64,000 nt of DNA, from the IMG/VR virus record IMGVR_UViG_3300032116_000147, positions 1 through 64,000 of that record, one strand, 5' to 3'. How positions within the stretch are numbered: the first letter of the stretch is position 1; the number at the start of each line of letters is the position of its first letter. The notes below the pieces were generated by a model. It was given only the letters and a program-made list of their open reading frames with translations. It did not search any database and had not been told where the DNA came from. The stretch is from a virus. Made by a program: the position numbers and the translations under genes. Of the stretch, positions 1 to 64,000 are shown piece after piece.

Positions 1-2826
1 ACTAGTGATTTATACACTTATCAAGAAATTTTAAATAAACCAAACTTAACAAAAGAAGAATACGAAGAGATAGTTTTGGAAATACCTGCAGAACCAAATA
101 CAGATGGTAGTGCCGGTTCCGGAACTGAACCAATTCCTAATCTTGGTACTGAGTCAGGCGGAGGAGTTAATAATAGTTCTTTAATAGATAGTTTTAAGAC
201 TACGTATGAAGATTTAGGGTTTTATTTTTTTAATGATATTCCTGACCCTAACACAAACAAAGTAATAAGTTCGGTATCGTATCAAGATACCTATGATTCA
301 TATACTAATCAAAATTTTATTGATTCGTCTATTATAACATCAAATAATACTTTTAATATAAATGAAGGATTTTGTAAAAATAATGTTGAGTTTTGTGAAA
401 ATCAAAAACAAATTAATGATTTTTATAATACAGTAATAATTCCATCATATAAAAAGGCATCATCAGATGATAAAAATTTCATAGATGAAGCTTACGAAAT
501 TTTAAGTAACGGATTAGCAAAAATTTCAATAGAAATGGTTGGTTCAGCCTCAGCGACCGCAACTGTTAATTATAATAAAAATTTGTCTGTAAGAAGAATC
601 GACTCCGTAGAAAAATTCTTTAAAACATTTGATAATGGAAAGTTATTACCATTTTTTGAAGATGGTTCATTTAAAATAGTAAATAAAGCGGCTAAAGGAG
701 AAATTGAGACGATTGCTATACCAAAGATGGCTGATGGGTCAACAGGTAGAGAAGTGAATTGTAATACAGATATAAGTGGTAGTGATGGTGTTACAAGTAA
801 TTCACAAATATATGCAGTTGATGCGATGGCTTGTAGAAGAGTAAAAATTTCAAAAATTAATATTGAAAGTCTTATTCAAACACCTACCCCTACAATAGAA
901 TTAATTGAACAAGAAACTATTCCTAACCCAGATGTTCCTGAAATTACAACAATAAAAATTCCACTTAAAACACCTACTCCTAAATCAACTAAAACAATTG
1001 TACAAAAATTAAAAGAAAATTTAGGGAAAAGAATTTTGAGAAATCTTTTAACTGAATGTGATTATTTTGAAGTAATAAAAGAAAATGTTCCATTTGTTTA
1101 TGATTCAATAAGAGAAAAAATAAGATACTTTAATCCTGCTTTTCACTCAATGACACCTGAAGGTCTTAACTCAAGACTGACTTTTTTAAATCAGTGTTTA
1201 AGACCGGGTGAGACAATACCAATAATAGGTTCGGATGGAAAACCAAGAATTAATGACTCTATTAATACATCATTTGGGGCTCCACCTGTATTAGTTTTAA
1301 GAATTGGGGACTTTTTTAACACAAAAATTATTCCTAAAAACTTACAATTTCAGTATGAAAATTTTGATTTAAATCCTGAAGGTATAGGAATTCAACCAAT
1401 GATTGCTAAGGTTACACTTAGTTTTGATATTATTGGGGGAATGGGTATAGCAAAACCCGTTGAAGAACTTCAAAATGCATTATCTTTCAACTATTATGCT
1501 AACACTGAAATTTACGATGAAAGAGCAACATCAACTGAAGATACTACTGCTATAGATAAAGAATTGGCTCAACTTTTAGGACTTACACCTGAAATAACAA
1601 CTAATATATCAAATACTGGATTTTCACCACAACAACAAAATGAAGGTGGGTCAATTATTGGTGAAATTATAACAACAGTACCTATTGAAGGTGGTTCGTC
1701 TGGTGAAACTTCTTATCAAAAAATTATGGATAATTTATTATTGTCTTCTAAATCATATTTTGAAACAATACCAAATAAACTCCAAGAAATTAATGATAAA
1801 TACAATTACGGAATTGTTCAAATGATTAATCAAGACAGATATTATATTAATGGTGATGTAAAATCTAATGGTGATTCAGTACCTTGTAGAATATATGGTG
1901 TACCATATCAAATTGAACAATCGGTTAAAAATTTATTTGATAAAGTAATTGAAGATATTGAAAATGATACAAATCCAATTATGGATAAGTTAGTTAATGA
2001 TTTTAACTTTTTTGAAAGTGATTTAAGACAAGTAAGAATAAACATGGTGAATTATGTTAAAGAACTTCAAAATGTTATGAATAATGATTTAACTTTAATT
2101 ATTCAGGATATGTCTAGTTTCCAACAAACATTTGTAAGATTTATTCAAAAACTAAATATTATTGATAATCTGACTGATGGTAAAATTAATTCGGTTGGAA
2201 CGGCTAATGTTTATACATTATCAGGTTTAGATGGTGATAATGTGAGTCAAAGTTCATCTCAAGTGTCAAATACGTATGAAGAATTTTATTCTGATTATTT
2301 TGATTTTGGACAAACAATTGATGAATTTTATGATTTTTGTGTTAACCAAAATATAATAACAAATGATTACCCAAGTGTTGGTGACATATTTTTGTTAGGT
2401 GATTATTTTACTGATGATATTACGTATAAATCATTCTATATGATTATAGGAAGAATATTAAGTAACTCAAATACTAAAGAAAATTTTATTTCGTCAATTA
2501 TAAGTGACACATTAACAAGTGTTGATGAACCATATAATTTACAAAATAAATTTAAAAATATAACTAACGATTTAGCTAGAGATTATAAAAAAGAAGTTGA
2601 AAAGGGTGATGATTTATTTAAAGACTTTAAGGGAGATAATGATTATATTGAATATAAAGATGGTTTAGATGTTAAAATGTTTCCGGCTGGAAAAACTCGA
2701 AAATTCTCATATACCACTGTTGGAGGAACGGAACAACAAAAGACGGAAATACAAAATCTTTATAAATCTGAGAATACAAATAATGACACATCAACTTATT
2801 TAGGAAAAGTAAAATTTAATAATTAA
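1..2826 (+). CDS. Baseplate/tail-tube-like structural protein, 5' truncated
   Basis: The frame is open from base 1 (codon ACT) to the TAA at 2824-2826, so the gene runs in from outside the window; a TTG at 76 is the first possible start inside it but is probably internal. At least 941 residues are visible. Around 1035-1500 there is a compact, better-conserved-looking segment (GAPPVLVLRIGDFF, then NPEGIGIQPMIAKVTLSFD and IIGGMGI) that reads like a baseplate tube-type beta fold. The ends are Asn/Ser-rich with short Thr-Pro stretches. It lies directly before a gp53-like and a hub-like gene, where T4-like phages often carry gp48/gp54-type hub-tube connectors, so a role at the tube-baseplate junction is inferred. 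The size is far above T4 gp48 or gp54, so the equivalence is uncertain. Confidence 0.6.
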   Translation, partial: TSDLYTYQEILNKPNLTKEEYEEIVLEIPAEPNTDGSAGSGTEPIPNLGTESGGGVNNSSLIDSFKTTYEDLGFYFFNDIPDPNTNKVISSVSYQDTYDSYTNQNFIDSSIITSNNTFNINEGFCKNNVEFCENQKQINDFYNTVIIPSYKKASSDDKNFIDEAYEILSNGLAKISIEMVGSASATATVNYNKNLSVRRIDSVEKFFKTFDNGKLLPFFEDGSFKIVNKAAKGEIETIAIPKMADGSTGREVNCNTDISGSDGVTSNSQIYAVDAMACRRVKISKINIESLIQTPTPTIELIEQETIPNPDVPEITTIKIPLKTPTPKSTKTIVQKLKENLGKRILRNLLTECDYFEVIKENVPFVYDSIREKIRYFNPAFHSMTPEGLNSRLTFLNQCLRPGETIPIIGSDGKPRINDSINTSFGAPPVLVLRIGDFFNTKIIPKNLQFQYENFDLNPEGIGIQPMIAKVTLSFDIIGGMGIAKPVEELQNALSFNYYANTEIYDERATSTEDTTAIDKELAQLLGLTPEITTNISNTGFSPQQQNEGGSIIGEIITTVPIEGGSSGETSYQKIMDNLLLSSKSYFETIPNKLQEINDKYNYGIVQMINQDRYYINGDVKSNGDSVPCRIYGVPYQIEQSVKNLFDKVIEDIENDTNPIMDKLVNDFNFFESDLRQVRINMVNYVKELQNVMNNDLTLIIQDMSSFQQTFVRFIQKLNIIDNLTDGKINSVGTANVYTLSGLDGDNVSQSSSQVSNTYEEFYSDYFDFGQTIDEFYDFCVNQNIITNDYPSVGDIFLLGDYFTDDITYKSFYMIIGRILSNSNTKENFISSIISDTLTSVDEPYNLQNKFKNITNDLARDYKKEVEKGDDLFKDFKGDNDYIEYKDGLDVKMFPAGKTRKFSYTTVGGTEQQKTEIQNLYKSENTNNDTSTYLGKVKFNN

Positions 2827-2828
2827 TT

Positions 2829-3152
2829 ATGGCATTTCAGTATTATAATAGATATAACAATTTTTCAATTGATGGTAAACAAACTGTTGTACCATATATT
2901 ACTTTACCATCAAAAACTACCGATAAAAGATTTATATATAAAGTTAATCAATCCAGATTAGATAAAGTTTCGCAACAATATTATAATTCACCGACATTTG
3001 GATGGTTAATTATGATGGCAAATCCTAATTTTGGTGGACAAGAATGGAATATACCTGATGGTGCGATATTGACTATTCCATTTCCTTTAATAACTTCTTT
3101 ACAAGATTATAAATCAGCATTAGATAATCACTTCTTTTATTATGGTAGGTAA
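2829..3152 (+). CDS. 53: LysM-type baseplate wedge protein, gp53-like
   Basis: A 107-residue protein with one LysM-like module: after an N-terminal YYNRYNNF and a ITLPSKTTDKRFIYKV strand it has RLDKVSQQYYNSPTFGWLI, MMANPNF, then IPDGAILTIPFPL, the usual start-up, helix and closing strand of LysM-like baseplate proteins. T4 gp53 (a baseplate wedge subunit, 196 residues) carries this fold and helps join wedges around the hub; this copy is about half as long. ATG 2829 lies two bases after the previous stop, and the 3' end overlaps the hub gene by 11 bases (shared ATGGTAGGTAA), so the genes are probably translationally coupled. Placement beside the hub gene supports the assignment. Confidence 0.75.
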   Translation: MAFQYYNRYNNFSIDGKQTVVPYITLPSKTTDKRFIYKVNQSRLDKVSQQYYNSPTFGWLIMMANPNFGGQEWNIPDGAILTIPFPLITSLQDYKSALDNHFFYYGR

Positions 3153-6100
3153 CTCTGAAAATATTTTTGTCGATTATGATTATAATAATATTATAGTAGT
3201 TGACCCAAACAAAATCGTTGACATTGACGGTAAAGTAAAAGAAAGACATGTTAAAGTGGAAGATTTGGTTATGTACGCAAATCTTGAGTGTGATATTTTA
3301 CCTAGAACTAAATTAGCTGTCGGTGCAGGTAACAATAGTGATATTCAAACAATTTCAATTGCAAAAGTTAACTTTTTAAAACCTGGTGGTAAAACTTTTT
3401 TAGATAATTCTTATACTAATGAAATAACAGGTTTAAATTCTTTAAAGGGATTAGGTGTTAATCAACCTAAAGTCGAAAGTATAAAAAACCCATCTAAAAA
3501 TGATGATTATTTCTATAGACAGTCAACATATTCAGAAGGTAAAGAACAAAGTGTTGATAATGGTCTTTTAGGTATCGTACAAATAGGGATTAATACGGAC
3601 ATGTCTTTCATGCCTGTAATTGATATTACTTTAGAGGACGTTAAGGGAAAGGCTTTATTTGAAGGTGGTGATAGCTCACCATACGGGTGTTTTTTCAATC
3701 TCCCATACCCTTTGTTTAATTTAACAATTAAAGGATATTATGGTAAAGCGTTAAGATTACCGTTAATGTTACAAAGTTTTACTTCTGATTTTAATAGTTT
3801 AACTGGTAACTTTACAATTAGATTAAAATTTTACACATACAAATATACAATATTAACTGAGATAAGTTTAGCTGGACTTTTAGCCGCTCCACACATGTAT
3901 AAATCAACGTTAAGAATTGAACCTAAAAGTGAAGGTCCATCACAGTTTAAAAAAGTTGATAATAGTGTAGTTGAAAGAGGTTATGAAAAAGTAAAAGAAC
4001 TTTATAGTGAATATAAATCTAAAGGATTAATTCCTGAAGATTTTCCTGAAATTACTGTTCCTCAGTTAAGAAATAGATTAGAAAATTTTGTTAAAAATAT
4101 TACAGATTCTTTAACTAAAGAAAATTTAGACCCATTGACTAATTGTGAGAGTTATGTTAAAAATTTACAAGAATATCAAAAAGAAGTTTATTATTATCAA
4201 AACGGTAAATCTTGGTTTGATAAGTACATGGATGTTGAAAATTTTTACGTTTTAAAAAATTCAAAAATTAAAATCTATCCATTTAAAAAACAATTTCAAA
4301 CAGAACAACAAAAACAAGATGCGTTAAGTGAACTTAAAGAGTTAATAAGTAAATATGGTGATGACAAAAAAGGTTTATTAAATGGTAATATTACATTAGG
4401 ACAAAACGGAAGTTATGTTATTAATAATAAATCTCCAAAATCTTCACAAATTACTGTTGATATTGACCTTGATACATTTGTGATAGATTTAAAATCTAAT
4501 GATGTTGATTTAACTGAAACTTATATACAAAGAAACGGTGGAAAACAACCAAATTCTGCGGATACTGTTAATCTACAAAGTCAATTAGATGATACTAATA
4601 ATTTTAATACTGGAAATATAAAAACTTCAGAAGGAAATAAAATACCGCAATTTACATATTATTATTTTGAAGGAACTAAATCTTTTATTGAAAAAACTAA
4701 TAATATTTCCAAATTAGCTCAGTCTTACAAAGAAGAAATACAAAAAGAATTAACTTTTGCTCTTTCTGAATTATTACAAGATAAAAGTAAAGGTATTGGA
4801 TTTGTTCCTAATATTAGAAATGTTTTAGCGGTTATTTTTGCTAGTGGTGAAGCTTTTTTGAGATTATTAGATGATGTTCATACTAAAGCTTGGGAGTTAA
4901 ATAATAATACAATTAGAAAAAATGCTATTTTAGGAGATAAACCTAGTAGTGATAATTTAAATGACGGTCTTGGTGAGGATACTCCAATTTATCCATGGCC
5001 TCAATATATTGTTGCAACAACTTCAAATGATAATAGAGAAAAATATGAGATTAGGTATCCTGGTGAAAGTGATGTTGTTGAACAAACACAAGGTTATCTT
5101 TATGAATATTGGCCTGAGATTGAATTTGTTGAAGAATTTATAAGAGCTTATGTTGAAAAAGTTTCTCAAACAGATACTGATACGGAAACTGGATTTAATC
5201 AAACCGAAGATGTTAAAAGATTAACACTCAATGCTATTGAATTCCCTATAGGGACTGATGTTTATTCAAATAAAGAAGAGATTAAATTTTTATTTGAGAT
5301 ATTTGAAAGACTTTTTTATGTTTCATCATATTCAAAACTTAATAGAATAAATTATGATGTTTCTGAATCGGATAAAATTACAAGTTTAATTTCCGATACT
5401 GAAAAAATAAATTTATTAAATAGTTTGTCAAATGATAATCCGTTTCTTATACAAAAACTTCAAAATTACGGATTTAATTCCTCAAATTTTTTATCAATTT
5501 TAGAACAATTCTCAAATGAAGGACAAGGACAAAGTTGGCAAAATTTTATAAGGGGAATTTATAATACTAGTTATATAAAAAATCAAACAGATAATTTATT
5601 ATTTGAATTTATAAATCAAGAAGTTTTAACAGATAAAAAAAGTCAACCTATTGTTTCTTTAACTAATGAAAACGATATTGTAAATTTAATTTCTAATTCA
5701 ACTAAATCTAATAAATTTGATTTAACTGACACTTATCCATTTACTAATTTTAATTGGGTAAAATCTAACTTAGCTGATGGTAAATCAATACAAAATGTTG
5801 ATTTATCTTTTGATACCAAAAAAGTATTAAATTTTAACACTCTTAATAAAGTTATATGTAATTTTTCTCAAACAACGTTTAATGCAATCGGAAAACCGTT
5901 TAGTAACTTTTTGATGGAGACAATTAATGAACCAACAGGTTACGAAACAAGTCTAACAGATTTTTATAACTCAAGAGTTTACCAATATCAAAATGTTACT
6001 GAGGGAGACGTTCTTTACGGTGACTATAGTGGAAACGTAACGTCCCTTCAAACTACATCTATGTTAAACACACCATTTTTTACAAATGCAATACAAGAAG

Positions 6101-9100
6101 GTGTTGAAAAGTTTAGAAACTATGATACATATCCTTTTGTATCTGCGGCATATTTGTTTATTAATAGTTTACCAATTGCGACATTAAGGGAAAAATATAA
6201 AACTTATGAAAATGGGGCAACAATTGATTTAGATTATATTTTTGCGACACTTAAAAAGTTTGGGGCTATCCATAAGGTACCTTACTCTTGGATGGTTAAA
6301 ATAGGTTCAATTTGGCATCGTTATAAAAAATATACAGAAACAGGTTTTGATATTATTAATTCTTCATGGTCATCTTTTGATAAGGTTGCTAACTACGACC
6401 CAATCACAAATGACCCAACAAAAATTTATTCATTAGATATAAATGGTTCTGCGGTTGATATTATATTAGAAAAAAATACAGTTATTGGGTCTGAAACATC
6501 TACAGTTATAAATGTTGGGTTTTATCCAAAACTTATTAATGATTTTAACGTTTTTTACCAAGGATTTAATATCATTGATTTTACATACACAGAAGTTGAT
6601 ATTCAAAATGCATTTGCTTCAGGATTAACACTTAATTATGTTGATAGTGCGGTTATTAATTTAGCTGAAGGATTTGACCCTAATGATGATTTGAGAGATT
6701 TGAAAATAACACCTTGGTCAGTATCAGTTAACACTTTAGATTCAAATTATGAATATCCGTTTCCGTCTGAGGGTAGTTTAATAAATCAAACTAAAAACGA
6801 GTGCTTTAATTCTAATGGTCAGATTACCAATGAAGTTTTATCTAATAACTCGGTTTACGATGGTTCAGTTAGAAATTTTTGGTCATTACCTCATTATGGT
6901 TATTTTGATATTTCAAAAATAGTTAAACCTTCACCCGAAGAATATCTTAAAACAATTTTCACTGAATCGTCAATTCAATCTAATTTTTCATTTAATAAAA
7001 ATGGATATGAGTATACAAAAATAAGTGAAATGTTCTCTATTTTTGAAAAACAAGTTTTAGACAGATTTGAAATAGAATTTTTAAATTTTTCTAAAACAGT
7101 TTATGATTATGAAAGTAATTTGGTTTCGAATTCTGAAACAGAAACAGAGTTTGGGTTCAAAAATTTTCAGTACATGATGAGACAAATGATGAAAGTTCCA
7201 AAACAAACGGGACAAACTGGTGCTGAAGTAGTAAAAAATATTTTACAAAAACAATTTATAAGTGTTAATGATTATTTAAAACAATTTTTAAATTACGATG
7301 TTATTTTTAAATTTGGAAACCCGTCAAGTTTTGATAAAAAATTATTTTATTCATTTTCAAATTTACCTTTAGTTGATAAATTTGACCCCGATAGTTATCA
7401 AACTACAACACCTAATTCACTTCCGGTTAATGGTGGTAACGTTACATTATTACAATCACAGATTAATTATCCAAATGAATGGATTTCTTTAAAAACTTAT
7501 GTTGGTTTTTCTGAAATTCCCGAACTTACATATAGTGACAATGGTTCATATATCACAGATTTCTTTATTGATTTTAATATTGCATTTACTGTTAATAATA
7601 TAAAGTTGTTCGCTCCTATAATTAAAATGTACGCAACTCAAAAACTTAACGGTACACAATCTAATCAAATCCAGTCCCAAATACCACCTGCTTCTTTTGT
7701 AACTTTAACAGTTGCTAGTGCTAATTTAGAAGGTGGGTATCAAATTTTAATTAAAAAGGGGTTTGAAAATTCTGAACCTAATTTATGGCCGTTATTATTT
7801 GATGAAAATGGAATTCAAGTTTATGAGGGTATACATAATTTTTATTTCCCACCATCAACTTGGAATGATGTGTGTCAACAACTTATAAATGATACAATAA
7901 TTAAAGTTTTTGGTTCATTATCTACAAATCCGTTAGCCCCACAATATATTGTAACACAACAAATTGATGCGTTTACTAATTATCCTGTTACAAACAATCC
8001 GAATAATAAAATAGGTAAAGAAAAGTTTTTTGAAGTCATGACAAATTATTTACTTGTTATTGAAAACTTTCTTAATAAATCACTAAATAATTTATTGATA
8101 AGATTAAGAGTTGATTTACCAAATATTACAATTCAAAGTCAAAAAATTAATTCAAGGTTACAAGGACCACAAACTAAAGTTGAATTGTGGGAATCTTTTA
8201 AAGCTACAAACGACAAATGGATTTCAGGGACAGATTTTAAAAGTAAAACATTATTTGAAGATGTTTTAATTTTAGATAGGGCTTCAAGGGATATTGGTAG
8301 TAAAGTTTTAGTTGATGTTTACGAATTGAAAAATCAATTATCAGATATGAATGTTAAAAGTAATATGTTATATTTGGTAAATGAAATATTGTCACATAAC
8401 CACTTTGTTGTTATGAATGTACCTGCTTATATGAACTTTTATAATGTTCAAAATGCTACAAAAAATCCTATACCTAAATTTGAGGGAACTAACGATTTTG
8501 CTAATAGTTTATTCGGTAGTTTTTTGAATGTTGATTATCGAAATTCATCAACAAAAATGGTTTGTTTTTACGGTGGAAAATTAAGTGAATATTTAGATAT
8601 TAAAAGTGTTGATTTTAGATATAAAAATGATGCGTTTGATTTAACAAAGGATAATCCTTTAATTGAAAATCAAATAGGTAAAAATGATTGGGATAAATCT
8701 AATAGAGTAGTTGGTTTTAATGTTGATATAGGTACTCAAAATCAAACAATATTTAAAGGTTTCAGTGTATCTCAAAATAATGGACTATCAACTGCGGAAA
8801 GTTTAGCTATTTTAAATGAAATGGCTAATCAGGCTGGTAATCGAGGTGGAGCAACTCAAAATCTTTCATTATATAACTTATATAAAAATAGAAGTTATGC
8901 TTGTAGTATAGATATGCTTGGTAACGCTATGATTCAACCAACAATGTACTTTAATTTAAGGTATGTACCAATGTTTAGTGGACCTTATATGATTACAGGG
9001 GTTAGACATACTATAGTACCTGGTAATTTCTCAACTACAGTTACAGGTCAAAGACAACCTATATATTCTTTACCACAATTAGATGAATACTTACAAAGTA

Positions 9101-9804
9101 TTAAAACAAATTTATTAGAAGGTATTTTAGAGAAAGTTAAAAAATCTGATGTGAGTGAGTCGGCACCTAATACAGGAATTAATCAAAATGCTCAAACAAG
9201 TAATATTGAAAATAGTATTCAAACAACCAATGTCGCTAGTAATCAAGTAACACAAAGTTGTATTGATTTACTTTCAAGTGAATATGATTATAGCCCAAGT
9301 GATAATCCAAAATCTACAAGTTTATCTTATGAGATTATGGTTAATAATATCACAAATTCAACTTCAGATGTATTACTACAAAAGATTATTTTTGCAACTT
9401 TTTATATACAAAGTGGTAACTTTAATAACAGTGGAGCATTCCAAAAATTTAATAGTTGGGAAAATAATTATGGTAAAATAACTTTAAATCAATATTGGGG
9501 CGGAAGCTCAAGTTATTTTGGTGATGATAAAAAGTTTTGGTGTAGTAGTACATCAATACCAATGGCAAGTTTTTCTAATGTAAGAAAATCAGTCGACTTT
9601 TTAGTTGCTAGATGGGCGTCAAGAATTGTAACTACAAGTGATACTCCTGAAAGTATTTCAGACTTTATTTCATTGAATTGGAATAAGAGTAATGTTAGTG
9701 AATCAATATCAGTTTCTGAGACGAATAACTCTAATTTAACAATTAATTATGTAACTATTGTTACCGAAGCTTTGGAATTATTTAATTCAATTACAAACAG
9801 ATAA
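3142..9804 (+). CDS. Giant baseplate hub protein with C-terminal hydrolase-like domain
   Basis: A 2220-residue protein, probably the central baseplate hub/spike carrier. Residues about 180-255 (LPYPLFNLTIKGYYGKALRL, then SLTGNFTIRLKFYTYKYT) look like a hub beta domain. Residues about 1800-1990 (VCFYGGKLSEYL, GNAMIQPTMYFNL, FSGPYMITGVRHTI) resemble the gp27/late-control-D type hub fold. The C-terminal 150 residues (about 2040-2190; NNYGKITLNQYWGG, PMASFSNVRKSVDFL) resemble a glucosaminidase/muramidase-like module, but the place where a catalytic Glu would be expected reads YIQSGN. The long middle is Asn-rich and unassigned. T4 splits this job between gp27 and the lysozyme gp5. The start overlaps the LysM gene by 11 bases. 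The domain calls are by eye; the hub assignment also rests on position. Confidence 0.55.
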   Translation: MVGNSENIFVDYDYNNIIVVDPNKIVDIDGKVKERHVKVEDLVMYANLECDILPRTKLAVGAGNNSDIQTISIAKVNFLKPGGKTFLDNSYTNEITGLNSLKGLGVNQPKVESIKNPSKNDDYFYRQSTYSEGKEQSVDNGLLGIVQIGINTDMSFMPVIDITLEDVKGKALFEGGDSSPYGCFFNLPYPLFNLTIKGYYGKALRLPLMLQSFTSDFNSLTGNFTIRLKFYTYKYTILTEISLAGLLAAPHMYKSTLRIEPKSEGPSQFKKVDNSVVERGYEKVKELYSEYKSKGLIPEDFPEITVPQLRNRLENFVKNITDSLTKENLDPLTNCESYVKNLQEYQKEVYYYQNGKSWFDKYMDVENFYVLKNSKIKIYPFKKQFQTEQQKQDALSELKELISKYGDDKKGLLNGNITLGQNGSYVINNKSPKSSQITVDIDLDTFVIDLKSNDVDLTETYIQRNGGKQPNSADTVNLQSQLDDTNNFNTGNIKTSEGNKIPQFTYYYFEGTKSFIEKTNNISKLAQSYKEEIQKELTFALSELLQDKSKGIGFVPNIRNVLAVIFASGEAFLRLLDDVHTKAWELNNNTIRKNAILGDKPSSDNLNDGLGEDTPIYPWPQYIVATTSNDNREKYEIRYPGESDVVEQTQGYLYEYWPEIEFVEEFIRAYVEKVSQTDTDTETGFNQTEDVKRLTLNAIEFPIGTDVYSNKEEIKFLFEIFERLFYVSSYSKLNRINYDVSESDKITSLISDTEKINLLNSLSNDNPFLIQKLQNYGFNSSNFLSILEQFSNEGQGQSWQNFIRGIYNTSYIKNQTDNLLFEFINQEVLTDKKSQPIVSLTNENDIVNLISNSTKSNKFDLTDTYPFTNFNWVKSNLADGKSIQNVDLSFDTKKVLNFNTLNKVICNFSQTTFNAIGKPFSNFLMETINEPTGYETSLTDFYNSRVYQYQNVTEGDVLYGDYSGNVTSLQTTSMLNTPFFTNAIQEGVEKFRNYDTYPFVSAAYLFINSLPIATLREKYKTYENGATIDLDYIFATLKKFGAIHKVPYSWMVKIGSIWHRYKKYTETGFDIINSSWSSFDKVANYDPITNDPTKIYSLDINGSAVDIILEKNTVIGSETSTVINVGFYPKLINDFNVFYQGFNIIDFTYTEVDIQNAFASGLTLNYVDSAVINLAEGFDPNDDLRDLKITPWSVSVNTLDSNYEYPFPSEGSLINQTKNECFNSNGQITNEVLSNNSVYDGSVRNFWSLPHYGYFDISKIVKPSPEEYLKTIFTESSIQSNFSFNKNGYEYTKISEMFSIFEKQVLDRFEIEFLNFSKTVYDYESNLVSNSETETEFGFKNFQYMMRQMMKVPKQTGQTGAEVVKNILQKQFISVNDYLKQFLNYDVIFKFGNPSSFDKKLFYSFSNLPLVDKFDPDSYQTTTPNSLPVNGGNVTLLQSQINYPNEWISLKTYVGFSEIPELTYSDNGSYITDFFIDFNIAFTVNNIKLFAPIIKMYATQKLNGTQSNQIQSQIPPASFVTLTVASANLEGGYQILIKKGFENSEPNLWPLLFDENGIQVYEGIHNFYFPPSTWNDVCQQLINDTIIKVFGSLSTNPLAPQYIVTQQIDAFTNYPVTNNPNNKIGKEKFFEVMTNYLLVIENFLNKSLNNLLIRLRVDLPNITIQSQKINSRLQGPQTKVELWESFKATNDKWISGTDFKSKTLFEDVLILDRASRDIGSKVLVDVYELKNQLSDMNVKSNMLYLVNEILSHNHFVVMNVPAYMNFYNVQNATKNPIPKFEGTNDFANSLFGSFLNVDYRNSSTKMVCFYGGKLSEYLDIKSVDFRYKNDAFDLTKDNPLIENQIGKNDWDKSNRVVGFNVDIGTQNQTIFKGFSVSQNNGLSTAESLAILNEMANQAGNRGGATQNLSLYNLYKNRSYACSIDMLGNAMIQPTMYFNLRYVPMFSGPYMITGVRHTIVPGNFSTTVTGQRQPIYSLPQLDEYLQSIKTNLLEGILEKVKKSDVSESAPNTGINQNAQTSNIENSIQTTNVASNQVTQSCIDLLSSEYDYSPSDNPKSTSLSYEIMVNNITNSTSDVLLQKIIFATFYIQSGNFNNSGAFQKFNSWENNYGKITLNQYWGGSSSYFGDDKKFWCSSTSIPMASFSNVRKSVDFLVARWASRIVTTSDTPESISDFISLNWNKSNVSESISVSETNNSNLTINYVTIVTEALELFNSITNR

Positions 9805-9830
9805 TACTTAAACATTTTTGGTTTATTAGA

Positions 9831-9838
9831 TATTTATA
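9831..9838 (+). promoter_or_regulatory. TATTTATA motif, candidate phage promoter element
   Basis: TATTTATA, 13 bases before the ATG at 9852. It is one of at least nine copies of TATTTAT(A/C/T) found in short gaps just upstream of genes or operons. The varying distance to the start codon argues for a promoter element rather than a ribosome site. The motif is AT-rich, so any single copy could be chance. Confidence 0.4.
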
Positions 9839-9851
9839 AAAAAATGTAATT

Positions 9852-10076
9852 ATGAATACAAAAGATTTATTAGACAAATATTTGGGAAAGAATTCTAGAA
9901 TTTCAGAAAGAGATACTGGAAACGGTTATAAAGAAGTTTGTGATTTAGACACAGGTGATTGTTATACTGTACGAATGAAAGATGGTTTAATTGAAAGATT
10001 TGACCATTCAGTACAAAAATCAAAAAGAATACAAGTAGAAACCACTAAAGGGATTAAACAATTATTAAACGGATAA
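9852..10076 (+). CDS. Small protein of unknown function (74 aa)
   Basis: I do not recognise the family. It is a short charged protein: a helical N-terminus (NTKDLLDKYLGK), a central beta-like stretch with two cysteines in VCDLDTGDCYTV, and a basic C-terminus (KSKRIQVETTKGIKQLL). The start ATG follows a 47-base gap holding the TATTTATA motif, and the next gene begins one base after its stop, so the two form a pair between the hub gene and the UUCG terminator. The pairing and position suggest a late or virion-related gene, but nothing in the sequence shows a function. Confidence 0.65.
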   Translation: MNTKDLLDKYLGKNSRISERDTGNGYKEVCDLDTGDCYTVRMKDGLIERFDHSVQKSKRIQVETTKGIKQLLNG

Positions 10077-10077
10077 A

Positions 10078-10761
10078 ATGAAAATCGATTTACAAATTTT
10101 AGAAGAATTAAAAAGATATAATCAAATAAATGATTATATTTTGGAACAAGAAGTAGCTTTACCACCAGCTCCTGGTGGGGATGCGGGAGCACCTGTTCCA
10201 CCACCCGCGGATGCACCTGTAGATGCTGCTGGAGCGGCTGCAACACCACCACCTCCGACACCTAATGAATCTCCGGCACCTGTTGATACGAATACTGACC
10301 CTGATGTTGAAAAGTTAGATGATGAAGGTAAGTCTGAAGAAAAGAAAGATAAAAAGGGTGAAGAAATTGAGATAACCGATTTAGTAAAATCTCAAAAAAA
10401 TATCGAAGATAAACAAGAAGAATATTTTGATAATTTATTCAAACATTTAGGTGATTTAGAAGATAAATTATCTAATATGGATAATATTTTAGATAAACTT
10501 AATGATTTAGAAAGTAAAATTGAAAAATATAGAGTTAAAACACCACAAGAAAAATTGGAATTAAGAACGCTAGATTCTGGTCCATATAATCAGAAACTTT
10601 CAGATTTTTTTGAAGATAAAGAAGATGACTTTGAAAAAACTGGAAAAAATGAATATGTTTTAACTCAAAAAGAAATTTCAGATTATTCACCGATTGACAT
10701 TAAAAAAAGCTTTAGAGATTTTGGTGATGAAAACATGGGTGATTTTGTAAACGTAAGATAA
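10078..10761 (+). CDS. Acidic protein with Pro/Ala-rich linker and coiled coil
   Basis: 227 residues, family not recognised. Residues 1-27 form a short helix, 28-74 are an almost pure Pro/Ala/Gly/Asp linker (PPAPGGDAGAPVPPP and similar), 75-115 are highly charged (DDEGKSEEKKDKKGEE), 115-170 predict a coiled coil (LGDLEDKLSNMDNILDKLND), and the tail is mixed and acidic. The linker is encoded by a locally GC-rich island (about 10150-10300) quite unlike the surrounding DNA. The architecture would fit a scaffold, head-core or tether protein, but that is only a guess. It is the last gene before a strong terminator. Confidence 0.65.
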   Translation: MKIDLQILEELKRYNQINDYILEQEVALPPAPGGDAGAPVPPPADAPVDAAGAAATPPPPTPNESPAPVDTNTDPDVEKLDDEGKSEEKKDKKGEEIEITDLVKSQKNIEDKQEEYFDNLFKHLGDLEDKLSNMDNILDKLNDLESKIEKYRVKTPQEKLELRTLDSGPYNQKLSDFFEDKEDDFEKTGKNEYVLTQKEISDYSPIDIKKSFRDFGDENMGDFVNVR

Positions 10762-10765
10762 ATAC

Positions 10766-10787
10766 ACGGTCTTCGGACCGTTTTTTT
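10766..10787 (+). terminator. Intrinsic terminator with UUCG tetraloop
   Basis: Perfect 6-bp stem ACGGTC/GACCGT closed by a TTCG tetraloop (C-UUCG-G, an unusually stable loop) and followed by six further T residues. It begins 5 bases after the stop codon at 10761 and closes the transcription unit before the gp32 promoter. Confidence 0.92.
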
Positions 10788-10798
10788 ATCTAACTCAT

Positions 10799-10827
10799 TT
10801 GACTATACTACGGCTGACACTTATAAT
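10799..10827 (+). promoter_or_regulatory. Near-consensus sigma-70-type promoter for gp32
   Basis: TTGACT at 10799-10804, a 17-base spacer, then TATAAT at 10822-10827, in the only 64-base gap between the UUCG terminator and the gp32 start. The predicted transcript starts near 10834, giving a short A/T-rich leader. A TTTG at 10798-10801 also sits 20 bases before the -10 box, as in Bacteroidota promoters. The box quality, spacing and position make this the best promoter in the window. Confidence 0.8.
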
Positions 10828-10851
10828 TAGTAAACAATTAAATTAACACAT

Positions 10852-11700
10852 ATGGCGACAAACAATTCTCTAGACGCTGTTCTTGCACAGTACGAACAAG
10901 CGACAAAAGGTGGTTCATCTTCTACCTCAATGACACAAGATGAAAGAATGAAAAAATACTTTGCAGCTATCCTTAAGGATAACGAAAAACAAGGTCAAAA
11001 AAGGTTACGTATTCTCCCTACAAAAGACGGCTCATCACCTTTCAAAGAGGTATGGTACCACGAAGTACAAATTGATGGAAAGTGGAATAAAATTTACGAC
11101 CCAGGAAAAAACGACAATGAACGTTCACCTTTGACCGAAGTTTATGAAGAACTTATGTCAACAGGTAAAGAGTCGGACAAAGAACTTGCTAAACAATATA
11201 AACCAAGAAAGTTTTATATTCTTAAAGTTGTTGACCGTGATAACGAACAAGATGGAGTTAAGTTTTGGCGTTTTAAACACAACTATAAAAACGAAGGAAT
11301 TCTTGATAAGATTATCCCAATTTTTAGAGCTAAAGGTGATATAACAGACCCTGAAAAAGGAAGAGATATTATCTTAGAATTAACTAAAGCTAAGACCCCA
11401 AAAGGTGCTACATACACAGTTATCCAAACTATTATGTATGATGACCCAACGTCGGTTCATGAAGATAAAGCGACTGCTGATTCATGGGTTAACGATGCGT
11501 TATCTTGGTCGGATGTTTATTCTAAAAAACCTGTAGAATACTTGGAAGCGATTGCAAGAGGTGAAGTACCTCGTTGGGACTCTGATGCTGGTAAATATGT
11601 TTATGGAAATTCTGAGGAATCTCTTATTTCTATCGGTGGAAACACACCAATAGTTGACCCACAAGCTGGCAACGAACCTGATGGTGATTTACCATTCTAA
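10852..11700 (+). CDS. 32: Single-stranded DNA-binding protein, gp32-like
   Basis: 282 residues. Lys/Arg- and aromatic-rich core strands (QKRLRILPTKDGSSPFKEVW, YHEVQIDGKW, RKFYILKVVD, VKFWRFKHNYK) match the OB-fold core of T4 gp32, which coats ssDNA in replication and recombination. The N-terminal about 35 residues would be the cooperativity segment. The C-terminus is acidic and ends DGDLPF, closer to bacterial SSB tails than to T4 gp32. Where T4 gp32 has its zinc-binding CPVC region, this protein reads NERSPLTEVYEEL with no Cys or His, so the zinc site appears to be lost. The gene has its own promoter and terminator, as expected for a highly expressed protein, and precedes uvsX. Confidence 0.88.
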   Translation: MATNNSLDAVLAQYEQATKGGSSSTSMTQDERMKKYFAAILKDNEKQGQKRLRILPTKDGSSPFKEVWYHEVQIDGKWNKIYDPGKNDNERSPLTEVYEELMSTGKESDKELAKQYKPRKFYILKVVDRDNEQDGVKFWRFKHNYKNEGILDKIIPIFRAKGDITDPEKGRDIILELTKAKTPKGATYTVIQTIMYDDPTSVHEDKATADSWVNDALSWSDVYSKKPVEYLEAIARGEVPRWDSDAGKYVYGNSEESLISIGGNTPIVDPQAGNEPDGDLPF

Positions 11701-11705
11701 TATTT

Positions 11706-11753
11706 AAGAGTTTGGACATCTACTTAGACAAGGTGTCCAAACTCTTATTTTTT
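11706..11753 (+). terminator. Intrinsic terminator after gp32
   Basis: Perfect 13-bp inverted repeat, AAGAGTTTGGACA at 11706-11718 and TGTCCAAACTCTT at 11734-11746, with a 15-base loop, followed by A and six T residues. It begins 5 bases after the gp32 stop codon. Confidence 0.9.
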
Positions 11754-11783
11754 AACAAATTTTTAACTAACACTTAGACATTA

Positions 11784-12773
11784 ATGGCAATTAAGAAAAA
11801 AGAAATTGGATTAGATTCTATTAAATCCAAATTTTCATCAAAAACAAAATATAAACCTGAAAGTTACTACAATTGTGGAGATGCTTTCATGGGTGCGTGT
11901 GGATTACCAGGTCCTGTTATGGGTGGTATAAACATGTTTTTAGGTCATTCTAATTCATCTAAGACGACTGCGATGATATTAGCTGCGGCTGATGCTCAGA
12001 AAAAAGGACATTTACCTGTTTTCATTATTACAGAAAAAAAATGGTCTTGGACTCACGCAGTTGAATTAGGTTTATCGGCATCTCAAAACTCTGAGGGTGA
12101 ATGGGACGGTGATTTCATTTTTAACGATAGTTTTGACTATATTGAACAAGCTACTGATTTCATTAATGAAGTATTGGACGCTCAAGAAAAAGGTGATTTA
12201 CCATATAATTTACTATTTTTGTGGGATTCTGTTGGAAGTATTCCTTGTAAAATGACATTTGAAGGTAAAGGTGGAAAAATGCACAACGCTTCTACACTTG
12301 CTGATAAGATTGGTATGGGAATACATTCAAGAATTAGTAAATCTAAAAAAGAAGAGTATCCTTATTATAACACAATGGTAGTTGTAAACCAACCTTGGGT
12401 AGATTTACCTGATAACCCATTTGGACAACCTGAAATCAAGGCAAAAGGTGGTGAAGCGTTATGGTTAGCATCTGCTTTAGTGTTCTTATTTGGAAATCAG
12501 AAAAAGGCTGGTATTAATCATATTACTGCGACAAAAAATGGTAGAACTGTTCGTTACGCAATTAGAACCAAAATCTCTATTTTGAAAAACCACGTAAATG
12601 GTTTAGGTTATAGTGATGGTAAGATTATTGCCGTACCACAGGGTTATATTTCAGATACTAAAGAGGCTTTAGAAAACTACAAGAAAGAATTCTCACAGTA
12701 TTGGAACGCTGTTTTAACAGGTACTGGTGAAATTCTTCTTGACGAAGAAGTTGTTGATGAGTCTGACATCTAA
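11784..12773 (+). CDS. uvsX: UvsX/RecA-like recombinase
   Basis: 329 residues with the RecA fold. The Walker A loop is GHSNSSKTT at residues 54-62, and Walker B is LLFLWDSV at about 143-150. A glutamate switch region (TEKKWSW) and basic loops follow, with KAKGGEALWLASALVFLF and KNGRTVRYAIRTKI further on. UvsX forms a filament on ssDNA coated by gp32 and drives strand exchange in recombination-dependent replication. The length is slightly below T4 UvsX (about 390). It sits 30 bases after the gp32 terminator with no clear promoter, and is followed by replication genes. The C-terminus is acidic (DEEVVDESDI). Confidence 0.9.
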   Translation: MAIKKKEIGLDSIKSKFSSKTKYKPESYYNCGDAFMGACGLPGPVMGGINMFLGHSNSSKTTAMILAAADAQKKGHLPVFIITEKKWSWTHAVELGLSASQNSEGEWDGDFIFNDSFDYIEQATDFINEVLDAQEKGDLPYNLLFLWDSVGSIPCKMTFEGKGGKMHNASTLADKIGMGIHSRISKSKKEEYPYYNTMVVVNQPWVDLPDNPFGQPEIKAKGGEALWLASALVFLFGNQKKAGINHITATKNGRTVRYAIRTKISILKNHVNGLGYSDGKIIAVPQGYISDTKEALENYKKEFSQYWNAVLTGTGEILLDEEVVDESDI

Positions 12774-12784
12774 AATTAAATTAA

Positions 12785-13795
12785 GTGATTAAAACACTAT
12801 TAATTGACGGTAACAATTTATTAAAAATCGGTTTTCATGGGGTAAAAGATTTCTTCCATGAAGGGAAACACGTTGGGGGTATTTGGCATTTTCTGAATAC
12901 CACCCGACGTTTTATTGAAGAACAAAACTTTGATAAAGTTGTTGTTTTTTGGGATGGTGAAGATAGTTCCTCTACTCGAAAATTAATTTATCCTCAATAC
13001 AAAGAAAATCGTAAAATTTATAAAGAAGACTTTAAGGAACAATCTTTTGCTGAACAAAAACAACGAGTTAAACAATATCTTGAAGAGATGTTTGTTAGAC
13101 AGGTTGATATTGACAATAATGAGGCGGATGATTTAATTGCTTATTACTGTAAGATATCAACAAACGAAACTATAACCATTTTTTCAGGTGATAGGGACTT
13201 AACTCAACTTATTAGTGATAATGTCTCAATCTATTCCCCAAACACAAAATTAACATATAAAAATGGTGATTTTATTAGATTATATGAAGCTGAAATACCT
13301 CATTATAATGTTATAACTTACAAAGTGTTATCTGGTGATAAATCTGATAATATTGATGGTATCTATTTTTTAGGTGAAAAAACTTTTATTAAATTATTTC
13401 CTGAAATACTTGAAAAACCGACATCTGTTTCCGATATTTTAACAAGAGCGGAAATGTTATTCGCTGAAGACAAAGAAAACAAAGTATTACAAAATTTACT
13501 CACAGGTAAAACCAAATCAGGTATCTATGGAAATGAATTTTTTGAGATTAACACAAAAATCGTGGATTTATCTAATCCGTTAATCACAGAAGAAGGAAAA
13601 GAAATTGTTGAACTTTATTATAAAGAAACATTAGACCCCGAAGGTAGAGGGTATAGAAATCTTATTCGCATGATGATGGAAGATGGATTTTTTAAATTTT
13701 TACCAAAAGGAGACGAAGCTTGGGTTAACTTTGTAAAACCATTTTTAAAACTAACAAGAAAAGAAAAGAAAAAATATCAAACAAACAAAAAATAA
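12785..13795 (+). CDS. rnh: 5'-3' exonuclease, RNase H/FEN-like
   Basis: 336 residues of the 5'-nuclease (T4 RNase H / FEN-1 / Pol I N-domain) family, which removes RNA primers and flaps on the lagging strand. Metal-binding acidic residues are visible: D8 in LIDGNN, D57 in FWDGED, E113/D115/D116 in NNEADDLIAYY, D136/D138 in FSGDRDLTQL, and D185/D188 in SGDKSDNIDGI (helix-hairpin-helix entry). YPQYKENRK is the usual basic arch motif. The start is GTG at 12785, eleven bases after uvsX; the first residues MIKTLLIDGNN leave no room for a later start. It lies between uvsX and an unknown gene that precedes the helicase. Confidence 0.9.
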   Translation: MIKTLLIDGNNLLKIGFHGVKDFFHEGKHVGGIWHFLNTTRRFIEEQNFDKVVVFWDGEDSSSTRKLIYPQYKENRKIYKEDFKEQSFAEQKQRVKQYLEEMFVRQVDIDNNEADDLIAYYCKISTNETITIFSGDRDLTQLISDNVSIYSPNTKLTYKNGDFIRLYEAEIPHYNVITYKVLSGDKSDNIDGIYFLGEKTFIKLFPEILEKPTSVSDILTRAEMLFAEDKENKVLQNLLTGKTKSGIYGNEFFEINTKIVDLSNPLITEEGKEIVELYYKETLDPEGRGYRNLIRMMMEDGFFKFLPKGDEAWVNFVKPFLKLTRKEKKKYQTNKK

Positions 13796-13798
13796 ATT

Positions 13799-14251
13799 AT
13801 GAAAGAACAAGATTTAACCAAATTAGAATTTTTGATGAAAGTGAATGACAACATCATTGTTCAAAGATTTTTCAATGTTAGGAATTATAATCCTAAAGCA
13901 AAAAATTCTGATGACCTTTATGAATATATAAAGGATTTTAAAGATGAAATGTGTCATATTTTGAAAATGAAAACTGTGGACTACATGTTACAAAATTCAT
14001 ACGAAATCATGGAAAATCCTGAGATTCTTGAAACCTCTTTTGTTGACGGACCGGAGTATTTTTCACTCATTATTAAAAATAATGATATGACAATTTGTCA
14101 TAGATTATTTGACGCAAAAATCTACCCACCTAAAATAAGATACACCGTAGACATACGTCCGCAAATAAAAAGTTTATTGTCAGATTTGACAGAGATTTTC
14201 TCGACAGAAAACTTAACATTTGCTAACTACGAAATTCCTGTAGAGGGGTAA
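13799..14251 (+). CDS. Conserved-looking protein of unknown function (150 aa)
   Basis: I do not recognise this protein. It is acidic and mixed alpha/beta: an N-terminal helix (KLEFLMKVNDNIIVQRFFNV), a second helix around DDLYEYIKDFKDEMCHIL, then a strand-rich half (YFSLIIKNNDMTICHRLF, KIRYTVDIRPQIKSLLSDL). No signal, membrane segment or catalytic motif is evident. It starts three bases after the exonuclease stop and its stop abuts a TATTTATC motif, so it belongs to the uvsX-exonuclease unit. Position between a FEN-like nuclease and the helicase suggests a replication accessory role, by context only. Confidence 0.7.
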   Translation: MKEQDLTKLEFLMKVNDNIIVQRFFNVRNYNPKAKNSDDLYEYIKDFKDEMCHILKMKTVDYMLQNSYEIMENPEILETSFVDGPEYFSLIIKNNDMTICHRLFDAKIYPPKIRYTVDIRPQIKSLLSDLTEIFSTENLTFANYEIPVEG

Positions 14252-14259
14252 TATTTATC
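14252..14259 (+). promoter_or_regulatory. TATTTATC motif upstream of the helicase gene
   Basis: TATTTATC immediately after the previous stop and 21 bases before the helicase ATG at 14281. It matches the recurrent gap motif and is a candidate promoter element. Confidence 0.35.
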
Positions 14260-14280
14260 AATTACAAGAATAAAAAAATT

Positions 14281-15663
14281 ATGGCGACAATTAAAAATTT
14301 TGACTATCTCGGTCCTACATTTCAGATTCAATTAATGAATCAGATTATTGTAGACAAAGAGTTCGGAAGGTCCATAATTGATGTAATTGAAACAAACTAT
14401 TTCGAAAATAAATACTTCAAAATTATCATGCAAATGATTAGGGAGTATTATTCAAAGTACGAGCACACACCTACTTTTGATACTTTGGAACAGATAACAA
14501 AATCTGAATTACAACAAGAATTGGCATCCAAAATCGTACTTGATACGATTACTAAAATAAAAGAAACATCTACTGAAGGTGGTCAGTTTGTTCAAGAAAA
14601 AGCTCTTAAATTTTGTAAACAACAAGAGTTACAAAAGGCAATCACAAAGGCTCAAAAAGTCATTGATGGAGGTGAATTTGAGAACTATGACACATTAGAA
14701 CAATTAATCAAAGAAGCATTACAAGTTGGGGAAAGAGAAGATGGAATGTCGGATGTATTCTCCAATCTTGATGATGTGTTAAATGAGGATTATAGACATC
14801 CAATTCCTATGGGAATACCTGGTATTGATAGATTATTGAAAGGTGGATTGGCAAAAGGTGAAATAGGTGTGATTTTAGCCCCGACAGGTGTTGGTAAATC
14901 AACGTTTTTAACTAAAATCTCAAATCACGCATATAATTTAGGTTACAATGTACTTCAAATATTTTTTGAGGACAATCCTAAAATTATCCAAAGAAAACAT
15001 TTCACATTATGGACCAAAGTTCATCCTGATGAACTATCAATCAAAAAGGATGAAGTAATGTCTAAAGTTAAAGAAATTGAGGATAAAATGGAGAACAAGT
15101 TACTTCTTCAAAAATTACCATCAGATACTTTGACAATGCTTCAGATTAAAAACATGATTCGAAAAATGATTGCGGATGGTGTTAAATTAGATATGGTTCT
15201 TTTAGATTATATTGATTGTGTGGTACCTGATAAAAATTTAGGTGACGAATGGAAATCTGAAGGTTCTGTTATGAGAGGTTTTGAAGCTATGTGTCATGAA
15301 TTAGATTTAGTTGGATGGACTGCAACACAAGGAAATAGAAGTTCTATATCTTCAGAAGTAGTTACAACTGACCAAATGGGTGGGTCAATTAAAAAGGCTC
15401 AAGTTGGTCACGTAATCATATCGGTTGCTAAAAGTTTACAACAAAAAGAAATGAAATTGGCAACAATTGCGATAACTAAATCAAGAATTGGTGATGATGG
15501 AGTTGTATTTGAGAATTGTAAATTTGATAACGGATATTTAGATATTGACACAGATAGTTCAGTTACGTTTTTAGGACTTGAGGAACAAAACGAAGAGAAA
15601 AAACGACAAAGAATTCAAGAATTATTACAAAAAAGAAAAGAAAGAGAACAACAAAATAATTAA
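14281..15663 (+). CDS. 41: Replicative DNA helicase, gp41/DnaB-like
   Basis: 460 residues. The N-terminal 150 are helical (DnaB-like collar/primase-contact region). The RecA-like motor has Walker [10 protein letters not shown] at 200-208 and Walker [10 protein letters not shown] at about 304-312, with TQGNRSS (sensor region) and an arginine-rich KSRIGDDG near the end, all in DnaB order. It unwinds the fork 5'-3' as a hexamer and partners the gp61-like primase encoded at 47630. Length is close to T4 gp41 (475). The C-terminal tail is highly charged ([20 protein letters not shown]). nrdB follows after 5 bases. Confidence 0.9.
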
Positions 15664-15668
15664 TTAAT

Positions 15669-16616
15669 ATGGAGAAAATTTTAGTAGAAAACCCGAACAG
15701 GTTTGTTATCTTCCCAATAGAACATAATGATATATGGGAATATTATAAGATGCATCAAGCCGCTTTTTGGACGGCAGAAGAAATTGATTTAAGTGGTGAC
15801 CTACGTGATTGGGAAAACTTATCAGAGAATGAACAGTATTTTGTAAAAAATATTTTATCATTTTTTGCAGCGTCTGATGGTATTGTTAATGAAAATTTAG
15901 CGGAGAATTTCTACCGTGAAGTACAATATCCTGAAGCAAAATTCTTTTACGGAATCCAACTTGCTATGGAAAATATTCATTCATTAATGTATTCATTATT
16001 GATTGATACATATATTTCAAACGAACAAGAAAAACAATTATGTTTTACCGCATTGGATAATCTTCCTGCGGTTCAAAAGAAAGCTAAATGGGCTTTGGAT
16101 TGGATTGAAAACGCATCTTTTGAAGAGAGATTAGTTGCTTTCGCAGCTGTTGAAGGTATCTTCTTCTCAGGTTCATTCTGTTCAATATTTTGGTTAAAAT
16201 CTCGTGGTATTATGCAAGGTTTGTGTAATGCTAATTCATTAATCTTTAAAGATGAGAATTTACATTGTGATTTTGCGATTCATTTGTTAAACAATCATAT
16301 TGAAAACAAACCAAGTGAAAAGAGAATTAAAGAAATTCTACTTTCAGCTCTTGAAATTGAAAAAGAATTCATCACTGAATCATTACCTGTTTCTTTAATT
16401 GGTATGAACCAAAACTTAATGAAACAATATCTTGAGTTTGTTGTTGATGGTTTATTGGTAAAGTTTGGATGTAAAAAACAATTTAATGTTGAACAACCAT
16501 TTAAGTTCATGGAACAAATTGCGGTTGAAACAAAAGGTAATTTCTTCGAGTCAAGAACCGTTGAATACCAAAAAGCTAAATTGAACGAAACATTGTCCTT
16601 TACTGACGATTTCTAA
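15669..16616 (+). CDS. nrdB: Ribonucleotide reductase class Ia beta subunit
   Basis: 315 residues, the di-iron radical-generating subunit. All metal ligands are present: D70 (FFAASDG), E101 and H104 (ENIHSLMY), E162 (AAVEGIFF), E196 and H199 (DENLHC). The radical tyrosine is Y108, in the spacing of the eukaryote-like class Ia R2 family, which is also common in Bacteroidota. With NrdA it reduces NDPs to dNDPs for phage DNA synthesis. The C-terminus (ETLSFTDDF) is the usual acidic peptide that docks on NrdA. It lies 5 bases after the helicase and 20 bases before nrdA, an operon-like order. Confidence 0.95.
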
Positions 16617-16636
16617 TTTATTATTCTTATAGAACT

Positions 16637-19069
16637 ATGATGTCACTTAAAATTAAAAAGAGAAGTGGAGATGATGCGTCATTTAATCCACAGAAAATTT
16701 ATAACCGTATTAAAAGAGCTTCAAAAGGGTTGAGTGTCAACTCCGATGAAATCTTTATTAAAGTTATCACTTCAGTACCAACTGAAGGTATTATTACAAC
16801 AAAAGAATTAGATAAGTTAATCTATGAAATTGCGGCAGCATTTACAGGTAGTCATCATGATTACTCAAGATTGGCTTCATCAGTTGCTATTTCATCTTAT
16901 CATAAAGAAACTGACCCAAGTTTCTCAAATACTATGCATTTGTTACATGATGAAGGAATTATCAATGATAAATTAATGGAAACCATTGAGTCATACGGAC
17001 CTTCTAACATTGATGATGTTATTAATCATGATAATGATTATAACTTTGATTATTTTGCTTGGAGGTCACTTGCTGAGATGTATCTTTTGAAGTTATCGGA
17101 TGGTATAGTAGTTGAACGTCCTCAACATATGTATATGAGAGTTGCTCTTTGGGTTACTAATACATTTGAAGAGGCGGTTGAGTATTATCAAGCGTTATCA
17201 AATCAAAGAATTTCACCGGCAACACCAATTATGATTAACGCTGGAACTAAAACACCGCAATTAGCGTCTTGTGTACTTCATTATAATGATTCAGATTCTC
17301 GTGAGGGATTACTGAACACTATGAGAGACATCTCAACGTACTCATCGGACGCTGCGGGTATCGGACTATCAATGTCTAACATTCGTAGTAAAGAGAGTCG
17401 TATTTCATCTTCGGGTGGATATGCTGGTGGACTTTTAAAGTATTTGAAGATTGTTAACGAATCACTTCGTTTCTTTAATCAACAAGGACGTAGACCTGGT
17501 TCTGCGGCAATCTACTTGGAACCTTGGCATAAAGATATCATGGATTTATTGGAGATTAAAAAGAACACAGGTGCTGAAGAATTGAGAGCTCGTGATTTGT
17601 TTACAGCACTTTGGATTCCCGACAACTTTATGAGAGCGGTTAAGGATAATGATGATTGGTATTTGTTTTGTCCTAATGACATTAAAAAGGCTGGTATCAA
17701 ACCGTTACAAGAAAGTTATGGTAACGAGTATGAAGAAAATTATAAGTTGGCGGTAAACATGGGTCTTGGTAAAAAAGTTAAGGCTCAAGAAATTTGGAAT
17801 AAGATTATTGAATCACAAATTGAAACAGGTGTTCCATATCTATGTTCTAAAGATAGTGCGAACAAAAAGACAAACCATCAGAATATTGGCGTTATCAAAC
17901 AATCAAATCTTTGTAATGAAATTTATCAGTATACTGATGAAGACACAACTGCAATCTGTACTTTATCATCTATGGTGTTAAAGAACTACGTTAAAGATAA
18001 AGAGTTTGATTTTCAGGGGTTATATGAAGAAACACGTAAGGTTGTAAGAGCGTTGAACAAGGTTGTTAACATTAACAACTACTCAACTGAGAAAGGACGT
18101 AAAGGTGGATTGTATCAAAGAGCAATCGCTATTGGAACTCAAGGACTTGCAGACGTATTCTATTTAATGGATTATATTTTTACATCTGAAGAAGCTCGTA
18201 AGTTAAATAAAGAAATATTTGAAACAATTTATTTTGCGGCAATCACTGAAAGTAACAGATTGTGTATGGATGGTAAATATGAACCATACGCTTACTTTAA
18301 GGGTTCACCTATGTCAGAAGGAGTATTCCAATTTGATATGTGGGGTTTAAATAACAATGATTTATCAGGAAGATGGTCTTGGGATGTTCTAAAAGAGAAT
18401 GTTAAAAAATATGGTGTTTGTAACTCTTTATTCACGGCTCAAATGCCTGTAGCATCTTCAGCTAAGATTACAGGTTCATATGAAATGACAGAACCCGCTC
18501 ACTCGGCAATCTTTAACAGACGTGTTGTCGGTGGGGAGATTATGATTGTAAACAAATACTTAATTAACGATTTTGAAAAGATTGGTATTTGGTCTGAAGA
18601 TTTGAAAAACGAAATCATTATGAATGAAGGGTCGGTACAAGGAATTAACTTCTTGAATTATTTGGACCCTGAAGATAAAAGATATAATTTTAAAGTTAAT
18701 CGAATTGAAAGATTGATTGAAAAGTATAAAACAATTTGGGAGATTTCACAAAAATCCTTGATTGAGATGGCGGCTGACAGAGCACCATTTATTGACCAAT
18801 CACAATCAATGAATATTTATATGGGTAACCCAACTTTGTCCAAGATTTCATCATCACATTTTTATGGGTGGGAAAAAGGATTGAAAACACTTTGTTATTA
18901 TGTTAGAACAAAGGCAATTTCAACAGGAGCAAAACACTTAGCAATTGATACTTCAAAAGTTAATAAACCAAAACCAACTCCTGAACCACCAACGGTAGAT
19001 TACAGTTATATGAATTTACCAGACAAACCTGAAAATAGTAACTTTGATTGTTTTGGATGTTCTTCTTAA
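16637..19069 (+). CDS. nrdA: Ribonucleotide reductase class Ia alpha subunit
   Basis: 810 residues. Residues 1-95 form an ATP-cone (KIKKRSGDDASFNPQKIY), so dATP feedback control is likely. Active-site residues are visible: C212 (LASCVLHY), N424/C426/E428 (NLCNEI) and C441 (TAICTLSS). Substrate and phosphate loops appear in QMPVASSAKITGSYE and TEPAHSAIFNRR. The C-terminus ends DCFGCSS, the CxxC pair re-reduced by thioredoxin or glutaredoxin. Two consecutive ATGs (16637, 16640) leave the start ambiguous by one residue. A terminator follows directly. No glutaredoxin was found in the window, but a flavoprotein is the next gene. Confidence 0.95.
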   Translation: MMSLKIKKRSGDDASFNPQKIYNRIKRASKGLSVNSDEIFIKVITSVPTEGIITTKELDKLIYEIAAAFTGSHHDYSRLASSVAISSYHKETDPSFSNTMHLLHDEGIINDKLMETIESYGPSNIDDVINHDNDYNFDYFAWRSLAEMYLLKLSDGIVVERPQHMYMRVALWVTNTFEEAVEYYQALSNQRISPATPIMINAGTKTPQLASCVLHYNDSDSREGLLNTMRDISTYSSDAAGIGLSMSNIRSKESRISSSGGYAGGLLKYLKIVNESLRFFNQQGRRPGSAAIYLEPWHKDIMDLLEIKKNTGAEELRARDLFTALWIPDNFMRAVKDNDDWYLFCPNDIKKAGIKPLQESYGNEYEENYKLAVNMGLGKKVKAQEIWNKIIESQIETGVPYLCSKDSANKKTNHQNIGVIKQSNLCNEIYQYTDEDTTAICTLSSMVLKNYVKDKEFDFQGLYEETRKVVRALNKVVNINNYSTEKGRKGGLYQRAIAIGTQGLADVFYLMDYIFTSEEARKLNKEIFETIYFAAITESNRLCMDGKYEPYAYFKGSPMSEGVFQFDMWGLNNNDLSGRWSWDVLKENVKKYGVCNSLFTAQMPVASSAKITGSYEMTEPAHSAIFNRRVVGGEIMIVNKYLINDFEKIGIWSEDLKNEIIMNEGSVQGINFLNYLDPEDKRYNFKVNRIERLIEKYKTIWEISQKSLIEMAADRAPFIDQSQSMNIYMGNPTLSKISSSHFYGWEKGLKTLCYYVRTKAISTGAKHLAIDTSKVNKPKPTPEPPTVDYSYMNLPDKPENSNFDCFGCSS

Positions 19070-19084
19070 AAAATCCGATGTGTT

Positions 19085-19108
19085 ATCCCGAGCTAGGTCG
19101 GGATTTTT
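19085..19108 (+). terminator. Intrinsic terminator after nrdA
   Basis: Perfect 7-bp stem ATCCCGA/TCGGGAT with a 6-base loop (GCTAGG) and a T-rich tail, beginning 15 bases after the nrdA stop codon. Confidence 0.88.
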
Positions 19109-19119
19109 ATTTTAACAAG

Positions 19120-19127
19120 TATTTATC
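19120..19127 (+). promoter_or_regulatory. TATTTATC motif 3 bases from the flavoprotein start
   Basis: TATTTATC ends three bases before ATG 19131, just after the nrdA terminator. If it works as a -10-like box, the transcript would begin at or beside the start codon, so a leaderless message is implied; otherwise the start is later than annotated. Confidence 0.4.
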
Positions 19128-19130
19128 TAT

Positions 19131-19907
19131 ATGTCTAATATAATACAAGAAGAAATTGAAAAGATACGAAAAATGATGCTCTTGGAAAACATGGTACAAG
19201 AGGATGGTTTTAAGGCTCTAAAAGAAACAATAAAAGAACTTTCTAAAAAGAAAAAAGTACTTTTATTAAGTTGCTCAAACCGATTCAATTGGGATGAGAA
19301 TAATATTGATACACCAAAGTCCAAAATTTTAGCAATGTATCTTAAAGAAGAACTTGGTGATAAATGTGTTTTCATGGATGTATCAGAATTAAAGATATTT
19401 CCTTGTGAGGGGAATGTATCAAGAGAAGAAGGTAATAGTTGTGGAGTGTTAAAGTCGTTATTGAAAGATGATAAAAAAAATCCATCGGGAAATCATAGAT
19501 GTTGGGCGAGTTTAAATAATAAATCAGATGAATTATGGAAGGTTTCAAAAGAACTTTTTGAATCAGATGTTGTATTATTTTTTAGTTCAGTTAGATGGGG
19601 TCAGGCTAATATGTTTTATCAAAATCTAATAGAAAGATTAACTTGGATTCAAAATAGACATTCCACTTTAGGTGAAAAAAACACAGTTGAAAATATTGAA
19701 AGTGGTTTTATATGTGTAGGTCAGAATTGGAATGGTGAAAATGTTACAGATGTACAAAAAAAAGTACATGAGTTTTATGGGTTTAAACCTAATGAGAAGT
19801 TATATTGGAATTGGCAGTATACAAAAGATGAAAATGATGAGACCCAAAAATCATATAAAAAAAGTTATAATAAATTTTATAAAGATTTTAAAATTAATGA
19901 AAAATAA
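19131..19907 (+). CDS. Flavodoxin-fold NADPH-dependent FMN reductase-like protein
   Basis: 258 residues. After an N-terminal helical peptide (EEIEKIRKMMLLEN) and linker, residues from about 43 form a flavodoxin-like fold: KKVLLLSCSNRFNW supplies the flavin phosphate loop, DVVLFFSSVRWGQANMFYQ the second flavin-contact loop, and ESGFICVGQNW a later core strand. FMN reductases of this kind transfer electrons from NAD(P)H. Coming straight after nrdAB, it might help reduce RNR or its radical cofactor, but it is longer than NrdI and the link is only positional. The N-terminal peptide resembles tags on other phage proteins here and contains LLE, a possible T4-type prohead protease site. The 3' end overlaps the next gene by 11 bases. 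Confidence 0.75.
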   Translation: MSNIIQEEIEKIRKMMLLENMVQEDGFKALKETIKELSKKKKVLLLSCSNRFNWDENNIDTPKSKILAMYLKEELGDKCVFMDVSELKIFPCEGNVSREEGNSCGVLKSLLKDDKKNPSGNHRCWASLNNKSDELWKVSKELFESDVVLFFSSVRWGQANMFYQNLIERLTWIQNRHSTLGEKNTVENIESGFICVGQNWNGENVTDVQKKVHEFYGFKPNEKLYWNWQYTKDENDETQKSYKKSYNKFYKDFKINEK

Positions 19908-20070
19908 AATTGGATTTTATAAATATGAAAATTCATTTATTAAATCTAATTATGAGTTACCTTATTATCCTATAAATGAGTCAATTTTAAAAAATTTAAA
20001 ACATTTAAAATACGATATGGAAAATAACAAATTTAAAAAAATAAATGGAAAACTTGTAGTTTTAATTTAA
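19897..20070 (+). CDS. Small basic protein of unknown function (57 aa)
   Basis: Starts at ATG 19897 inside the last codons of the flavoprotein gene (11-base overlap in another frame) and ends with TAA at 20068-20070. The product is rich in Lys, Asn and Tyr (NKIGFYKYENSFIKSNYE, then ILKNLKHLKYDMENNKF) and ends in a hydrophobic LVVLI. No family is recognised. The same frame is open further upstream, to 19732, but that part reads as a shadow of the flavoprotein gene. Coupling by overlap and the tight fit before the gp25 unit support it being real. Confidence 0.55.
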   Translation: MKNKIGFYKYENSFIKSNYELPYYPINESILKNLKHLKYDMENNKFKKINGKLVVLI

Positions 20071-20074
20071 TTGG

Positions 20075-20082
20075 TATTTATC
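20075..20082 (+). promoter_or_regulatory. TATTTATC motif 4 bases from the gp25 start
   Basis: TATTTATC followed by TGAT and then ATG 20087. Its arrangement is nearly identical to that at 19120, suggesting a common element that sets leaderless or near-leaderless expression of the baseplate operon. Confidence 0.42.
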
Positions 20083-20086
20083 TGAT

Positions 20087-20545
20087 ATGGCTCAAGGAAC
20101 AACATACGGTATTAATTTTCCTTTTAGGGATTCTTTATATGGTAATTATTTAAGTTTATCTGCAACAAATGATGAAGAAATAAGGTCAAGTTTAATTCAC
20201 TTAATTTTAACTCGAAAGGGTTCAAGATATTATTTACCTGATTTTGGTACTAGACTTTACGAATTTATTTTTGAACCTTTAGACGGACCTACTTTTAGTG
20301 ATATTGAGTCTGAAATACGTGATTCTGTTGAAATGTATTTACCAAATATTACCATTACAAATATTGAAATAAAAGATGCGTCACAAGGTTTGGAAAATAA
20401 AGGTACAACAGTAAATGATAATGATGAGAGAGAATATAGAGTTCCTGGAATTTCACAGTTAGAACACACTGCTAAAATCAAAATAGATTATGTGGTTAAT
20501 AATACAGTTTTCGGCTCGAGTGATTTTATAATAATTAATATTTAA
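20087..20545 (+). CDS. 25: Baseplate wedge protein, gp25-like
   Basis: 152 residues of the GPW/gp25 family, the conserved sheath-initiator/wedge protein shared by contractile tails and type VI secretion systems. Signature: EEIRSSLIHLILTRKGSRYY, then LPDFGTRLYEFIFEPLDG, then an amphipathic helix and the EYRVPGI/TAKIKIDYVV strands. Length is close to T4 gp25 (132). The start is fixed by MAQGTTYGINFPF, the usual family N-terminus. It sits 6 bases before the gp6-like gene, the expected 25-6 baseplate order. Confidence 0.93.
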   Translation: MAQGTTYGINFPFRDSLYGNYLSLSATNDEEIRSSLIHLILTRKGSRYYLPDFGTRLYEFIFEPLDGPTFSDIESEIRDSVEMYLPNITITNIEIKDASQGLENKGTTVNDNDEREYRVPGISQLEHTAKIKIDYVVNNTVFGSSDFIIINI

Positions 20546-20551
20546 TAGTAT

Positions 20552-22390
20552 ATGGCTAACAAAAAAATTTCGTATACAACCAGAGATTTTCAACAAATCA
20601 GAACAGAGTTAATAAATTTTACAAGAACTTATTACCCTGAATTAATTGATAATTTCAATGATGCATCTATTTTCTCAGCACTTTTAGATTTAAACGCTGC
20701 GGTAACTGATAATTTACAGTTCAATATTGATAGAAGTATACAAGAAACTGTATTACAATACGCTCAACAAAAATCATCAATTTATAATATCGCTAGAACT
20801 TACGGATTAAAAATTCCGGGTCAAAGACCTTCAGTGGCTTTAGTTGATTTTTCTATTACAGTTCCGGCTTTTGGGGATAAAGAAGATTTGAGATACTGTG
20901 GTATACTTAGAAGAGGGTCTCAAGCACAAGGTGCTGGACAAATTTTTGAAACTGTATATGATATTGATTTTGCATCACCAACAAATGCTGAAGGTTATCC
21001 TAATAGATTAAAAATTCCTAATTTTGATTCTAATAATACATTAATTAATTATACTATTGTAAAAAGAGAAACCGTTGTTAACGGATTAACTAAAGTTTAC
21101 AAAAGAGTTATTACAGCAAATGATGTAAAACCATTTTATGAATTGTTTTTACCTGATAAAAATGTTTTAGGTGTTACAAGTGTTTTATTAAAAGATGGAA
21201 CACAATATGCGAATGTACCAACAACTCAAGAATTTTTAGGTTTAGATAATAGATGGTATGAAGTACAAGCTTTGGCTGAAGATAGAGTATTTGTTGAAGA
21301 CCCTACAAAAGTATCTGATAATCCAGGTGTAAAAGTAGGTAGATATCTACAAACAAGTACTAAATTTATTACTGAATTTACACCTGAAGGATTTTTAAAG
21401 ATGACTTTTGGTGGAGGTACACAATCGGCTGATGAACAATTAAGAGAGTTTGCTCGAAATGGGTATCAACTAAATCTGTACAAATATTCAAATAATTTTG
21501 CTTTAGGGTCGACTTTAAAATCTAATACAACATTATTTGTTCAATATCGTGTTGGTGGAGGTACATCAACTAATTTAGGTGTTAATGTAATAACACAAAT
21601 TGGTACAGTTTCTTTTTATGTTAATGGACCTTCAGAAAATATTAATACTTCAGTAATAAATTCTTTACGTTGTACAAATGTAACTGCTGCAATCGGAGGA
21701 GCAAATAATCCTACAACAGAAGAAGTACGAAATTATGTAACTTATAATTTTGCGGCTCAAAATAGAGCGGTTACTGTAAATGACTATGAATCTATTATAA
21801 GAAATATGCCTTCACAATTTGGAGCACCAGCGAAGGTTGCGATTGTTGAAGATAATAATAAAATAAAAATAAAAATGTTATCTTTTGATAATACAGGAAC
21901 TTTGACTGAAGTTATTTCTAATACATTAAAAAATAATGTTGCGAATTACCTATCAAATTATCGAATGATTAATGATTATATTTCTATTGAAAGTGCTAAT
22001 GTGATTGATTTATCGGTTACAGTTGATGTTGTTTTAGACAATAGTCAAAATCAAGGTAGTGTCATATCTCAGATAATTAATATTGTATCAGAATTTTTTA
22101 GTCCTGCGGTTAGAAACATGGGTGAAAACATATATATTTCTGATTTAAGAAGATATATACAAGATGAAAATGGAGTTATCTCTGTTACTAATATTTTATT
22201 TTTTAATAAGGTCGGAGGTCAATATTCGTCTTCTCAAACATCTCAATCGTATTCAGATAGTACAACTAAAGAAATACAACCAGTTGATGATACAATATTT
22301 GCAGAACCAAGTCAAACCTATCAAATTCGGTTCCCAAATAAAGATATTAATATAAGAGTTAAAAATTTATCTACTGTTAATTTTTCTTGA
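20552..22390 (+). CDS. 6: Baseplate wedge protein, gp6/baseplate J-like
   Basis: 612 residues. The N-terminal SYTTRDFQQIRTELINFTR and NDASIFSALLDLNAAVTDN, then QETVLQYAQQKSSIYNIARTYG, are typical of gp6/J wedge proteins, which form the inner iris of the baseplate. The central part is beta-rich with long loops; the domain from about 390 (TTEEVRNYVTYNFAAQNRAV, TVNDYESIIRNMPSQ) is the conserved J core. Close to T4 gp6 (660) in length. Directly downstream of gp25 and followed by a 76-base gap with a TATTTATC motif. Confidence 0.9.
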   Translation: MANKKISYTTRDFQQIRTELINFTRTYYPELIDNFNDASIFSALLDLNAAVTDNLQFNIDRSIQETVLQYAQQKSSIYNIARTYGLKIPGQRPSVALVDFSITVPAFGDKEDLRYCGILRRGSQAQGAGQIFETVYDIDFASPTNAEGYPNRLKIPNFDSNNTLINYTIVKRETVVNGLTKVYKRVITANDVKPFYELFLPDKNVLGVTSVLLKDGTQYANVPTTQEFLGLDNRWYEVQALAEDRVFVEDPTKVSDNPGVKVGRYLQTSTKFITEFTPEGFLKMTFGGGTQSADEQLREFARNGYQLNLYKYSNNFALGSTLKSNTTLFVQYRVGGGTSTNLGVNVITQIGTVSFYVNGPSENINTSVINSLRCTNVTAAIGGANNPTTEEVRNYVTYNFAAQNRAVTVNDYESIIRNMPSQFGAPAKVAIVEDNNKIKIKMLSFDNTGTLTEVISNTLKNNVANYLSNYRMINDYISIESANVIDLSVTVDVVLDNSQNQGSVISQIINIVSEFFSPAVRNMGENIYISDLRRYIQDENGVISVTNILFFNKVGGQYSSSQTSQSYSDSTTKEIQPVDDTIFAEPSQTYQIRFPNKDINIRVKNLSTVNFS

Positions 22391-22444
22391 TAATTTATTT
22401 ATTATAATAAGTTAGTATCTTTTTATGAAAATTGGGTAATAAAC

Positions 22445-22452
22445 TATTTATC
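22445..22452 (+). promoter_or_regulatory. TATTTATC motif upstream of the giant baseplate gene
   Basis: TATTTATC in the 76-base gap after gp6, 14 bases before ATG 22467. Candidate promoter element of the recurrent type; a TATAAT at 22403-22408 in the same gap lacks a recognisable -35 box. Confidence 0.4.
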
Positions 22453-22466
22453 AAAAAAAAGATATA

Positions 22467-25400
22467 ATGTCAAATTCATATAGGATTAGAACACAAGTTG
22501 GTGTTGATAAATCAATTAAGGTAAATTTAGAACAAGAGTTTGAATCTCTTGAAATTTTATCTTTAAAAATATTACAATCAGACATTTACGCTAGACAATG
22601 TTCAGATTATGGGGTAATTGTTGGTAGAATTACTGCTAACAATGGGTATGGTATACCAAATTGTAAAGTTTCTATTTTTATACCTTTAACAAGTGAGGAT
22701 GAAGTTAATTTAGTAACAACTGAACTTTATCCATACAAGACATTATCGGAATTAAATGATGATGGTATTAGATATAATCTTTTACCATATACACAACAAC
22801 ATGGAGGTCACGTACCAACAGGAACATTCCCAACGAGAGAAGATGTTTTAACAAATCCTCAAGTTCAAGAAGTATACGACAAATATTATAAGTATAGTGT
22901 TCAAACCAATGAAAGTGGTGACTATATGATATTTGGAGTACCAGTCGGGAATCAAACATTACATGTTGATATTGATTTATCAGATATTGGTGAATTTTCA
23001 TTATCACCTCAAGATTTAATTCGTACAAGTAATACAACAGAAGGAAAAGTTAATGGTACACAATTTAAAAGTTCAAATAACTTAAGTGATTTACCTCAAA
23101 TTTTAACAATAAATAGAACTGTAGAGGTTGAACCTTTGTGGGGACAACCTGAAATTTGTAATTTAGGTATTACAAGAACTGACTTTGATATTTTAGAAGA
23201 GTTTGGAATTAAGATTGAACCTTGTGCAATATTTTTAGGGTCTATTTTTTCAAATAGTGATGAATATGTTCAAAAACAAAATTGTAAGGTAAATAAAAAT
23301 TTGGGGGATAAATGTGCATTAACAACAGGACCTGGGGAAATTTTAGCGATAAGACAAACCATTTACAGAGATTCTAATGGAAGACCAATTTTAGAATCAC
23401 ACACATTAGAACAAGGTGGTAAATGTATTGACGAAAATGGTGCATGGTTGATTAATTTACCTATGAACTTGGATTATATATATACTAATGAATATGGTGA
23501 AAAAAGTATTTCGACTGACCCTAAAATAGGGTTACCGACAAAGGCTAAATATAGATTCAAAGTAAAGTGGTCACAGCCACCAAATTTATCAGATTCTGTA
23601 AGAAGAGCCTATTTTTTAATTCCGAATATAAAAGAATGGGGATGGGACGCACAAGAAGACCCTTTTTCAGATGGTTATACAGACCCGACATATCTTGAGA
23701 ACTTTTTTATTACTAACTGTAATCCACCAGATTCAGTTAGTTTGGATAATGGGTATTATAAAGCCGCAAAGGCTTCATACGCATTTAGTTTAGATTGGTT
23801 AGATTATGGTCAAAGGGCTAGTAATGGTAATTTAACAACAATTGGATTACAAATGGTTGAGGAAGCTATAAAATGTGAGGATAGATTTTATGAAATGTCT
23901 TATAATAAAGTATATTCAGTATCACAACTTATGTCTGAATATGCTAAAGGACCTGCCAACAAAAGATATATTGCAATTAAAGAAATTACTAGTTCTGAAT
24001 GTGTTGGTCCTGTAAATACTCCACCGGCTACGGATGTTCAATATAGACCGAGTGCGTTATATGGTTTAGCGAGTTATTTTCTAAGAATAATTTCAATAAT
24101 ATTATTTCCAATTATAGTAGTTTTTCACATTGTAAAAGCTATTTTAACACTATTTTTAGCACTCGTTATTTTTATCCAATTTATAATTTGTGAACTTGCT
24201 GGTATTGAAATTTTGGGAGTATCTCCATTTGGATTTTTAAATGAACCGTGTGATAAATTAACTGAATTTAGAAATCAATTAGAAGAATTACTTTTTGATG
24301 GTTTTACTTTAAATTTACCACTTTATTTACCTGGAGAATGTGAGTTTTGCGATTGTTCGATTTCAGATTCAACAGGTGAGGATGTATCAAATGCACCTGG
24401 TGTTTCAGACGCTTTAAATAATACTAATGTATCGTGTTTATCTAAATTTTACTCACCATCTACATTTGAAAATTGTTTACCGTATCCTAGTTATGTAAAA
24501 TTTTTATTTTCAGGTAATCAATCACAAAATAATGGAAGTGCTACCGCACATGCCCCAACATTACAAGAATTAGATGACAATAATGTTTTTTTCACATCAA
24601 GTTTAACAATACCTGAAAGACTTAATTTATTTAATACTAAGGCGAAATATTTTGATGAAAGTGGAGATAATCCTGGAGGTGGATGGAATAGAATTAAAGT
24701 TTCATTTGATGTTAACCAAAATGACCCAAACACACAATGGCACTTAGATAATGTGGTTGCTTTAGTTATAAATCCAGTTTGTGATTTGGATTTATCAATT
24801 GGAAATTTACTTTCATTTCAAAATTTAGAACAATCAAATGACCCAAATCTATATGAAGGTCCGTTAAATAGTTATGGTAATAATTCTGTAACAGGTACCC
24901 CAATAGGTACTCTTATATCTGTTGGTGAGACTGAATTTTACCAAACTAACGTTAATTTAACTTGGGCTAAACCTGATGGTTCGGGTAATAATTCGACAAT
25001 TTATACTATTAATCAAGATTCAAACGATATAAATTATTTAAAATTCCCAACAGATGTTGAATATTTTCAAATTATACATAAATCAACAGTACAAAATTTT
25101 ATTGATAATAGTGACCCTAATAACCCAGATTCATTTGCTAATAGATTTTTAAATAATTATAATGTGATTATTAAACTGAATGATACTCAAGGGGAAACCC
25201 GTACATCTTATCATTCACCATGTGCTACTGATTTTTTAAATCAAATTGTTGTTTTTGTAGTTCGTGGAGTTGACCCTAATTCTTCGAGAGTAAATTGTCA
25301 AATAGATTTAAGTAGGTTATATGGATTTAATACCGATTTTTTAACAACTTGGGGTAACTCTTCATATGTCATACAGGAAGATTTAAAATTAAATATACCT

Positions 25401-27731
25401 GTACAAGGAAGTTTTAAAAATGTAAGACATAGTCCGTTATTAGATAACACAACTATAGACCCGTATAGTGGTATTCATTTATTTTATGATTCTTTTCATT
25501 TTCAACCAGATACAACATTATTTCAAAATTATCAGACAAATTATCCTTATTTTTATTCTAAAATTGATAATAATAACACCGCCAATTCACCAATTCAAGC
25601 GAGTACGTCATCATCTTATGGTTTAAAAATTGTCAATACAAATGGATTTTGTAAAGAACTTTATTATTTGGCGCAATCTTCACCAAATATTTGGATAACT
25701 ACTCCACCACCATCATCATCACCAACTCCTGATTTACAGTATAATTATCCTAATACACAATCCCCTTCAACTTTAGGATATGGTAGAAACCGAGGATATT
25801 ATTTAAATGAAATTGTTGAAGGTAGTGGTTTATTATATTTAAATGACAATAATTCATTTTATGTGGATTGGCTCGGAACACCTATATTAGAATTTCCGTC
25901 AACACCTGATTTTTCAAATCCATTAGTTCCGGCTTATGCTGACATTTATTATTTTTCAGAAAGTTATTCAACAACATCAACAATGACGTTCACTTTGAAT
26001 AATATTGGAAATGAAAGAAGAATGGTTATGAGGTCGGATAGATTACCAACATCAACCATTCAAGAAAATAATGGTAATTATAGTTACCCTTTGTTCATTA
26101 ATAAAAATTTATATATTAAAATTGTTTCGGATAATGGAGTTTCTTTACCATTTAGTGCCGAATTCCAAGTTACTAATTTTAGTGGTAATAGTGTTGATTA
26201 TAATGAGGATTTATCCGATATATCTTCATCAGTAAGTAATTTTGATGGGGCGATTAATTCATTTACTTGTGCGGGTGCGGTACCTTCGGATTGTTATCAA
26301 GAAAGTTCTGATGGATATATACAAGTATTACCCACAGATAATCCATGTAATACAATACATCCTCTTGGTGTTCCTCCAGCTCTCATTGTTGAAAATGGTT
26401 GTTATACATTAGTAAGATATCCTATTCTTTCTCTTTTAAGTGATATAAAATATCTTTTTGAATGGTCATTTAGAGTTAGACAAGGCTTTATAGCTTGTTA
26501 TGGAATATTTAATCATGTGTTTACAAATAGTTGGCTCAACGGTAGTTTATTTGCATTCCCATTTTCAAATAATGTTTTATTTACAAGTAATTTTGGTAAC
26601 CAAGAATCTGGAGAATTACCACCAAACTCACCATATAATTGTTATTGTAAACATACTATTTTTTTGGACATAGATACTAATAATCATTATTATAGATGTA
26701 CTCCATATAATACTTCATACGGGTTTATTGGTAGATTTAACCCTAATATATCAGGATTAAATTATATTACTAATCAATATTACTCAAATACTTCAAAAAC
26801 TTTGATGTTTCCAACAACAGTTATTGATTTAGGTCCTAGAACTGATTATTTAGAAGAATTAATATTTAGTGATGAATATGGTGGATATGTTTCAGATAAA
26901 CTAAAAACAACAACATATCAAGACACTAGTGAACTATTAGGTTTGTATTTAATTCACAGATTTATAGCGACAACTGCTTTTGGACAAGTTTTACAAGCAA
27001 TTTCGGGGCTTCTCCCGATTGCAGTAACCGACCCTGTACTTTATTATTTCAGTAGAGAAAATAATAAAATGGACGCTGATTATGTTCAAATGTTACAGAT
27101 TAATTCACAATTAGGTGTTACACAATTTCAAACTTCTGTCTATAATAACCCCAACGAAATTTATTTTTCAAACGGAAATAGTTTAAATTCGGTTTTTGGA
27201 GTTTTCTTTAAAAGTAATTTACAAACAACTGATTATATTTCACCAAAAAGAAAAATTTTAAATTCTTTTGAGTCACCTAGTAATAGTTGTGCTTACGATG
27301 TTTTTGGTTCAAAAAGTCAAAGTGTACCTTTTTACAGATGGAATATTTTTCCTAATTTTGAAGGTAACTCTACTGATAGTATTTTTGGTAGTCAGAAAAA
27401 TGAATGGGCGGTTAATTTTTATGTAAACACTCCATTTTTAACAATCAAATATCAAGAAGTTGATAGAATGAATCCACTTCATAGTAATATGCAACCAGTT
27501 GACCAATCTCAATCGAGATTTTTTAGAGGTTATATTTCTAATATCATTTCATTTAATCCGGTAACACTTCAAGTAAACTATAGTGCTCAACCACCACAAG
27601 CTGGAGGAATAGGAAGAACAATCTTACAAGGTTCACCATATTATTTTTACTTTGGTGCTGGTAGAGGAAAAAGTAGTTGGGATTTATTTACAGAAAAATG
27701 GATAAAAACTGATATTATTACATTTGAATAA
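22467..27731 (+). CDS. Giant baseplate/tail protein with internal hydrophobic segment
   Basis: 1754 residues at the gp7 position of the T4 order (after gp6). Residues about 40-180 look like a carboxypeptidase-regulatory-type beta sandwich (GRITANNGYGIPNCKVSIFI, then NESGDYMIFGVPVGN). About residues 531-590 are strongly hydrophobic, enough for two membrane-spanning helices (YFLRIISIILFPIIVVFHIV and ILTLFLALVIFIQFI), followed by a Cys-rich patch (CEFCDC). The rest is Asn/Ser-rich beta structure. A gp7-like wedge role is inferred from order only; T4 gp7 is 1032 residues. The membrane-like segment is unexpected in a baseplate protein. Overlaps the next gene by TAATG. Confidence 0.6.
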   Translation: MSNSYRIRTQVGVDKSIKVNLEQEFESLEILSLKILQSDIYARQCSDYGVIVGRITANNGYGIPNCKVSIFIPLTSEDEVNLVTTELYPYKTLSELNDDGIRYNLLPYTQQHGGHVPTGTFPTREDVLTNPQVQEVYDKYYKYSVQTNESGDYMIFGVPVGNQTLHVDIDLSDIGEFSLSPQDLIRTSNTTEGKVNGTQFKSSNNLSDLPQILTINRTVEVEPLWGQPEICNLGITRTDFDILEEFGIKIEPCAIFLGSIFSNSDEYVQKQNCKVNKNLGDKCALTTGPGEILAIRQTIYRDSNGRPILESHTLEQGGKCIDENGAWLINLPMNLDYIYTNEYGEKSISTDPKIGLPTKAKYRFKVKWSQPPNLSDSVRRAYFLIPNIKEWGWDAQEDPFSDGYTDPTYLENFFITNCNPPDSVSLDNGYYKAAKASYAFSLDWLDYGQRASNGNLTTIGLQMVEEAIKCEDRFYEMSYNKVYSVSQLMSEYAKGPANKRYIAIKEITSSECVGPVNTPPATDVQYRPSALYGLASYFLRIISIILFPIIVVFHIVKAILTLFLALVIFIQFIICELAGIEILGVSPFGFLNEPCDKLTEFRNQLEELLFDGFTLNLPLYLPGECEFCDCSISDSTGEDVSNAPGVSDALNNTNVSCLSKFYSPSTFENCLPYPSYVKFLFSGNQSQNNGSATAHAPTLQELDDNNVFFTSSLTIPERLNLFNTKAKYFDESGDNPGGGWNRIKVSFDVNQNDPNTQWHLDNVVALVINPVCDLDLSIGNLLSFQNLEQSNDPNLYEGPLNSYGNNSVTGTPIGTLISVGETEFYQTNVNLTWAKPDGSGNNSTIYTINQDSNDINYLKFPTDVEYFQIIHKSTVQNFIDNSDPNNPDSFANRFLNNYNVIIKLNDTQGETRTSYHSPCATDFLNQIVVFVVRGVDPNSSRVNCQIDLSRLYGFNTDFLTTWGNSSYVIQEDLKLNIPVQGSFKNVRHSPLLDNTTIDPYSGIHLFYDSFHFQPDTTLFQNYQTNYPYFYSKIDNNNTANSPIQASTSSSYGLKIVNTNGFCKELYYLAQSSPNIWITTPPPSSSPTPDLQYNYPNTQSPSTLGYGRNRGYYLNEIVEGSGLLYLNDNNSFYVDWLGTPILEFPSTPDFSNPLVPAYADIYYFSESYSTTSTMTFTLNNIGNERRMVMRSDRLPTSTIQENNGNYSYPLFINKNLYIKIVSDNGVSLPFSAEFQVTNFSGNSVDYNEDLSDISSSVSNFDGAINSFTCAGAVPSDCYQESSDGYIQVLPTDNPCNTIHPLGVPPALIVENGCYTLVRYPILSLLSDIKYLFEWSFRVRQGFIACYGIFNHVFTNSWLNGSLFAFPFSNNVLFTSNFGNQESGELPPNSPYNCYCKHTIFLDIDTNNHYYRCTPYNTSYGFIGRFNPNISGLNYITNQYYSNTSKTLMFPTTVIDLGPRTDYLEELIFSDEYGGYVSDKLKTTTYQDTSELLGLYLIHRFIATTAFGQVLQAISGLLPIAVTDPVLYYFSRENNKMDADYVQMLQINSQLGVTQFQTSVYNNPNEIYFSNGNSLNSVFGVFFKSNLQTTDYISPKRKILNSFESPSNSCAYDVFGSKSQSVPFYRWNIFPNFEGNSTDSIFGSQKNEWAVNFYVNTPFLTIKYQEVDRMNPLHSNMQPVDQSQSRFFRGYISNIISFNPVTLQVNYSAQPPQAGGIGRTILQGSPYYFYFGAGRGKSSWDLFTEKWIKTDIITFE

Positions 27732-29542
27732 TGGGGAATGAAAATAGAATAGTTTTAGGTTCACTTAGATATAAATCGGCACCAAATACTGATTTATCTT
27801 TAAAAGTGCCTTTTAAACAATTGACGAAAGAATTTACGGAATTTGATAGAAATGTAAATTTAAATTTACAACAACTGTTTGTTGATGAACGACAAAACTC
27901 AACTTTATTTAGGCCAACCGCTAAGTTTCAAGTATTATTTAGTAATTCATATTCAGGATTTTCAAATTATCTACCTTACAATAATAATTTATATGTTGAT
28001 TTGAATCAAAACACTATAGATTTTTGTGAAAATGATAGATTTACATTATATGGTTTTCCACAATATTTTGAATTTGATTTCATAAGAACCGATAATGATG
28101 TCACAGGTTATACTATTTATGATTCTTCTTATACTCCACCACTTAGACACATTCCATTTACATCACAAAGTGCTTCGACATATAATTGGAATAATTTCAT
28201 AAGTTACGCTTATGAAAATGATTATAATAAAATTATGCAAGCGTATATTAAGATGGATTCTAATCCATTAAGTATTATAAATTGGGTTGTTTCTGATGGA
28301 ATTCCGTTTATTATAAAAAATACAACGTTAAACGGTTTAAACGTGGTTTCTTTTGTATGTCCAGTTAAACATGGGATAAATGTCGGTGAATTTATAAGGT
28401 TAAGTATATCATACAATGGTCAAAACATTTTTCAAGTAGATTCTTTGGGAAATGGTAATGTTAATAGTGAATTCTATATTGTTAACATTTTAAATCCTGG
28501 ATTTCTTGGGACAACATTTGCAGATAACGTGAATGGTACACTTAAAAGAGTTTTAAATCCTGATAATTTATCGGAAACAACTTCAAAATACTATGTTAGA
28601 AGAAATAAAATTTTAACCAATTTAAATGAACAAGTTTTAGTTAAAGCCGGATTTGAACAAAATATTTTTGGTAATAAAAAACAATTTCTTAAATCTAAAT
28701 ACACAAATAGTGGTCAACCTAAAGTTAATGTAAAAGAAGGGTCCCAAAGTTATACATTAAGTTTTCAAAAAGATATAGATATTTTTGGAATGATTGATAA
28801 TCAAATGAGACCTATAAGTGAACTTTTTTTTACTACAGTATGGAAAGGTTATTTTGGTTGGACATTAGGTGAAAAAAATAGTAGTGGAGAGTTTTATAGA
28901 ATGAGACAGGGTTGGGAATTTAATTTACCTCTTCATCCGGTAACACAATTACCAAGTAATTGGTGGAGTTATACTAATTCTAATTCTGATTCTAATATAC
29001 CTAATAATTTTTACAATTTGTCAACACAATACGGTGTTGATTCTAATGGTGTACCATACAATTTTGTTTATAACAAAACACTTAGTATTGGCGATGTAAT
29101 AGATGGTGATTTTTGTGAATGGAATGATTTTGAACAGACCGAGAGAGTTGTTTCAGATTTATATCATAAAATAACTTTTAATAGAAATCTTTTTAATATT
29201 GGTACTAATAATTTAACGTCTTTAAATCAATTCGGATATTTTTACAAACCACATACATCTGTTCAAATACGAACATTTTCTTCTTATTTAGAAAATGGTT
29301 TACCAAGTCAAGTTGCTGATATTCCTAGTTATGCTCAGTTTTCACAAAATAGAAATGTTTTTGTTTGGAAGGATTTATATGATTATGGTTTCATAGATGT
29401 TGATGGTAGTGGAGTTGATTTTCCGTTTATTAATAATAAACACCATCCTTTTAAATATATAGTTTTTAAGATAATACCCGAAGGTACAAATTATAGGGTA
29501 TTTGATAATGTTATAGACCCAATTATAGACGACTGTGAGTAA
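27731..29542 (+). CDS. Baseplate/tail structural protein, gp8 position
   Basis: 603 residues, beginning in a TAATG overlap with the giant gene before it. The N-terminus (IVLGSLRYKSAPNTDLSLKV, PFKQLTKEFTEFDRNVNLNL) is well ordered; the rest alternates beta-like strands with Asn/Tyr-rich loops. There is no catalytic motif or membrane segment. In T4 the gene after 7 is 8 (wedge, 334 residues), so this may be the functional counterpart, but I see no motif that proves it. Its last 8 bases overlap the GTG start of the next gene. Confidence 0.55.
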   Translation: MGNENRIVLGSLRYKSAPNTDLSLKVPFKQLTKEFTEFDRNVNLNLQQLFVDERQNSTLFRPTAKFQVLFSNSYSGFSNYLPYNNNLYVDLNQNTIDFCENDRFTLYGFPQYFEFDFIRTDNDVTGYTIYDSSYTPPLRHIPFTSQSASTYNWNNFISYAYENDYNKIMQAYIKMDSNPLSIINWVVSDGIPFIIKNTTLNGLNVVSFVCPVKHGINVGEFIRLSISYNGQNIFQVDSLGNGNVNSEFYIVNILNPGFLGTTFADNVNGTLKRVLNPDNLSETTSKYYVRRNKILTNLNEQVLVKAGFEQNIFGNKKQFLKSKYTNSGQPKVNVKEGSQSYTLSFQKDIDIFGMIDNQMRPISELFFTTVWKGYFGWTLGEKNSSGEFYRMRQGWEFNLPLHPVTQLPSNWWSYTNSNSDSNIPNNFYNLSTQYGVDSNGVPYNFVYNKTLSIGDVIDGDFCEWNDFEQTERVVSDLYHKITFNRNLFNIGTNNLTSLNQFGYFYKPHTSVQIRTFSSYLENGLPSQVADIPSYAQFSQNRNVFVWKDLYDYGFIDVDGSGVDFPFINNKHHPFKYIVFKIIPEGTNYRVFDNVIDPIIDDCE

Positions 29543-30356
29543 TAAATATAAATTTACACTTCCTATTTCGAATAATAAATTCATTGATATTCCAATACAA
29601 CTAAAATGGGATTTTTTTGGACGATTAGATAGTATTCAGGAATACGAAAATACTGTGATAGAAGAAATCATTGGTTCACCATTAGATTATGAAATAGACA
29701 GGTTTGCACATGATAGTTATGGGGAAGATAACGTTACAAAAATTTATTATAATTTTTATTTTTTTAATGGGGTCCCAACGGATATACCAACGTCTATTTC
29801 GACTGATTGGGATGATAGTTATATAACTGAAGGATTTTCAGGTGAAGAAATTTATTTTTTAGTAAATCAATTTACAAAATCTTTTTTTAAATTGGATTTT
29901 TATGATACACAAGAAGCGGCAACTCAAAAAAACTATTTTACTGTGATATTACCTGTTACGGAAGGTGAAAATGAAAGTATTTTAGTTCCTATGATAGATT
30001 TGGTGAATAATGTTTTTATAAAAAAACCAACATTTGAATTAGATTATATTAAGAAAAATGAAGGGTTTTATTTTTATTGGTTAAGAGATAGAACGGTATT
30101 GGATATTAGTACTTTTTATATGACCGCTAAATTTTTTGATGCAAAATCAGGTGTTTTTGTAAAAATGATGACTGAACCACAATCAAATTTACCGGGGGAT
30201 AGATTTTCTTTTAAACCTGAAGATTATTTCTATTATAAAGTTGTTTTAGATTATAATAATTATAGTTATAAAGTTTATAATGTTTTAACAAATTTTAGAG
30301 TAGGTGATAATTTACAACCTATAAATTGGTATGAATATGTAAATCCACAAAATTAA
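29535..30356 (+). CDS. Tail/baseplate protein of unknown function (273 aa)
   Basis: Starts at GTG 29535 inside the end of the previous gene (shared GTGAGTAA), giving MSNKYKFTLPISNNKF. The protein is aromatic- and Asp-rich, probably beta-sandwich (EIYFLVNQFTKSFFKLDFYD, NYFTVILPVTEGENESILV). Family not recognised. The overlap on one side and a zero-base junction with the next gene on the other place it firmly in the baseplate/fibre operon, so it is probably a virion component, possibly a fibre connector. Confidence 0.6.
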   Translation: MSNKYKFTLPISNNKFIDIPIQLKWDFFGRLDSIQEYENTVIEEIIGSPLDYEIDRFAHDSYGEDNVTKIYYNFYFFNGVPTDIPTSISTDWDDSYITEGFSGEEIYFLVNQFTKSFFKLDFYDTQEAATQKNYFTVILPVTEGENESILVPMIDLVNNVFIKKPTFELDYIKKNEGFYFYWLRDRTVLDISTFYMTAKFFDAKSGVFVKMMTEPQSNLPGDRFSFKPEDYFYYKVVLDYNNYSYKVYNVLTNFRVGDNLQPINWYEYVNPQN

Positions 30357-31532
30357 ATGGATGAGATAAATTATAGTATTAGAATTTCACCTGAGGTTAT
30401 TAGTAATGATATTTTTTTTGTAAAATATGTACAAGGAGAATATTCAAATACTTTACCATATGACCCATGTTGTGATGTAAGTGGACAAACTATTTCAGGT
30501 TTAACTACTGGTTATACTTTTGTTTATAAAAGTATGTCTGAAATTTTATCAGGAGGAACAGATGGTGCTTCCATTTTAACTGGATTAACTATTCCTATTT
30601 ATTTAAGTGAAACTGCGGTAGATATTGGTTTTTATGATGTTTTTGATGGTTTAATTACACAAAAAGATGTAATGATTAATTTTTTATTTAGTGCTGACAC
30701 ACTAAATCCGTATGTTTATTATTTTTTTAATACTTCAGATATTGAATTTAAAAAATTCTTAGAATTTTGTGATTATCAAATTAATTGGGGTGACGGAAGT
30801 CCTATTCAAGTAATTACAAGTGTTGCACCTAATTATTATTCACACACATATTCACAGGATGGTGAATACCAAATATCTATGTCAGGAATGAGTCCTTGGG
30901 GATATAATGTGATTGAAAAAACAATATATGTACCATTTACAGATGTTGTAATTGATAATCCTTATGGTACTGCATTTTTTATTCCGGCAGGAGGTAGTTG
31001 GTCGAATACACCATTAATGTATGATTATATTTTTACTGGTGATTCTATATGTGAAACAGAAACTCCTTGTTGTGAGTATGGTACAATTCCATTTTTAGTT
31101 ACTGGATATACTTTTTCAAGTATGGGTGATTTACAAGTTTATGGTAAAAAATCAGAATTAGATGCGGGTAAGTACAAAATGGGGTATCAAGTAACTGGTA
31201 GTTCAGGTTCAGTTGGCGTTTGGTGGGGACCTTCATTTGATGGTTCTTACACATCTTATACACTTAATGATATAACTTATTATGATTATAGTAATGGTCA
31301 AACAGTTTTTATTGTTGAATCATCTGGATGTACATATGAACTATTATGTTCGGCTATTACAAAAAATGAAGTTTTACTAAATGTAATTTCAGAACCTGAA
31401 GTACAATCTAATGTTTTTATCGAAAGAGGTAAAAATTCTGCATTGGAATATGTTGAAAGACTTGGTGAGGTTAATAATATGGGAAGTTTGATGGATTATG
31501 GATATAGATTTTTTAACGTCATAAAAATATAA
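30357..31532 (+). CDS. PKD-domain tail protein
   Basis: 391 residues starting on the base after the previous stop. Residues about 136-180 carry a PKD-type motif (INWGDGSPIQVI, then YYSHTYSQDGEYQISMSG), the WGDG/HTY signature of an extracellular Ig-like sandwich common in Bacteroidota surface proteins. Two short Cys-rich patches (PCCDVSG, PCCEYG) precede similar GYTF segments (TTGYTFVYKSM, VTGYTFSSMG), suggesting an internal duplication. Likely a fibre or adhesion module of the baseplate periphery. A 41-base gap with a TATTTATA motif follows. Confidence 0.6.
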   Translation: MDEINYSIRISPEVISNDIFFVKYVQGEYSNTLPYDPCCDVSGQTISGLTTGYTFVYKSMSEILSGGTDGASILTGLTIPIYLSETAVDIGFYDVFDGLITQKDVMINFLFSADTLNPYVYYFFNTSDIEFKKFLEFCDYQINWGDGSPIQVITSVAPNYYSHTYSQDGEYQISMSGMSPWGYNVIEKTIYVPFTDVVIDNPYGTAFFIPAGGSWSNTPLMYDYIFTGDSICETETPCCEYGTIPFLVTGYTFSSMGDLQVYGKKSELDAGKYKMGYQVTGSSGSVGVWWGPSFDGSYTSYTLNDITYYDYSNGQTVFIVESSGCTYELLCSAITKNEVLLNVISEPEVQSNVFIERGKNSALEYVERLGEVNNMGSLMDYGYRFFNVIKI

Positions 31533-31538
31533 ATTCAA

Positions 31539-31546
31539 TATTTATA
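31539..31546 (+). promoter_or_regulatory. TATTTATA motif before the 302-aa gene
   Basis: TATTTATA 27 bases upstream of ATG 31574. An overlapping TATAAT at 31543-31548 has no recognisable -35 box. Candidate promoter element of the recurrent type. Confidence 0.38.
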
Positions 31547-31573
31547 ATAAAAAGAAAAATTGTTTAATTAAAT

Positions 31574-32482
31574 ATGGCTACAGGAACTTATGGAACGTTA
31601 AGACCAGCTGATGTCTCACCTGAAGATGTTGAGATATTATTATTATATACCCCATCGAGAGATGAAACTGAAAATTTTGTTTTAACAAAATTAAATTCAA
31701 TCGCGTTATTAAGACCATATTTTAATAATGCGAATACTGGAGGTAATTCAAACATAGAAGTTTTAGGTGGATTATATAATTTAAAATTACCTGCTGAACA
31801 ATTTAACAGGATTGGTATATATACTGTTTATTTGAGGCCAGCACAGATAAGAACAACTATATTGGATTGTGGAGTATTATCCGCTTTACCAAATGTTAGA
31901 GGATTAGTTATTGATTTAAATTCTGTACCTAGCGAATATAGAAATAAGTTTATTAACCAAGGTTTAGTTGGGTTTAGAATTGAATATTTAAATCCTGACG
32001 GGACAAAAATACCTAATTTTTTCAGAATAATTACATCAAGTTTTTTTTGTGAACCTGTGGTTCAAAATCTTACTAACACAACTGCTAAAGCTATAAGATA
32101 TAGATACTCAGATAATAATACAAATTTAATTTTTTGTACATTATCACCATCTTCCGCACCAACTAATAAGCCAAACGCATTACCATATATTGGGCAACCA
32201 AATCAGAATATAATAATAACAAATACATTTTTTAATCCGATAACTTTGGATGTTGAAATTGCGGAACATGACTTTAGTACTTTGGCAATTGCTCTTTATG
32301 GTAACCAAACTAAATCTATGGAAGATGGTATTTACACACTCTATAATACTTCTAATGTTATTTATAAACAATACAATTTATACGAAATAAGAGACCAATT
32401 TAATAATTTGTTATTCGAAGTAAGACAAGATAGAGGAGATAACATCGATTTTACTAAAAACTTCTCAAACATAACTCAATAA
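31574..32482 (+). CDS. Tail structural protein of unknown function (302 aa)
   Basis: Compact protein with little low-complexity sequence: YGTLRPADVSPEDVEILLLY, FNRIGIYTVYLRPAQIRTTI, VRGLVIDLNSVPSEYRNKFI, and a C-terminal KQYNLYEIRDQFNNLLFEVR. No family recognised, but its regular strand/helix pattern suggests a rigid baseplate or fibre-adaptor piece rather than a receptor-binding tip. The last base overlaps the next start (TAATG), so it is translationally coupled to the 1006-residue gene. Confidence 0.6.
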   Translation: MATGTYGTLRPADVSPEDVEILLLYTPSRDETENFVLTKLNSIALLRPYFNNANTGGNSNIEVLGGLYNLKLPAEQFNRIGIYTVYLRPAQIRTTILDCGVLSALPNVRGLVIDLNSVPSEYRNKFINQGLVGFRIEYLNPDGTKIPNFFRIITSSFFCEPVVQNLTNTTAKAIRYRYSDNNTNLIFCTLSPSSAPTNKPNALPYIGQPNQNIIITNTFFNPITLDVEIAEHDFSTLAIALYGNQTKSMEDGIYTLYNTSNVIYKQYNLYEIRDQFNNLLFEVRQDRGDNIDFTKNFSNITQ

Positions 32483-35400
32483 TGGCTGTTCAAAAATATA
32501 AGTGTCCACCAATTACTGCTTCAGGGGAAGGTACTTTTTCTGATAATTTAGTTGGATTTCAATTAGTACAAGGTGGTGGACTAACACAGGGTAATTTTGA
32601 ATTTACAGTAGGAACTGCAGAAAAAGTTAATAGGACTTTTGAAATTGGTACTTTTTCTGGTCCCATAAATTTAAAAAGTTTGGGGATTAATACTATTGCT
32701 GAATCTAAGGCAATTTTTGAGAAAAATTTTAAAGTTTATCCAAATTATGACTTAAGTATAGTTACAAATTTTGTTCTATACGGTTCAATGTCTAAAAGAA
32801 TATCTTCTTCTGTAAACATAATTATAAGTCAGTTTCCGGCAGCACTTGAATCGAATCTTTATGGTATTAACTATACGACAGGTACAACCGCATTTAATAT
32901 AAGTTATAATCAATTTACAGATGAAACATCATTTGAATTGGATATAAAACGAATAAGAAATCCTTTTGGTATTGATTTTACCACTAATTCTACAAGAAAT
33001 TTATCTCTTTTAGAAATTCCTGTTTCTGAATTAAGAAATATGACAGTCGAATTTAGAAAATATTCTTTATATTATTTTGGTCAGGGATTTAATGTGACTG
33101 GTATGATACCAACGAATAGTCTAAGTAGTGGTACTCTTAAAATTTTTGTTCAAGGAAATCCTTTTTCAGGTAAAACAAATGTTTATGATAATTTAGTTGT
33201 GAGACCAAATGATGAAGAAGTTAATAAAGTTTTTAAAAATAAATTGGATGAAGTACAGAATTTTTTATTAAATAGAAGTATTAAACCAATTTATACCGCC
33301 CTTTTTAAAATACCAAAATTATCGGATAGTGGTGATTTTTTTGTACAAAATAATAGTATAACTTGGCCTTTAGATGGTTTTTGGAATTTAGATATTGTTA
33401 GTGGAAGTTTTCAAAATTACCTACAAAGTTTAAATGATGTTAGTGAAGAATTTGATTCATACAAAACAAATTTAATAACCCGATTTTTAACGACAGGAGC
33501 GTTTAAAGAATTTGATACTCAGGACCATAAAACAGAAAAAGTTTTACAATTATATGGTAGAAGTTTTGATGAAACAAACAAGTTTATAAACGCTTTAGCA
33601 TATATGAATTCGGTACATTATAATACCGGAAATGACATACCATCACAATTACTAAAAAATTTAGCACAAACATTAGGTTGGAATATAAACATTTCACCAA
33701 TTACAAATGACCAATTTTTGAAATCTGTATTTGGTCAAACAAATTATGATGAATCTCAGTACTCTGGTATTCCTGTATCATCAACTCCTGATGAATTAAA
33801 TTACAATTATTATAGAAATCTTATATTAAATTCCGCGTTTCTTTTTAAATCAAAAGGTACTAGAAAATCAGTTGAAACTTTAATGAGGTTAATTGGGGCA
33901 CCTGATGCATTAGTTGAATTTAATGAATTTATTTATTTGGCGGACCAAAGAATTAATTTAGGTAAATTTTCTGAACAATACACACAAATTTCAGGAGGTA
34001 CATATTCTCAAGAACTACCTGTTTTAGACCCTTCAAATGTATTTACAATTTTTGGTGTGTCATATACTGGTACAACAACAGTAACAAAATTTTCAGATGT
34101 TAATTTAACTTTTGATAATTTTCCTATGGATGTTGAAGGATATCCTGAAGCACCTGTTGAAACACCAAATTATTATTTTCAAATTGGTGCTGGATGGTTT
34201 GAATCAACACCACAACACAGGTCCCCTGAAGAGGTTAATTTAACGACTTCAGTATTTACAGGAGCAAATCCAAATTTTCAAACTCAGTTAGTTCCATTTT
34301 CATACGGTCAAATTTATTTAAATCGTTTTAGAAAGTTTCCTTATATGTCATTAGGTTATAATTTAAGACCAATAGTTGACAATAATAAAAGTTGGACAAA
34401 CCAAGAAACAGGATTGAGGGTTAATTTAGATGGAGGTATAAATGCTCGATATTTAGTGGATAATGAAAAATTAGTTTTAAATGTAAAAAATGTTGATTTG
34501 TTTTTAAACCCATCACAGGGATTAGCTTACGATGTTTGGTATATGTCAAGACAATATAATTATCCTATTCCATACCAAGGATTGAGATATGTGCCACCAA
34601 CAAAATGTAACCCATATCCAAATTCTGGATATCCTGAAAGAGGTGGGGTTGATTGGACTGAAATTAATCCTAAACCACAACAAAAAACTTTTTTTGAATT
34701 CGCTCAAACTTTTTGGCAGAACATGATAAATGTTAGAAATCGACAATACGTAACTGATGGTAAAACAAGTGGATATCCAACATTACAATCGATTTATTGG
34801 AAATATTTAGAATCACAACAAACAATTAATATACCTAACGATAATTTCACATATAAAACAATGATAGATTATGTTGTTGGGATGGGTGATTATTGGATAA
34901 GATTGGTTGAACAAATGTTTCCGGCAACAACTTTATGGAATACAGGTGTAAAATATGAAAACTCAATTTTCCACAGACAAAAATTTGTGTATCGAAGACA
35001 AGAAGGTTGTAAACTAGTTGCAGTCCCTTGTAAACCTTGTAAATTAACTACTAATATATATGATACTGATTGTCCAATACAGTCAGTTGAATGTTACAAA
35101 TATCCGTGGAACGTTGATTCTCAAATTCAAAGTTTTGGAGGTGTTTTAGGTAGTTTACTAACAGATTACCTAACATCGATAGGACTTACAACTAATAATT
35201 GTGTATTAAATTCTACACAATCAGAATGGTATGTTGACATCAGATTTGATGGAACCCCAGTTGTTACACAACTATTTTTTAATGGTTTAGGATATGATAC
35301 CCCAGGAATAAGTACACCAAGTCAAATTGATTGGGACGTTGCACTATCTTTAGCGTTAGATAGTTTATCTTCTTTGGGATATAGTTATTATTTAACAAGT

Positions 35401-35502
35401 GAAGATACAATAATCATTTTTAATAATGATTGTGGAAGTTCATTAGAAAGTATTGATTTTACTTTGAACGTTGGAATAAACTTTAATATTTTATGTAATT
35501 AA
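32482..35502 (+). CDS. Large baseplate/fibre-base protein (1006 aa)
   Basis: Begins in a TAATG overlap. The N-terminal half is beta-rich; around residues 453-482 is the motif KSKGTRKSVETLMRLIGAP followed by DALVEFNEF, a helix-loop pattern that I associate with tail/baseplate proteins of T4-like phages. The C-terminal part (about 830-1006) is Cys-containing (KLVAVPCKPCKLTTN) and ends in a small domain (VLNSTQSEWYVDIRFDG). Probably a fibre-base or wedge component; no enzyme signature. The stop overlaps the start of the SprB-like gene (TAATG). Confidence 0.55.
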   Translation: MAVQKYKCPPITASGEGTFSDNLVGFQLVQGGGLTQGNFEFTVGTAEKVNRTFEIGTFSGPINLKSLGINTIAESKAIFEKNFKVYPNYDLSIVTNFVLYGSMSKRISSSVNIIISQFPAALESNLYGINYTTGTTAFNISYNQFTDETSFELDIKRIRNPFGIDFTTNSTRNLSLLEIPVSELRNMTVEFRKYSLYYFGQGFNVTGMIPTNSLSSGTLKIFVQGNPFSGKTNVYDNLVVRPNDEEVNKVFKNKLDEVQNFLLNRSIKPIYTALFKIPKLSDSGDFFVQNNSITWPLDGFWNLDIVSGSFQNYLQSLNDVSEEFDSYKTNLITRFLTTGAFKEFDTQDHKTEKVLQLYGRSFDETNKFINALAYMNSVHYNTGNDIPSQLLKNLAQTLGWNINISPITNDQFLKSVFGQTNYDESQYSGIPVSSTPDELNYNYYRNLILNSAFLFKSKGTRKSVETLMRLIGAPDALVEFNEFIYLADQRINLGKFSEQYTQISGGTYSQELPVLDPSNVFTIFGVSYTGTTTVTKFSDVNLTFDNFPMDVEGYPEAPVETPNYYFQIGAGWFESTPQHRSPEEVNLTTSVFTGANPNFQTQLVPFSYGQIYLNRFRKFPYMSLGYNLRPIVDNNKSWTNQETGLRVNLDGGINARYLVDNEKLVLNVKNVDLFLNPSQGLAYDVWYMSRQYNYPIPYQGLRYVPPTKCNPYPNSGYPERGGVDWTEINPKPQQKTFFEFAQTFWQNMINVRNRQYVTDGKTSGYPTLQSIYWKYLESQQTINIPNDNFTYKTMIDYVVGMGDYWIRLVEQMFPATTLWNTGVKYENSIFHRQKFVYRRQEGCKLVAVPCKPCKLTTNIYDTDCPIQSVECYKYPWNVDSQIQSFGGVLGSLLTDYLTSIGLTTNNCVLNSTQSEWYVDIRFDGTPVVTQLFFNGLGYDTPGISTPSQIDWDVALSLALDSLSSLGYSYYLTSEDTIIIFNNDCGSSLESIDFTLNVGINFNILCN

Positions 35503-37649
35503 TGTCATCTTGTGGATTGTCAACAATATTAAGTGTCACTGGTGATTGTCAATCAACCACATCAGGAGCGTTTTCATTAGATATAGTCGGAACGGCTCCT
35601 GATTATACAATTGTTTGGAATTATCCAATAACATCAACAATACCACTTGGACCAAGTGTAACAAACTATTCAGAATATGGTTTATCTGCTGGTACATATA
35701 CATTTACAGTTTATGATTCTTGTTCACCTTCGGTTTCAGTACTTGTTAGTTTGTATATTTCATCAGGAACTTGTGTTTCAATATCACATGAAATTAATAC
35801 AATTTGTGGATTAAATAATGGAAGTTTGACGGCATATACCCAAAACATTTATTCAAATCCTACTTTTTATTTATATGAGACAACAAATGGGTATATATCA
35901 TCCGGAAGTTCATTTACCAATGAATTTATTTTTAACGGATTAGAACCAGGGGTTTATTATGTGATTGCTGATGATGGAGGTGGTTGTGAAGGAATAAGTG
36001 AAAGTTGTATTATTAAAAGTTCGTCCACTTTAAACTTTGGTTTTTATGTTGTAAATGATGCTGGATGTACAACGGATTCTGGAAAAATATTTATTACAGG
36101 ATTAACAGGTTCACCACCATATTCATATTTGTGGTCTAATGGTGAGACATCACCATCAATCACAGGATTAACTAGCGGGACTTACAGTGTGACTGTGACG
36201 GATAATACTGGATGTTCATATGGTAGTGGAACAACTGTTTTTACCGTACCTCATATTGGATTTGCATCAGTAACGTCAATTAGTCCATCATGTTTTTTAG
36301 CGGATGGTTCAGTTACAGTTACTGTAACAGGGGGTACTGCACCATTTTATTTTTCAGGTACTAATGGTGAAAGTGTTGTAACTTTCTCAACAAGTTATAC
36401 TTTTAATAATTTGAACTCAGGGTATTTTAGTGTATCTGTAACAGACGCTGGATTATGTAATGCGTATGTTTCAACAAGTGTACTTACACCCGGAGGTTTT
36501 AGTTTGATTTCGGTAACTACAACTCAAAGTATTTGTGGTAACAATACAGGTAGTATATCTATAGTTTTATTAGGAGGTACCCCTGATTATATTTACAGTA
36601 TAACAGGAAGTTCAGGAACAGTTATTTCAACAACAAGCTCATCTCCAAATTATATCTTCAATAATTTACCTGCGGATATCTATTCATTAGAAATTAGTGA
36701 TAATGGACCTTGTGTTTATTATGATGTTATAACAATTACAACCGAGGATAGTTTTACTTTAACAACATCAATAACTGGTGCAACTTGTAATGAAATTAAT
36801 GGTGAAGTAGAAGTTACAATTACTAGTGGTGGAACCGCCCCGTATTTATATCAATTGAACGGACAATCGGTTACGACTACTGATTTAAGTTATCTTTTTA
36901 CAAATTTAAATTCAGGTAATTATGTTGTTTCAGTTACAGATGCTACAGGTTGTACTCAAAATGAAAATATAGTAATTCCTGATTTATCCTCAATTGATTT
37001 TATTTTATATGGTACAAATCCTACTGATGGGAATAATGACGGAATAATTAACATTTTTATAACAGAAGGTAATCCACCTTTTACAATAAACTGGAGTAGT
37101 AATGTAAATGGACAAACAGGGTTAACTATTACAAATTTAAGTGCTGGTACATATTCAGTAACAATTACTGACAGTGATGGTTGTACATTATTTAGAGAAA
37201 TAACTTTAGAAGGTTACAATATTATTTCTAATTATGGTGTATTTGGTATTTGTAGTGAAACTTTTGCTTATAACGGAGTTGTAACAAAAAAAGGACCACA
37301 ACAGATGCTCATTGAAGGTTTTTATGATTTAACCTCAGGTGATTATGGTTGTATATTAAATGGTTCAATTTTTACTGCTATTGTTGAAGTAAGTGGTGTA
37401 ACAGCTCAAACATCATTTTATACTGGTACTACTTTAGGTGATTTTCCTGCAGATAACGTAGTTACTTCCACCATTGAAAATTTAATATTAGGTTTTGCTG
37501 GTATTGATAGTGTCTCAATAGACTTGGTTGGTAATAAAATTACTATTAGTACGGGATGTAGTGACCAAACAATCTCATTTGTGGATGTAAATGTTAAAAT
37601 ATCCATAAACATATTTTACGATATTTCATGTGTTGCATGTGGACCTTAA
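35502..37649 (+). CDS. Tail fibre protein with tandem SprB-like repeats
   Basis: 715 residues, nearly all made of about seven tandem 75-85-residue repeats (residues about 8-570) with the pattern GGTAPYxY...W/xNG...LxxGTYSVTVTDxxGC. This is the signature of SprB-type repeats of Bacteroidota gliding adhesins. Clear examples are SGTYSVTVTDNTGC, NSGYFSVSVTDAGLC and AGTYSVTITDSDGC. A distinct C-terminal domain (about 570-715) may trimerise or attach. There is no signal peptide, as expected for a cytoplasmically assembled virion protein. It probably forms an extended beta-rich fibre contacting the host surface. TAATG-coupled to the gene before; 11 bases to the next. Confidence 0.75.
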   Translation: MSSCGLSTILSVTGDCQSTTSGAFSLDIVGTAPDYTIVWNYPITSTIPLGPSVTNYSEYGLSAGTYTFTVYDSCSPSVSVLVSLYISSGTCVSISHEINTICGLNNGSLTAYTQNIYSNPTFYLYETTNGYISSGSSFTNEFIFNGLEPGVYYVIADDGGGCEGISESCIIKSSSTLNFGFYVVNDAGCTTDSGKIFITGLTGSPPYSYLWSNGETSPSITGLTSGTYSVTVTDNTGCSYGSGTTVFTVPHIGFASVTSISPSCFLADGSVTVTVTGGTAPFYFSGTNGESVVTFSTSYTFNNLNSGYFSVSVTDAGLCNAYVSTSVLTPGGFSLISVTTTQSICGNNTGSISIVLLGGTPDYIYSITGSSGTVISTTSSSPNYIFNNLPADIYSLEISDNGPCVYYDVITITTEDSFTLTTSITGATCNEINGEVEVTITSGGTAPYLYQLNGQSVTTTDLSYLFTNLNSGNYVVSVTDATGCTQNENIVIPDLSSIDFILYGTNPTDGNNDGIINIFITEGNPPFTINWSSNVNGQTGLTITNLSAGTYSVTITDSDGCTLFREITLEGYNIISNYGVFGICSETFAYNGVVTKKGPQQMLIEGFYDLTSGDYGCILNGSIFTAIVEVSGVTAQTSFYTGTTLGDFPADNVVTSTIENLILGFAGIDSVSIDLVGNKITISTGCSDQTISFVDVNVKISINIFYDISCVACGP
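35523..37211 (+). repeat. Tandem SprB-like protein repeats (about 7 units)
   Basis: Seven diverged units of 75-85 codons, each ending near a TVTD/SVTD..GC motif. DNA identity between units is low by eye, so this is an old duplication conserved at protein level. Confidence 0.7.
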
Positions 37650-37660
37650 AAAAATAAAAA

Positions 37661-40105
37661 ATGATATATAAAGTTCAAAATACTGGTACTACTGATTATA
37701 TTGGTTTTTCATTTGTAGATGAACCGACATCAAATACCAAAGTTATTAATATACAACCGAATTACAAATATTTTGTAAATTCTATCTTTGGATTAATTTC
37801 TCCATCACCAACTATTGTTGTTGATTTTGTATCAAGTAATAATGATACTTTAATGATTTTTGATTCATGTTGTGGAAGTGAAAGTTTTTCAATATATGGT
37901 TACGATTCAACAACTAATAAGGCGTTAACTCCTTTTACAGGTTTAACAACTAATGAATTTTCTCCTTTAAATGAATCAATTGCTTTTGAGATAGTAGTAT
38001 CTTCTGATAATCCAAATACTTATTTAACAGGTTGTTTTGAATATATAGGAACAGGAGAAACATCTGCGACTACAATACATCCTTTACAATCCGTTGTTGC
38101 ATTCCCTATTAATAATTTAGATAAGTCAGATAACGTAGATGCAAATTTTATATCTACATGTAGTAGTTGTATATCTAAATACCCATGTATAGAATCTTTA
38201 ATATATTTCAAACTATGTTGTGAAGATAATACTAATCCAAATAATAATTTTGCTTTAACAACAAGTATTGGTACATTTATACCTGGAGAAGTTTACTATG
38301 TTTCTACTCCAACTTTTAATTGTTGTGCTGAGGTTATTAGTAGTCCTACTCAGACTATCTATCCAATTTATGATGTACCAATAACATATTTTCAGTATAA
38401 TGGATGTATTGAGTGTCTTGGGTCAAATCAAATTTGTTTTGAAGAAGTTGGAAATGAACCTGAACCATTTTATACTGCGGACACACCTTGTGGTGTGGTA
38501 TATGTGTTAAAAAATGAATGTGAACCAATTACTATTTACCCTGTTGGATTAGATTGTTTTACTACAAATATATCTTCTTATGGTTTATCTGATGGTACCG
38601 CAACATTGGTTATTTCTGGAGGTACACCACCTTATGTAATTTCTTGGAGTAATACAAATTTTATGAACGAAAATATAAATCAATATTTATATAATCTCCC
38701 ACCGGGTACATATCAAGCGACTGTAACTGATTATTATGGTGATTTTACAGAGACTGTTGACTGTGTGATTCCTGGTATTACACCACCACCTCCTGAGCCA
38801 ACACCTGAGCCAACACCTGTTCCGATAGTTGGTGATTTTTGTATGACTTTAAAGTCTTCACTAATTCATTTTCAAACAAGTGTATTTGTTGATGGAAAAC
38901 CAAGTTATATTAGTGATAACGGACTTTATAGTATTACATGGTCAGATATAAATCAAAGATGGTCATTAAATAATTATACAAGTTCATTTCAGGTATTAAA
39001 TAATAATCCGGTTTATCCACCAATTACAGGATGGTATTATGTTGGACAAGGCGGTCAACCAATAGTAGTTGAAGGTCAGTGTTTTTCTACTGAACTTTGT
39101 GTGTTTTTTAGTGGAGTTTGTGGTGAAGAATTCATTACTCTAACTGAATCATATGATATAGATGGAATTCAAACTTGGATTGGTGATTTACCATGTTCTA
39201 CACCAGGTGATTTTTTAATTTATTTTAATACTACCACTGATAAATGGGAGACAAGTGGTATGACAAATGTCGTAGGTATTACTGTAGAGGCGGAAATTGA
39301 TGGTTCACCTATTGGTATTTGGGATGTAAGTTCTAATGAATTTGAATTTTATAGTACCGATGACCCCTGTGGTAATACAGGTGTTTTAAAAATGAGTATT
39401 ACCAAAAATAACCCAATTAATGGTTCTGATGGAAACATAGTTATTAATACTGAAGGTGGGGTTTCACCTTACACTTATTCTATTGATGGTGGTACATCTT
39501 TTAAAAGTGTTCCTATTTTTAATAAACTAAATCCTGGATTATATCCTGTTCAGACTAAAGATGCTAGTGGTCAAACAGTAAACTCTGTTATTAAATTGAA
39601 TAATTTACCTTACAAAACAATATATAATGTTTCTTTAAGTACATCATTTGTAATCATTTCAAGTACAAGTACTATATTAACAAAAGAATATTATACAAAT
39701 GTTACAGTTTCACCTCCTATACCTAGCGGTTCAACTTTAACATTTGATTTGGTTCATACTAATGATTTTGAAACCTCCCCAAGTTACACTTCTGCAACAA
39801 TCACAACAAGTAGCGTTCTTACAAAAAATTCTTCAGTAGTTCCAATCACTTCAACATCTTTTGCGACAGGTGAAACTTTAAATACTTACATCACTTGTAC
39901 CTCTTATAATATTTACAGTTCAGCAAATACTGAAAATTGGAATAATATAACTATGTCATATGGAGATGTTGTTTTAATAACGACAAATACTACTGTAAAT
40001 AAAAATGAAAAGGTTTCATGTTATTTGGGACAATCACAAGAATCATATTCAATTGTTAATGTAAATATTAGTGGATGTAGTCCTTGTGGTATTTTAGTTA
40101 CTTAA
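37661..40105 (+). CDS. Modular tail fibre/adhesin protein (814 aa)
   Basis: A mosaic. Residues about 1-290 are unassigned beta structure; about 297-371 is one SprB-like unit (ISGGTPPYVISWSNTN, PPGTYQATVTDYYGDF). About 372-384 is a PEPTPEPTPVP linker. There follow two short modules with an LYSITWSDINQRWSL or FLIYFNTTTDKWETS pattern that recurs in the minus-strand 719-aa protein. About 575-645 is another SprB-like unit, then a Ser/Thr-rich C-terminal domain. Such modular build is typical of receptor-binding fibres. It lies between the SprB-like gene and a further fibre gene, with a TATTTATT motif after it. Confidence 0.6.
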   Translation: MIYKVQNTGTTDYIGFSFVDEPTSNTKVINIQPNYKYFVNSIFGLISPSPTIVVDFVSSNNDTLMIFDSCCGSESFSIYGYDSTTNKALTPFTGLTTNEFSPLNESIAFEIVVSSDNPNTYLTGCFEYIGTGETSATTIHPLQSVVAFPINNLDKSDNVDANFISTCSSCISKYPCIESLIYFKLCCEDNTNPNNNFALTTSIGTFIPGEVYYVSTPTFNCCAEVISSPTQTIYPIYDVPITYFQYNGCIECLGSNQICFEEVGNEPEPFYTADTPCGVVYVLKNECEPITIYPVGLDCFTTNISSYGLSDGTATLVISGGTPPYVISWSNTNFMNENINQYLYNLPPGTYQATVTDYYGDFTETVDCVIPGITPPPPEPTPEPTPVPIVGDFCMTLKSSLIHFQTSVFVDGKPSYISDNGLYSITWSDINQRWSLNNYTSSFQVLNNNPVYPPITGWYYVGQGGQPIVVEGQCFSTELCVFFSGVCGEEFITLTESYDIDGIQTWIGDLPCSTPGDFLIYFNTTTDKWETSGMTNVVGITVEAEIDGSPIGIWDVSSNEFEFYSTDDPCGNTGVLKMSITKNNPINGSDGNIVINTEGGVSPYTYSIDGGTSFKSVPIFNKLNPGLYPVQTKDASGQTVNSVIKLNNLPYKTIYNVSLSTSFVIISSTSTILTKEYYTNVTVSPPIPSGSTLTFDLVHTNDFETSPSYTSATITTSSVLTKNSSVVPITSTSFATGETLNTYITCTSYNIYSSANTENWNNITMSYGDVVLITTNTTVNKNEKVSCYLGQSQESYSIVNVNISGCSPCGILVT

Positions 40106-40120
40106 TTTTTAAAATTTATA

Positions 40121-40128
40121 TATTTATT
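40121..40128 (+). promoter_or_regulatory. TATTTATT motif 4 bases from a fibre gene start
   Basis: TATTTATT followed by AACG and ATG 40133, the same close spacing as at 19120 and 20075. Candidate promoter element of the recurrent type. Confidence 0.38.
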
Positions 40129-40132
40129 AACG

Positions 40133-42538
40133 ATGACATATATACTCAAAAATACATCCGGATTAATTAATTCAAGACTAACAGACGCTGGAAGATTGAA
40201 GTTATCAGAAGGAAATTTTAATATTTCTTATTTCCAAATTGGTGATAGTGAAGTATCCTATAATACTTTACCAAGTAGTTATAACCAATATAATACAATG
40301 GTTTTAGAACCAAACTACAATTCACAAAATTCAAGTTTTGTTCCTGAGACTAATAAACAGTACGTAAAATATCCATATTTTGTTCAAGGAAATAAAGGTA
40401 ATACATATGGTATACCTTTTATGGATTCTTCAGTCAGTTCAATATACAACAGAGCTGCTATGAGAGGATTTTTTACAGGTGATTTAACCGCTACCACAAT
40501 AGATTGGAGTGCGAGAACAAATAGCTCTTATGTAATTAATTCGAACTATGTTGTTGATATGTTGACATTAAGTGGTGGTACTTTTATAGATTTAATATAT
40601 TCGGGTTGTAATACTGATATTGTAAGGTTGCCAAAAGTAGGTGATATTATCACAATTTATTATGATGGTAATGGTTTAGATAATTGTTATTGTGAAATAA
40701 CTCCAACACCTACTTCAACAAGTGTTTTAACTCCAACTCCTACGCCAACACCTTCATCAACATTAGTTTACCCATGTAATACGTCTACACCAACACCGAC
40801 TCCTACTTCAACAGTATGTTTATCACCAACACCAAAAATTGATTGTACACCGACTCCATTACCTGAGTGTGTTACTCAAATTACAAACTGTTATCCTATA
40901 TTAACTTATAAGATTGTTTCAATTTGTGGGAGTTTAATTGAATTAGATAGACCAACTCCTGATTATAGTGTATTTTTACCTGGTTGTTATGGTAGAATTT
41001 TAATTTACCCATCAGATATGTTTGAAATATATGATAGTGTAACACCAAGACAACATTGGAAAGATGATGTTATTAATTTTGAATCAATATGTGATACTGA
41101 CCAATTTGATGTTAAAATTTGGAATATGAATATTCCATGGTCAGAAAGTCCAGCAGGATTAATCTCAACCTCAAATCAAGATTATACAAATTTTGGTTCT
41201 ATTGAATACTTGGGGTCAAAAGAGTATTTTGGTTACGCTTCTTCATCAGGACAAACTGATACCGATTCAGTTTACTATTACAATTCGTTTTCTGAAAAAG
41301 TTATTGTAACACCTGAAGAACAAAAATCGATAGCTATAATACATTATACTAATCAAACTATTGATAATTTTTATGGTGAAAAATTTGCTTTAGAACCATA
41401 TTCACAATCAATACAGAATGACACTTATGGTCAAGCAAGAAATTTCAAATTACATATTCCATGGTTAATGTGGCATAAATCACCTGTTTGTTGTAGTGGA
41501 CAAACATTTTGGGTTGACCCACCTGGATTTGATAATTTAAATTTGTTTGAGGTTCATTATATGGAGTCTAAAAAAAATTCGGATATGAATAATCCTGGGT
41601 TACGTTATTATCACTTATGGGATACAAATGTAAACACAAATGGTTATCCTAATAGAATTGGTAAAGTATTTCCTGATGATAAAATAGTAATAATTGATGA
41701 TGAAGAAATAATAGCGGCAATGTCTTATAAATCAAATAGAAACTGGACTTTACCCGCACCTAAAATTTCTTTAGTTACACCTAATACATGTGGGAATGAA
41801 TCAGTATCTAATGGTATTTTGACTGGAGATACTGAATATTTGTATGTTACTTATAGATTTAGTAATAGTAGTGCATTTACAGAATCATTACACTGTAATT
41901 ATTATGTGAAAATTCAAGGACCTAAAATTAATTGTAATACATATGGTGAACAAAATGTCGCGGTTAGATTTGGACCTGAATTTGAATGTTTAAATTACAT
42001 TAATGTTTTACCACTAACTTTAACTGGTTTTATAGGAGACTCATTCCAATTAATAGTACAAAAAGTTGAAGGAGATGCTAGACCAAATCCTGCTGAATGG
42101 AAAATTATTGATTATACCGAATATCTTTCAGCTACAACAATAAATGGATATATAACACAATCAGGACTTACGGGAACAACTTTTGTTGTAACACAAGATG
42201 ATTATGATACCGCACCAACTTACAATTTAGATAATTATATCGATTTACCGCAAGTTGGACAAACAGGAGTAACTCTAAACTTTGGAGACGAGTATTATTT
42301 TTATGGTTCATTAGAAACTGATATTCAAGCCACAATTTATGAAATGAAATATAAAGTTAATTTAGGTCAGGCGGAATTTCAAACTTCCCAAAATCCTTCT
42401 TGGACATTTGGAAATAATTCTTATATAACTGAAATTGGACTTTATGATTCTGAAAAAAATCTAATGATTGTTTCTAAAATGCAATCACCAATTTTGAGAA
42501 CAGGTATCCAACAGTTTTTAGTTAAATTTGATTTTTAA
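40133..42538 (+). CDS. Tail fibre/collar-like protein with Thr-Pro linker (801 aa)
   Basis: N-terminal MTYILKNTSGLINSRLTDAG, then RLKLSEGNFNISYFQIGDSE, looks like a tail-fibre N-terminal attachment domain. Residues about 190-244 form a low-complexity linker of TPTP and TPTST units. The remaining 550 residues are beta-rich and end LRTGIQQFLVKFDF. No enzyme motif seen. As the last plus-strand gene of the structural block it could be the distal fibre or a whisker-like protein. A 110-base gap follows before the resolvase gene. Confidence 0.6.
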   Translation: MTYILKNTSGLINSRLTDAGRLKLSEGNFNISYFQIGDSEVSYNTLPSSYNQYNTMVLEPNYNSQNSSFVPETNKQYVKYPYFVQGNKGNTYGIPFMDSSVSSIYNRAAMRGFFTGDLTATTIDWSARTNSSYVINSNYVVDMLTLSGGTFIDLIYSGCNTDIVRLPKVGDIITIYYDGNGLDNCYCEITPTPTSTSVLTPTPTPTPSSTLVYPCNTSTPTPTPTSTVCLSPTPKIDCTPTPLPECVTQITNCYPILTYKIVSICGSLIELDRPTPDYSVFLPGCYGRILIYPSDMFEIYDSVTPRQHWKDDVINFESICDTDQFDVKIWNMNIPWSESPAGLISTSNQDYTNFGSIEYLGSKEYFGYASSSGQTDTDSVYYYNSFSEKVIVTPEEQKSIAIIHYTNQTIDNFYGEKFALEPYSQSIQNDTYGQARNFKLHIPWLMWHKSPVCCSGQTFWVDPPGFDNLNLFEVHYMESKKNSDMNNPGLRYYHLWDTNVNTNGYPNRIGKVFPDDKIVIIDDEEIIAAMSYKSNRNWTLPAPKISLVTPNTCGNESVSNGILTGDTEYLYVTYRFSNSSAFTESLHCNYYVKIQGPKINCNTYGEQNVAVRFGPEFECLNYINVLPLTLTGFIGDSFQLIVQKVEGDARPNPAEWKIIDYTEYLSATTINGYITQSGLTGTTFVVTQDDYDTAPTYNLDNYIDLPQVGQTGVTLNFGDEYYFYGSLETDIQATIYEMKYKVNLGQAEFQTSQNPSWTFGNNSYITEIGLYDSEKNLMIVSKMQSPILRTGIQQFLVKFDF
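40700..40864 (+). repeat. Thr-Pro-rich low-complexity linker
   Basis: About 55 codons of TPTP/TPTST units in the 801-aa fibre gene, encoded by imperfect ACACCAACT-like hexamer repeats prone to slippage. The same linker type occurs on the minus strand at 45920-46168. Confidence 0.75.
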
Positions 42539-42603
42539 TTTCTTTAAGTTAAATGTCTTTACAATTCTAACATTTTAACGAATTTTATATAAAATAATAT
42601 TCG

Positions 42604-42626
42604 ATAGGTGTATTCTTGTTACCTAT
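42604..42626 (+). promoter_or_regulatory. Small hairpin in the resolvase leader
   Basis: ATAGGT at 42604-42609 pairs with ACCTAT at 42621-42626 around an 11-base loop, 22 bases before ATG 42649. An AAGGA lies at about 42629, too far from the start for normal ribosome binding. No convincing promoter boxes are seen in this 110-base gap. A role is uncertain. Confidence 0.25.
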
Positions 42627-42648
42627 AAAAGGATAACTAAATTATATA

Positions 42649-43251
42649 ATGAGTAAAAATAGATTAAAAGAAAGTCCAAAAGTATTGGGATTAGACGTAT
42701 CAACTCGCACAATAGGATGGGCATTATTTGATATACAAACAAAAGAATTATTAGAATTAACTCATGTTTCACCTGTCCCAAAACCAAAAGAGGAAAATAA
42801 AATTAAAGAACTTATTTTGAAAAGTGAAATTTTCAAAACAAAATTAGTACAATATAAAGATTTAGGTATCACTAAAGTTATCATTGAAGAACCTCTATTA
42901 AATAGTAATAACGTTTATACTATTCAAACCTTATTAAGGTTTAATACTTTAATTACTAAACAAATTTATGATGTATTGGGTATAGTTCCTGATTACATTT
43001 CTACCTATAACTCAAGAAAGTTTGCTTTTCCTGAATTAGTTCAAAAAAACGATAAGAATAAAATGGTATTGTTTGGTGGTTACTCAAAAGATTGTGATAA
43101 AAAACAAATAATTTGGGATTTAGTTGCAAAAAAAGAACCACAAATTCAGTGGCAATATACAAAAAACAATACTCTTAAAAAAGAAAACTTTGACCAAACT
43201 GATGCTTACGCTTGTGTTTTAGGTTATATGAATCAAGAAAATATTTGGTAA
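42649..43251 (+). CDS. RuvC-like Holliday junction resolvase
   Basis: 200 residues with a RuvC/RNase H-like fold: first Asp D16 in VLGLDVSTRTIGWALFD, central glutamates in KVIIEEPLL (about residue 80), and the C-terminal acidic pair D182/D185 in FDQTDAYACVLGYM. These are the metal-binding catalytic residues of RuvC-type resolvases, which cut four-way junctions before packaging. T4 uses the unrelated endonuclease VII (gp49), so this would be a non-orthologous replacement. It stands between the fibre genes and the inverted adhesin cassette, with only 5 bases to the convergent gene. Confidence 0.75.
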   Translation: MSKNRLKESPKVLGLDVSTRTIGWALFDIQTKELLELTHVSPVPKPKEENKIKELILKSEIFKTKLVQYKDLGITKVIIEEPLLNSNNVYTIQTLLRFNTLITKQIYDVLGIVPDYISTYNSRKFAFPELVQKNDKNKMVLFGGYSKDCDKKQIIWDLVAKKEPQIQWQYTKNNTLKKENFDQTDAYACVLGYMNQENIW

Positions 43252-43256
43252 AAATA

Positions 43257-45167
43257 TTATGGGGTTATCGTTACTGTCCAGTTATATGGTGGGCCTGTAA
43301 GTAATAAATAATCAGGATTAGTTAAACCTCCCGTTGGGGATTGAGTACCAGATAGGTTCAATGTTCGATTGTACAATGTATTGGATACAGCGATAGTTGC
43401 TACGTCATCTAATATAAAGTCAACCGCCGCAGTTTTAAGACCGGTACTCGCAAAATTGATTGATAATATATTGGTCATTGCTGAGAATGTTGATGTCCAA
43501 CCTGTTAATAATGAACTACCTACGGAAGTAAATGTTCTTAAAGTTGATGGGAAGTCACCTTGTATTATTTGTGTACTATTTATGAAATTATTATTACTAA
43601 TAGTTAAAGTTACAAGAGAAGTATGTCCCGAAAGATTTGTTGTTCCAGTTAATTCGTTGACGAATAAATCTATTGATGTTGCTCCTTGAGTATAATTAAA
43701 ATCAAAGTTTGTTAACTTATTTTGTCTAAAACTTATTGTTTTAATTGATGGTGGGAATTGTGTTGTCCATCCTGATAAACTAACACTATCTAATCTGAAA
43801 GTTTGTAATGACGTAGCACCTGTTAAATCTACAGTCCATTGTGGAACATATTGTAAAGGTCCATTATCACTCATATTAAAAGTCACACAACTTGTTGGGA
43901 AGTTACTTGTATATCCTGTTATGTCATTCAAATCCAATCTTAATGTTTGAATACTATTTGGAAATATAGGTGGTAATGTTGTTAAATTGTTATTGTCTAA
44001 TCTTAATGTTGTTAATGATGTACATCCCGATATTGTATTTGTAAATGAACTTAAAACGAGATTACTATTTAAATCTAAATTAGTTAAATTCGTATTTGCC
44101 GATAAATCAATATCAAAATTACGGATTCTGTTACCATTAAGATTGGCAATTTCCGCAGATACTGGTAATGTATATGTCCATCCTGATAATGAGGAATTAG
44201 AAAAAACATTTATTAATTCAAGACCTGTGCAACCCGATAAATTATTGGTCACATTAAGTATTGGTAATGATGTATTAAGTACAATGTATAATTCAAGGAA
44301 TGTTGAGCCAGTTGGTACCGTCACATTCAAGTTAGTTAAACTATTATTGTTTGTTAACCTTAAAGTTCTAAATGAACTACTTCCTGAAAAATTGTAGGTA
44401 AACCCTGACATATCAGTATTCTGAATTAATAGTTCTCTAAAGACTGGTAATGTTGCCAAATTAGTTGTAGGACTAAATTGGAAATTTTGAGACCCTGGAG
44501 CATTTGTATTATAGATATAAAAATCAACAAGTGAGTTAGGTAAACTCGAACTAAAATCAGTTAGAGTTGTACCTGATAACCAAATATCAGTCGCCGCAGT
44601 AAATGCACTAAAAGTATAACTATTCTCAATAATATCTGAAATGTTAGATAACTTAATCTCTCTTATATAATCTGTTGACAAAGATGATGAAAGTTGAAAA
44701 TTCTCACATGTTGCGGTAAACGTATTCAATGAATATGTATGTGTAAAAGAATAATCTGCAAATGTGAATGGAAATGGGGGATTAGTAAAATTAACTAAAT
44801 AAGAAGAACCATCACCCCAATCAATGTCAAAACTACTTACCGCGGCACTTCTTGCTTCTATAATAAGTGGATTAGTTCCATTTATATTAACCACTTGAAA
44901 ATACGGAGGTATAATTGGTAGTGGTGTCGGGGTCGGAGAAGGTGTACAATCATAAATTTCGAATCTATCACAACCATCTGAAGTAACTATTAAAATACCA
45001 ACCGATGGTGAGGTATCGAAAGATGGTGGTAAAAATATTGTAATACTTGGGGGTACTGATGTTAATATACTTGAAACCAAAACACAGTTGTTTCCATAAA
45101 CATCACATGTGTAGATTGAATACGGATTGTTTAAACCTGTTATATTTGTTAAAGTAATACTTTTCAT
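43257..45167 (-). CDS. Leucine-rich-repeat adhesin-like protein
   Basis: 636 residues on the minus strand. Residues 1-75 (ITLTNITGLNNPYSIYTCD, DGCDRFEIYDC) form a small module that also exists as a free 71-aa protein at 47328. A PTPTPLP linker follows, then a PKD-like module with IDWGDGS (about 115-121) and YSFTHTY. From about 165 to 610 there are irregular leucine-rich repeats (LTTLRLDNNNLTTLPP, TNLTNLDLNSNLVLSS). LRR surfaces bind proteins or glycans, so host recognition is likely. No signal peptide. Its ATG overlaps the stop of the 719-aa gene by one base (TAATG). Confidence 0.72.
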   Translation of the reverse strand: MKSITLTNITGLNNPYSIYTCDVYGNNCVLVSSILTSVPPSITIFLPPSFDTSPSVGILIVTSDGCDRFEIYDCTPSPTPTPLPIIPPYFQVVNINGTNPLIIEARSAAVSSFDIDWGDGSSYLVNFTNPPFPFTFADYSFTHTYSLNTFTATCENFQLSSSLSTDYIREIKLSNISDIIENSYTFSAFTAATDIWLSGTTLTDFSSSLPNSLVDFYIYNTNAPGSQNFQFSPTTNLATLPVFRELLIQNTDMSGFTYNFSGSSSFRTLRLTNNNSLTNLNVTVPTGSTFLELYIVLNTSLPILNVTNNLSGCTGLELINVFSNSSLSGWTYTLPVSAEIANLNGNRIRNFDIDLSANTNLTNLDLNSNLVLSSFTNTISGCTSLTTLRLDNNNLTTLPPIFPNSIQTLRLDLNDITGYTSNFPTSCVTFNMSDNGPLQYVPQWTVDLTGATSLQTFRLDSVSLSGWTTQFPPSIKTISFRQNKLTNFDFNYTQGATSIDLFVNELTGTTNLSGHTSLVTLTISNNNFINSTQIIQGDFPSTLRTFTSVGSSLLTGWTSTFSAMTNILSINFASTGLKTAAVDFILDDVATIAVSNTLYNRTLNLSGTQSPTGGLTNPDYLLLTGPPYNWTVTITP

Positions 45168-47326
45168 TATATGAAATTAGTAGGTATACAGAATGGTGCA
45201 AATTTTAATTTGGCTTGAGATGCCCCAAAATTTGCTCCAGTGGTTCCAACCATCGATGGTTGTGGTAACAAAGCGTAAGGAGATGTGTTACTAATCCTAT
45301 ACACTGAATTATCGTTTGTTACTAAATAGATTCTTGACGACTCTTCAAATATTGACGTAACTGTTTTTCCTGGCATTCCTGAAGTAATATTAATGTCAAA
45401 TTCAAGTACCCCTGTAGAACTATATTGTAAAACTCTTTGAGATGGACTTGGACTTGGTGTACCAACTAAAACAATAATTTTATTACTCGTATCTGTTACC
45501 ATTATATCTTTGTTAGCTAAATAAGTTGGTGGTAGTGTTGTAATATCAGTAACTACTGCAGTTGTTGACGTAATGTTTAAAGATACAATTTTATTCGGTG
45601 ATACCCCAAGGTTTGTACTATATAATACTGTATTAGAAAATGCGAAAAGAGAACCTAATGTTACAGGTGAAGTAATAATTCGATTTAACACAAATGACGG
45701 AGGACAAAGACTTATGTCATATTCCTCAATTGTTACATTATCAGCTCTAAGTAACCATAATTTATCTGTTGAATTCGCAATATCATTATAACTGTTTGGA
45801 AAATTACCAAATAAAGTTAACGTATTAGATGATTGTTTGTATGATTGTACGTTAAAACCGAGACCGCCAGTAGTTGTACCACGGAAGGCTACGAAAGTTG
45901 AACAATCATCAAAACAAGGTAAACCTGAAGGTGTCGGGGTTAGTGTGTTTGTAGGGGTTAAAGTCACAGTTGGCGTGACTGATAATGTTGGAGTATTTGT
46001 ACTAGTAACAGTCGGTGTAATAGTTGTTGTTGGTGTTACCGATATTGTTGGAGTAACAGTTGGTGTTTGAGTCGGAGTTTTAGTAATAGTTGGTGTTACC
46101 GTTGGTGTTGGAGTGACAGTTGATGTTGTTGTCACAGTTGGTGTAATAGTTGGTGTTGGTGTCGGTGATGAACTTACAGGTATGTTTTCGAAACAATCCC
46201 CACAAGTGTTAAATATAGACGATTCAATACTGGTAAAATAATTTCCTAAAAAGAACGTATATGAAGACCCAGGTGGTAAACCAACAAAATTTGGAACACT
46301 AGTTAAGTATTGCCAACAATCACCTGTTGTTGTTTTTAAAACAGTTAAAGGTATTGTTGTAATACTTGGTAATGTTTGAACAATATATTCAGTGGTAACC
46401 GCACAATTTCTAAATATGTAGAATAATGTTGACGGTAATGAAGTTGGTGGTGGTGTAACTGAAGGTGTTGGTGTTAATGTCGGTGTAGCGGTTGGTGACA
46501 TAGAAATTTGAGGTACACAAAGATTACATTCATTTAAATTTGCGTATCCTAATGGACCCGAAACTAGGTCAATTATGTTTCCTCCGATAGTATTATCATT
46601 TTGACCGACATACCAAAGACATCTTGAAACACCATCTACAATAGCTTCGAATATCATATAAGTTGAAAGCGGCACACCTGACGGAGTTTCAACGACTGAT
46701 GTTGTATAATACATAACACCATTACTACAATCTTGAAATTGTTTAGAACCTGGACAAAGAATTACTGAGTCAACGGTTGTGAATGTAACGTCTCCTGAAA
46801 AATTACAATAATAAATTACTTCTGGAGTGATTGAAGGTGTTGGAGTTAATGTTGATGTAGGTGTTGGAGTATATGCAGATATACTCACATTAATACCAAT
46901 TGATGGACAATAATTTGTTACCGATGGTGTTGGTGTTAATGTTGGGCTTGGAGTTTCTGTTGGAGTGTTACTTGGTGTTGGAGAAACTTCACAATCAAAA
47001 ATTGCGGTAAAATCTAAAACATCACAATTAACTGTTGGGGATGGTGTTGGACTTGGACAATTTCCTGTTGAAAGATAAACATTACACAAGTCAGGACAAT
47101 TAGAAATACATGGACTAGCCCCAAATAATATACAACTACCACCTAAAGAAGATGATAAACACCAATATTCAGAAGTTCCGGTTACATAATAAATGAAGTT
47201 CCCATTTGTCATTCCTGACCAATATTCTTCACCATTAAAATAACCTGATAATTCATAGTTATCATCTACATTAGTAATTTCAGTACCTGATATACAAAAA
47301 TAATTAATTCCACAAACTAAAGGCAT
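45167..47326 (-). CDS. Modular adhesin with Thr-Pro linkers and beta-propeller-like end
   Basis: 719 residues, minus strand. Cys-containing modules are separated by Thr/Pro/Ser/Val linkers at about 91-99, 115-136, 152-168, 277-299 and 387-469. The first module (NGEEYWSGMTNGNFIYYVTG) resembles modules in the plus-strand 814-aa fibre. After the longest linker, residues about 470-719 show four or more blade-like repeats (TDKLWLLRADN, NKIIVLVGTPS, SRIYLVTNDNSVYRIS), consistent with a beta-propeller. Likely a virion adhesin; no signal peptide. It begins one base after the stop of the 71-aa gene and is coupled to the LRR gene. Confidence 0.65.
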   Translation of the reverse strand: MPLVCGINYFCISGTEITNVDDNYELSGYFNGEEYWSGMTNGNFIYYVTGTSEYWCLSSSLGGSCILFGASPCISNCPDLCNVYLSTGNCPSPTPSPTVNCDVLDFTAIFDCEVSPTPSNTPTETPSPTLTPTPSVTNYCPSIGINVSISAYTPTPTSTLTPTPSITPEVIYYCNFSGDVTFTTVDSVILCPGSKQFQDCSNGVMYYTTSVVETPSGVPLSTYMIFEAIVDGVSRCLWYVGQNDNTIGGNIIDLVSGPLGYANLNECNLCVPQISMSPTATPTLTPTPSVTPPPTSLPSTLFYIFRNCAVTTEYIVQTLPSITTIPLTVLKTTTGDCWQYLTSVPNFVGLPPGSSYTFFLGNYFTSIESSIFNTCGDCFENIPVSSSPTPTPTITPTVTTTSTVTPTPTVTPTITKTPTQTPTVTPTISVTPTTTITPTVTSTNTPTLSVTPTVTLTPTNTLTPTPSGLPCFDDCSTFVAFRGTTTGGLGFNVQSYKQSSNTLTLFGNFPNSYNDIANSTDKLWLLRADNVTIEEYDISLCPPSFVLNRIITSPVTLGSLFAFSNTVLYSTNLGVSPNKIVSLNITSTTAVVTDITTLPPTYLANKDIMVTDTSNKIIVLVGTPSPSPSQRVLQYSSTGVLEFDINITSGMPGKTVTSIFEESSRIYLVTNDNSVYRISNTSPYALLPQPSMVGTTGANFGASQAKLKFAPFCIPTNFI
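45920..46168 (-). repeat. Long Thr-Pro-rich linker repeat in the 719-aa adhesin
   Basis: Residues 387-469 are almost entirely TPT(V/I/L/S) units. The plus strand shows repeats of GTTGGTGT-like hexamers. It is the largest low-complexity tract in the window and a plausible slippage site. Confidence 0.8.
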
Positions 47327-47327
47327 A

Positions 47328-47543
47328 TTACGGGGTTAAAATTGTTATTGTTTCGCAGTCATTATTATCTATGACTTTTATGTTAAAATCGTCTTGACCA
47401 TCTAAAATAATCGGTACGTCAAAACTATATGGGGTTGAAGAAATAGTGTTAATGTAAATACAAGTTGTTATAGGATTATCGCAAAGATAAATATCAAACG
47501 GACTTGTACCCGAAATACCGTTTATTGTGATAGTTGTTGGCAT
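47328..47543 (-). CDS. Stand-alone copy of an adhesin N-terminal module (71 aa)
   Basis: The whole protein (ITINGISGTSPFDIYLCDN, then DGQDDFNIKVIDNNDCETI) aligns by eye with residues 1-75 of the LRR adhesin: same xITxxxITG..PxxIYxCD start, same cysteines, same DxCxxxxI end. It is therefore a free copy of an attachment or capping module at the head of the minus-strand operon. No membrane segment or signal peptide. A TATTTATT motif on the minus strand lies 16 bases upstream. Confidence 0.7.
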   Translation of the reverse strand: MPTTITINGISGTSPFDIYLCDNPITTCIYINTISSTPYSFDVPIILDGQDDFNIKVIDNNDCETITILTP

Positions 47544-47559
47544 TTTATAATATTATTTC

Positions 47560-47567
47560 AATAAATA
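47560..47567 (-). promoter_or_regulatory. TATTTATT motif driving the minus-strand adhesin operon
   Basis: Read on the minus strand, TATTTATT ends 16 bases before the ATG at 47543. It is the only copy in the divergent gap of 86 bases and has the right orientation for the minus-strand genes, which supports the idea that the motif is directional. Confidence 0.4.
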
Positions 47568-47629
47568 TAAGTTCAAGCAAAAACTTGTGAAGGTTGATAA
47601 ACTTATTATTTTAACTTATCTTATAGTTT

Positions 47630-48532
47630 ATGACTGACGAAAAAGAAATAATTGTTGAATTACTCACAGAGTTATTTGGAAAACACAAACAACACTATGA
47701 ATCCAAAGGTCAAATAGCGTTCAATTGTCCCGTTTGTGATGAGGAAAGGAATAAAGGTAATTTGGAAGTAAATTATTTTGACCACGTTTTTAAATGTTGG
47801 AGTTGTGGTGATACTAGTGGGATGAGAGGTCCTTTAGGTCGATTAGTTGAAAAGTATGGTAATAAAAAACAAGTAAAAATTTACAAAGTTTTTGCACCTG
47901 AAAAAAATGAGGAAGTAAAAAAAGAAAAACCAAAACTTGTTTTACCTGAAAGTTTTACTTTATTTAAAGATTCTCACCCAAGATATCCAGTGAGATTACA
48001 AGCTTACAATTATTTGAAAACAAGAGGTATTGATGATACAATCATAGAAAAATATAATATTGGTTTTTGTGATAAAGGTTCTCATATGGGACGTATAATT
48101 GTTCCATCTTACGATAAGAAAAATGAACTAAATTATTATATTGCTCGTAGTTGGAATCTAACAACAAAGTCAAAATATAAAAATCCTGAAGCTGAGAAAG
48201 ATAAAATCATCTTCAATGAACACTTGATAGATTGGAAAAAAGATATTTTTTTGGTTGAAGGGGTTTTTGACGGATTTTTTTTAGATAATAGTATACCAAT
48301 GTTGGGTAAACATTTGAGTGAGTTACTTTTTACAACAATATATGAAAAGGCTAAAGGTGATATTATTCTTGCTCTTGATGGTGATGCATTTAATGATACA
48401 GTTAAATTATATAGAGAATTAAATGGTGGTTCGTTGTACGGTAGAATTAAGATTGTAAAACTACCAAAAGACAAAGATGTTTGTGACTTAAAAGGACAAA
48501 TAGATAAATTTTACATAGAAATTAAAGATTAA
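47630..48532 (+). CDS. 61: DNA primase, gp61/DnaG-like
   Basis: 300 residues. The N-terminal zinc finger has C33/C36 (FNCPVCDEER) and C56/C59 (FKCWSCGD). The Toprim domain follows, with the catalytic glutamate in FLVEGVFDGFFL (about 205-216) and the acidic pair in ILALDGDAF (about 245-252). It makes RNA primers for the lagging strand together with the gp41-like helicase. Length is near T4 gp61 (342). Upstream, TTGATA (47594-47599) and TATCTT (47617-47622) are 17 bases apart, a weak promoter that would give an almost leaderless message. The stop overlaps the next start (TAATG). Confidence 0.88.
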   Translation: MTDEKEIIVELLTELFGKHKQHYESKGQIAFNCPVCDEERNKGNLEVNYFDHVFKCWSCGDTSGMRGPLGRLVEKYGNKKQVKIYKVFAPEKNEEVKKEKPKLVLPESFTLFKDSHPRYPVRLQAYNYLKTRGIDDTIIEKYNIGFCDKGSHMGRIIVPSYDKKNELNYYIARSWNLTTKSKYKNPEAEKDKIIFNEHLIDWKKDIFLVEGVFDGFFLDNSIPMLGKHLSELLFTTIYEKAKGDIILALDGDAFNDTVKLYRELNGGSLYGRIKIVKLPKDKDVCDLKGQIDKFYIEIKD

Positions 48533-49389
48533 TGAATTTAAAAAATATTGCGGTTGAAATCAGAGAAATTTTAGAAAACAGAAGAAATGAAATTGATTTG
48601 ACTTTCATAGAGGAAGACCACAAATATTTCATGAAGAATAAAGACGGTGAAATTAGAAGTGATTTCCCATCAGTATCAAAAGTTATGAAATTATTTTATG
48701 ATGAATTCCCAACAGAGGAGATTGCTGAGAAGAAATCAAAAGGAGACCCGGTAGTTAAACAACAACTGATTGAGGAGTGGGAAGCTGCTGGAACATACTC
48801 AACAAATATGGGTAGTCGGGTACACTACTTTTTAGAACAAAATACTATTGGTTTATTTGGTAACTATAAAACAGTTAGACAACCAATTTTTGATTGTGAC
48901 TTTACTCAAATACTGAAGGGTGATAGTATGATTTCTGCGGGAAAAAATTACTTAAAACTAATGATAGAAAGAGGTGCTGAATTGTTAGATACCGAAATTG
49001 TTTTAGGAGACCCTGATTTAGGTTATACTGGACAACCCGATAAAGTGTGGTTAATACCAAATAAAACAGGTGATGAAATTGGTTTAATAATAACAGACTG
49101 GAAAACAAATAAAAAGAAAAACTTTGAAGAAAATTATTTTACCAAAAAAATGAAGTTTCCATTTGTTGATTTACCGAATAATGCTTTGGGTCACTATTTT
49201 ATTCAACTTCCACTTTACGGAAAGTTAATTTTAAAGATGTTAGAGGGAACCAAATATGAAAAAATTAGGATATACGGTGGAATAGTTGTACTTTTGAAAG
49301 ATGATGGTGATTATGAAGAGTTTCGTATACCGAAACAAACATTAACCACAGTATTAGAAATGGATATTTGTAAATTTTTAAAAAAATAA
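48532..49389 (+). CDS. PD-(D/E)XK nuclease, RecB/Cas4-like
   Basis: 285 residues, TAATG-coupled to the primase. RecB-type nuclease motifs are seen in order: MGSRVHYFLEQ (motif I, His and Glu), GDPDLGYTGQPDKVWL (about 160-176; Asp of motif II), IITDWKTNKKK (about 185-195; DxK of motif III), and a later helix with HYFIQLPLYGKL (Q-x3-Y motif). These metal-dependent nucleases trim DNA ends in recombination or repair. No helicase domain is fused. Its place beside the primase and ahead of SbcCD-like genes suggests DNA-end processing. Confidence 0.8.
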   Translation: MNLKNIAVEIREILENRRNEIDLTFIEEDHKYFMKNKDGEIRSDFPSVSKVMKLFYDEFPTEEIAEKKSKGDPVVKQQLIEEWEAAGTYSTNMGSRVHYFLEQNTIGLFGNYKTVRQPIFDCDFTQILKGDSMISAGKNYLKLMIERGAELLDTEIVLGDPDLGYTGQPDKVWLIPNKTGDEIGLIITDWKTNKKKNFEENYFTKKMKFPFVDLPNNALGHYFIQLPLYGKLILKMLEGTKYEKIRIYGGIVVLLKDDGDYEEFRIPKQTLTTVLEMDICKFLKK

Positions 49390-49394
49390 TAACT

Positions 49395-49940
49395 ATGAAA
49401 ACTTTCAACACTTTATTAATTGCGTCTCTCTCAGTTCTTGTTGTTAACGCTTCATTTAATCTTGAAAGACCAAATCCTGAACCTGTGAAACCAAAGACAC
49501 ATGCTGAAAGAATGTATGACGCAATTACATTTTATGCTGACTCTTTTAAGGTTCCAATTAATATCGCATTTAATGTTGCTTACATGGAAACAACTTATAG
49601 AGGTCCTCATGATACACTATATGTTCATAATAAAACATCTAAAGCGGGTGCGGTAGGTCCAATGCAGATTATGCCACAATACGCATCACATTATGCGGGG
49701 TTTAACGTTACAAAAAAACAACTAAGAGATTCTTTAGAGTTAAATGTCATGATTTCCATGAAAATTCTATCAAGTAATTACAGGAAAACAAAAAATTGGA
49801 TGAGAGCGTTGGGAAAATATAATACTGGTAAACCATGTGTTAACAGATATGCTAAAAAAGGTGTTATTGAGGATTATAAAAAGAATTGGATTTCACCAAA
49901 ATTGATTAACAAAATTGACCTTGTTGATTTAACGAAATAA
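49395..49940 (+). CDS. Secreted lytic transglycosylase
   Basis: 181 residues. The first 20 residues (KTFNTLLIASLSVLVVNA) form a signal peptide. The SLT-type domain has the catalytic Glu at E65 (AYMETTYRGP) and the GAVGPMQIMP motif at 85-94, with NVMISMKILSSNYR and ALGKYNTG further on. It would cleave the glycan strand between MurNAc and GlcNAc in the periplasm, either for lysis or for local wall opening. It is unusual in lying within the DNA-metabolism block, between a nuclease and the gp47/gp46-like genes. Confidence 0.85.
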   Translation: MKTFNTLLIASLSVLVVNASFNLERPNPEPVKPKTHAERMYDAITFYADSFKVPINIAFNVAYMETTYRGPHDTLYVHNKTSKAGAVGPMQIMPQYASHYAGFNVTKKQLRDSLELNVMISMKILSSNYRKTKNWMRALGKYNTGKPCVNRYAKKGVIEDYKKNWISPKLINKIDLVDLTK

Positions 49941-49952
49941 AAGTATTATAAT
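49924..49952 (+). promoter_or_regulatory. Candidate sigma-70-type promoter for the gp47/gp46 block
   Basis: TTGATT at 49924-49929, 17-base spacer, TATAAT at 49947-49952, straddling the end of the transglycosylase gene and the 27-base gap. Predicted start near 49959, nine bases before ATG 49968. The -10 box is perfect and the -35 box matches at 4 of 6 positions. Confidence 0.5.
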
Positions 49953-49967
49953 TAATAAAAAAATAGT

Positions 49968-50192
49968 ATGGATAGTTTAGATTTAAGACCCAAAATTGAT
50001 TTAAAGCAACAACCTACCGTTACCTGTAGTAAATGTGGTAGTAAGTTCTTTAAAGAGGTAGTACTGATTAAGAAAGTACCTGCATTATTAACAGGAAATA
50101 GTGAGGATACATTAGTCCCTTTCCCAACTTACAGATGTGATGATTGTGGACATGTTGATGAAGATTTTGATTTATTCACTAATGATAAATAA
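49968..50192 (+). CDS. Small zinc-ribbon protein (74 aa)
   Basis: Two CxxC knuckles, TCSKCGSKFF (residues about 19-28) and YRCDDCGHVDEDF (about 54-66), frame a beta hairpin, a rubredoxin-like or zinc-ribbon fold. Nothing indicates a specific activity; such proteins may bind nucleic acids or other proteins. The 3' end overlaps the gp47-like gene by 11 bases (shared ATGATAAATAA), so the two are coupled. Confidence 0.75.
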   Translation: MDSLDLRPKIDLKQQPTVTCSKCGSKFFKEVVLIKKVPALLTGNSEDTLVPFPTYRCDDCGHVDEDFDLFTNDK

Positions 50193-50961
50193 AGTAGTAC
50201 ACTTTTCAGATTTACATATTCGTCTTTTTAAAGACCATGAACTTTATCGTAGTATTGTTCAAGATATGTTAAATCAGTTTACTGAACTCAAACCTGATAG
50301 AATAGTTTTCACAGGTGATTTAGTACACTCAAAAAACCAAATGACACCTGAATTAATTGAAATGGTATCTTGGGTTTTAAACGAATGTTCTAAAATCTCT
50401 AAAACTGTTTTGATTATTGGTAATCATGATTTTCTTGAGAATAATATGTCAAGGTTAGATGCTTTAACACCAATCATTGATTCACTACAAAATGATAACA
50501 TTGTTTATTATAAAAATAGAGGTGTTTATTCTGATGAAAATATTGAATGGGTTGTTTACTCACTTATGGACCACAACATACCACCCGATATTCAAAAATC
50601 CGATAAAGTAAAAATTGGATTGTTTCACGGACCAGTACAAGGATTAACTACAGATATTGGATATAAATTCGAATCAGGATTTGAATCGGATAAATTTGAT
50701 GGGTGTGATTTAGTTTTTTGTGGGGATATTCATAAAAGACAAGTTTTTAATATTCCTGGTGGTAAGAAAGCATATATGGTTGGTTCAACCATCCAACAAA
50801 ACTATGGAGAAACCATTAAGAAACACGGATATGGTATATATGATGTGACAAGTGATACTTACAAATTTGTAGATTTAGAAAACCCTAAACCATTCCTTTC
50901 GTTTAAAATGAAATCTTTTGAGGATATCGTTAACGGAACTGAAAAACTTTCAAATTATTAA
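50182..50961 (+). CDS. 47: SbcD/Mre11-like nuclease subunit, gp47-like
   Basis: 259 residues from ATG 50182; the frame is open further upstream, but MINKVVHFSDLHI places the first motif correctly and overlaps the previous stop by 11 bases. Metallophosphoesterase motifs: HFSDLHI, VFTGDLVHSKNQ, IIGNHDF, GLFHG, and CGDIHKRQ. It cuts DNA ends together with the gp46-like ATPase encoded at 52141, feeding ssDNA to UvsX. T4 gp47 is 339 residues; the short C-terminus here lacks much of the capping region. Confidence 0.9.
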   Translation: MINKVVHFSDLHIRLFKDHELYRSIVQDMLNQFTELKPDRIVFTGDLVHSKNQMTPELIEMVSWVLNECSKISKTVLIIGNHDFLENNMSRLDALTPIIDSLQNDNIVYYKNRGVYSDENIEWVVYSLMDHNIPPDIQKSDKVKIGLFHGPVQGLTTDIGYKFESGFESDKFDGCDLVFCGDIHKRQVFNIPGGKKAYMVGSTIQQNYGETIKKHGYGIYDVTSDTYKFVDLENPKPFLSFKMKSFEDIVNGTEKLSNY

Positions 50962-51576
50962 ATGTACTCGGTTGAGATAAAAAATAATAAAGAAATTTAT
51001 GACTTCTGTATGTTAAATGGTATTACAGATATCAATAAATTTATTCAGGAATGTTTTAAACAAGGGTTTGATATTAGGAAGTATGGACTTATAGGTGGAG
51101 AACAAGAAAAACAGGTGGAAATTGAGGTAATTCGAGAAATACCTGTTGAAGTCATCAAAGAAGTTGAGGTAATTAAAGAAGTTCCTGTTGAAGTTGTTAA
51201 GGAGATACCTGTTGAAAAGATTGTTATACAAGAGGTTGTGAGGGAAGTTCCTGTTGAAATAATTGTTGAAAAAATAATTAAAGTTTCGGATGATACTCAA
51301 ATAAATGAACTGTTGTTAAAAATACAACAGTTGGAAAATAGACAACCAGAAATAGTAGAAATAATAAAAGAAGTTCCGATTGAGAAGATTGTTGAGGTCG
51401 AAGTTAAAGATAATAAAACACAACTTTTACAAGAAACTTTAATGATATTGAGGTCGGAAATTTCTGATAAAACAAAAAAAATAGAAGAATTAGAAAATAA
51501 AATAAAAACTTTGGAATCAAACGTAAGTCAACCGGCTCATTATTTACGAGGTTCCAGTTTAAACCAAAAAATATAA
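50962..51576 (+). CDS. Repeat-rich coiled-coil protein between gp47 and gp46
   Basis: 204 residues, adjacent to gp47 with no gap. Residues 1-48 are globular-looking; 51-106 and 131-148 are tandem repeats of a 7-to-11-residue unit such as REIPVEVIKEVEVIKEVPV; 150-195 is a charged coiled coil (ETLMILRSEISDKTKKIEEL). The regular Val/Ile/Glu/Lys pattern suggests an extended beta or helical rod. Family not recognised. Being between the two nuclease-complex genes, it might be a linker or regulator of that complex, but only position supports this. Confidence 0.65.
   Translation: MYSVEIKNNKEIYDFCMLNGITDINKFIQECFKQGFDIRKYGLIGGEQEKQVEIEVIREIPVEVIKEVEVIKEVPVEVVKEIPVEKIVIQEVVREVPVEIIVEKIIKVSDDTQINELLLKIQQLENRQPEIVEIIKEVPIEKIVEVEVKDNKTQLLQETLMILRSEISDKTKKIEELENKIKTLESNVSQPAHYLRGSSLNQKI
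51112..51279 (+). repeat. Tandem EVPVE-type repeats in coding DNA
   Basis: Five or more diverged copies of a roughly 30-base unit (GTTCCTGTTGAAGTT-like), coding for E(V/I)PVE(V/I/K). This is likely to be variable in length between relatives. Confidence 0.6.
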
Positions 51577-51577
51577 T

Positions 51578-51928
51578 ATGAATACATTAGCTTGGATTTT
51601 AATTGCATATGGAATGACTAACATTTTAGTTTACGGTTCCATTTTTAATAAACAAAGAAATTTCATTCACAAATGGGGTGATAATGAAATTGCACCTTTT
51701 CAGGGATTGGGTAAGTTTATATCAGGTCTTATTTCTTGTGTCATGTGTACAAGTACATGGGTTGGATTTTTTCTATCTTTAATATTCTTTTCTCCTGTGA
51801 AAGAATTGTTTGATACAAACGAATTTTTGTCTATATTTTTTGACGGGATGTTAGCATCAGGTTCAGTATGGGCTTTGAACGCAATAATTGAATGGTTTGA
51901 GGTAAACCGACCAGCTAAAATAGATTAA
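51578..51928 (+). CDS. Small membrane protein with CxxC motif (116 aa)
   Basis: Three hydrophobic segments: about 3-20 (LAWILIAYGMTNILVYGS), about 45-72 (FISGLISCVMCTSTWVGFFL, then SLIFF) and about 85-103 (FFDGMLASGSVWALNAII). The CVMCTSTWVG motif and overall build recall DUF1360-like membrane proteins; function unknown. It starts one base after the repeat protein's stop (TAATATG). Confidence 0.65.
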   Translation: MNTLAWILIAYGMTNILVYGSIFNKQRNFIHKWGDNEIAPFQGLGKFISGLISCVMCTSTWVGFFLSLIFFSPVKELFDTNEFLSIFFDGMLASGSVWALNAIIEWFEVNRPAKID

Positions 51929-51946
51929 TTTTAAAACCAAATATAT

Positions 51947-52138
51947 ATGCCAGTATCTAAAAAAAGAGGTGGAGCAAAAACCCACAGATTGCGAGTTAAG
52001 AAAAGAAACATTAACTTAACTAACGCCAAAACAAACTTCCAAAAACAATACACAAAATTGATGGAAGAAAAATTGGAAGAAATGAAAAGTAAATTTTCAG
52101 CTGAAACTGAAACAAACAACGTTTCTGAAAATGACTAA
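51947..52138 (+). CDS. Small basic protein (63 aa)
   Basis: Very basic N-terminus (PVSKKRGGAKTHRLRVKKRN) followed by an amphipathic helix and an acidic, Thr/Asn-rich tail. The composition suits nucleic-acid binding. The opening is faintly like small ribosomal proteins, but I see no reliable match. It lies just upstream of the gp46-like gene. Confidence 0.6.
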   Translation: MPVSKKRGGAKTHRLRVKKRNINLTNAKTNFQKQYTKLMEEKLEEMKSKFSAETETNNVSEND

Positions 52139-52140
52139 TA

Positions 52141-54516
52141 ATGGATTTGTTTAATCCACCCCCAACTTTAAATTATTTACATATGACTCATGATTTAGAT
52201 TTGAGTAAGCTTGACAACCCATATATACAAGTTGTATGGGAGGATTTTGCTGAAAATTTTACACAAGAAAAAATAAAAAGTGTTAGACAATACTTTCAAA
52301 AGAAGTATCAGTCAACAAATATTAACGTAATTACTAAAACAAAAAGTGCTGATGAAGAGTCAGTTCATAACGTTGATATTTCATTTAATATTTTAGATAA
52401 AAATTATCAGTTAGAGTTAGTTAAATCTTTCCTCAATTCTAAATCAAATGAGGGTCTATATGATGATATAATAAAGTTGGATAATGCGGTTGATAGTAAA
52501 CTTATCCTTAATCAAACTGAAGTAACACCATTCAAAAGATGGTTTATTAAAAACATTGAGTTTTCAAATTTCTTATCTTATGGTGAAGGTCAGAAAATTG
52601 ATTTTGATAAATGTGATGGTATTTCAGTTGTTGAATCAAACCCGCCTAACTTTGGTGGTAAGACCGTTCTTTCTGTTGATTTATTATTGTTCTTATTCTT
52701 TAACGAGACAACAAAAACCACAAAGGCTGAAGAAATCTTTAATAGATTTACCGATAAAAACTCGGTAATTGTTAAAGGTGAGGTCACAATTGATGGGGAA
52801 GATTACATTATCGTTAGAAAGATAGAAAGAAAATTATCACGAAGTAATGAATGGAATGTGAAAACTGAATTAGATTTTTTCAAAAAATTATCTGATGGAA
52901 GTTTACAAAATTTTACAGGTGAACAAAGACGTGAAACCGAAAGTTTTATTAAAACATCCATTGGCTCAAAGGAAGATTTTTTGATGACAATTCTTACTAC
53001 TGCTACTAATTTGGAGGATTTAATTGATTCTAAACCTACAGCTCGTGGACAAGTCCTTTCACGTTTTATGGGGTTAGATTTTTTAAAGAAAAAAGAAGAA
53101 GCCGCTAAAGAGATTTATTCTGAGTTTTCAAAATCAATGTTATCCAATGTTTATAACAGTGAACAACTTAAAAATGAAATTCAAGATAACATTGAAAAAA
53201 TTGAGTTAATTAAAGAAAATAATTCAGAACTTGATAAATCTTTAAGTGATGTAATTGATAGAATCGGTAAGGGTCAACAGTATCGGGATAATTTATTGAA
53301 AAGTAAATTTACTGATATTGATAAAGAAATTAGTTTACTACAACCTGATAAGGTTAATAATGAAATTAGTTCAATTAACTTACAAAAATCTAATGTTGTA
53401 AATCAACTCAACGAAATTAAAGTTATCGAACCTACTCAATTTTATCATGAGGACCAACATGATAAAGTTAAAGAAGAATATAAAGATTATTATAAACAAA
53501 AAATTGAAGTTGAGACAAACATTTCAAGTATTGAAAAGTTAAAGAGTTCTGTAAGTGGTGGAATCAAATGTGAACACTGTGGAATTGAATTAATGAATGC
53601 GGCGATTACCCAAACAAGAATTGCTGAACTTGACGGACTTATCATACATAAAACCCAAATTGAGGGGTTAATGACAGATTTGAATGTCAAAGAACAGGCT
53701 TTTGTTCAGTTAAAGAAAGACTTTGATGAATATGAAAAAAACAAGTTAATCAAAGAAAAATATGAATTGAGTATTGAAAGTTTTGATTTGAAAATTGAAA
53801 ATTTAAAAAACAAACTTATCAAATATCAAGAAATTCAACATAAGATTTCCGAAAATACTAAGATTGATTCTCAATTAATTAAAGCGGGTATGAGATTAGA
53901 TGAACTTGAGGTTGAAAAGAAAGGTATTGAAGTTAAAATTAATACTAATAACTTTACAATAAAGAACTTTGAAGATAAGAATGAATCCAATGGTAAGTTA
54001 ATTGTTAAGATTAAAGAAGAATCTGAAAAAGAGAAAATTTACAAAATATATTTAGAGATTTTTGGTAAAAATGGAATTTCTAAAATTATAATGAAAACTA
54101 TGATGCCTTTGATAAATTCTGAATTACAAAGATTATTGGAAGATAGTTCACATTTTAGATTAGAGATTAGAATCAGTGATAAAAATGAAGTGGAATTCAT
54201 TATGATTGATAATAACACTCAAGTTGAGAAATTAATGGCCTCAGGTTCAGGTTATGAAAGAACCATAGCGTCATTAGCATTAAGAGCGGTTTTAAGTAAG
54301 ATTTGTTCTTTACCTAAACCAAATATTATTGTTTTTGATGAGGTTTTCGGTAAAATATCAAATGATAATTTAGATATGGTTTCTGAGTTTTTTACAAAAA
54401 TTAAAGAATACTTTGAAAAGATTTTTGTCATAACTCACAATCCTTTAGTAACTAACTGGTCTGATAATGTGATTAAAATTAAGAAAATTGATAACATTAG
54501 TTTTGTAACTCAATAA
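52141..54516 (+). CDS. 46: SbcC/Rad50-like ATPase subunit, gp46-like
   Basis: 791 residues. A novel-looking extension of about 133 residues comes first. The ATPase starts at IKNIEFSNFLSYGEGQKIDF; the P-loop reads NPPNFGGKT (167-175), a non-standard Walker A. Long coiled coils flank a zinc hook CEHC (about 477-480). The C-terminal lobe has the signature ASGSGYERTIASLALR and Walker B NIIVFDEVFGKIS. With the gp47-like subunit it resects DNA ends in recombination-dependent replication. T4 gp46 is 560 residues; the extra length is mostly the N-terminal extension and arms. Confidence 0.88.
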   Translation: MDLFNPPPTLNYLHMTHDLDLSKLDNPYIQVVWEDFAENFTQEKIKSVRQYFQKKYQSTNINVITKTKSADEESVHNVDISFNILDKNYQLELVKSFLNSKSNEGLYDDIIKLDNAVDSKLILNQTEVTPFKRWFIKNIEFSNFLSYGEGQKIDFDKCDGISVVESNPPNFGGKTVLSVDLLLFLFFNETTKTTKAEEIFNRFTDKNSVIVKGEVTIDGEDYIIVRKIERKLSRSNEWNVKTELDFFKKLSDGSLQNFTGEQRRETESFIKTSIGSKEDFLMTILTTATNLEDLIDSKPTARGQVLSRFMGLDFLKKKEEAAKEIYSEFSKSMLSNVYNSEQLKNEIQDNIEKIELIKENNSELDKSLSDVIDRIGKGQQYRDNLLKSKFTDIDKEISLLQPDKVNNEISSINLQKSNVVNQLNEIKVIEPTQFYHEDQHDKVKEEYKDYYKQKIEVETNISSIEKLKSSVSGGIKCEHCGIELMNAAITQTRIAELDGLIIHKTQIEGLMTDLNVKEQAFVQLKKDFDEYEKNKLIKEKYELSIESFDLKIENLKNKLIKYQEIQHKISENTKIDSQLIKAGMRLDELEVEKKGIEVKINTNNFTIKNFEDKNESNGKLIVKIKEESEKEKIYKIYLEIFGKNGISKIIMKTMMPLINSELQRLLEDSSHFRLEIRISDKNEVEFIMIDNNTQVEKLMASGSGYERTIASLALRAVLSKICSLPKPNIIVFDEVFGKISNDNLDMVSEFFTKIKEYFEKIFVITHNPLVTNWSDNVIKIKKIDNISFVTQ

Positions 54517-54531
54517 GTTTACGTATATTAG
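54502..54531 (+). promoter_or_regulatory. Candidate Bacteroidota-type promoter before the sigma operon
   Basis: TTTG at 54502-54505, 18-base spacer, TATATTAG at 54524-54531, one base off the TAnnTTTG -7 element. It is followed 13 bases later by ATG 54545. The position before the sigma-factor operon makes it interesting; the -33 spacing is one base shorter than usual. Confidence 0.35.
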
Positions 54532-54544
54532 CAAAAAAATATTT

Positions 54545-55051
54545 ATGAAGTATATCTTGTTTTTGTTCGGTAAAAGTGATAATCAAGAAGTTTTTGTTGA
54601 GAAAATCGCGAAGTTTCTGAGTGACTCAATGAGAAGTGATTCCGTTAGATTTTATTTTGGTGATACTGCGGCGGTGTTTACGTTTGATACGGATTTAAAT
54701 TTAAAAAATGTTACATCTAACCTTGATGAATTATTTAGTAATCCTGAAATAATTTATTTCCTTTTACCATACACGACTGACAAATTGTCAGTTAAACTTG
54801 ACTCCATCACAAAAACTCACCTATTTGGCACTGATGATGATATTATTACTGATAATGAATTTTTGAAAATTCTTAAAGATAGAATCGAAAAAAATCTTAT
54901 ATTTGACGAAGAAGATGAAGACGTTGACCTTTGTTTGACTAACAAAGTAAAAGAGCCGTCACTTGATAATATTTTAGATAAAATATCTAACAGTGGTTTA
55001 TCTTCTTTAAGTGAATATGAAAAAAACCTTTTAAACGAATACTCAAAATAA
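54545..55051 (+). CDS. Unknown protein with Bacteroidota rhomboid-type C-terminal motif
   Basis: 168 residues, soluble. Residues 1-85 are mixed alpha/beta (KYILFLFGKSDNQEVFVEKI). An acidic patch follows (DEEDEDVD, about 121-128). The last 31 residues (LDNILDKISNSGLSSLSEYE, then KNLLNEYSK) match the pattern LDxILDKIxxxGxxSLxxxEKxxLxxxS seen at the C-terminus of Bacteroidota rhomboid-family proteins (DUF6576 type). It ends 4 bases before the sigma gene and probably shares its transcript, so it may modulate the sigma factor; that is inference from position. Confidence 0.65.
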   Translation: MKYILFLFGKSDNQEVFVEKIAKFLSDSMRSDSVRFYFGDTAAVFTFDTDLNLKNVTSNLDELFSNPEIIYFLLPYTTDKLSVKLDSITKTHLFGTDDDIITDNEFLKILKDRIEKNLIFDEEDEDVDLCLTNKVKEPSLDNILDKISNSGLSSLSEYEKNLLNEYSK

Positions 55052-55055
55052 AAAT

Positions 55056-55856
55056 ATGAAACAAAAAAACTCATCAATACCGATTAACCAAGAAGAAATT
55101 CAACATTACTTGAAAGATATTCGTAGAATAAAAGTAATGACTCCTGAACGTGAGAAAGAATTAGCCAAAATAATACTTGACGGAGACATTTCAGAAAAAG
55201 AAAGACAAAAAATTAATAAAGAACTTTTAGAGGGTAACTTACGATTTGTGATAACAGTTGCCAAACAATATCAAAATCAAGGTTTAGATTTTCCTGACCT
55301 TATTGCTGAAGGTAATTTAGGTTTAATGAAAGCGATACAAAATTTTGATTGGTCAAAAAATCTAAGATTTATCTCTTACGCTGTTTGGTGGGTTAAGCAA
55401 TCAATTTTACAATCTTTGAATGATAATTCAAGAACAATTAGATTACCTGTGAATGTTGTTCAAGATTTACAAAGAGCTAAGAAAGAAGTTGAAAACAAAG
55501 GTGGTAAATTAGAGGATAGGTTTGAAAATTTACCGTCAATTATTGATTTGGACATGTATATCAATGAAGAGGGTGATACTTTAGTAGATATACTTAAAAA
55601 TGAAGGGGCGGATATGCCTGACGCCAATTTTAACAATGAGGATATACTTAAATCAGAATTGATGACAATCCTTAATATATTGGATGAAAGAGAAAAGGTT
55701 ATTATCCAAGATTATTTTGGGATATCAGGTACACCAAGAACATTAGAAGATATCGGTGGTGATTTTAACTTAACTAAAGAAAGAGTTAGACAGATTAAAG
55801 AAAAGGCTCTTCGAAAATTAAGGAATGAGAGTTCAATTTTATTTGACTACTTGTAG
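55056..55856 (+). CDS. RpoD-like sigma-70 family factor
   Basis: 266 residues with regions 1.2 to 4. Region 2 is NLRFVITVAKQYQNQGLDFP, then GNLGLMKAIQNFDW and FISYAVWWVKQSILQSL, with the core-binding and -10-recognition helices intact. Region 3 has SRTIRLPVNVVQDL. Region 4 ends with a helix-turn-helix (TLEDIGGDFNLTKERVRQIK, then EKALRKLR) that would read a -35 element. Length and sequence resemble primary sigma factors of Bacteroidota and not T4 gp55, which lacks domain 4. It likely redirects host RNA polymerase to phage promoters. A terminator follows immediately. Confidence 0.92.
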   Translation: MKQKNSSIPINQEEIQHYLKDIRRIKVMTPEREKELAKIILDGDISEKERQKINKELLEGNLRFVITVAKQYQNQGLDFPDLIAEGNLGLMKAIQNFDWSKNLRFISYAVWWVKQSILQSLNDNSRTIRLPVNVVQDLQRAKKEVENKGGKLEDRFENLPSIIDLDMYINEEGDTLVDILKNEGADMPDANFNNEDILKSELMTILNILDEREKVIIQDYFGISGTPRTLEDIGGDFNLTKERVRQIKEKALRKLRNESSILFDYL

Positions 55857-55864
55857 AAAAAAGA

Positions 55865-55898
55865 AAAACCTTCTATTTATTATGATAGAAGGTTTTTT
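55865..55898 (+). terminator. Intrinsic terminator after the sigma gene
   Basis: 12-bp stem AAAACCTTCTAT (55865-55876) and ATAGAAGGTTTT (55885-55896) with an 8-base loop and a T-rich 3' side. It begins 9 bases after the sigma stop codon. The loop side contains TATTTATT (55874-55881), which matches the recurrent motif, probably by chance. Confidence 0.9.
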
Positions 55899-55918
55899 AT
55901 TTTATAGGAAAAATTATT

Positions 55919-56248
55919 ATGAAAAATTTTATTGAACTGTTAAAAAAATATAAGTTGTATATATTATCGGCTTTGTTTGTTATTTTCTTTTTTAGGTCTT
56001 GTAGTAAATCAGGACAAGTAAATAAACTTGAAAAAACTGAAATTAAGAAAGAAAAAGTAATAGATAGTCTAAGTAACGTCATTAAGAGTCAAGAATATAC
56101 AATCAATAATATCTCAGAAGTTATCAGATTAGAAAAAATCAAAGTTCACACTGATTACGATAATTACATTTCAGGTAAAGACAGAGGTGAACAACTAATG
56201 GAACTTCATATGAAAGTTAAACAAAATATTAAAGATTTACAAAAATGA
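55919..56248 (+). CDS. Membrane-anchored coiled-coil protein, spanin-like (109 aa)
   Basis: A short basic N-terminus, one hydrophobic helix (about 11-28, YKLYILSALFVIFFF) and then a periplasmic-type charged coiled coil (KLEKTEIKKEKVIDSLSNVI). This topology matches an inner-membrane spanin or a structural anchor. FRSC after the helix faintly resembles a lipobox but lacks the usual small residues. The stop overlaps the next start (ATGA). Confidence 0.55.
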   Translation: MKNFIELLKKYKLYILSALFVIFFFRSCSKSGQVNKLEKTEIKKEKVIDSLSNVIKSQEYTINNISEVIRLEKIKVHTDYDNYISGKDRGEQLMELHMKVKQNIKDLQK

Positions 56249-56982
56249 GTAAAATTTGGGAATGGATAAAAAATAATCCAAACAGGACTATGTTTTTAGT
56301 TCCTATTTTTTTAGTTGCTGGAATATCTATTTCACACGTTGTTTCTTGGTATGATATTGCGAATCCATTTAGTTGGGCGGTTTATTTATCTATAGCTATT
56401 GAGGTGGGAGCGATGACCGCTTTGGTTGCTGCTACTAATAAGATTAAAGGTGGTGTTTGGTTTATGTTTGGTCTCATAACATTAATTCAAATGATAGGGA
56501 ATGTCTTTTTCTCATATAAAGAGATTGATGCTAATAGTGATTTATTTAAATCTTGGGTTGAGTTAACAGGACCTTTATTTGAAGGTTTAGGTTCTGACCC
56601 ATCAGATATTATATCACAAAAAAGATGGTTGGCATTTTTAGAAGGTGGGTTACTCCCAATAATTTCACTAACATCGTTACATTTCTTTACAAAGTATGAG
56701 AGTAGTAAAAATAATGATGAAATCGTAAAAGAAGATAAGGAAAAATATATTGAAGATGTAAAATTAAAGATAACACAAGAAGAACCTCAGCAAGTTGAAA
56801 TTGAACATTCATTCCAAGAGGAAATTACAGATGTTGATTTTAAAAAAATTATAGAAGAAGAAATTGTACATGATGAGGTTACAGAAACTTTAAACATTGA
56901 TGAAAATAATAATCAAAATGAAGATTTAAATGTTGATGAATCAAATCAAAAAAAAAGATTACATTACAGTAAGAATAATTAA
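56245..56982 (+). CDS. Four-helix membrane protein with acidic tail, possible holin
   Basis: 245 residues. Four hydrophobic segments: about 15-33 (TMFLVPIFLVAGISISHVV), 41-62 (FSWAVYLSIAIEVGAMTALV), 69-90 (GGVWFMFGLITLIQMIGNVF) and 130-147 (LEGGLLPIISLTSLHFF). The last 95 residues are a cytoplasm-type, very acidic tail. The gene sits between a spanin-like anchor and an amidase, so a holin or lysis-control role is plausible, but four helices with a long acidic tail is unusual for a holin. ATGA-coupled to the gene before. Confidence 0.5.
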   Translation: MSKIWEWIKNNPNRTMFLVPIFLVAGISISHVVSWYDIANPFSWAVYLSIAIEVGAMTALVAATNKIKGGVWFMFGLITLIQMIGNVFFSYKEIDANSDLFKSWVELTGPLFEGLGSDPSDIISQKRWLAFLEGGLLPIISLTSLHFFTKYESSKNNDEIVKEDKEKYIEDVKLKITQEEPQQVEIEHSFQEEITDVDFKKIIEEEIVHDEVTETLNIDENNNQNEDLNVDESNQKKRLHYSKNN

Positions 56983-56998
56983 TTTTTTTATATGATTG

Positions 56999-57604
56999 AT
57001 GTTAAATATAATTAAATATGATAATTTCAAATCAATAGGTAAAAACTATAATAAGAAACAAATTATCTTAACTCATACATCAACAAAGTTAGAAAATTAT
57101 TTAACTGGTCTCAAATATAGGTTTAATAAATCTTATTCTAAAATTCCTAATTACATTGTGGATACTGATGGTAGGGTAATTCATCTACTTGAAAATGAAG
57201 ATTATAGTGAATTCTTCCAAAATTCAGAAATAAATCAAAATTCGATAATAATTTCTTTAGAAAATTTGGGTTGGTTAAATAAAGAACCTCTGAATAATCA
57301 TTACGTTAACTGGATTGGTGATATTTATAAAGGTAAAGTTTTTGAAAGAAAATGGAGAGAACGTTTTTTTTGGCATCCATATACTACATACCAAATTGAA
57401 AGTTTAGCAAAACTTTGTAATTTGATATTTGAAAATACGAAAATTGAAAAAAATGTTTTAGGACATAATACAAAAATAAATGGAATAGAAAAATTCAAAG
57501 GTGTTGTTACAAGAAGTAATTTTTATAATTATTTTACCGATGTGAACCCTTCCTTTGATTTTGAATTATTTATAAAAAAAATAGAAGATGAACAATTCAC
57601 ATGA
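56999..57604 (+). CDS. N-acetylmuramoyl-L-alanine amidase-like endolysin
   Basis: 201 residues from ATG 56999. A TTG three bases earlier is possible but less likely. Amidase_2-type features are seen in order: QIILTHTST (zinc His H26), YIVDTDGRVIHLLEN, SIIISLENLGWL (Glu), WHPYTTYQIESLAKLC and VLGHNTKING (zinc His H156). At the third ligand position the protein has TDVNPSFDF, Asn instead of the usual Asp or Cys. No signal peptide, as for endolysins released through a holin. It is the best endolysin candidate; activity is uncertain because of the altered ligand. Confidence 0.7.
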   Translation: MLNIIKYDNFKSIGKNYNKKQIILTHTSTKLENYLTGLKYRFNKSYSKIPNYIVDTDGRVIHLLENEDYSEFFQNSEINQNSIIISLENLGWLNKEPLNNHYVNWIGDIYKGKVFERKWRERFFWHPYTTYQIESLAKLCNLIFENTKIEKNVLGHNTKINGIEKFKGVVTRSNFYNYFTDVNPSFDFELFIKKIEDEQFT

Positions 57605-58193
57605 TGAAATAAAAAAATTATTGAAAGCGTCAAGAAGTATGCTTTCAAATACATGGTCTAATTTACAAAATGAAGAGATTAAAAGTAAGTATAATATTAT
57701 AAGTGAACAAGTCGGTATTGAAGGTTCATCTGTAGTTGACAAAATGAATATAACAAAATCAGTTGTAGATAGGATTGACGATGACGTAAAAACAAAAGAA
57801 GATAAATCTCAGGCATATAGAATTTCTGGGGGGATATTAGTTTTAAACGGTAAAGAACAATCTGAATTAGAGTTAACTACTGATGAAAAAATTGCGTTTC
57901 AAGAAACAATGGATGAGTTTGTTGCGGAAGTATCTGACTTAGTTGATTTTAATAAATTGAACGTTTACAAAAATAATGTTGAATGGTCAGGTAAAATTAT
58001 AGATTTTGACATAGATTTTTTCTTTTCGATAGGTGAAGAAAACGGAATGTATATTAATGGAGAAATGATTAAAACAGACCAAAGTTTTTTGGAATTATTA
58101 GAAAAATTAAAAGTTTTTTATGAAAAATTTAAATCAAAATGGTCTAAAATTTTAGCATCAAGAAAGAAAACTAAAAAAGAAAATGAAGAATAA
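57588..58193 (+). CDS. Unknown soluble protein in the lysis region (201 aa)
   Basis: Overlaps the amidase gene by 17 bases and the next gene by 11. Lys/Glu-rich and mostly helical, with a central strand-rich part (YRISGGILVLNGKEQSELEL, KIIDFDIDFFFSIGEENGMY). The C-terminus is very basic (KSKWSKILASRKKTKKEN). No family recognised. The strong overlaps show it is expressed with the neighbouring lysis-type genes. Confidence 0.6.
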   Translation: MNNSHDEIKKLLKASRSMLSNTWSNLQNEEIKSKYNIISEQVGIEGSSVVDKMNITKSVVDRIDDDVKTKEDKSQAYRISGGILVLNGKEQSELELTTDEKIAFQETMDEFVAEVSDLVDFNKLNVYKNNVEWSGKIIDFDIDFFFSIGEENGMYINGEMIKTDQSFLELLEKLKVFYEKFKSKWSKILASRKKTKKENEE

Positions 58194-58524
58194 TAGTATA
58201 GTTAGTATTTTATTTTTAATTATAATTGGTCTTTTTGTTTATGATATTGTTACAACAAATAAGATAAAGACTGATATTGAAAAATACCAAACTTCAATAG
58301 ATAGTATCCAAACTAAAATTGATTCAGTATCATTAATTAACAAAGAATTGGATAATAAATTGGCTGAGCTTGATACAAATATCACAGAAATTACTCAGGA
58401 AATTGAATTAGTTGATAACAACATAAACATTATAAAAACGAAAACAAATGAAAAAGTTGATGCTGTTGACCATTATGATAATGATGAGCTTAATAAGTTT
58501 TTCACAGGTAGATACGGGAGCTAA
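58183..58524 (+). CDS. Membrane-anchored coiled-coil protein, i-spanin-like (113 aa)
   Basis: One N-terminal membrane helix (about 5-22, SIVSILFLIIIGLFVYDIV) and a long periplasmic-type coiled coil (IEKYQTSIDSIQTKIDSVSL, NKLAELDTNITEITQEI). This is the build of an inner-membrane spanin. It overlaps the following gene by 77 bases in a different frame, similar to the overlapping spanin genes of many phages. No lipobox is visible, so it is the inner-membrane partner if the guess is right. Confidence 0.6.
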   Translation: MKNNSIVSILFLIIIGLFVYDIVTTNKIKTDIEKYQTSIDSIQTKIDSVSLINKELDNKLAELDTNITEITQEIELVDNNINIIKTKTNEKVDAVDHYDNDELNKFFTGRYGS

Positions 58525-58870
58525 AGATACGACTAAAGTTATTATTAGTTCACAAGTTGCTAGAAAGATTGCTAAAGATTTAGTTAAATTAGAAGGGTGT
58601 CTCCAAGAGAATCAAGAATTATATTCAAAGATATCATTACTTGAAGATAGAGAAAAACAAAAAGATAGTAAGATTGAAATCTTAACAGAAAAAGACAAAA
58701 ACAATCAAATAATAATTGGTGAAAAAGACAAACAAATTGGGTTATATGTTAATATGACTGACGATTTACAAAATGAGATTAAAACAACAAATGATAAATC
58801 TGTGTGGTGGAGAAGAGGAACAATTGCTTCAACAACAGGATTAATATTATTATTAATAATAGCTTTTTAA
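58448..58870 (+). CDS. Signal-peptide protein with C-terminal membrane helix, spanin partner?
   Basis: 140 residues. The first 20 residues (KKLMLLTIMIMMSLISFSQ) form a signal peptide with the FSQ ending typical of Bacteroidota. A charged coiled coil follows (LEDREKQKDSKIEILTEKDK), and a C-terminal helix (about 124-140, TIASTTGLILLLIIAF) anchors it. The gene starts inside the 113-aa gene and overlaps it by 77 bases. The topology recalls single-molecule spanins, which have a lipid-anchored N-terminus and a C-terminal membrane helix, but no lipobox Cys is present, so its role is unresolved. Confidence 0.6.
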   Translation: MKKLMLLTIMIMMSLISFSQVDTGAKDTTKVIISSQVARKIAKDLVKLEGCLQENQELYSKISLLEDREKQKDSKIEILTEKDKNNQIIIGEKDKQIGLYVNMTDDLQNEIKTTNDKSVWWRRGTIASTTGLILLLIIAF

Positions 58871-58874
58871 TTCC

Positions 58875-59813
58875 ATGAAATTAAAAGAAAATATAAATTT
58901 AACAGACGTTTTGAAAAAAAAAATATTTTCGAATTCTGATATAACTTCTAGTTCTGATGGAGCAATTGAGGCTTTCGGTGTAATAAATAAAGTTTCTCAA
59001 GAAGTTGGTGAAGAAAAAATAGTTAAAAGAAAGATACAAAAAAATAAAATAAAAAATTTAATTGGAAACGTAAAAATGGATAAACCAATTGGTAAATTGT
59101 TTTCATTAGGTAAATCAACAACTAATGAAAACGCAAGGGCTAAAGAACAATTCAAATTAGATTTAAAAAATGACCCTGACTTTAATGAATTTAAAAAAGG
59201 AGAAAATGAATTTGGGACTCCAAATGTGTCATTAAGTGACCCATTTATTAAAAAGAAAAAATACAAACACGTTTCTAAAGTTGAAGATTTAGATGAAGAT
59301 TGGTCTGAAAAATATAAAAAAAGTATAGATTGTAATAATCCTAAAGGATTTTCACAAAAGGCCCATTGTCAGGGTAAAAAAAAGAAAGGAGAACAAAGTG
59401 AAGCTACGGGTAGTGGTTCTGCTGGAGGTTTTATGGCACCCGTAGGGTTTGACCCTAATAGTGATTTTGTTAAAAGAAGTTTTTCTGAAAAACCTAAAAA
59501 GATTGAAACCAAAGAAGCGACTGGTTCAGGTTCTGCTGGTTCATACGAAACTAATTCAATTTGGGCTAAATCAAAAAGTAAAAAAGATTGGAGAGGTGCT
59601 TCTAAGACACAAATACCTGGAGGTAAATTTGTTCAGGTTAAGAAAAAATGTAAAAAGTTTCCATATTGTAATCAAGGTGATATTAAAGCATTGAATATAT
59701 GGGAAAATGAAACTTTAAAAAAAGTTATATCTAACGTAAGTCAAAAATACAATATTAGTGAAGATGTTGTAAAAAATATCATAGCTTACGAATATGATTT
59801 AATTAAAAGCTAA
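58875..59813 (+). CDS. Charged protein with C-x-NPKGFSQ-x-HC and GSGSAG motifs (312 aa)
   Basis: Very Lys-rich. A conserved-looking motif, DCNNPKGFSQKAHC (about 149-162), contains two Cys and a His that could bind a metal. Two copies of EATGSGSAG (about 175-183 and 213-221), each followed by a short phage-type tail, suggest duplicated tags. Near the end CKKFPYCNQGDIKALNI adds another Cys pair. Motifs of this kind occur, from memory, in virion-associated proteins of T4-like marine phages, but the function is unknown. It lies just ahead of another charged motif-rich protein. Confidence 0.6.
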   Translation: MKLKENINLTDVLKKKIFSNSDITSSSDGAIEAFGVINKVSQEVGEEKIVKRKIQKNKIKNLIGNVKMDKPIGKLFSLGKSTTNENARAKEQFKLDLKNDPDFNEFKKGENEFGTPNVSLSDPFIKKKKYKHVSKVEDLDEDWSEKYKKSIDCNNPKGFSQKAHCQGKKKKGEQSEATGSGSAGGFMAPVGFDPNSDFVKRSFSEKPKKIETKEATGSGSAGSYETNSIWAKSKSKKDWRGASKTQIPGGKFVQVKKKCKKFPYCNQGDIKALNIWENETLKKVISNVSQKYNISEDVVKNIIAYEYDLIKS

Positions 59814-59822
59814 AATAATAGA

Positions 59823-59830
59823 TATTTATA
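59823..59830 (+). promoter_or_regulatory. TATTTATA motif upstream of the 512-aa gene
   Basis: TATTTATA 12 bases before ATG 59843, in a 29-base gap. One of the recurrent copies and a candidate promoter element. Confidence 0.4.
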
Positions 59831-59842
59831 AAGAAAAAAAAA

Positions 59843-61381
59843 ATGAAAAACTCTAAAGACAAATACATCAATTCATTAGTTTCAAAATTAATTAATGAAA
59901 CTTTAAATGAGAAGGCAGACAGTTTAGTATCAAAAATCAAATCAAGTATGGATGAAGATTTGGGAGGTATGGAAGATTCACATCCTCGTTTTGGTAACCT
60001 TAGATTTTCTGATTACACAAGTGATGAAATTAAAGATATGTTAAGAAAACCAATGATTGAACCAATGGATATTACAGTTGATGACGAAGAAGGATATGAT
60101 GATGAAGATGATATGATGTATGTACCAAAAAGACGAAAGTCTAGTTTTGAAGACGATGAAGAAGATGAATATGATTCTTATGAAAATATGTACGAAGAAT
60201 TAGAAGAAGGTATGGGTATGGCTTGTGAGTCATGTGGTGGAAATTTATCTGAAGGTGAATGTACTGAATGTGGATGGTCTAAAGACTCAATGGAAGAAGA
60301 ATATGGTATAGAAACTAAATTTAGACCTGCAGGGTCATCATTTGACTATGTTCAAGAAGAAGATATGGAAGATGAAGAGGGTATAGACCAAGATATGTCT
60401 TCAGCTTATGACGAAAGAGTATCAAGATTTTGTGACACTGAAAGTGAAGATTATAATGAAGAATCTTGTAACTACTTGAAGAATGATTTTTTAACTGAAG
60501 AAATGAAAGAAGCTCTTCACGGTAAACAAAGAAAATTAGATAAGAACAAAAATAATAAGATTGATTCTGAAGATTTTAAAATGTTGAGAAAAGGTAAGAA
60601 GGAGACCAAAGAAAGTAGTAAACCTGATTTCTTAGATTTAGATAAAGATGGTAATAAAAAAGAATCTATGAAATCAGCGGCTAAAGATGTTAAATCAAAG
60701 GTTGCCGAATCATTAAAGTTAACTGAAGATGAATTAGTTAGTTTAATAGAAAATATTATTAAAGAAGAAAAAAAATCAAATATAAAAAATTCTAACACAA
60801 GAGGTTTGGATGTTTATCAAAAGGCTCACAGAGGGTCAGGTAAAGAAAATGATGATTATTTAAAATCTGTTGCTAAGAAAATGAAAGAATACTTAAAAGA
60901 CGGTTCTAAAGGTAAATATGATACAAACCCTGATATATTTCCGAAAGGTAATGGTGATTTAGCGAAAATGTCTAAAAAGGCTTATATCCCATCAGATGCG
61001 GTACAAGATTATACTGATAATTTAACCGCGGCAGGTCTTGAGAATTTAGATTATGATGCGATTCATCCAAATGAAGATTGGGTTACTGCTAATGTTGAAG
61101 GTTCTTCTAAAACAGGTAATAATCCTGATTGGGCGAATACTGGTAAATCTGATGTTAACAAAAAAAGAAATAAGATTAGAAAGGACAACATGTTAGCTAA
61201 AATCAAGAGAAAGGCGTATAATAAATCTCCTCAACCAGTTGTTAATGATAAAACAGGTGAAGACACATCTGATAAGTTGATGATGAAACTTGAATCAACT
61301 GAGAATAAGAAAAACGAAATATTATCAGAAGAGTTTAACCGAATGAAAAACCTTATGGGTTACAATAAAAAAACTCAATAA
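59843..61381 (+). CDS. Acidic protein with zinc-ribbon and EF-hand-like loops (512 aa)
   Basis: Highly charged throughout. Around residues 127-145 a CESCGGNLSEGECTECGW zinc ribbon is visible. Around 230-250 a calcium-type loop (DKNKNNKIDSEDF) and around 266-280 a second (DLDKDGNKKESM) follow the DxDxDG rule of EF hands. About 295-310 has LTEDELVSLIENII. The end EEFNRMKNLMGYN resembles a short tag in other proteins here. The C-terminal third is Lys/Asn-rich. A head-core, scaffold or internal virion protein is a fair guess from composition. It is followed by the promoter/terminator locus at 61382. Confidence 0.6.
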   Translation: MKNSKDKYINSLVSKLINETLNEKADSLVSKIKSSMDEDLGGMEDSHPRFGNLRFSDYTSDEIKDMLRKPMIEPMDITVDDEEGYDDEDDMMYVPKRRKSSFEDDEEDEYDSYENMYEELEEGMGMACESCGGNLSEGECTECGWSKDSMEEEYGIETKFRPAGSSFDYVQEEDMEDEEGIDQDMSSAYDERVSRFCDTESEDYNEESCNYLKNDFLTEEMKEALHGKQRKLDKNKNNKIDSEDFKMLRKGKKETKESSKPDFLDLDKDGNKKESMKSAAKDVKSKVAESLKLTEDELVSLIENIIKEEKKSNIKNSNTRGLDVYQKAHRGSGKENDDYLKSVAKKMKEYLKDGSKGKYDTNPDIFPKGNGDLAKMSKKAYIPSDAVQDYTDNLTAAGLENLDYDAIHPNEDWVTANVEGSSKTGNNPDWANTGKSDVNKKRNKIRKDNMLAKIKRKAYNKSPQPVVNDKTGEDTSDKLMMKLESTENKKNEILSEEFNRMKNLMGYNKKTQ

Positions 61382-61409
61382 TTCACAATTTAAAATAAGT
61401 TATTATAAT
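61382..61409 (+). promoter_or_regulatory. Sigma-70-type promoter inside a terminator locus
   Basis: TTCACA at 61382-61387, 16-base spacer, TATAAT at 61404-61409. The predicted start is near 61416, inside the left arm of the terminator hairpin, so transcripts starting here would lack most of that arm. Confidence 0.5.
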
Positions 61410-61443
61410 TTCTCCATAAGAGTTTCTTATGGAGAATTTTTTT
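61410..61443 (+). terminator. Terminator hairpin that contains the next start codon
   Basis: 12-bp perfect stem TTCTCCATAAGA (61410-61421) and TCTTATGGAGAA (61425-61436) with a 3-base loop and seven T residues. The ATG of the next gene (61429-61431) lies inside the right arm, so it is sequestered in any transcript that includes the whole hairpin. Confidence 0.85.
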
Positions 61444-61905
61444 AATTATATAACACAATCTTTACAAACCGAAGAAGTAGAAATTTGGTTTAAAAGCCAA
61501 AATATTTTTCCTGAAAAGTTAGAGTTATTTTTTGATTTTTTACAATCTTTAAATTTAATAATATCTGAAACCTATTTAGGTGAACCTGATTCACACAGTG
61601 AAACAAAAATTGTGATGACTGAAGATGATAAGCATAAACATTTTGTTTGGTGTTGGAATAAAGTAATTGACGATTTCTCAAAAGAAGAATTAATCTTTGA
61701 AAAAACAGGAGAACATTTTGATTATTTAAAATCTTTTTACGACGATATTTTTTATTTACAAAAAGAAGAAATAGTAAGAAAATCAATCTCAAAATTTTTT
61801 AAAGAACTTTTTGATTTAGAAAAACCTTTCACCAAATCAGATTTAGATATGATTGGTAATATCTATAAACTTTTAGATAAGAATATGAAAATTAAAAAAA
61901 AATAG
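61429..61905 (+). CDS. Acidic unknown protein started inside a terminator hairpin (158 aa)
   Basis: Aromatic- and Glu-rich, mostly helical (EEVEIWFKSQNIFPEKLELF, KHFVWCWNKVIDDFSKEELI, LYKLLDKNMKIKKK-type basic end). No family recognised. The start ATG lies in the right arm of the terminator at 61410-61443, an arrangement that would allow translation only from transcripts beginning within the hairpin. No other ATG occurs in frame before about residue 65, so the start is fairly secure. Confidence 0.6.
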   Translation: MENFFNYITQSLQTEEVEIWFKSQNIFPEKLELFFDFLQSLNLIISETYLGEPDSHSETKIVMTEDDKHKHFVWCWNKVIDDFSKEELIFEKTGEHFDYLKSFYDDIFYLQKEEIVRKSISKFFKELFDLEKPFTKSDLDMIGNIYKLLDKNMKIKKK

Positions 61906-61971
61906 TTTTTATTTACTATGATGAAAAAAAAATTATTTTTTAAAAGATAATAAATACAAATAAACAAAACA

Positions 61972-62154
61972 ATGGAAACTATAGAAAAAATTAAAACTTT
62001 AACTGACGAATTATCAGTTGACACATCAAAATTTTTTAAAGGTAACAAAAGCGCGGGTACAAGAGCAAGAAAAACAGCTCAAGAATTGAAGTCGTTGTTA
62101 CAAATTTTGAGAGGTGAAATTTTAGACGAAAGAAAAAAAACTGAAGATGCTTGA
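61972..62154 (+). CDS. Histone H1/Hc1-like small protein
   Basis: 60 residues: an acidic N-terminal helix (METIEKIKTLTDELSVDT), then the motif NKSAGTRARKTAQELKSLL at about 25-43, and a Lys-rich end. The motif (NKxAGTRARKxxxEIxxLL) is that of Bacteroidota Hc1-type histone H1-like proteins, DNA-binding chromatin proteins; the long basic tail is absent. It would be a DNA-bending or condensing factor, or an interferer with the host counterpart. The stop overlaps the next start (ATGCTTGA). Confidence 0.7.
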   Translation: METIEKIKTLTDELSVDTSKFFKGNKSAGTRARKTAQELKSLLQILRGEILDERKKTEDA

Positions 62155-62335
62155 TATTAATAATTTATTTTTATTTTTTTTAGTATTTTCAACAATTTCT
62201 GTTTTAAGAACAGGATTTATTTTTGTAAGTGCTCTTTTACAAAATCCACCAAAAAAAATGGTTTTTAATAATAGAGCTCTTACATTTTTAGGTGTATGTT
62301 TATCATACATCATTACCTATTTAATCAATTTATAA
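62147..62335 (+). CDS. Small two-helix membrane protein (62 aa)
   Basis: Hydrophobic helices at about 7-28 (FLFFLVFSTISVLRTGFIFV) and 45-62 (LTFLGVCLSYIITYLI), joined by a short polar NPPKKMVFNNR turn. Overlaps the Hc1-like gene by 8 bases. Function unknown; a small membrane effector or superinfection factor is possible. Confidence 0.6.
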   Translation: MLDINNLFLFFLVFSTISVLRTGFIFVSALLQNPPKKMVFNNRALTFLGVCLSYIITYLINL

Positions 62336-62338
62336 AAA

Positions 62339-62764
62339 ATGAGTTTATTCCAAGAATTTTCAAAACTTTTACCTTACTTACAATCAGTTAGAAAATTAGA
62401 AAACTATCTAAGTTTCGATGTCCAATTTCCTAAATCATGGAAAATCCTAAAAAAGTACGCTAATGAGGAAAAAGTAATACAACTAGAATCTAAAAATTCT
62501 GACGATAGATTTTTTTCGTTTGTGTCTGAAATTAGTGAAAACGACGTTAATAATATAATTGAAAGTATTACAAAAATTATTTCATATAATATTGAATTAG
62601 AAGAAAAAGAAAAACTTTTTGAATCAAAAGTTAGTGAACTAAAACAAATTTTTGAAAAACAAACTCTCAATAGTTTAAAAACTTTAGAATTTCAATTACC
62701 GAATAAAAAAATAAAATTTAACGAAGATGAAGAGTCAATCAAATCTAAATTGGTTCAAGAGTGA
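62339..62764 (+). CDS. Unknown coiled-coil protein (141 aa)
   Basis: Charged helical protein: FQEFSKLLPYLQSVRKLENY, then a middle segment ending in ELEEKEKLFESKVSELKQIF, which predicts a coiled coil. It overlaps the next gene by 38 bases in another frame. Family not recognised. Its position in a run of tiny overlapping genes suggests an accessory role. Confidence 0.6.
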   Translation: MSLFQEFSKLLPYLQSVRKLENYLSFDVQFPKSWKILKKYANEEKVIQLESKNSDDRFFSFVSEISENDVNNIIESITKIISYNIELEEKEKLFESKVSELKQIFEKQTLNSLKTLEFQLPNKKIKFNEDEESIKSKLVQE

Positions 62765-62909
62765 ATTGAATAAGGACAAAGAAGATTTAGAAAAAGAAAA
62801 ATTAAATTTTATTCAGGAAATAAAAAAACATAAAAAAGAAGAAATTCTTTCAAAGAAAAAAGAAAAATTATCATTATGGGAACGAATAAAGAAAGTGTTA
62901 ATGAGTTAG
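62727..62909 (+). CDS. Small Lys-rich helical protein (60 aa)
   Basis: Begins inside the previous gene and ends inside the next. Almost entirely helix-forming and basic (KSELNKDKEDLEKEKLNFI, KKEKLSLWERIKKVLM). The regular spacing and the conserved-looking LNWFKSELNKD start suggest a real gene, but function is unknown. Confidence 0.5.
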   Translation: MKSQSNLNWFKSELNKDKEDLEKEKLNFIQEIKKHKKEEILSKKKEKLSLWERIKKVLMS

Positions 62910-63127
62910 TTGAAAAACTAGCTTTAATAACGGACTCTTTGGATAATGTTTATCCTGAAAGTAAAAAAATTATTGTTTTAGAAATGAATCAAAACGATTT
63001 TAATAATGCTAAATTCCAATTTAACAATCACAATTTAGTTGATAGACAGTTTAGAGTTGAAATATCAGGTGTTGAGTTTGTTTTTATTCTGGATGGGTTG
63101 TTGAATGTCTCATCAAGTAGTCTTTAG
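62876..63127 (+). CDS. Small acidic protein (83 aa)
   Basis: Overlaps the preceding gene by 34 bases. Contains a helix (NELVEKLALITDSLDNVY) and strands (KKIIVLEMNQNDFNNAKFQF, FRVEISGVEFVFILDGLL). No family recognised. Its 3' end overlaps the minus-strand gene by 44 bases, tail to tail. Confidence 0.5.
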   Translation: MGTNKESVNELVEKLALITDSLDNVYPESKKIIVLEMNQNDFNNAKFQFNNHNLVDRQFRVEISGVEFVFILDGLLNVSSSSL

Positions 63128-63725
63128 GAAATCCTTTTTTAACTAAAATTTCGTATAAAAATTTTCTTTGTGTTGTTGAAGTATCTTTTACTAAAATACA
63201 ATCCATTTTCCCATTATCAACTAAGAAAGTTTGTAAATTGTCCAAAAATCTTTCAGAATCCGATAAATTTTTCAAAGTGAACATAAAAAAAGAATCATCA
63301 TTTTGAACAACTATTTTATTATTTAATTTAGAAATTAGTTTAATTCCGTCTGAATTTATGTATTTTGATATAAATTCTATAAAATTAATTTTTAATTTAG
63401 TTTGAAAATCTAAAATATCTTCTTCTAACTTGTAAGCTTCAATTTTTGTTATTGTATAATCACTATCTTCTAACTCTACTTTTACTTGACGACCAAATCC
63501 GTCTTTCATAAATATTGGCATTAGTGTGTTTGACGTTTTTTCTAATAACGCTAACTCAAAGTCACATTTTTTACCATTTTCATATTTTTTTTCAAAATAT
63601 ACATCATTGGATTTCTCTATTAAATTTTTAAAAAATTCATTAGCGACTTTATGTTTTTTAAACTTATTGATTATTTTTTTTTTTGTTTTATTTTTAAACA
63701 AAACAATTAGAAAATTATATTCCAT
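63084..63725 (-). CDS. Unknown minus-strand protein (213 aa)
   Basis: Basic N-terminal half (KNKTKKKIINKFKKHKVANE) and a strand-rich remainder (VKVELEDSDYTITKIEAYKL). I do not recognise the family. The 3' end, read backward, overlaps the 83-aa plus-strand gene. Its start is 33 bases from the DnaJ-domain gene, which runs the other way, so the short gap between them must carry any divergent control signals. Confidence 0.6.
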   Translation of the reverse strand: MEYNFLIVLFKNKTKKKIINKFKKHKVANEFFKNLIEKSNDVYFEKKYENGKKCDFELALLEKTSNTLMPIFMKDGFGRQVKVELEDSDYTITKIEAYKLEEDILDFQTKLKINFIEFISKYINSDGIKLISKLNNKIVVQNDDSFFMFTLKNLSDSERFLDNLQTFLVDNGKMDCILVKDTSTTQRKFLYEILVKKGFPKDYLMRHSTTHPE

Positions 63726-63758
63726 TAAATAAAAATAAAAATCAATAATCCCAAGTAA

Positions 63759-64000
63759 ATGAGTAGTGAAAATTTTTATGATGTTTTAGGTTTGAAAGAT
63801 ACTGCGACACAAGAAGAAATAAAAAAAACTTATAGAAAGTTAGCGGTTGAGAACCATCCTGATAAGGGCGGAGATGAAGAAAAATTTAAAAAAATTTCAG
63901 AGGCGTATGACACTTTAGGTGATGAGGAAAAAAGAAAAAAATATGACAATCAAAAAAATAATCCATTTGGTAATTCAGGTGGACATGGTTTTAATCCATT
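63759..64000 (+). CDS. DnaJ-domain protein, 3' truncated
   Basis: Starts at ATG 63759 and runs off the window. The visible 80 residues are a complete J-domain: [20 protein letters not shown], then the HPD motif at residues 33-35 ([13 protein letters not shown]) and [19 protein letters not shown], followed by a Gly/Phe-rich stretch ([11 protein letters not shown]). J-domains stimulate the ATPase of DnaK-type chaperones; phages may use them in replication or virion assembly. The missing C-terminus would decide whether it is a full DnaJ or a smaller co-chaperone. Confidence 0.9.

Follow-up and report, generated by a model that had tools for sequence, protein, structure and literature searches.

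The closest described counterparts of the arrangement considered here are found in bacteriophage T4. Long early transcripts of T4 genes e (lysozyme), soc, 49 and I-TevI fold into a hairpin in which the initiation region is inaccessible. A late promoter is located inside the left (5') strand of this hairpin, and the resulting RNA, which is devoid of that strand, is translatable; the gene e-type arrangement also recurs in related phages (PMC3014915; PMC2988022). T4 mobE and segF carry an intrinsic terminator early in their coding sequence, the one in mobE stopping about 30% of T4 transcripts (PMC2988022). For Aeh1 mobE and T4 segB, a late promoter is combined with an RNA structure that makes the ribosome-binding site of a single gene inaccessible (PMC2988022). 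A comparable combination of promoter-like, hairpin and start codon sequences was analyzed here at positions 61382-61443 of a window, i.e. the whole 64,000-nt stretch of DNA under study, which makes up most of a 68,965-base virus record.

The 61382-61443 element and its genomic setting

All parts of the element lie on the plus strand. Directly 3' of the stop codon of an upstream 512-aa gene, a -35-like hexamer TTCACA (61382-61387) is followed after a 16-nt spacer by a -10-like hexamer TATAAT (61404-61409), which adjoins a hairpin composed of left arm TTCTCCATAAGA (61410-61421), loop GTT (61422-61424) and right arm TCTTATGGAGAA (61425-61436). This right arm contains the ATG start codon (61429-61431) and codon 2 of a 158-aa orphan gene (61429-61905, 158 codons), and at the stem foot a tract of seven T (61437-61443) forms the end of codon 3 as well as codons 4 and 5 (Phe-Phe). 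Re-checking of the coordinates proved this layout, as originally put forward in a sequence-only reading (TTCACA-N16-TATAAT, perfect 12-bp stem, T tract and right-arm ATG), exact to the base. Judged by the distance from the -10 hexamer, transcription is predicted to start within the left arm at 61416, the A of CTCCATA.

The hairpin as a whole (61410-61436) is a perfect 12-bp stem with four G-C pairs and an RNA folding energy of -15.2 kcal/mol (z = -5.2). It is the only perfect stem of at least 12 bp with at least four G-C pairs in the 64 kb, and even stems of at least 11 bp with at least four G-C pairs were absent from the five shuffles used for comparison. TTCACA-16-TATAAT represents the best promoter-like match of the region (11/12), where 22 such matches were found versus 22.3 expected in shuffles. 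As the promoter match is thus no better than chance, the case rests on relatives, and it was their conservation on which a chance origin of the element was rejected. A minus-strand terminator was discarded as well, since the T run is absent on that side, and the best Rfam matches to the element stayed far under the gathering thresholds.

With genes for a baseplate protein, ribonucleotide reductase, a DnaB-like helicase and its own sigma factor, the window belongs to a large tailed phage. The sigma factor gene (regions 1.2, 2 and 4; 55056-55856) is followed by a 13-bp hairpin (55864-55897), which was considered as a second nested element and rejected, being an ordinary terminator 3' of this gene. 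Most likely, the host is a Bacteroidota bacterium, because none of the 39 window gene starts examined displays a Shine-Dalgarno sequence, the NrdB protein is closest to those of Tenacibaculum phages and two huge phages, and host-type TTG/TAnnTTTG promoters are located upstream of genes in a 320-kb relative. Cellular homologues, sought as a further host clue in 84,980 cellular genomes, were not found.

The upstream 512-aa gene (59843-61381, plus strand, C-terminus ...KTQ*) gave no match in PHROG, Pfam or NCBIfam, and the corresponding ORF ends in xxTQ* in all 82 relatives checked. The 7-mer TATTTAT (59823-59829, plus strand) is found 13 nt 5' of it. In the 320-kb relative (the contig of L298), 89 of 200 regions upstream of genes contain this motif versus 8 expected, and the ATG mostly follows it after 4-6 or 13-16 nt, without a -35 hexamer being present; the motif also occurs in the window, e.g. 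upstream of 14281, 19131, 20087, 22467, 31574, 40133 and 59843. From its distribution, TATTTAT is probably a phage-wide promoter, which would yield leaderless mRNAs where it lies 4-6 nt before the ATG, and the copy at 59823-59829 is the likely source of transcripts reading through into the element.

For the 158-aa protein, hundreds of viral relatives were obtained, while none was confirmed in the 84,980 cellular genomes. Its model is an all-helical fold (pLDDT 89) without a fold match in the PDB, and searches for its function by sequence or fold returned one uncharacterised viral homologue as sole result. On the 3' side of the gene, a TTTACT-N17-TATTTT-like site (61912-61940), possibly a second promoter, recurs in relatives before an Hc1-like gene; in the window, a phage-encoded 60-aa protein (METLEQIK) with a Pfam match to Hc1 (histone H1-like) is located at 61972-62154. 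A TTTACT...TATTTT-like site is also found just 5' of the ATG of a 213-aa gene on the minus strand (63084-63725) and is retained in relatives.

Conservation of pairing, T tract and start codon

Relatives were collected in one search using the whole 158-aa protein as query and in two further searches in which the first 12 residues were omitted, so that the N-terminus could not bias the latter two. Each N-terminus-free search yielded more than 300 relatives in viral contigs, the best 80 of which were used. These are metagenomic contigs including many near-copies. The 119 distinct gene starts were reduced to 83 distinct element sequences; support in the protein family tree is modest in places. Whether both arms and the nested ATG are retained in relatives was a check proposed in the sequence-only reading, and they are: eight consecutive pairs, TTCTCCAT with ATGGAGAA, including the AUG, are formed in 83 of 83 distinct elements. 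For the pair involving the third base of codon 2, 73 elements have C-G, five A-T, four G-C and one T-A, which requires five changes on the protein tree, with codon 2 reading GAG (Glu), GAT and GAC (Asp) or GAA (Glu) by pair type. In L356, a neighboring T-A pair has also changed to C-G, turning codon 2 into GGG (Gly). Residue 2 has hence changed from Glu to Asp or Gly jointly with the left arm, and the gene start has stayed in the stem; inner stem pairs change even more often than the codon-2 pair. For a subset of 34 elements, the covariation score exceeded those of all 500 shuffles and of every slid register. In the MENNFF variants L247 and L334, three extra bases at the right foot are matched by three on the left, and the T tract is still positioned at the foot. 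Judging from these alignments, promoter, hairpin and start codon have been kept aligned with one another in evolution through paired changes in the two arms, and such compensatory changes through coding sequence point to selection on the hairpin even where the amino acid changes along with it.

The T tract is constrained at the nucleotide level, too. Codons 2-5 read GAG AAT TTT TTT in all 56 distinct proteins of the first search, without a single synonymous change, although within these genes Glu is encoded by GAG in 28% and Phe by TTC in 22% of cases. Synonymous variation is, in contrast, seen at codons 6 and 7 of these proteins, which indicates that the constraint spans the T tract and then ends. 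In 82 of 83 elements, the stem foot carries at least five T, usually seven; L262 has kept the hairpin and carries no T tract. A stable 12-bp stem directly followed by U7 has the form of an intrinsic terminator, and we infer from this sequence that hairpin and T tract would act as such. Intrinsic termination is plausible in this lineage, since 41 terminator-like sites were counted in the 320-kb relative versus one, four and two in shuffles. Termination may be partial here, as only four of the 12 pairs are G-C.

A true start codon downstream of the hairpin, which would have spoken against the nested arrangement, was rejected because residues 6-8 are conserved as protein, with synonymous changes. 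No other in-frame start exists nearby downstream of the nested ATG, and the region upstream of it contains loop indels, leaving 61429-61431 as the only plausible start. One correction to the earlier picture concerns the subfamily comprising L284, L287, L288, L292, L307, L314, L324, L328 and L356 (near position 2955-3000), which carries an extra ATG in the hairpin loop. Of the 11 loop ATGs, 10 share the reading frame of the nested ATG (MNSMENFF and similar). In the subfamily, about 4 nt separate the loop ATG from the predicted 5' end.

Predicted folding switch and competing explanations

Within the family, the -35 hexamer varies between TTTACA, TTCACA and TATACA and the -10 hexamer between TATATT, TATAAT and TATTAT, while their spacer is 16 nt in 69 of 83 elements and a left-arm A is found 5-7 nt past the -10 hexamer in 81 of 83. 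This conserved spacing places the putative +1 inside the left arm. TAnnTTTG, the -7 element of Bacteroidota host promoters, is absent at the element. A T4-type late promoter was rejected, as the element has no TATAAATA and carries TTCACA-16-TATAAT; an excess of TATAAATA in the 320-kb relative is only apparent, being the reverse strand of a TATTTATA motif. A general TTTACA-16-TATAAT promoter class was likewise dismissed, since window and 320-kb relative each have only two matches upstream of genes, the element included. The putative promoter of the element is nearly unique and of another type than both the host-type TTG/TAnnTTTG and the phage-wide TATTTAT sequences, so that the 158-aa gene and the 512-aa gene preceding it are likely under different control.

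Folding predictions of RNAs from each start gave the contrast that the sequence-only reading had proposed. Read-through RNA is predicted to fold with -17.5 kcal/mol on average and a median probability of 0.001 for an unpaired AUG, this probability being below 0.1 in 83 of 83 models. For RNA whose first base is the A of CCAT (61416), the predicted energy amounts to -3.2 kcal/mol and the median probability to 0.38 (0.73 for the window). With a start one base upstream of this A, the median drops to 0.011, and with two or more bases to 0.001. This steep dependence makes for a sharp prediction of the start site; a start 1-3 nt further upstream would, by the same models, leave the AUG buried, which counts against a switch.

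Taken together, the element is probably a compact RNA switch dependent on the transcription start site, in which a terminator and start-codon block for upstream transcripts is bypassed by a promoter inside the hairpin. Transcripts from the 512-aa gene would contain the complete hairpin, and its 12-bp stem with U7 would terminate them at about 61437-61443; in transcripts escaping termination, the AUG would still be paired and untranslated. The local sigma-70-type promoter TTCACA-16-TATAAT would direct initiation at about A61416 in the left arm, resulting in an RNA without TTCTCC that could form a weak 5-6 bp remnant at most. Due to this loss, the remnant would neither terminate transcription nor hide the AUG, and ribosomes would translate the local RNA behind a leader of 13 nt that has no Shine-Dalgarno sequence. 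This suggests that only locally begun messages can make the 158-aa protein, with the timing of its expression set by use of the local promoter. Folding and relatives thus partly support the switch as first proposed, whereas the scope of the terminator had to be corrected: being located 3' of the local promoter, it would shield the downstream gene, not the promoter, from upstream polymerases. The terminator class of the 320-kb relative and the absence of Shine-Dalgarno sequences from 39 of 39 genes were counted in favor of the switch, as was a report of mRNA structure modulating how translation is initiated in Flavobacterium (PMC6847099). Weighing against it are the few G-C pairs of the stem, the promoter type, unlike both the host-type and the phage-wide sequences and almost the only one of its kind per genome, and L262 with its hairpin devoid of a T tract.

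Plain compaction offers another, rather unlikely explanation, according to which the hairpin is an ordinary terminator of the 512-aa gene into which promoter and start codon of the 158-aa gene have been packed, burial of the AUG being incidental and without translational control. Terminators of the window and the 320-kb relative are indeed mostly located 3' of stop codons, this hairpin also lies close behind one, and termination alone would suffice for the T-tract constraint. Yet in 83 elements the nested AUG never lies outside the stem, a start codon in the right arm was found in none of the other terminators of the two genomes scanned, and the joint change of residue 2 with the left arm has kept the start within the stem. 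Conversely, the hairpin might, like that of T4 gene e, serve sequestration only and keep the AUG of read-through RNA inaccessible, with the T run merely encoding Phe-Phe. The predicted folding contrast is in line with this, and so is the T4 precedent of late promoters within the 5' strand of a hairpin (PMC3014915). Sequestration would, however, require neither a fixed TTT TTT, never replaced by TTC in 56 relatives despite the use of TTC elsewhere in the family, nor a T tract following the foot when the stem lengthens; both observations count against this explanation and render it improbable.

An inverted repeat over a promoter start site occupies the classical position of an operator. That the hairpin sequence acts as DNA, i.e. 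as a palindrome at +1 to which a dimeric repressor or activator binds, with RNA pairing being irrelevant, is nevertheless highly improbable and was rejected on half-site spacing, which is not fixed: the distance from CCAT to ATGG ranges from 5 to 15 nt with 39 changes on the tree. Such variable loop length fits an RNA hairpin and argues against a dimeric DNA site. Furthermore, G-T wobble pairs are present in the stem among relatives, the conserved T tract is asymmetric, and the codon-2 half-sites change as matched pairs to several sequences.

If the start-site-dependent switch applies, the element would be a compact part in which the position of the 5' end alone sets both transcriptional read-through and translation, and the orphan gene would stand out by its unusually tight isolation from transcription entering from upstream. 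A more far-reaching version, which we hold tentatively as a possibility, is that of a self-contained one-strand logic element conserved in large Bacteroidota-type phages. Here, the same 62 bp would terminate and silence read-through RNA and license only local RNA without a Shine-Dalgarno sequence, and in the loop-ATG subfamily the choice of start site would also decide on near-leaderless translation.

Comparison with known phage systems

As in T4 gene e and I-TevI, the initiation region is paired in RNA begun upstream, which is a prediction in the present case. By the conserved -35/-10 spacing, a local transcript of the element would start in the left arm and thus lack the 5' part of this strand. 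The likeness would be one of mechanism rather than descent and does not imply a sequence relation. In T4, the Shine-Dalgarno sequence and/or the AUG is hidden, whereas here the AUG itself is part of an arm and no Shine-Dalgarno sequence exists; the T4 late promoter reads TATAAATA, in contrast to TTtACA-16-TATAAT, and a conserved T tract, i.e. a predicted terminator, is added. A terminator hairpin early in a gene that restricts read-through is known from T4 mobE and segF and is predicted for the element. The consulted part of that source describes no promoter inside these terminators, whereas in the present element 62 bp accommodate an overlapping putative promoter, predicted terminator and AUG. 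Aeh1 mobE and T4 segB differ in being homing endonuclease genes with a Shine-Dalgarno sequence, for which the same part mentions no terminator T tract. A promoter-in-hairpin combined with a terminator in 62 bp without a Shine-Dalgarno sequence was not found described in the literature searched, mostly outside subscription journals. Since T4 genes e, soc, 49 and I-TevI already make use of the principle, the element is a variant of what is known from T4 and not a new principle. It would extend the promoter-within-hairpin principle to phages of hosts not using Shine-Dalgarno sequences, with termination as a second layer.
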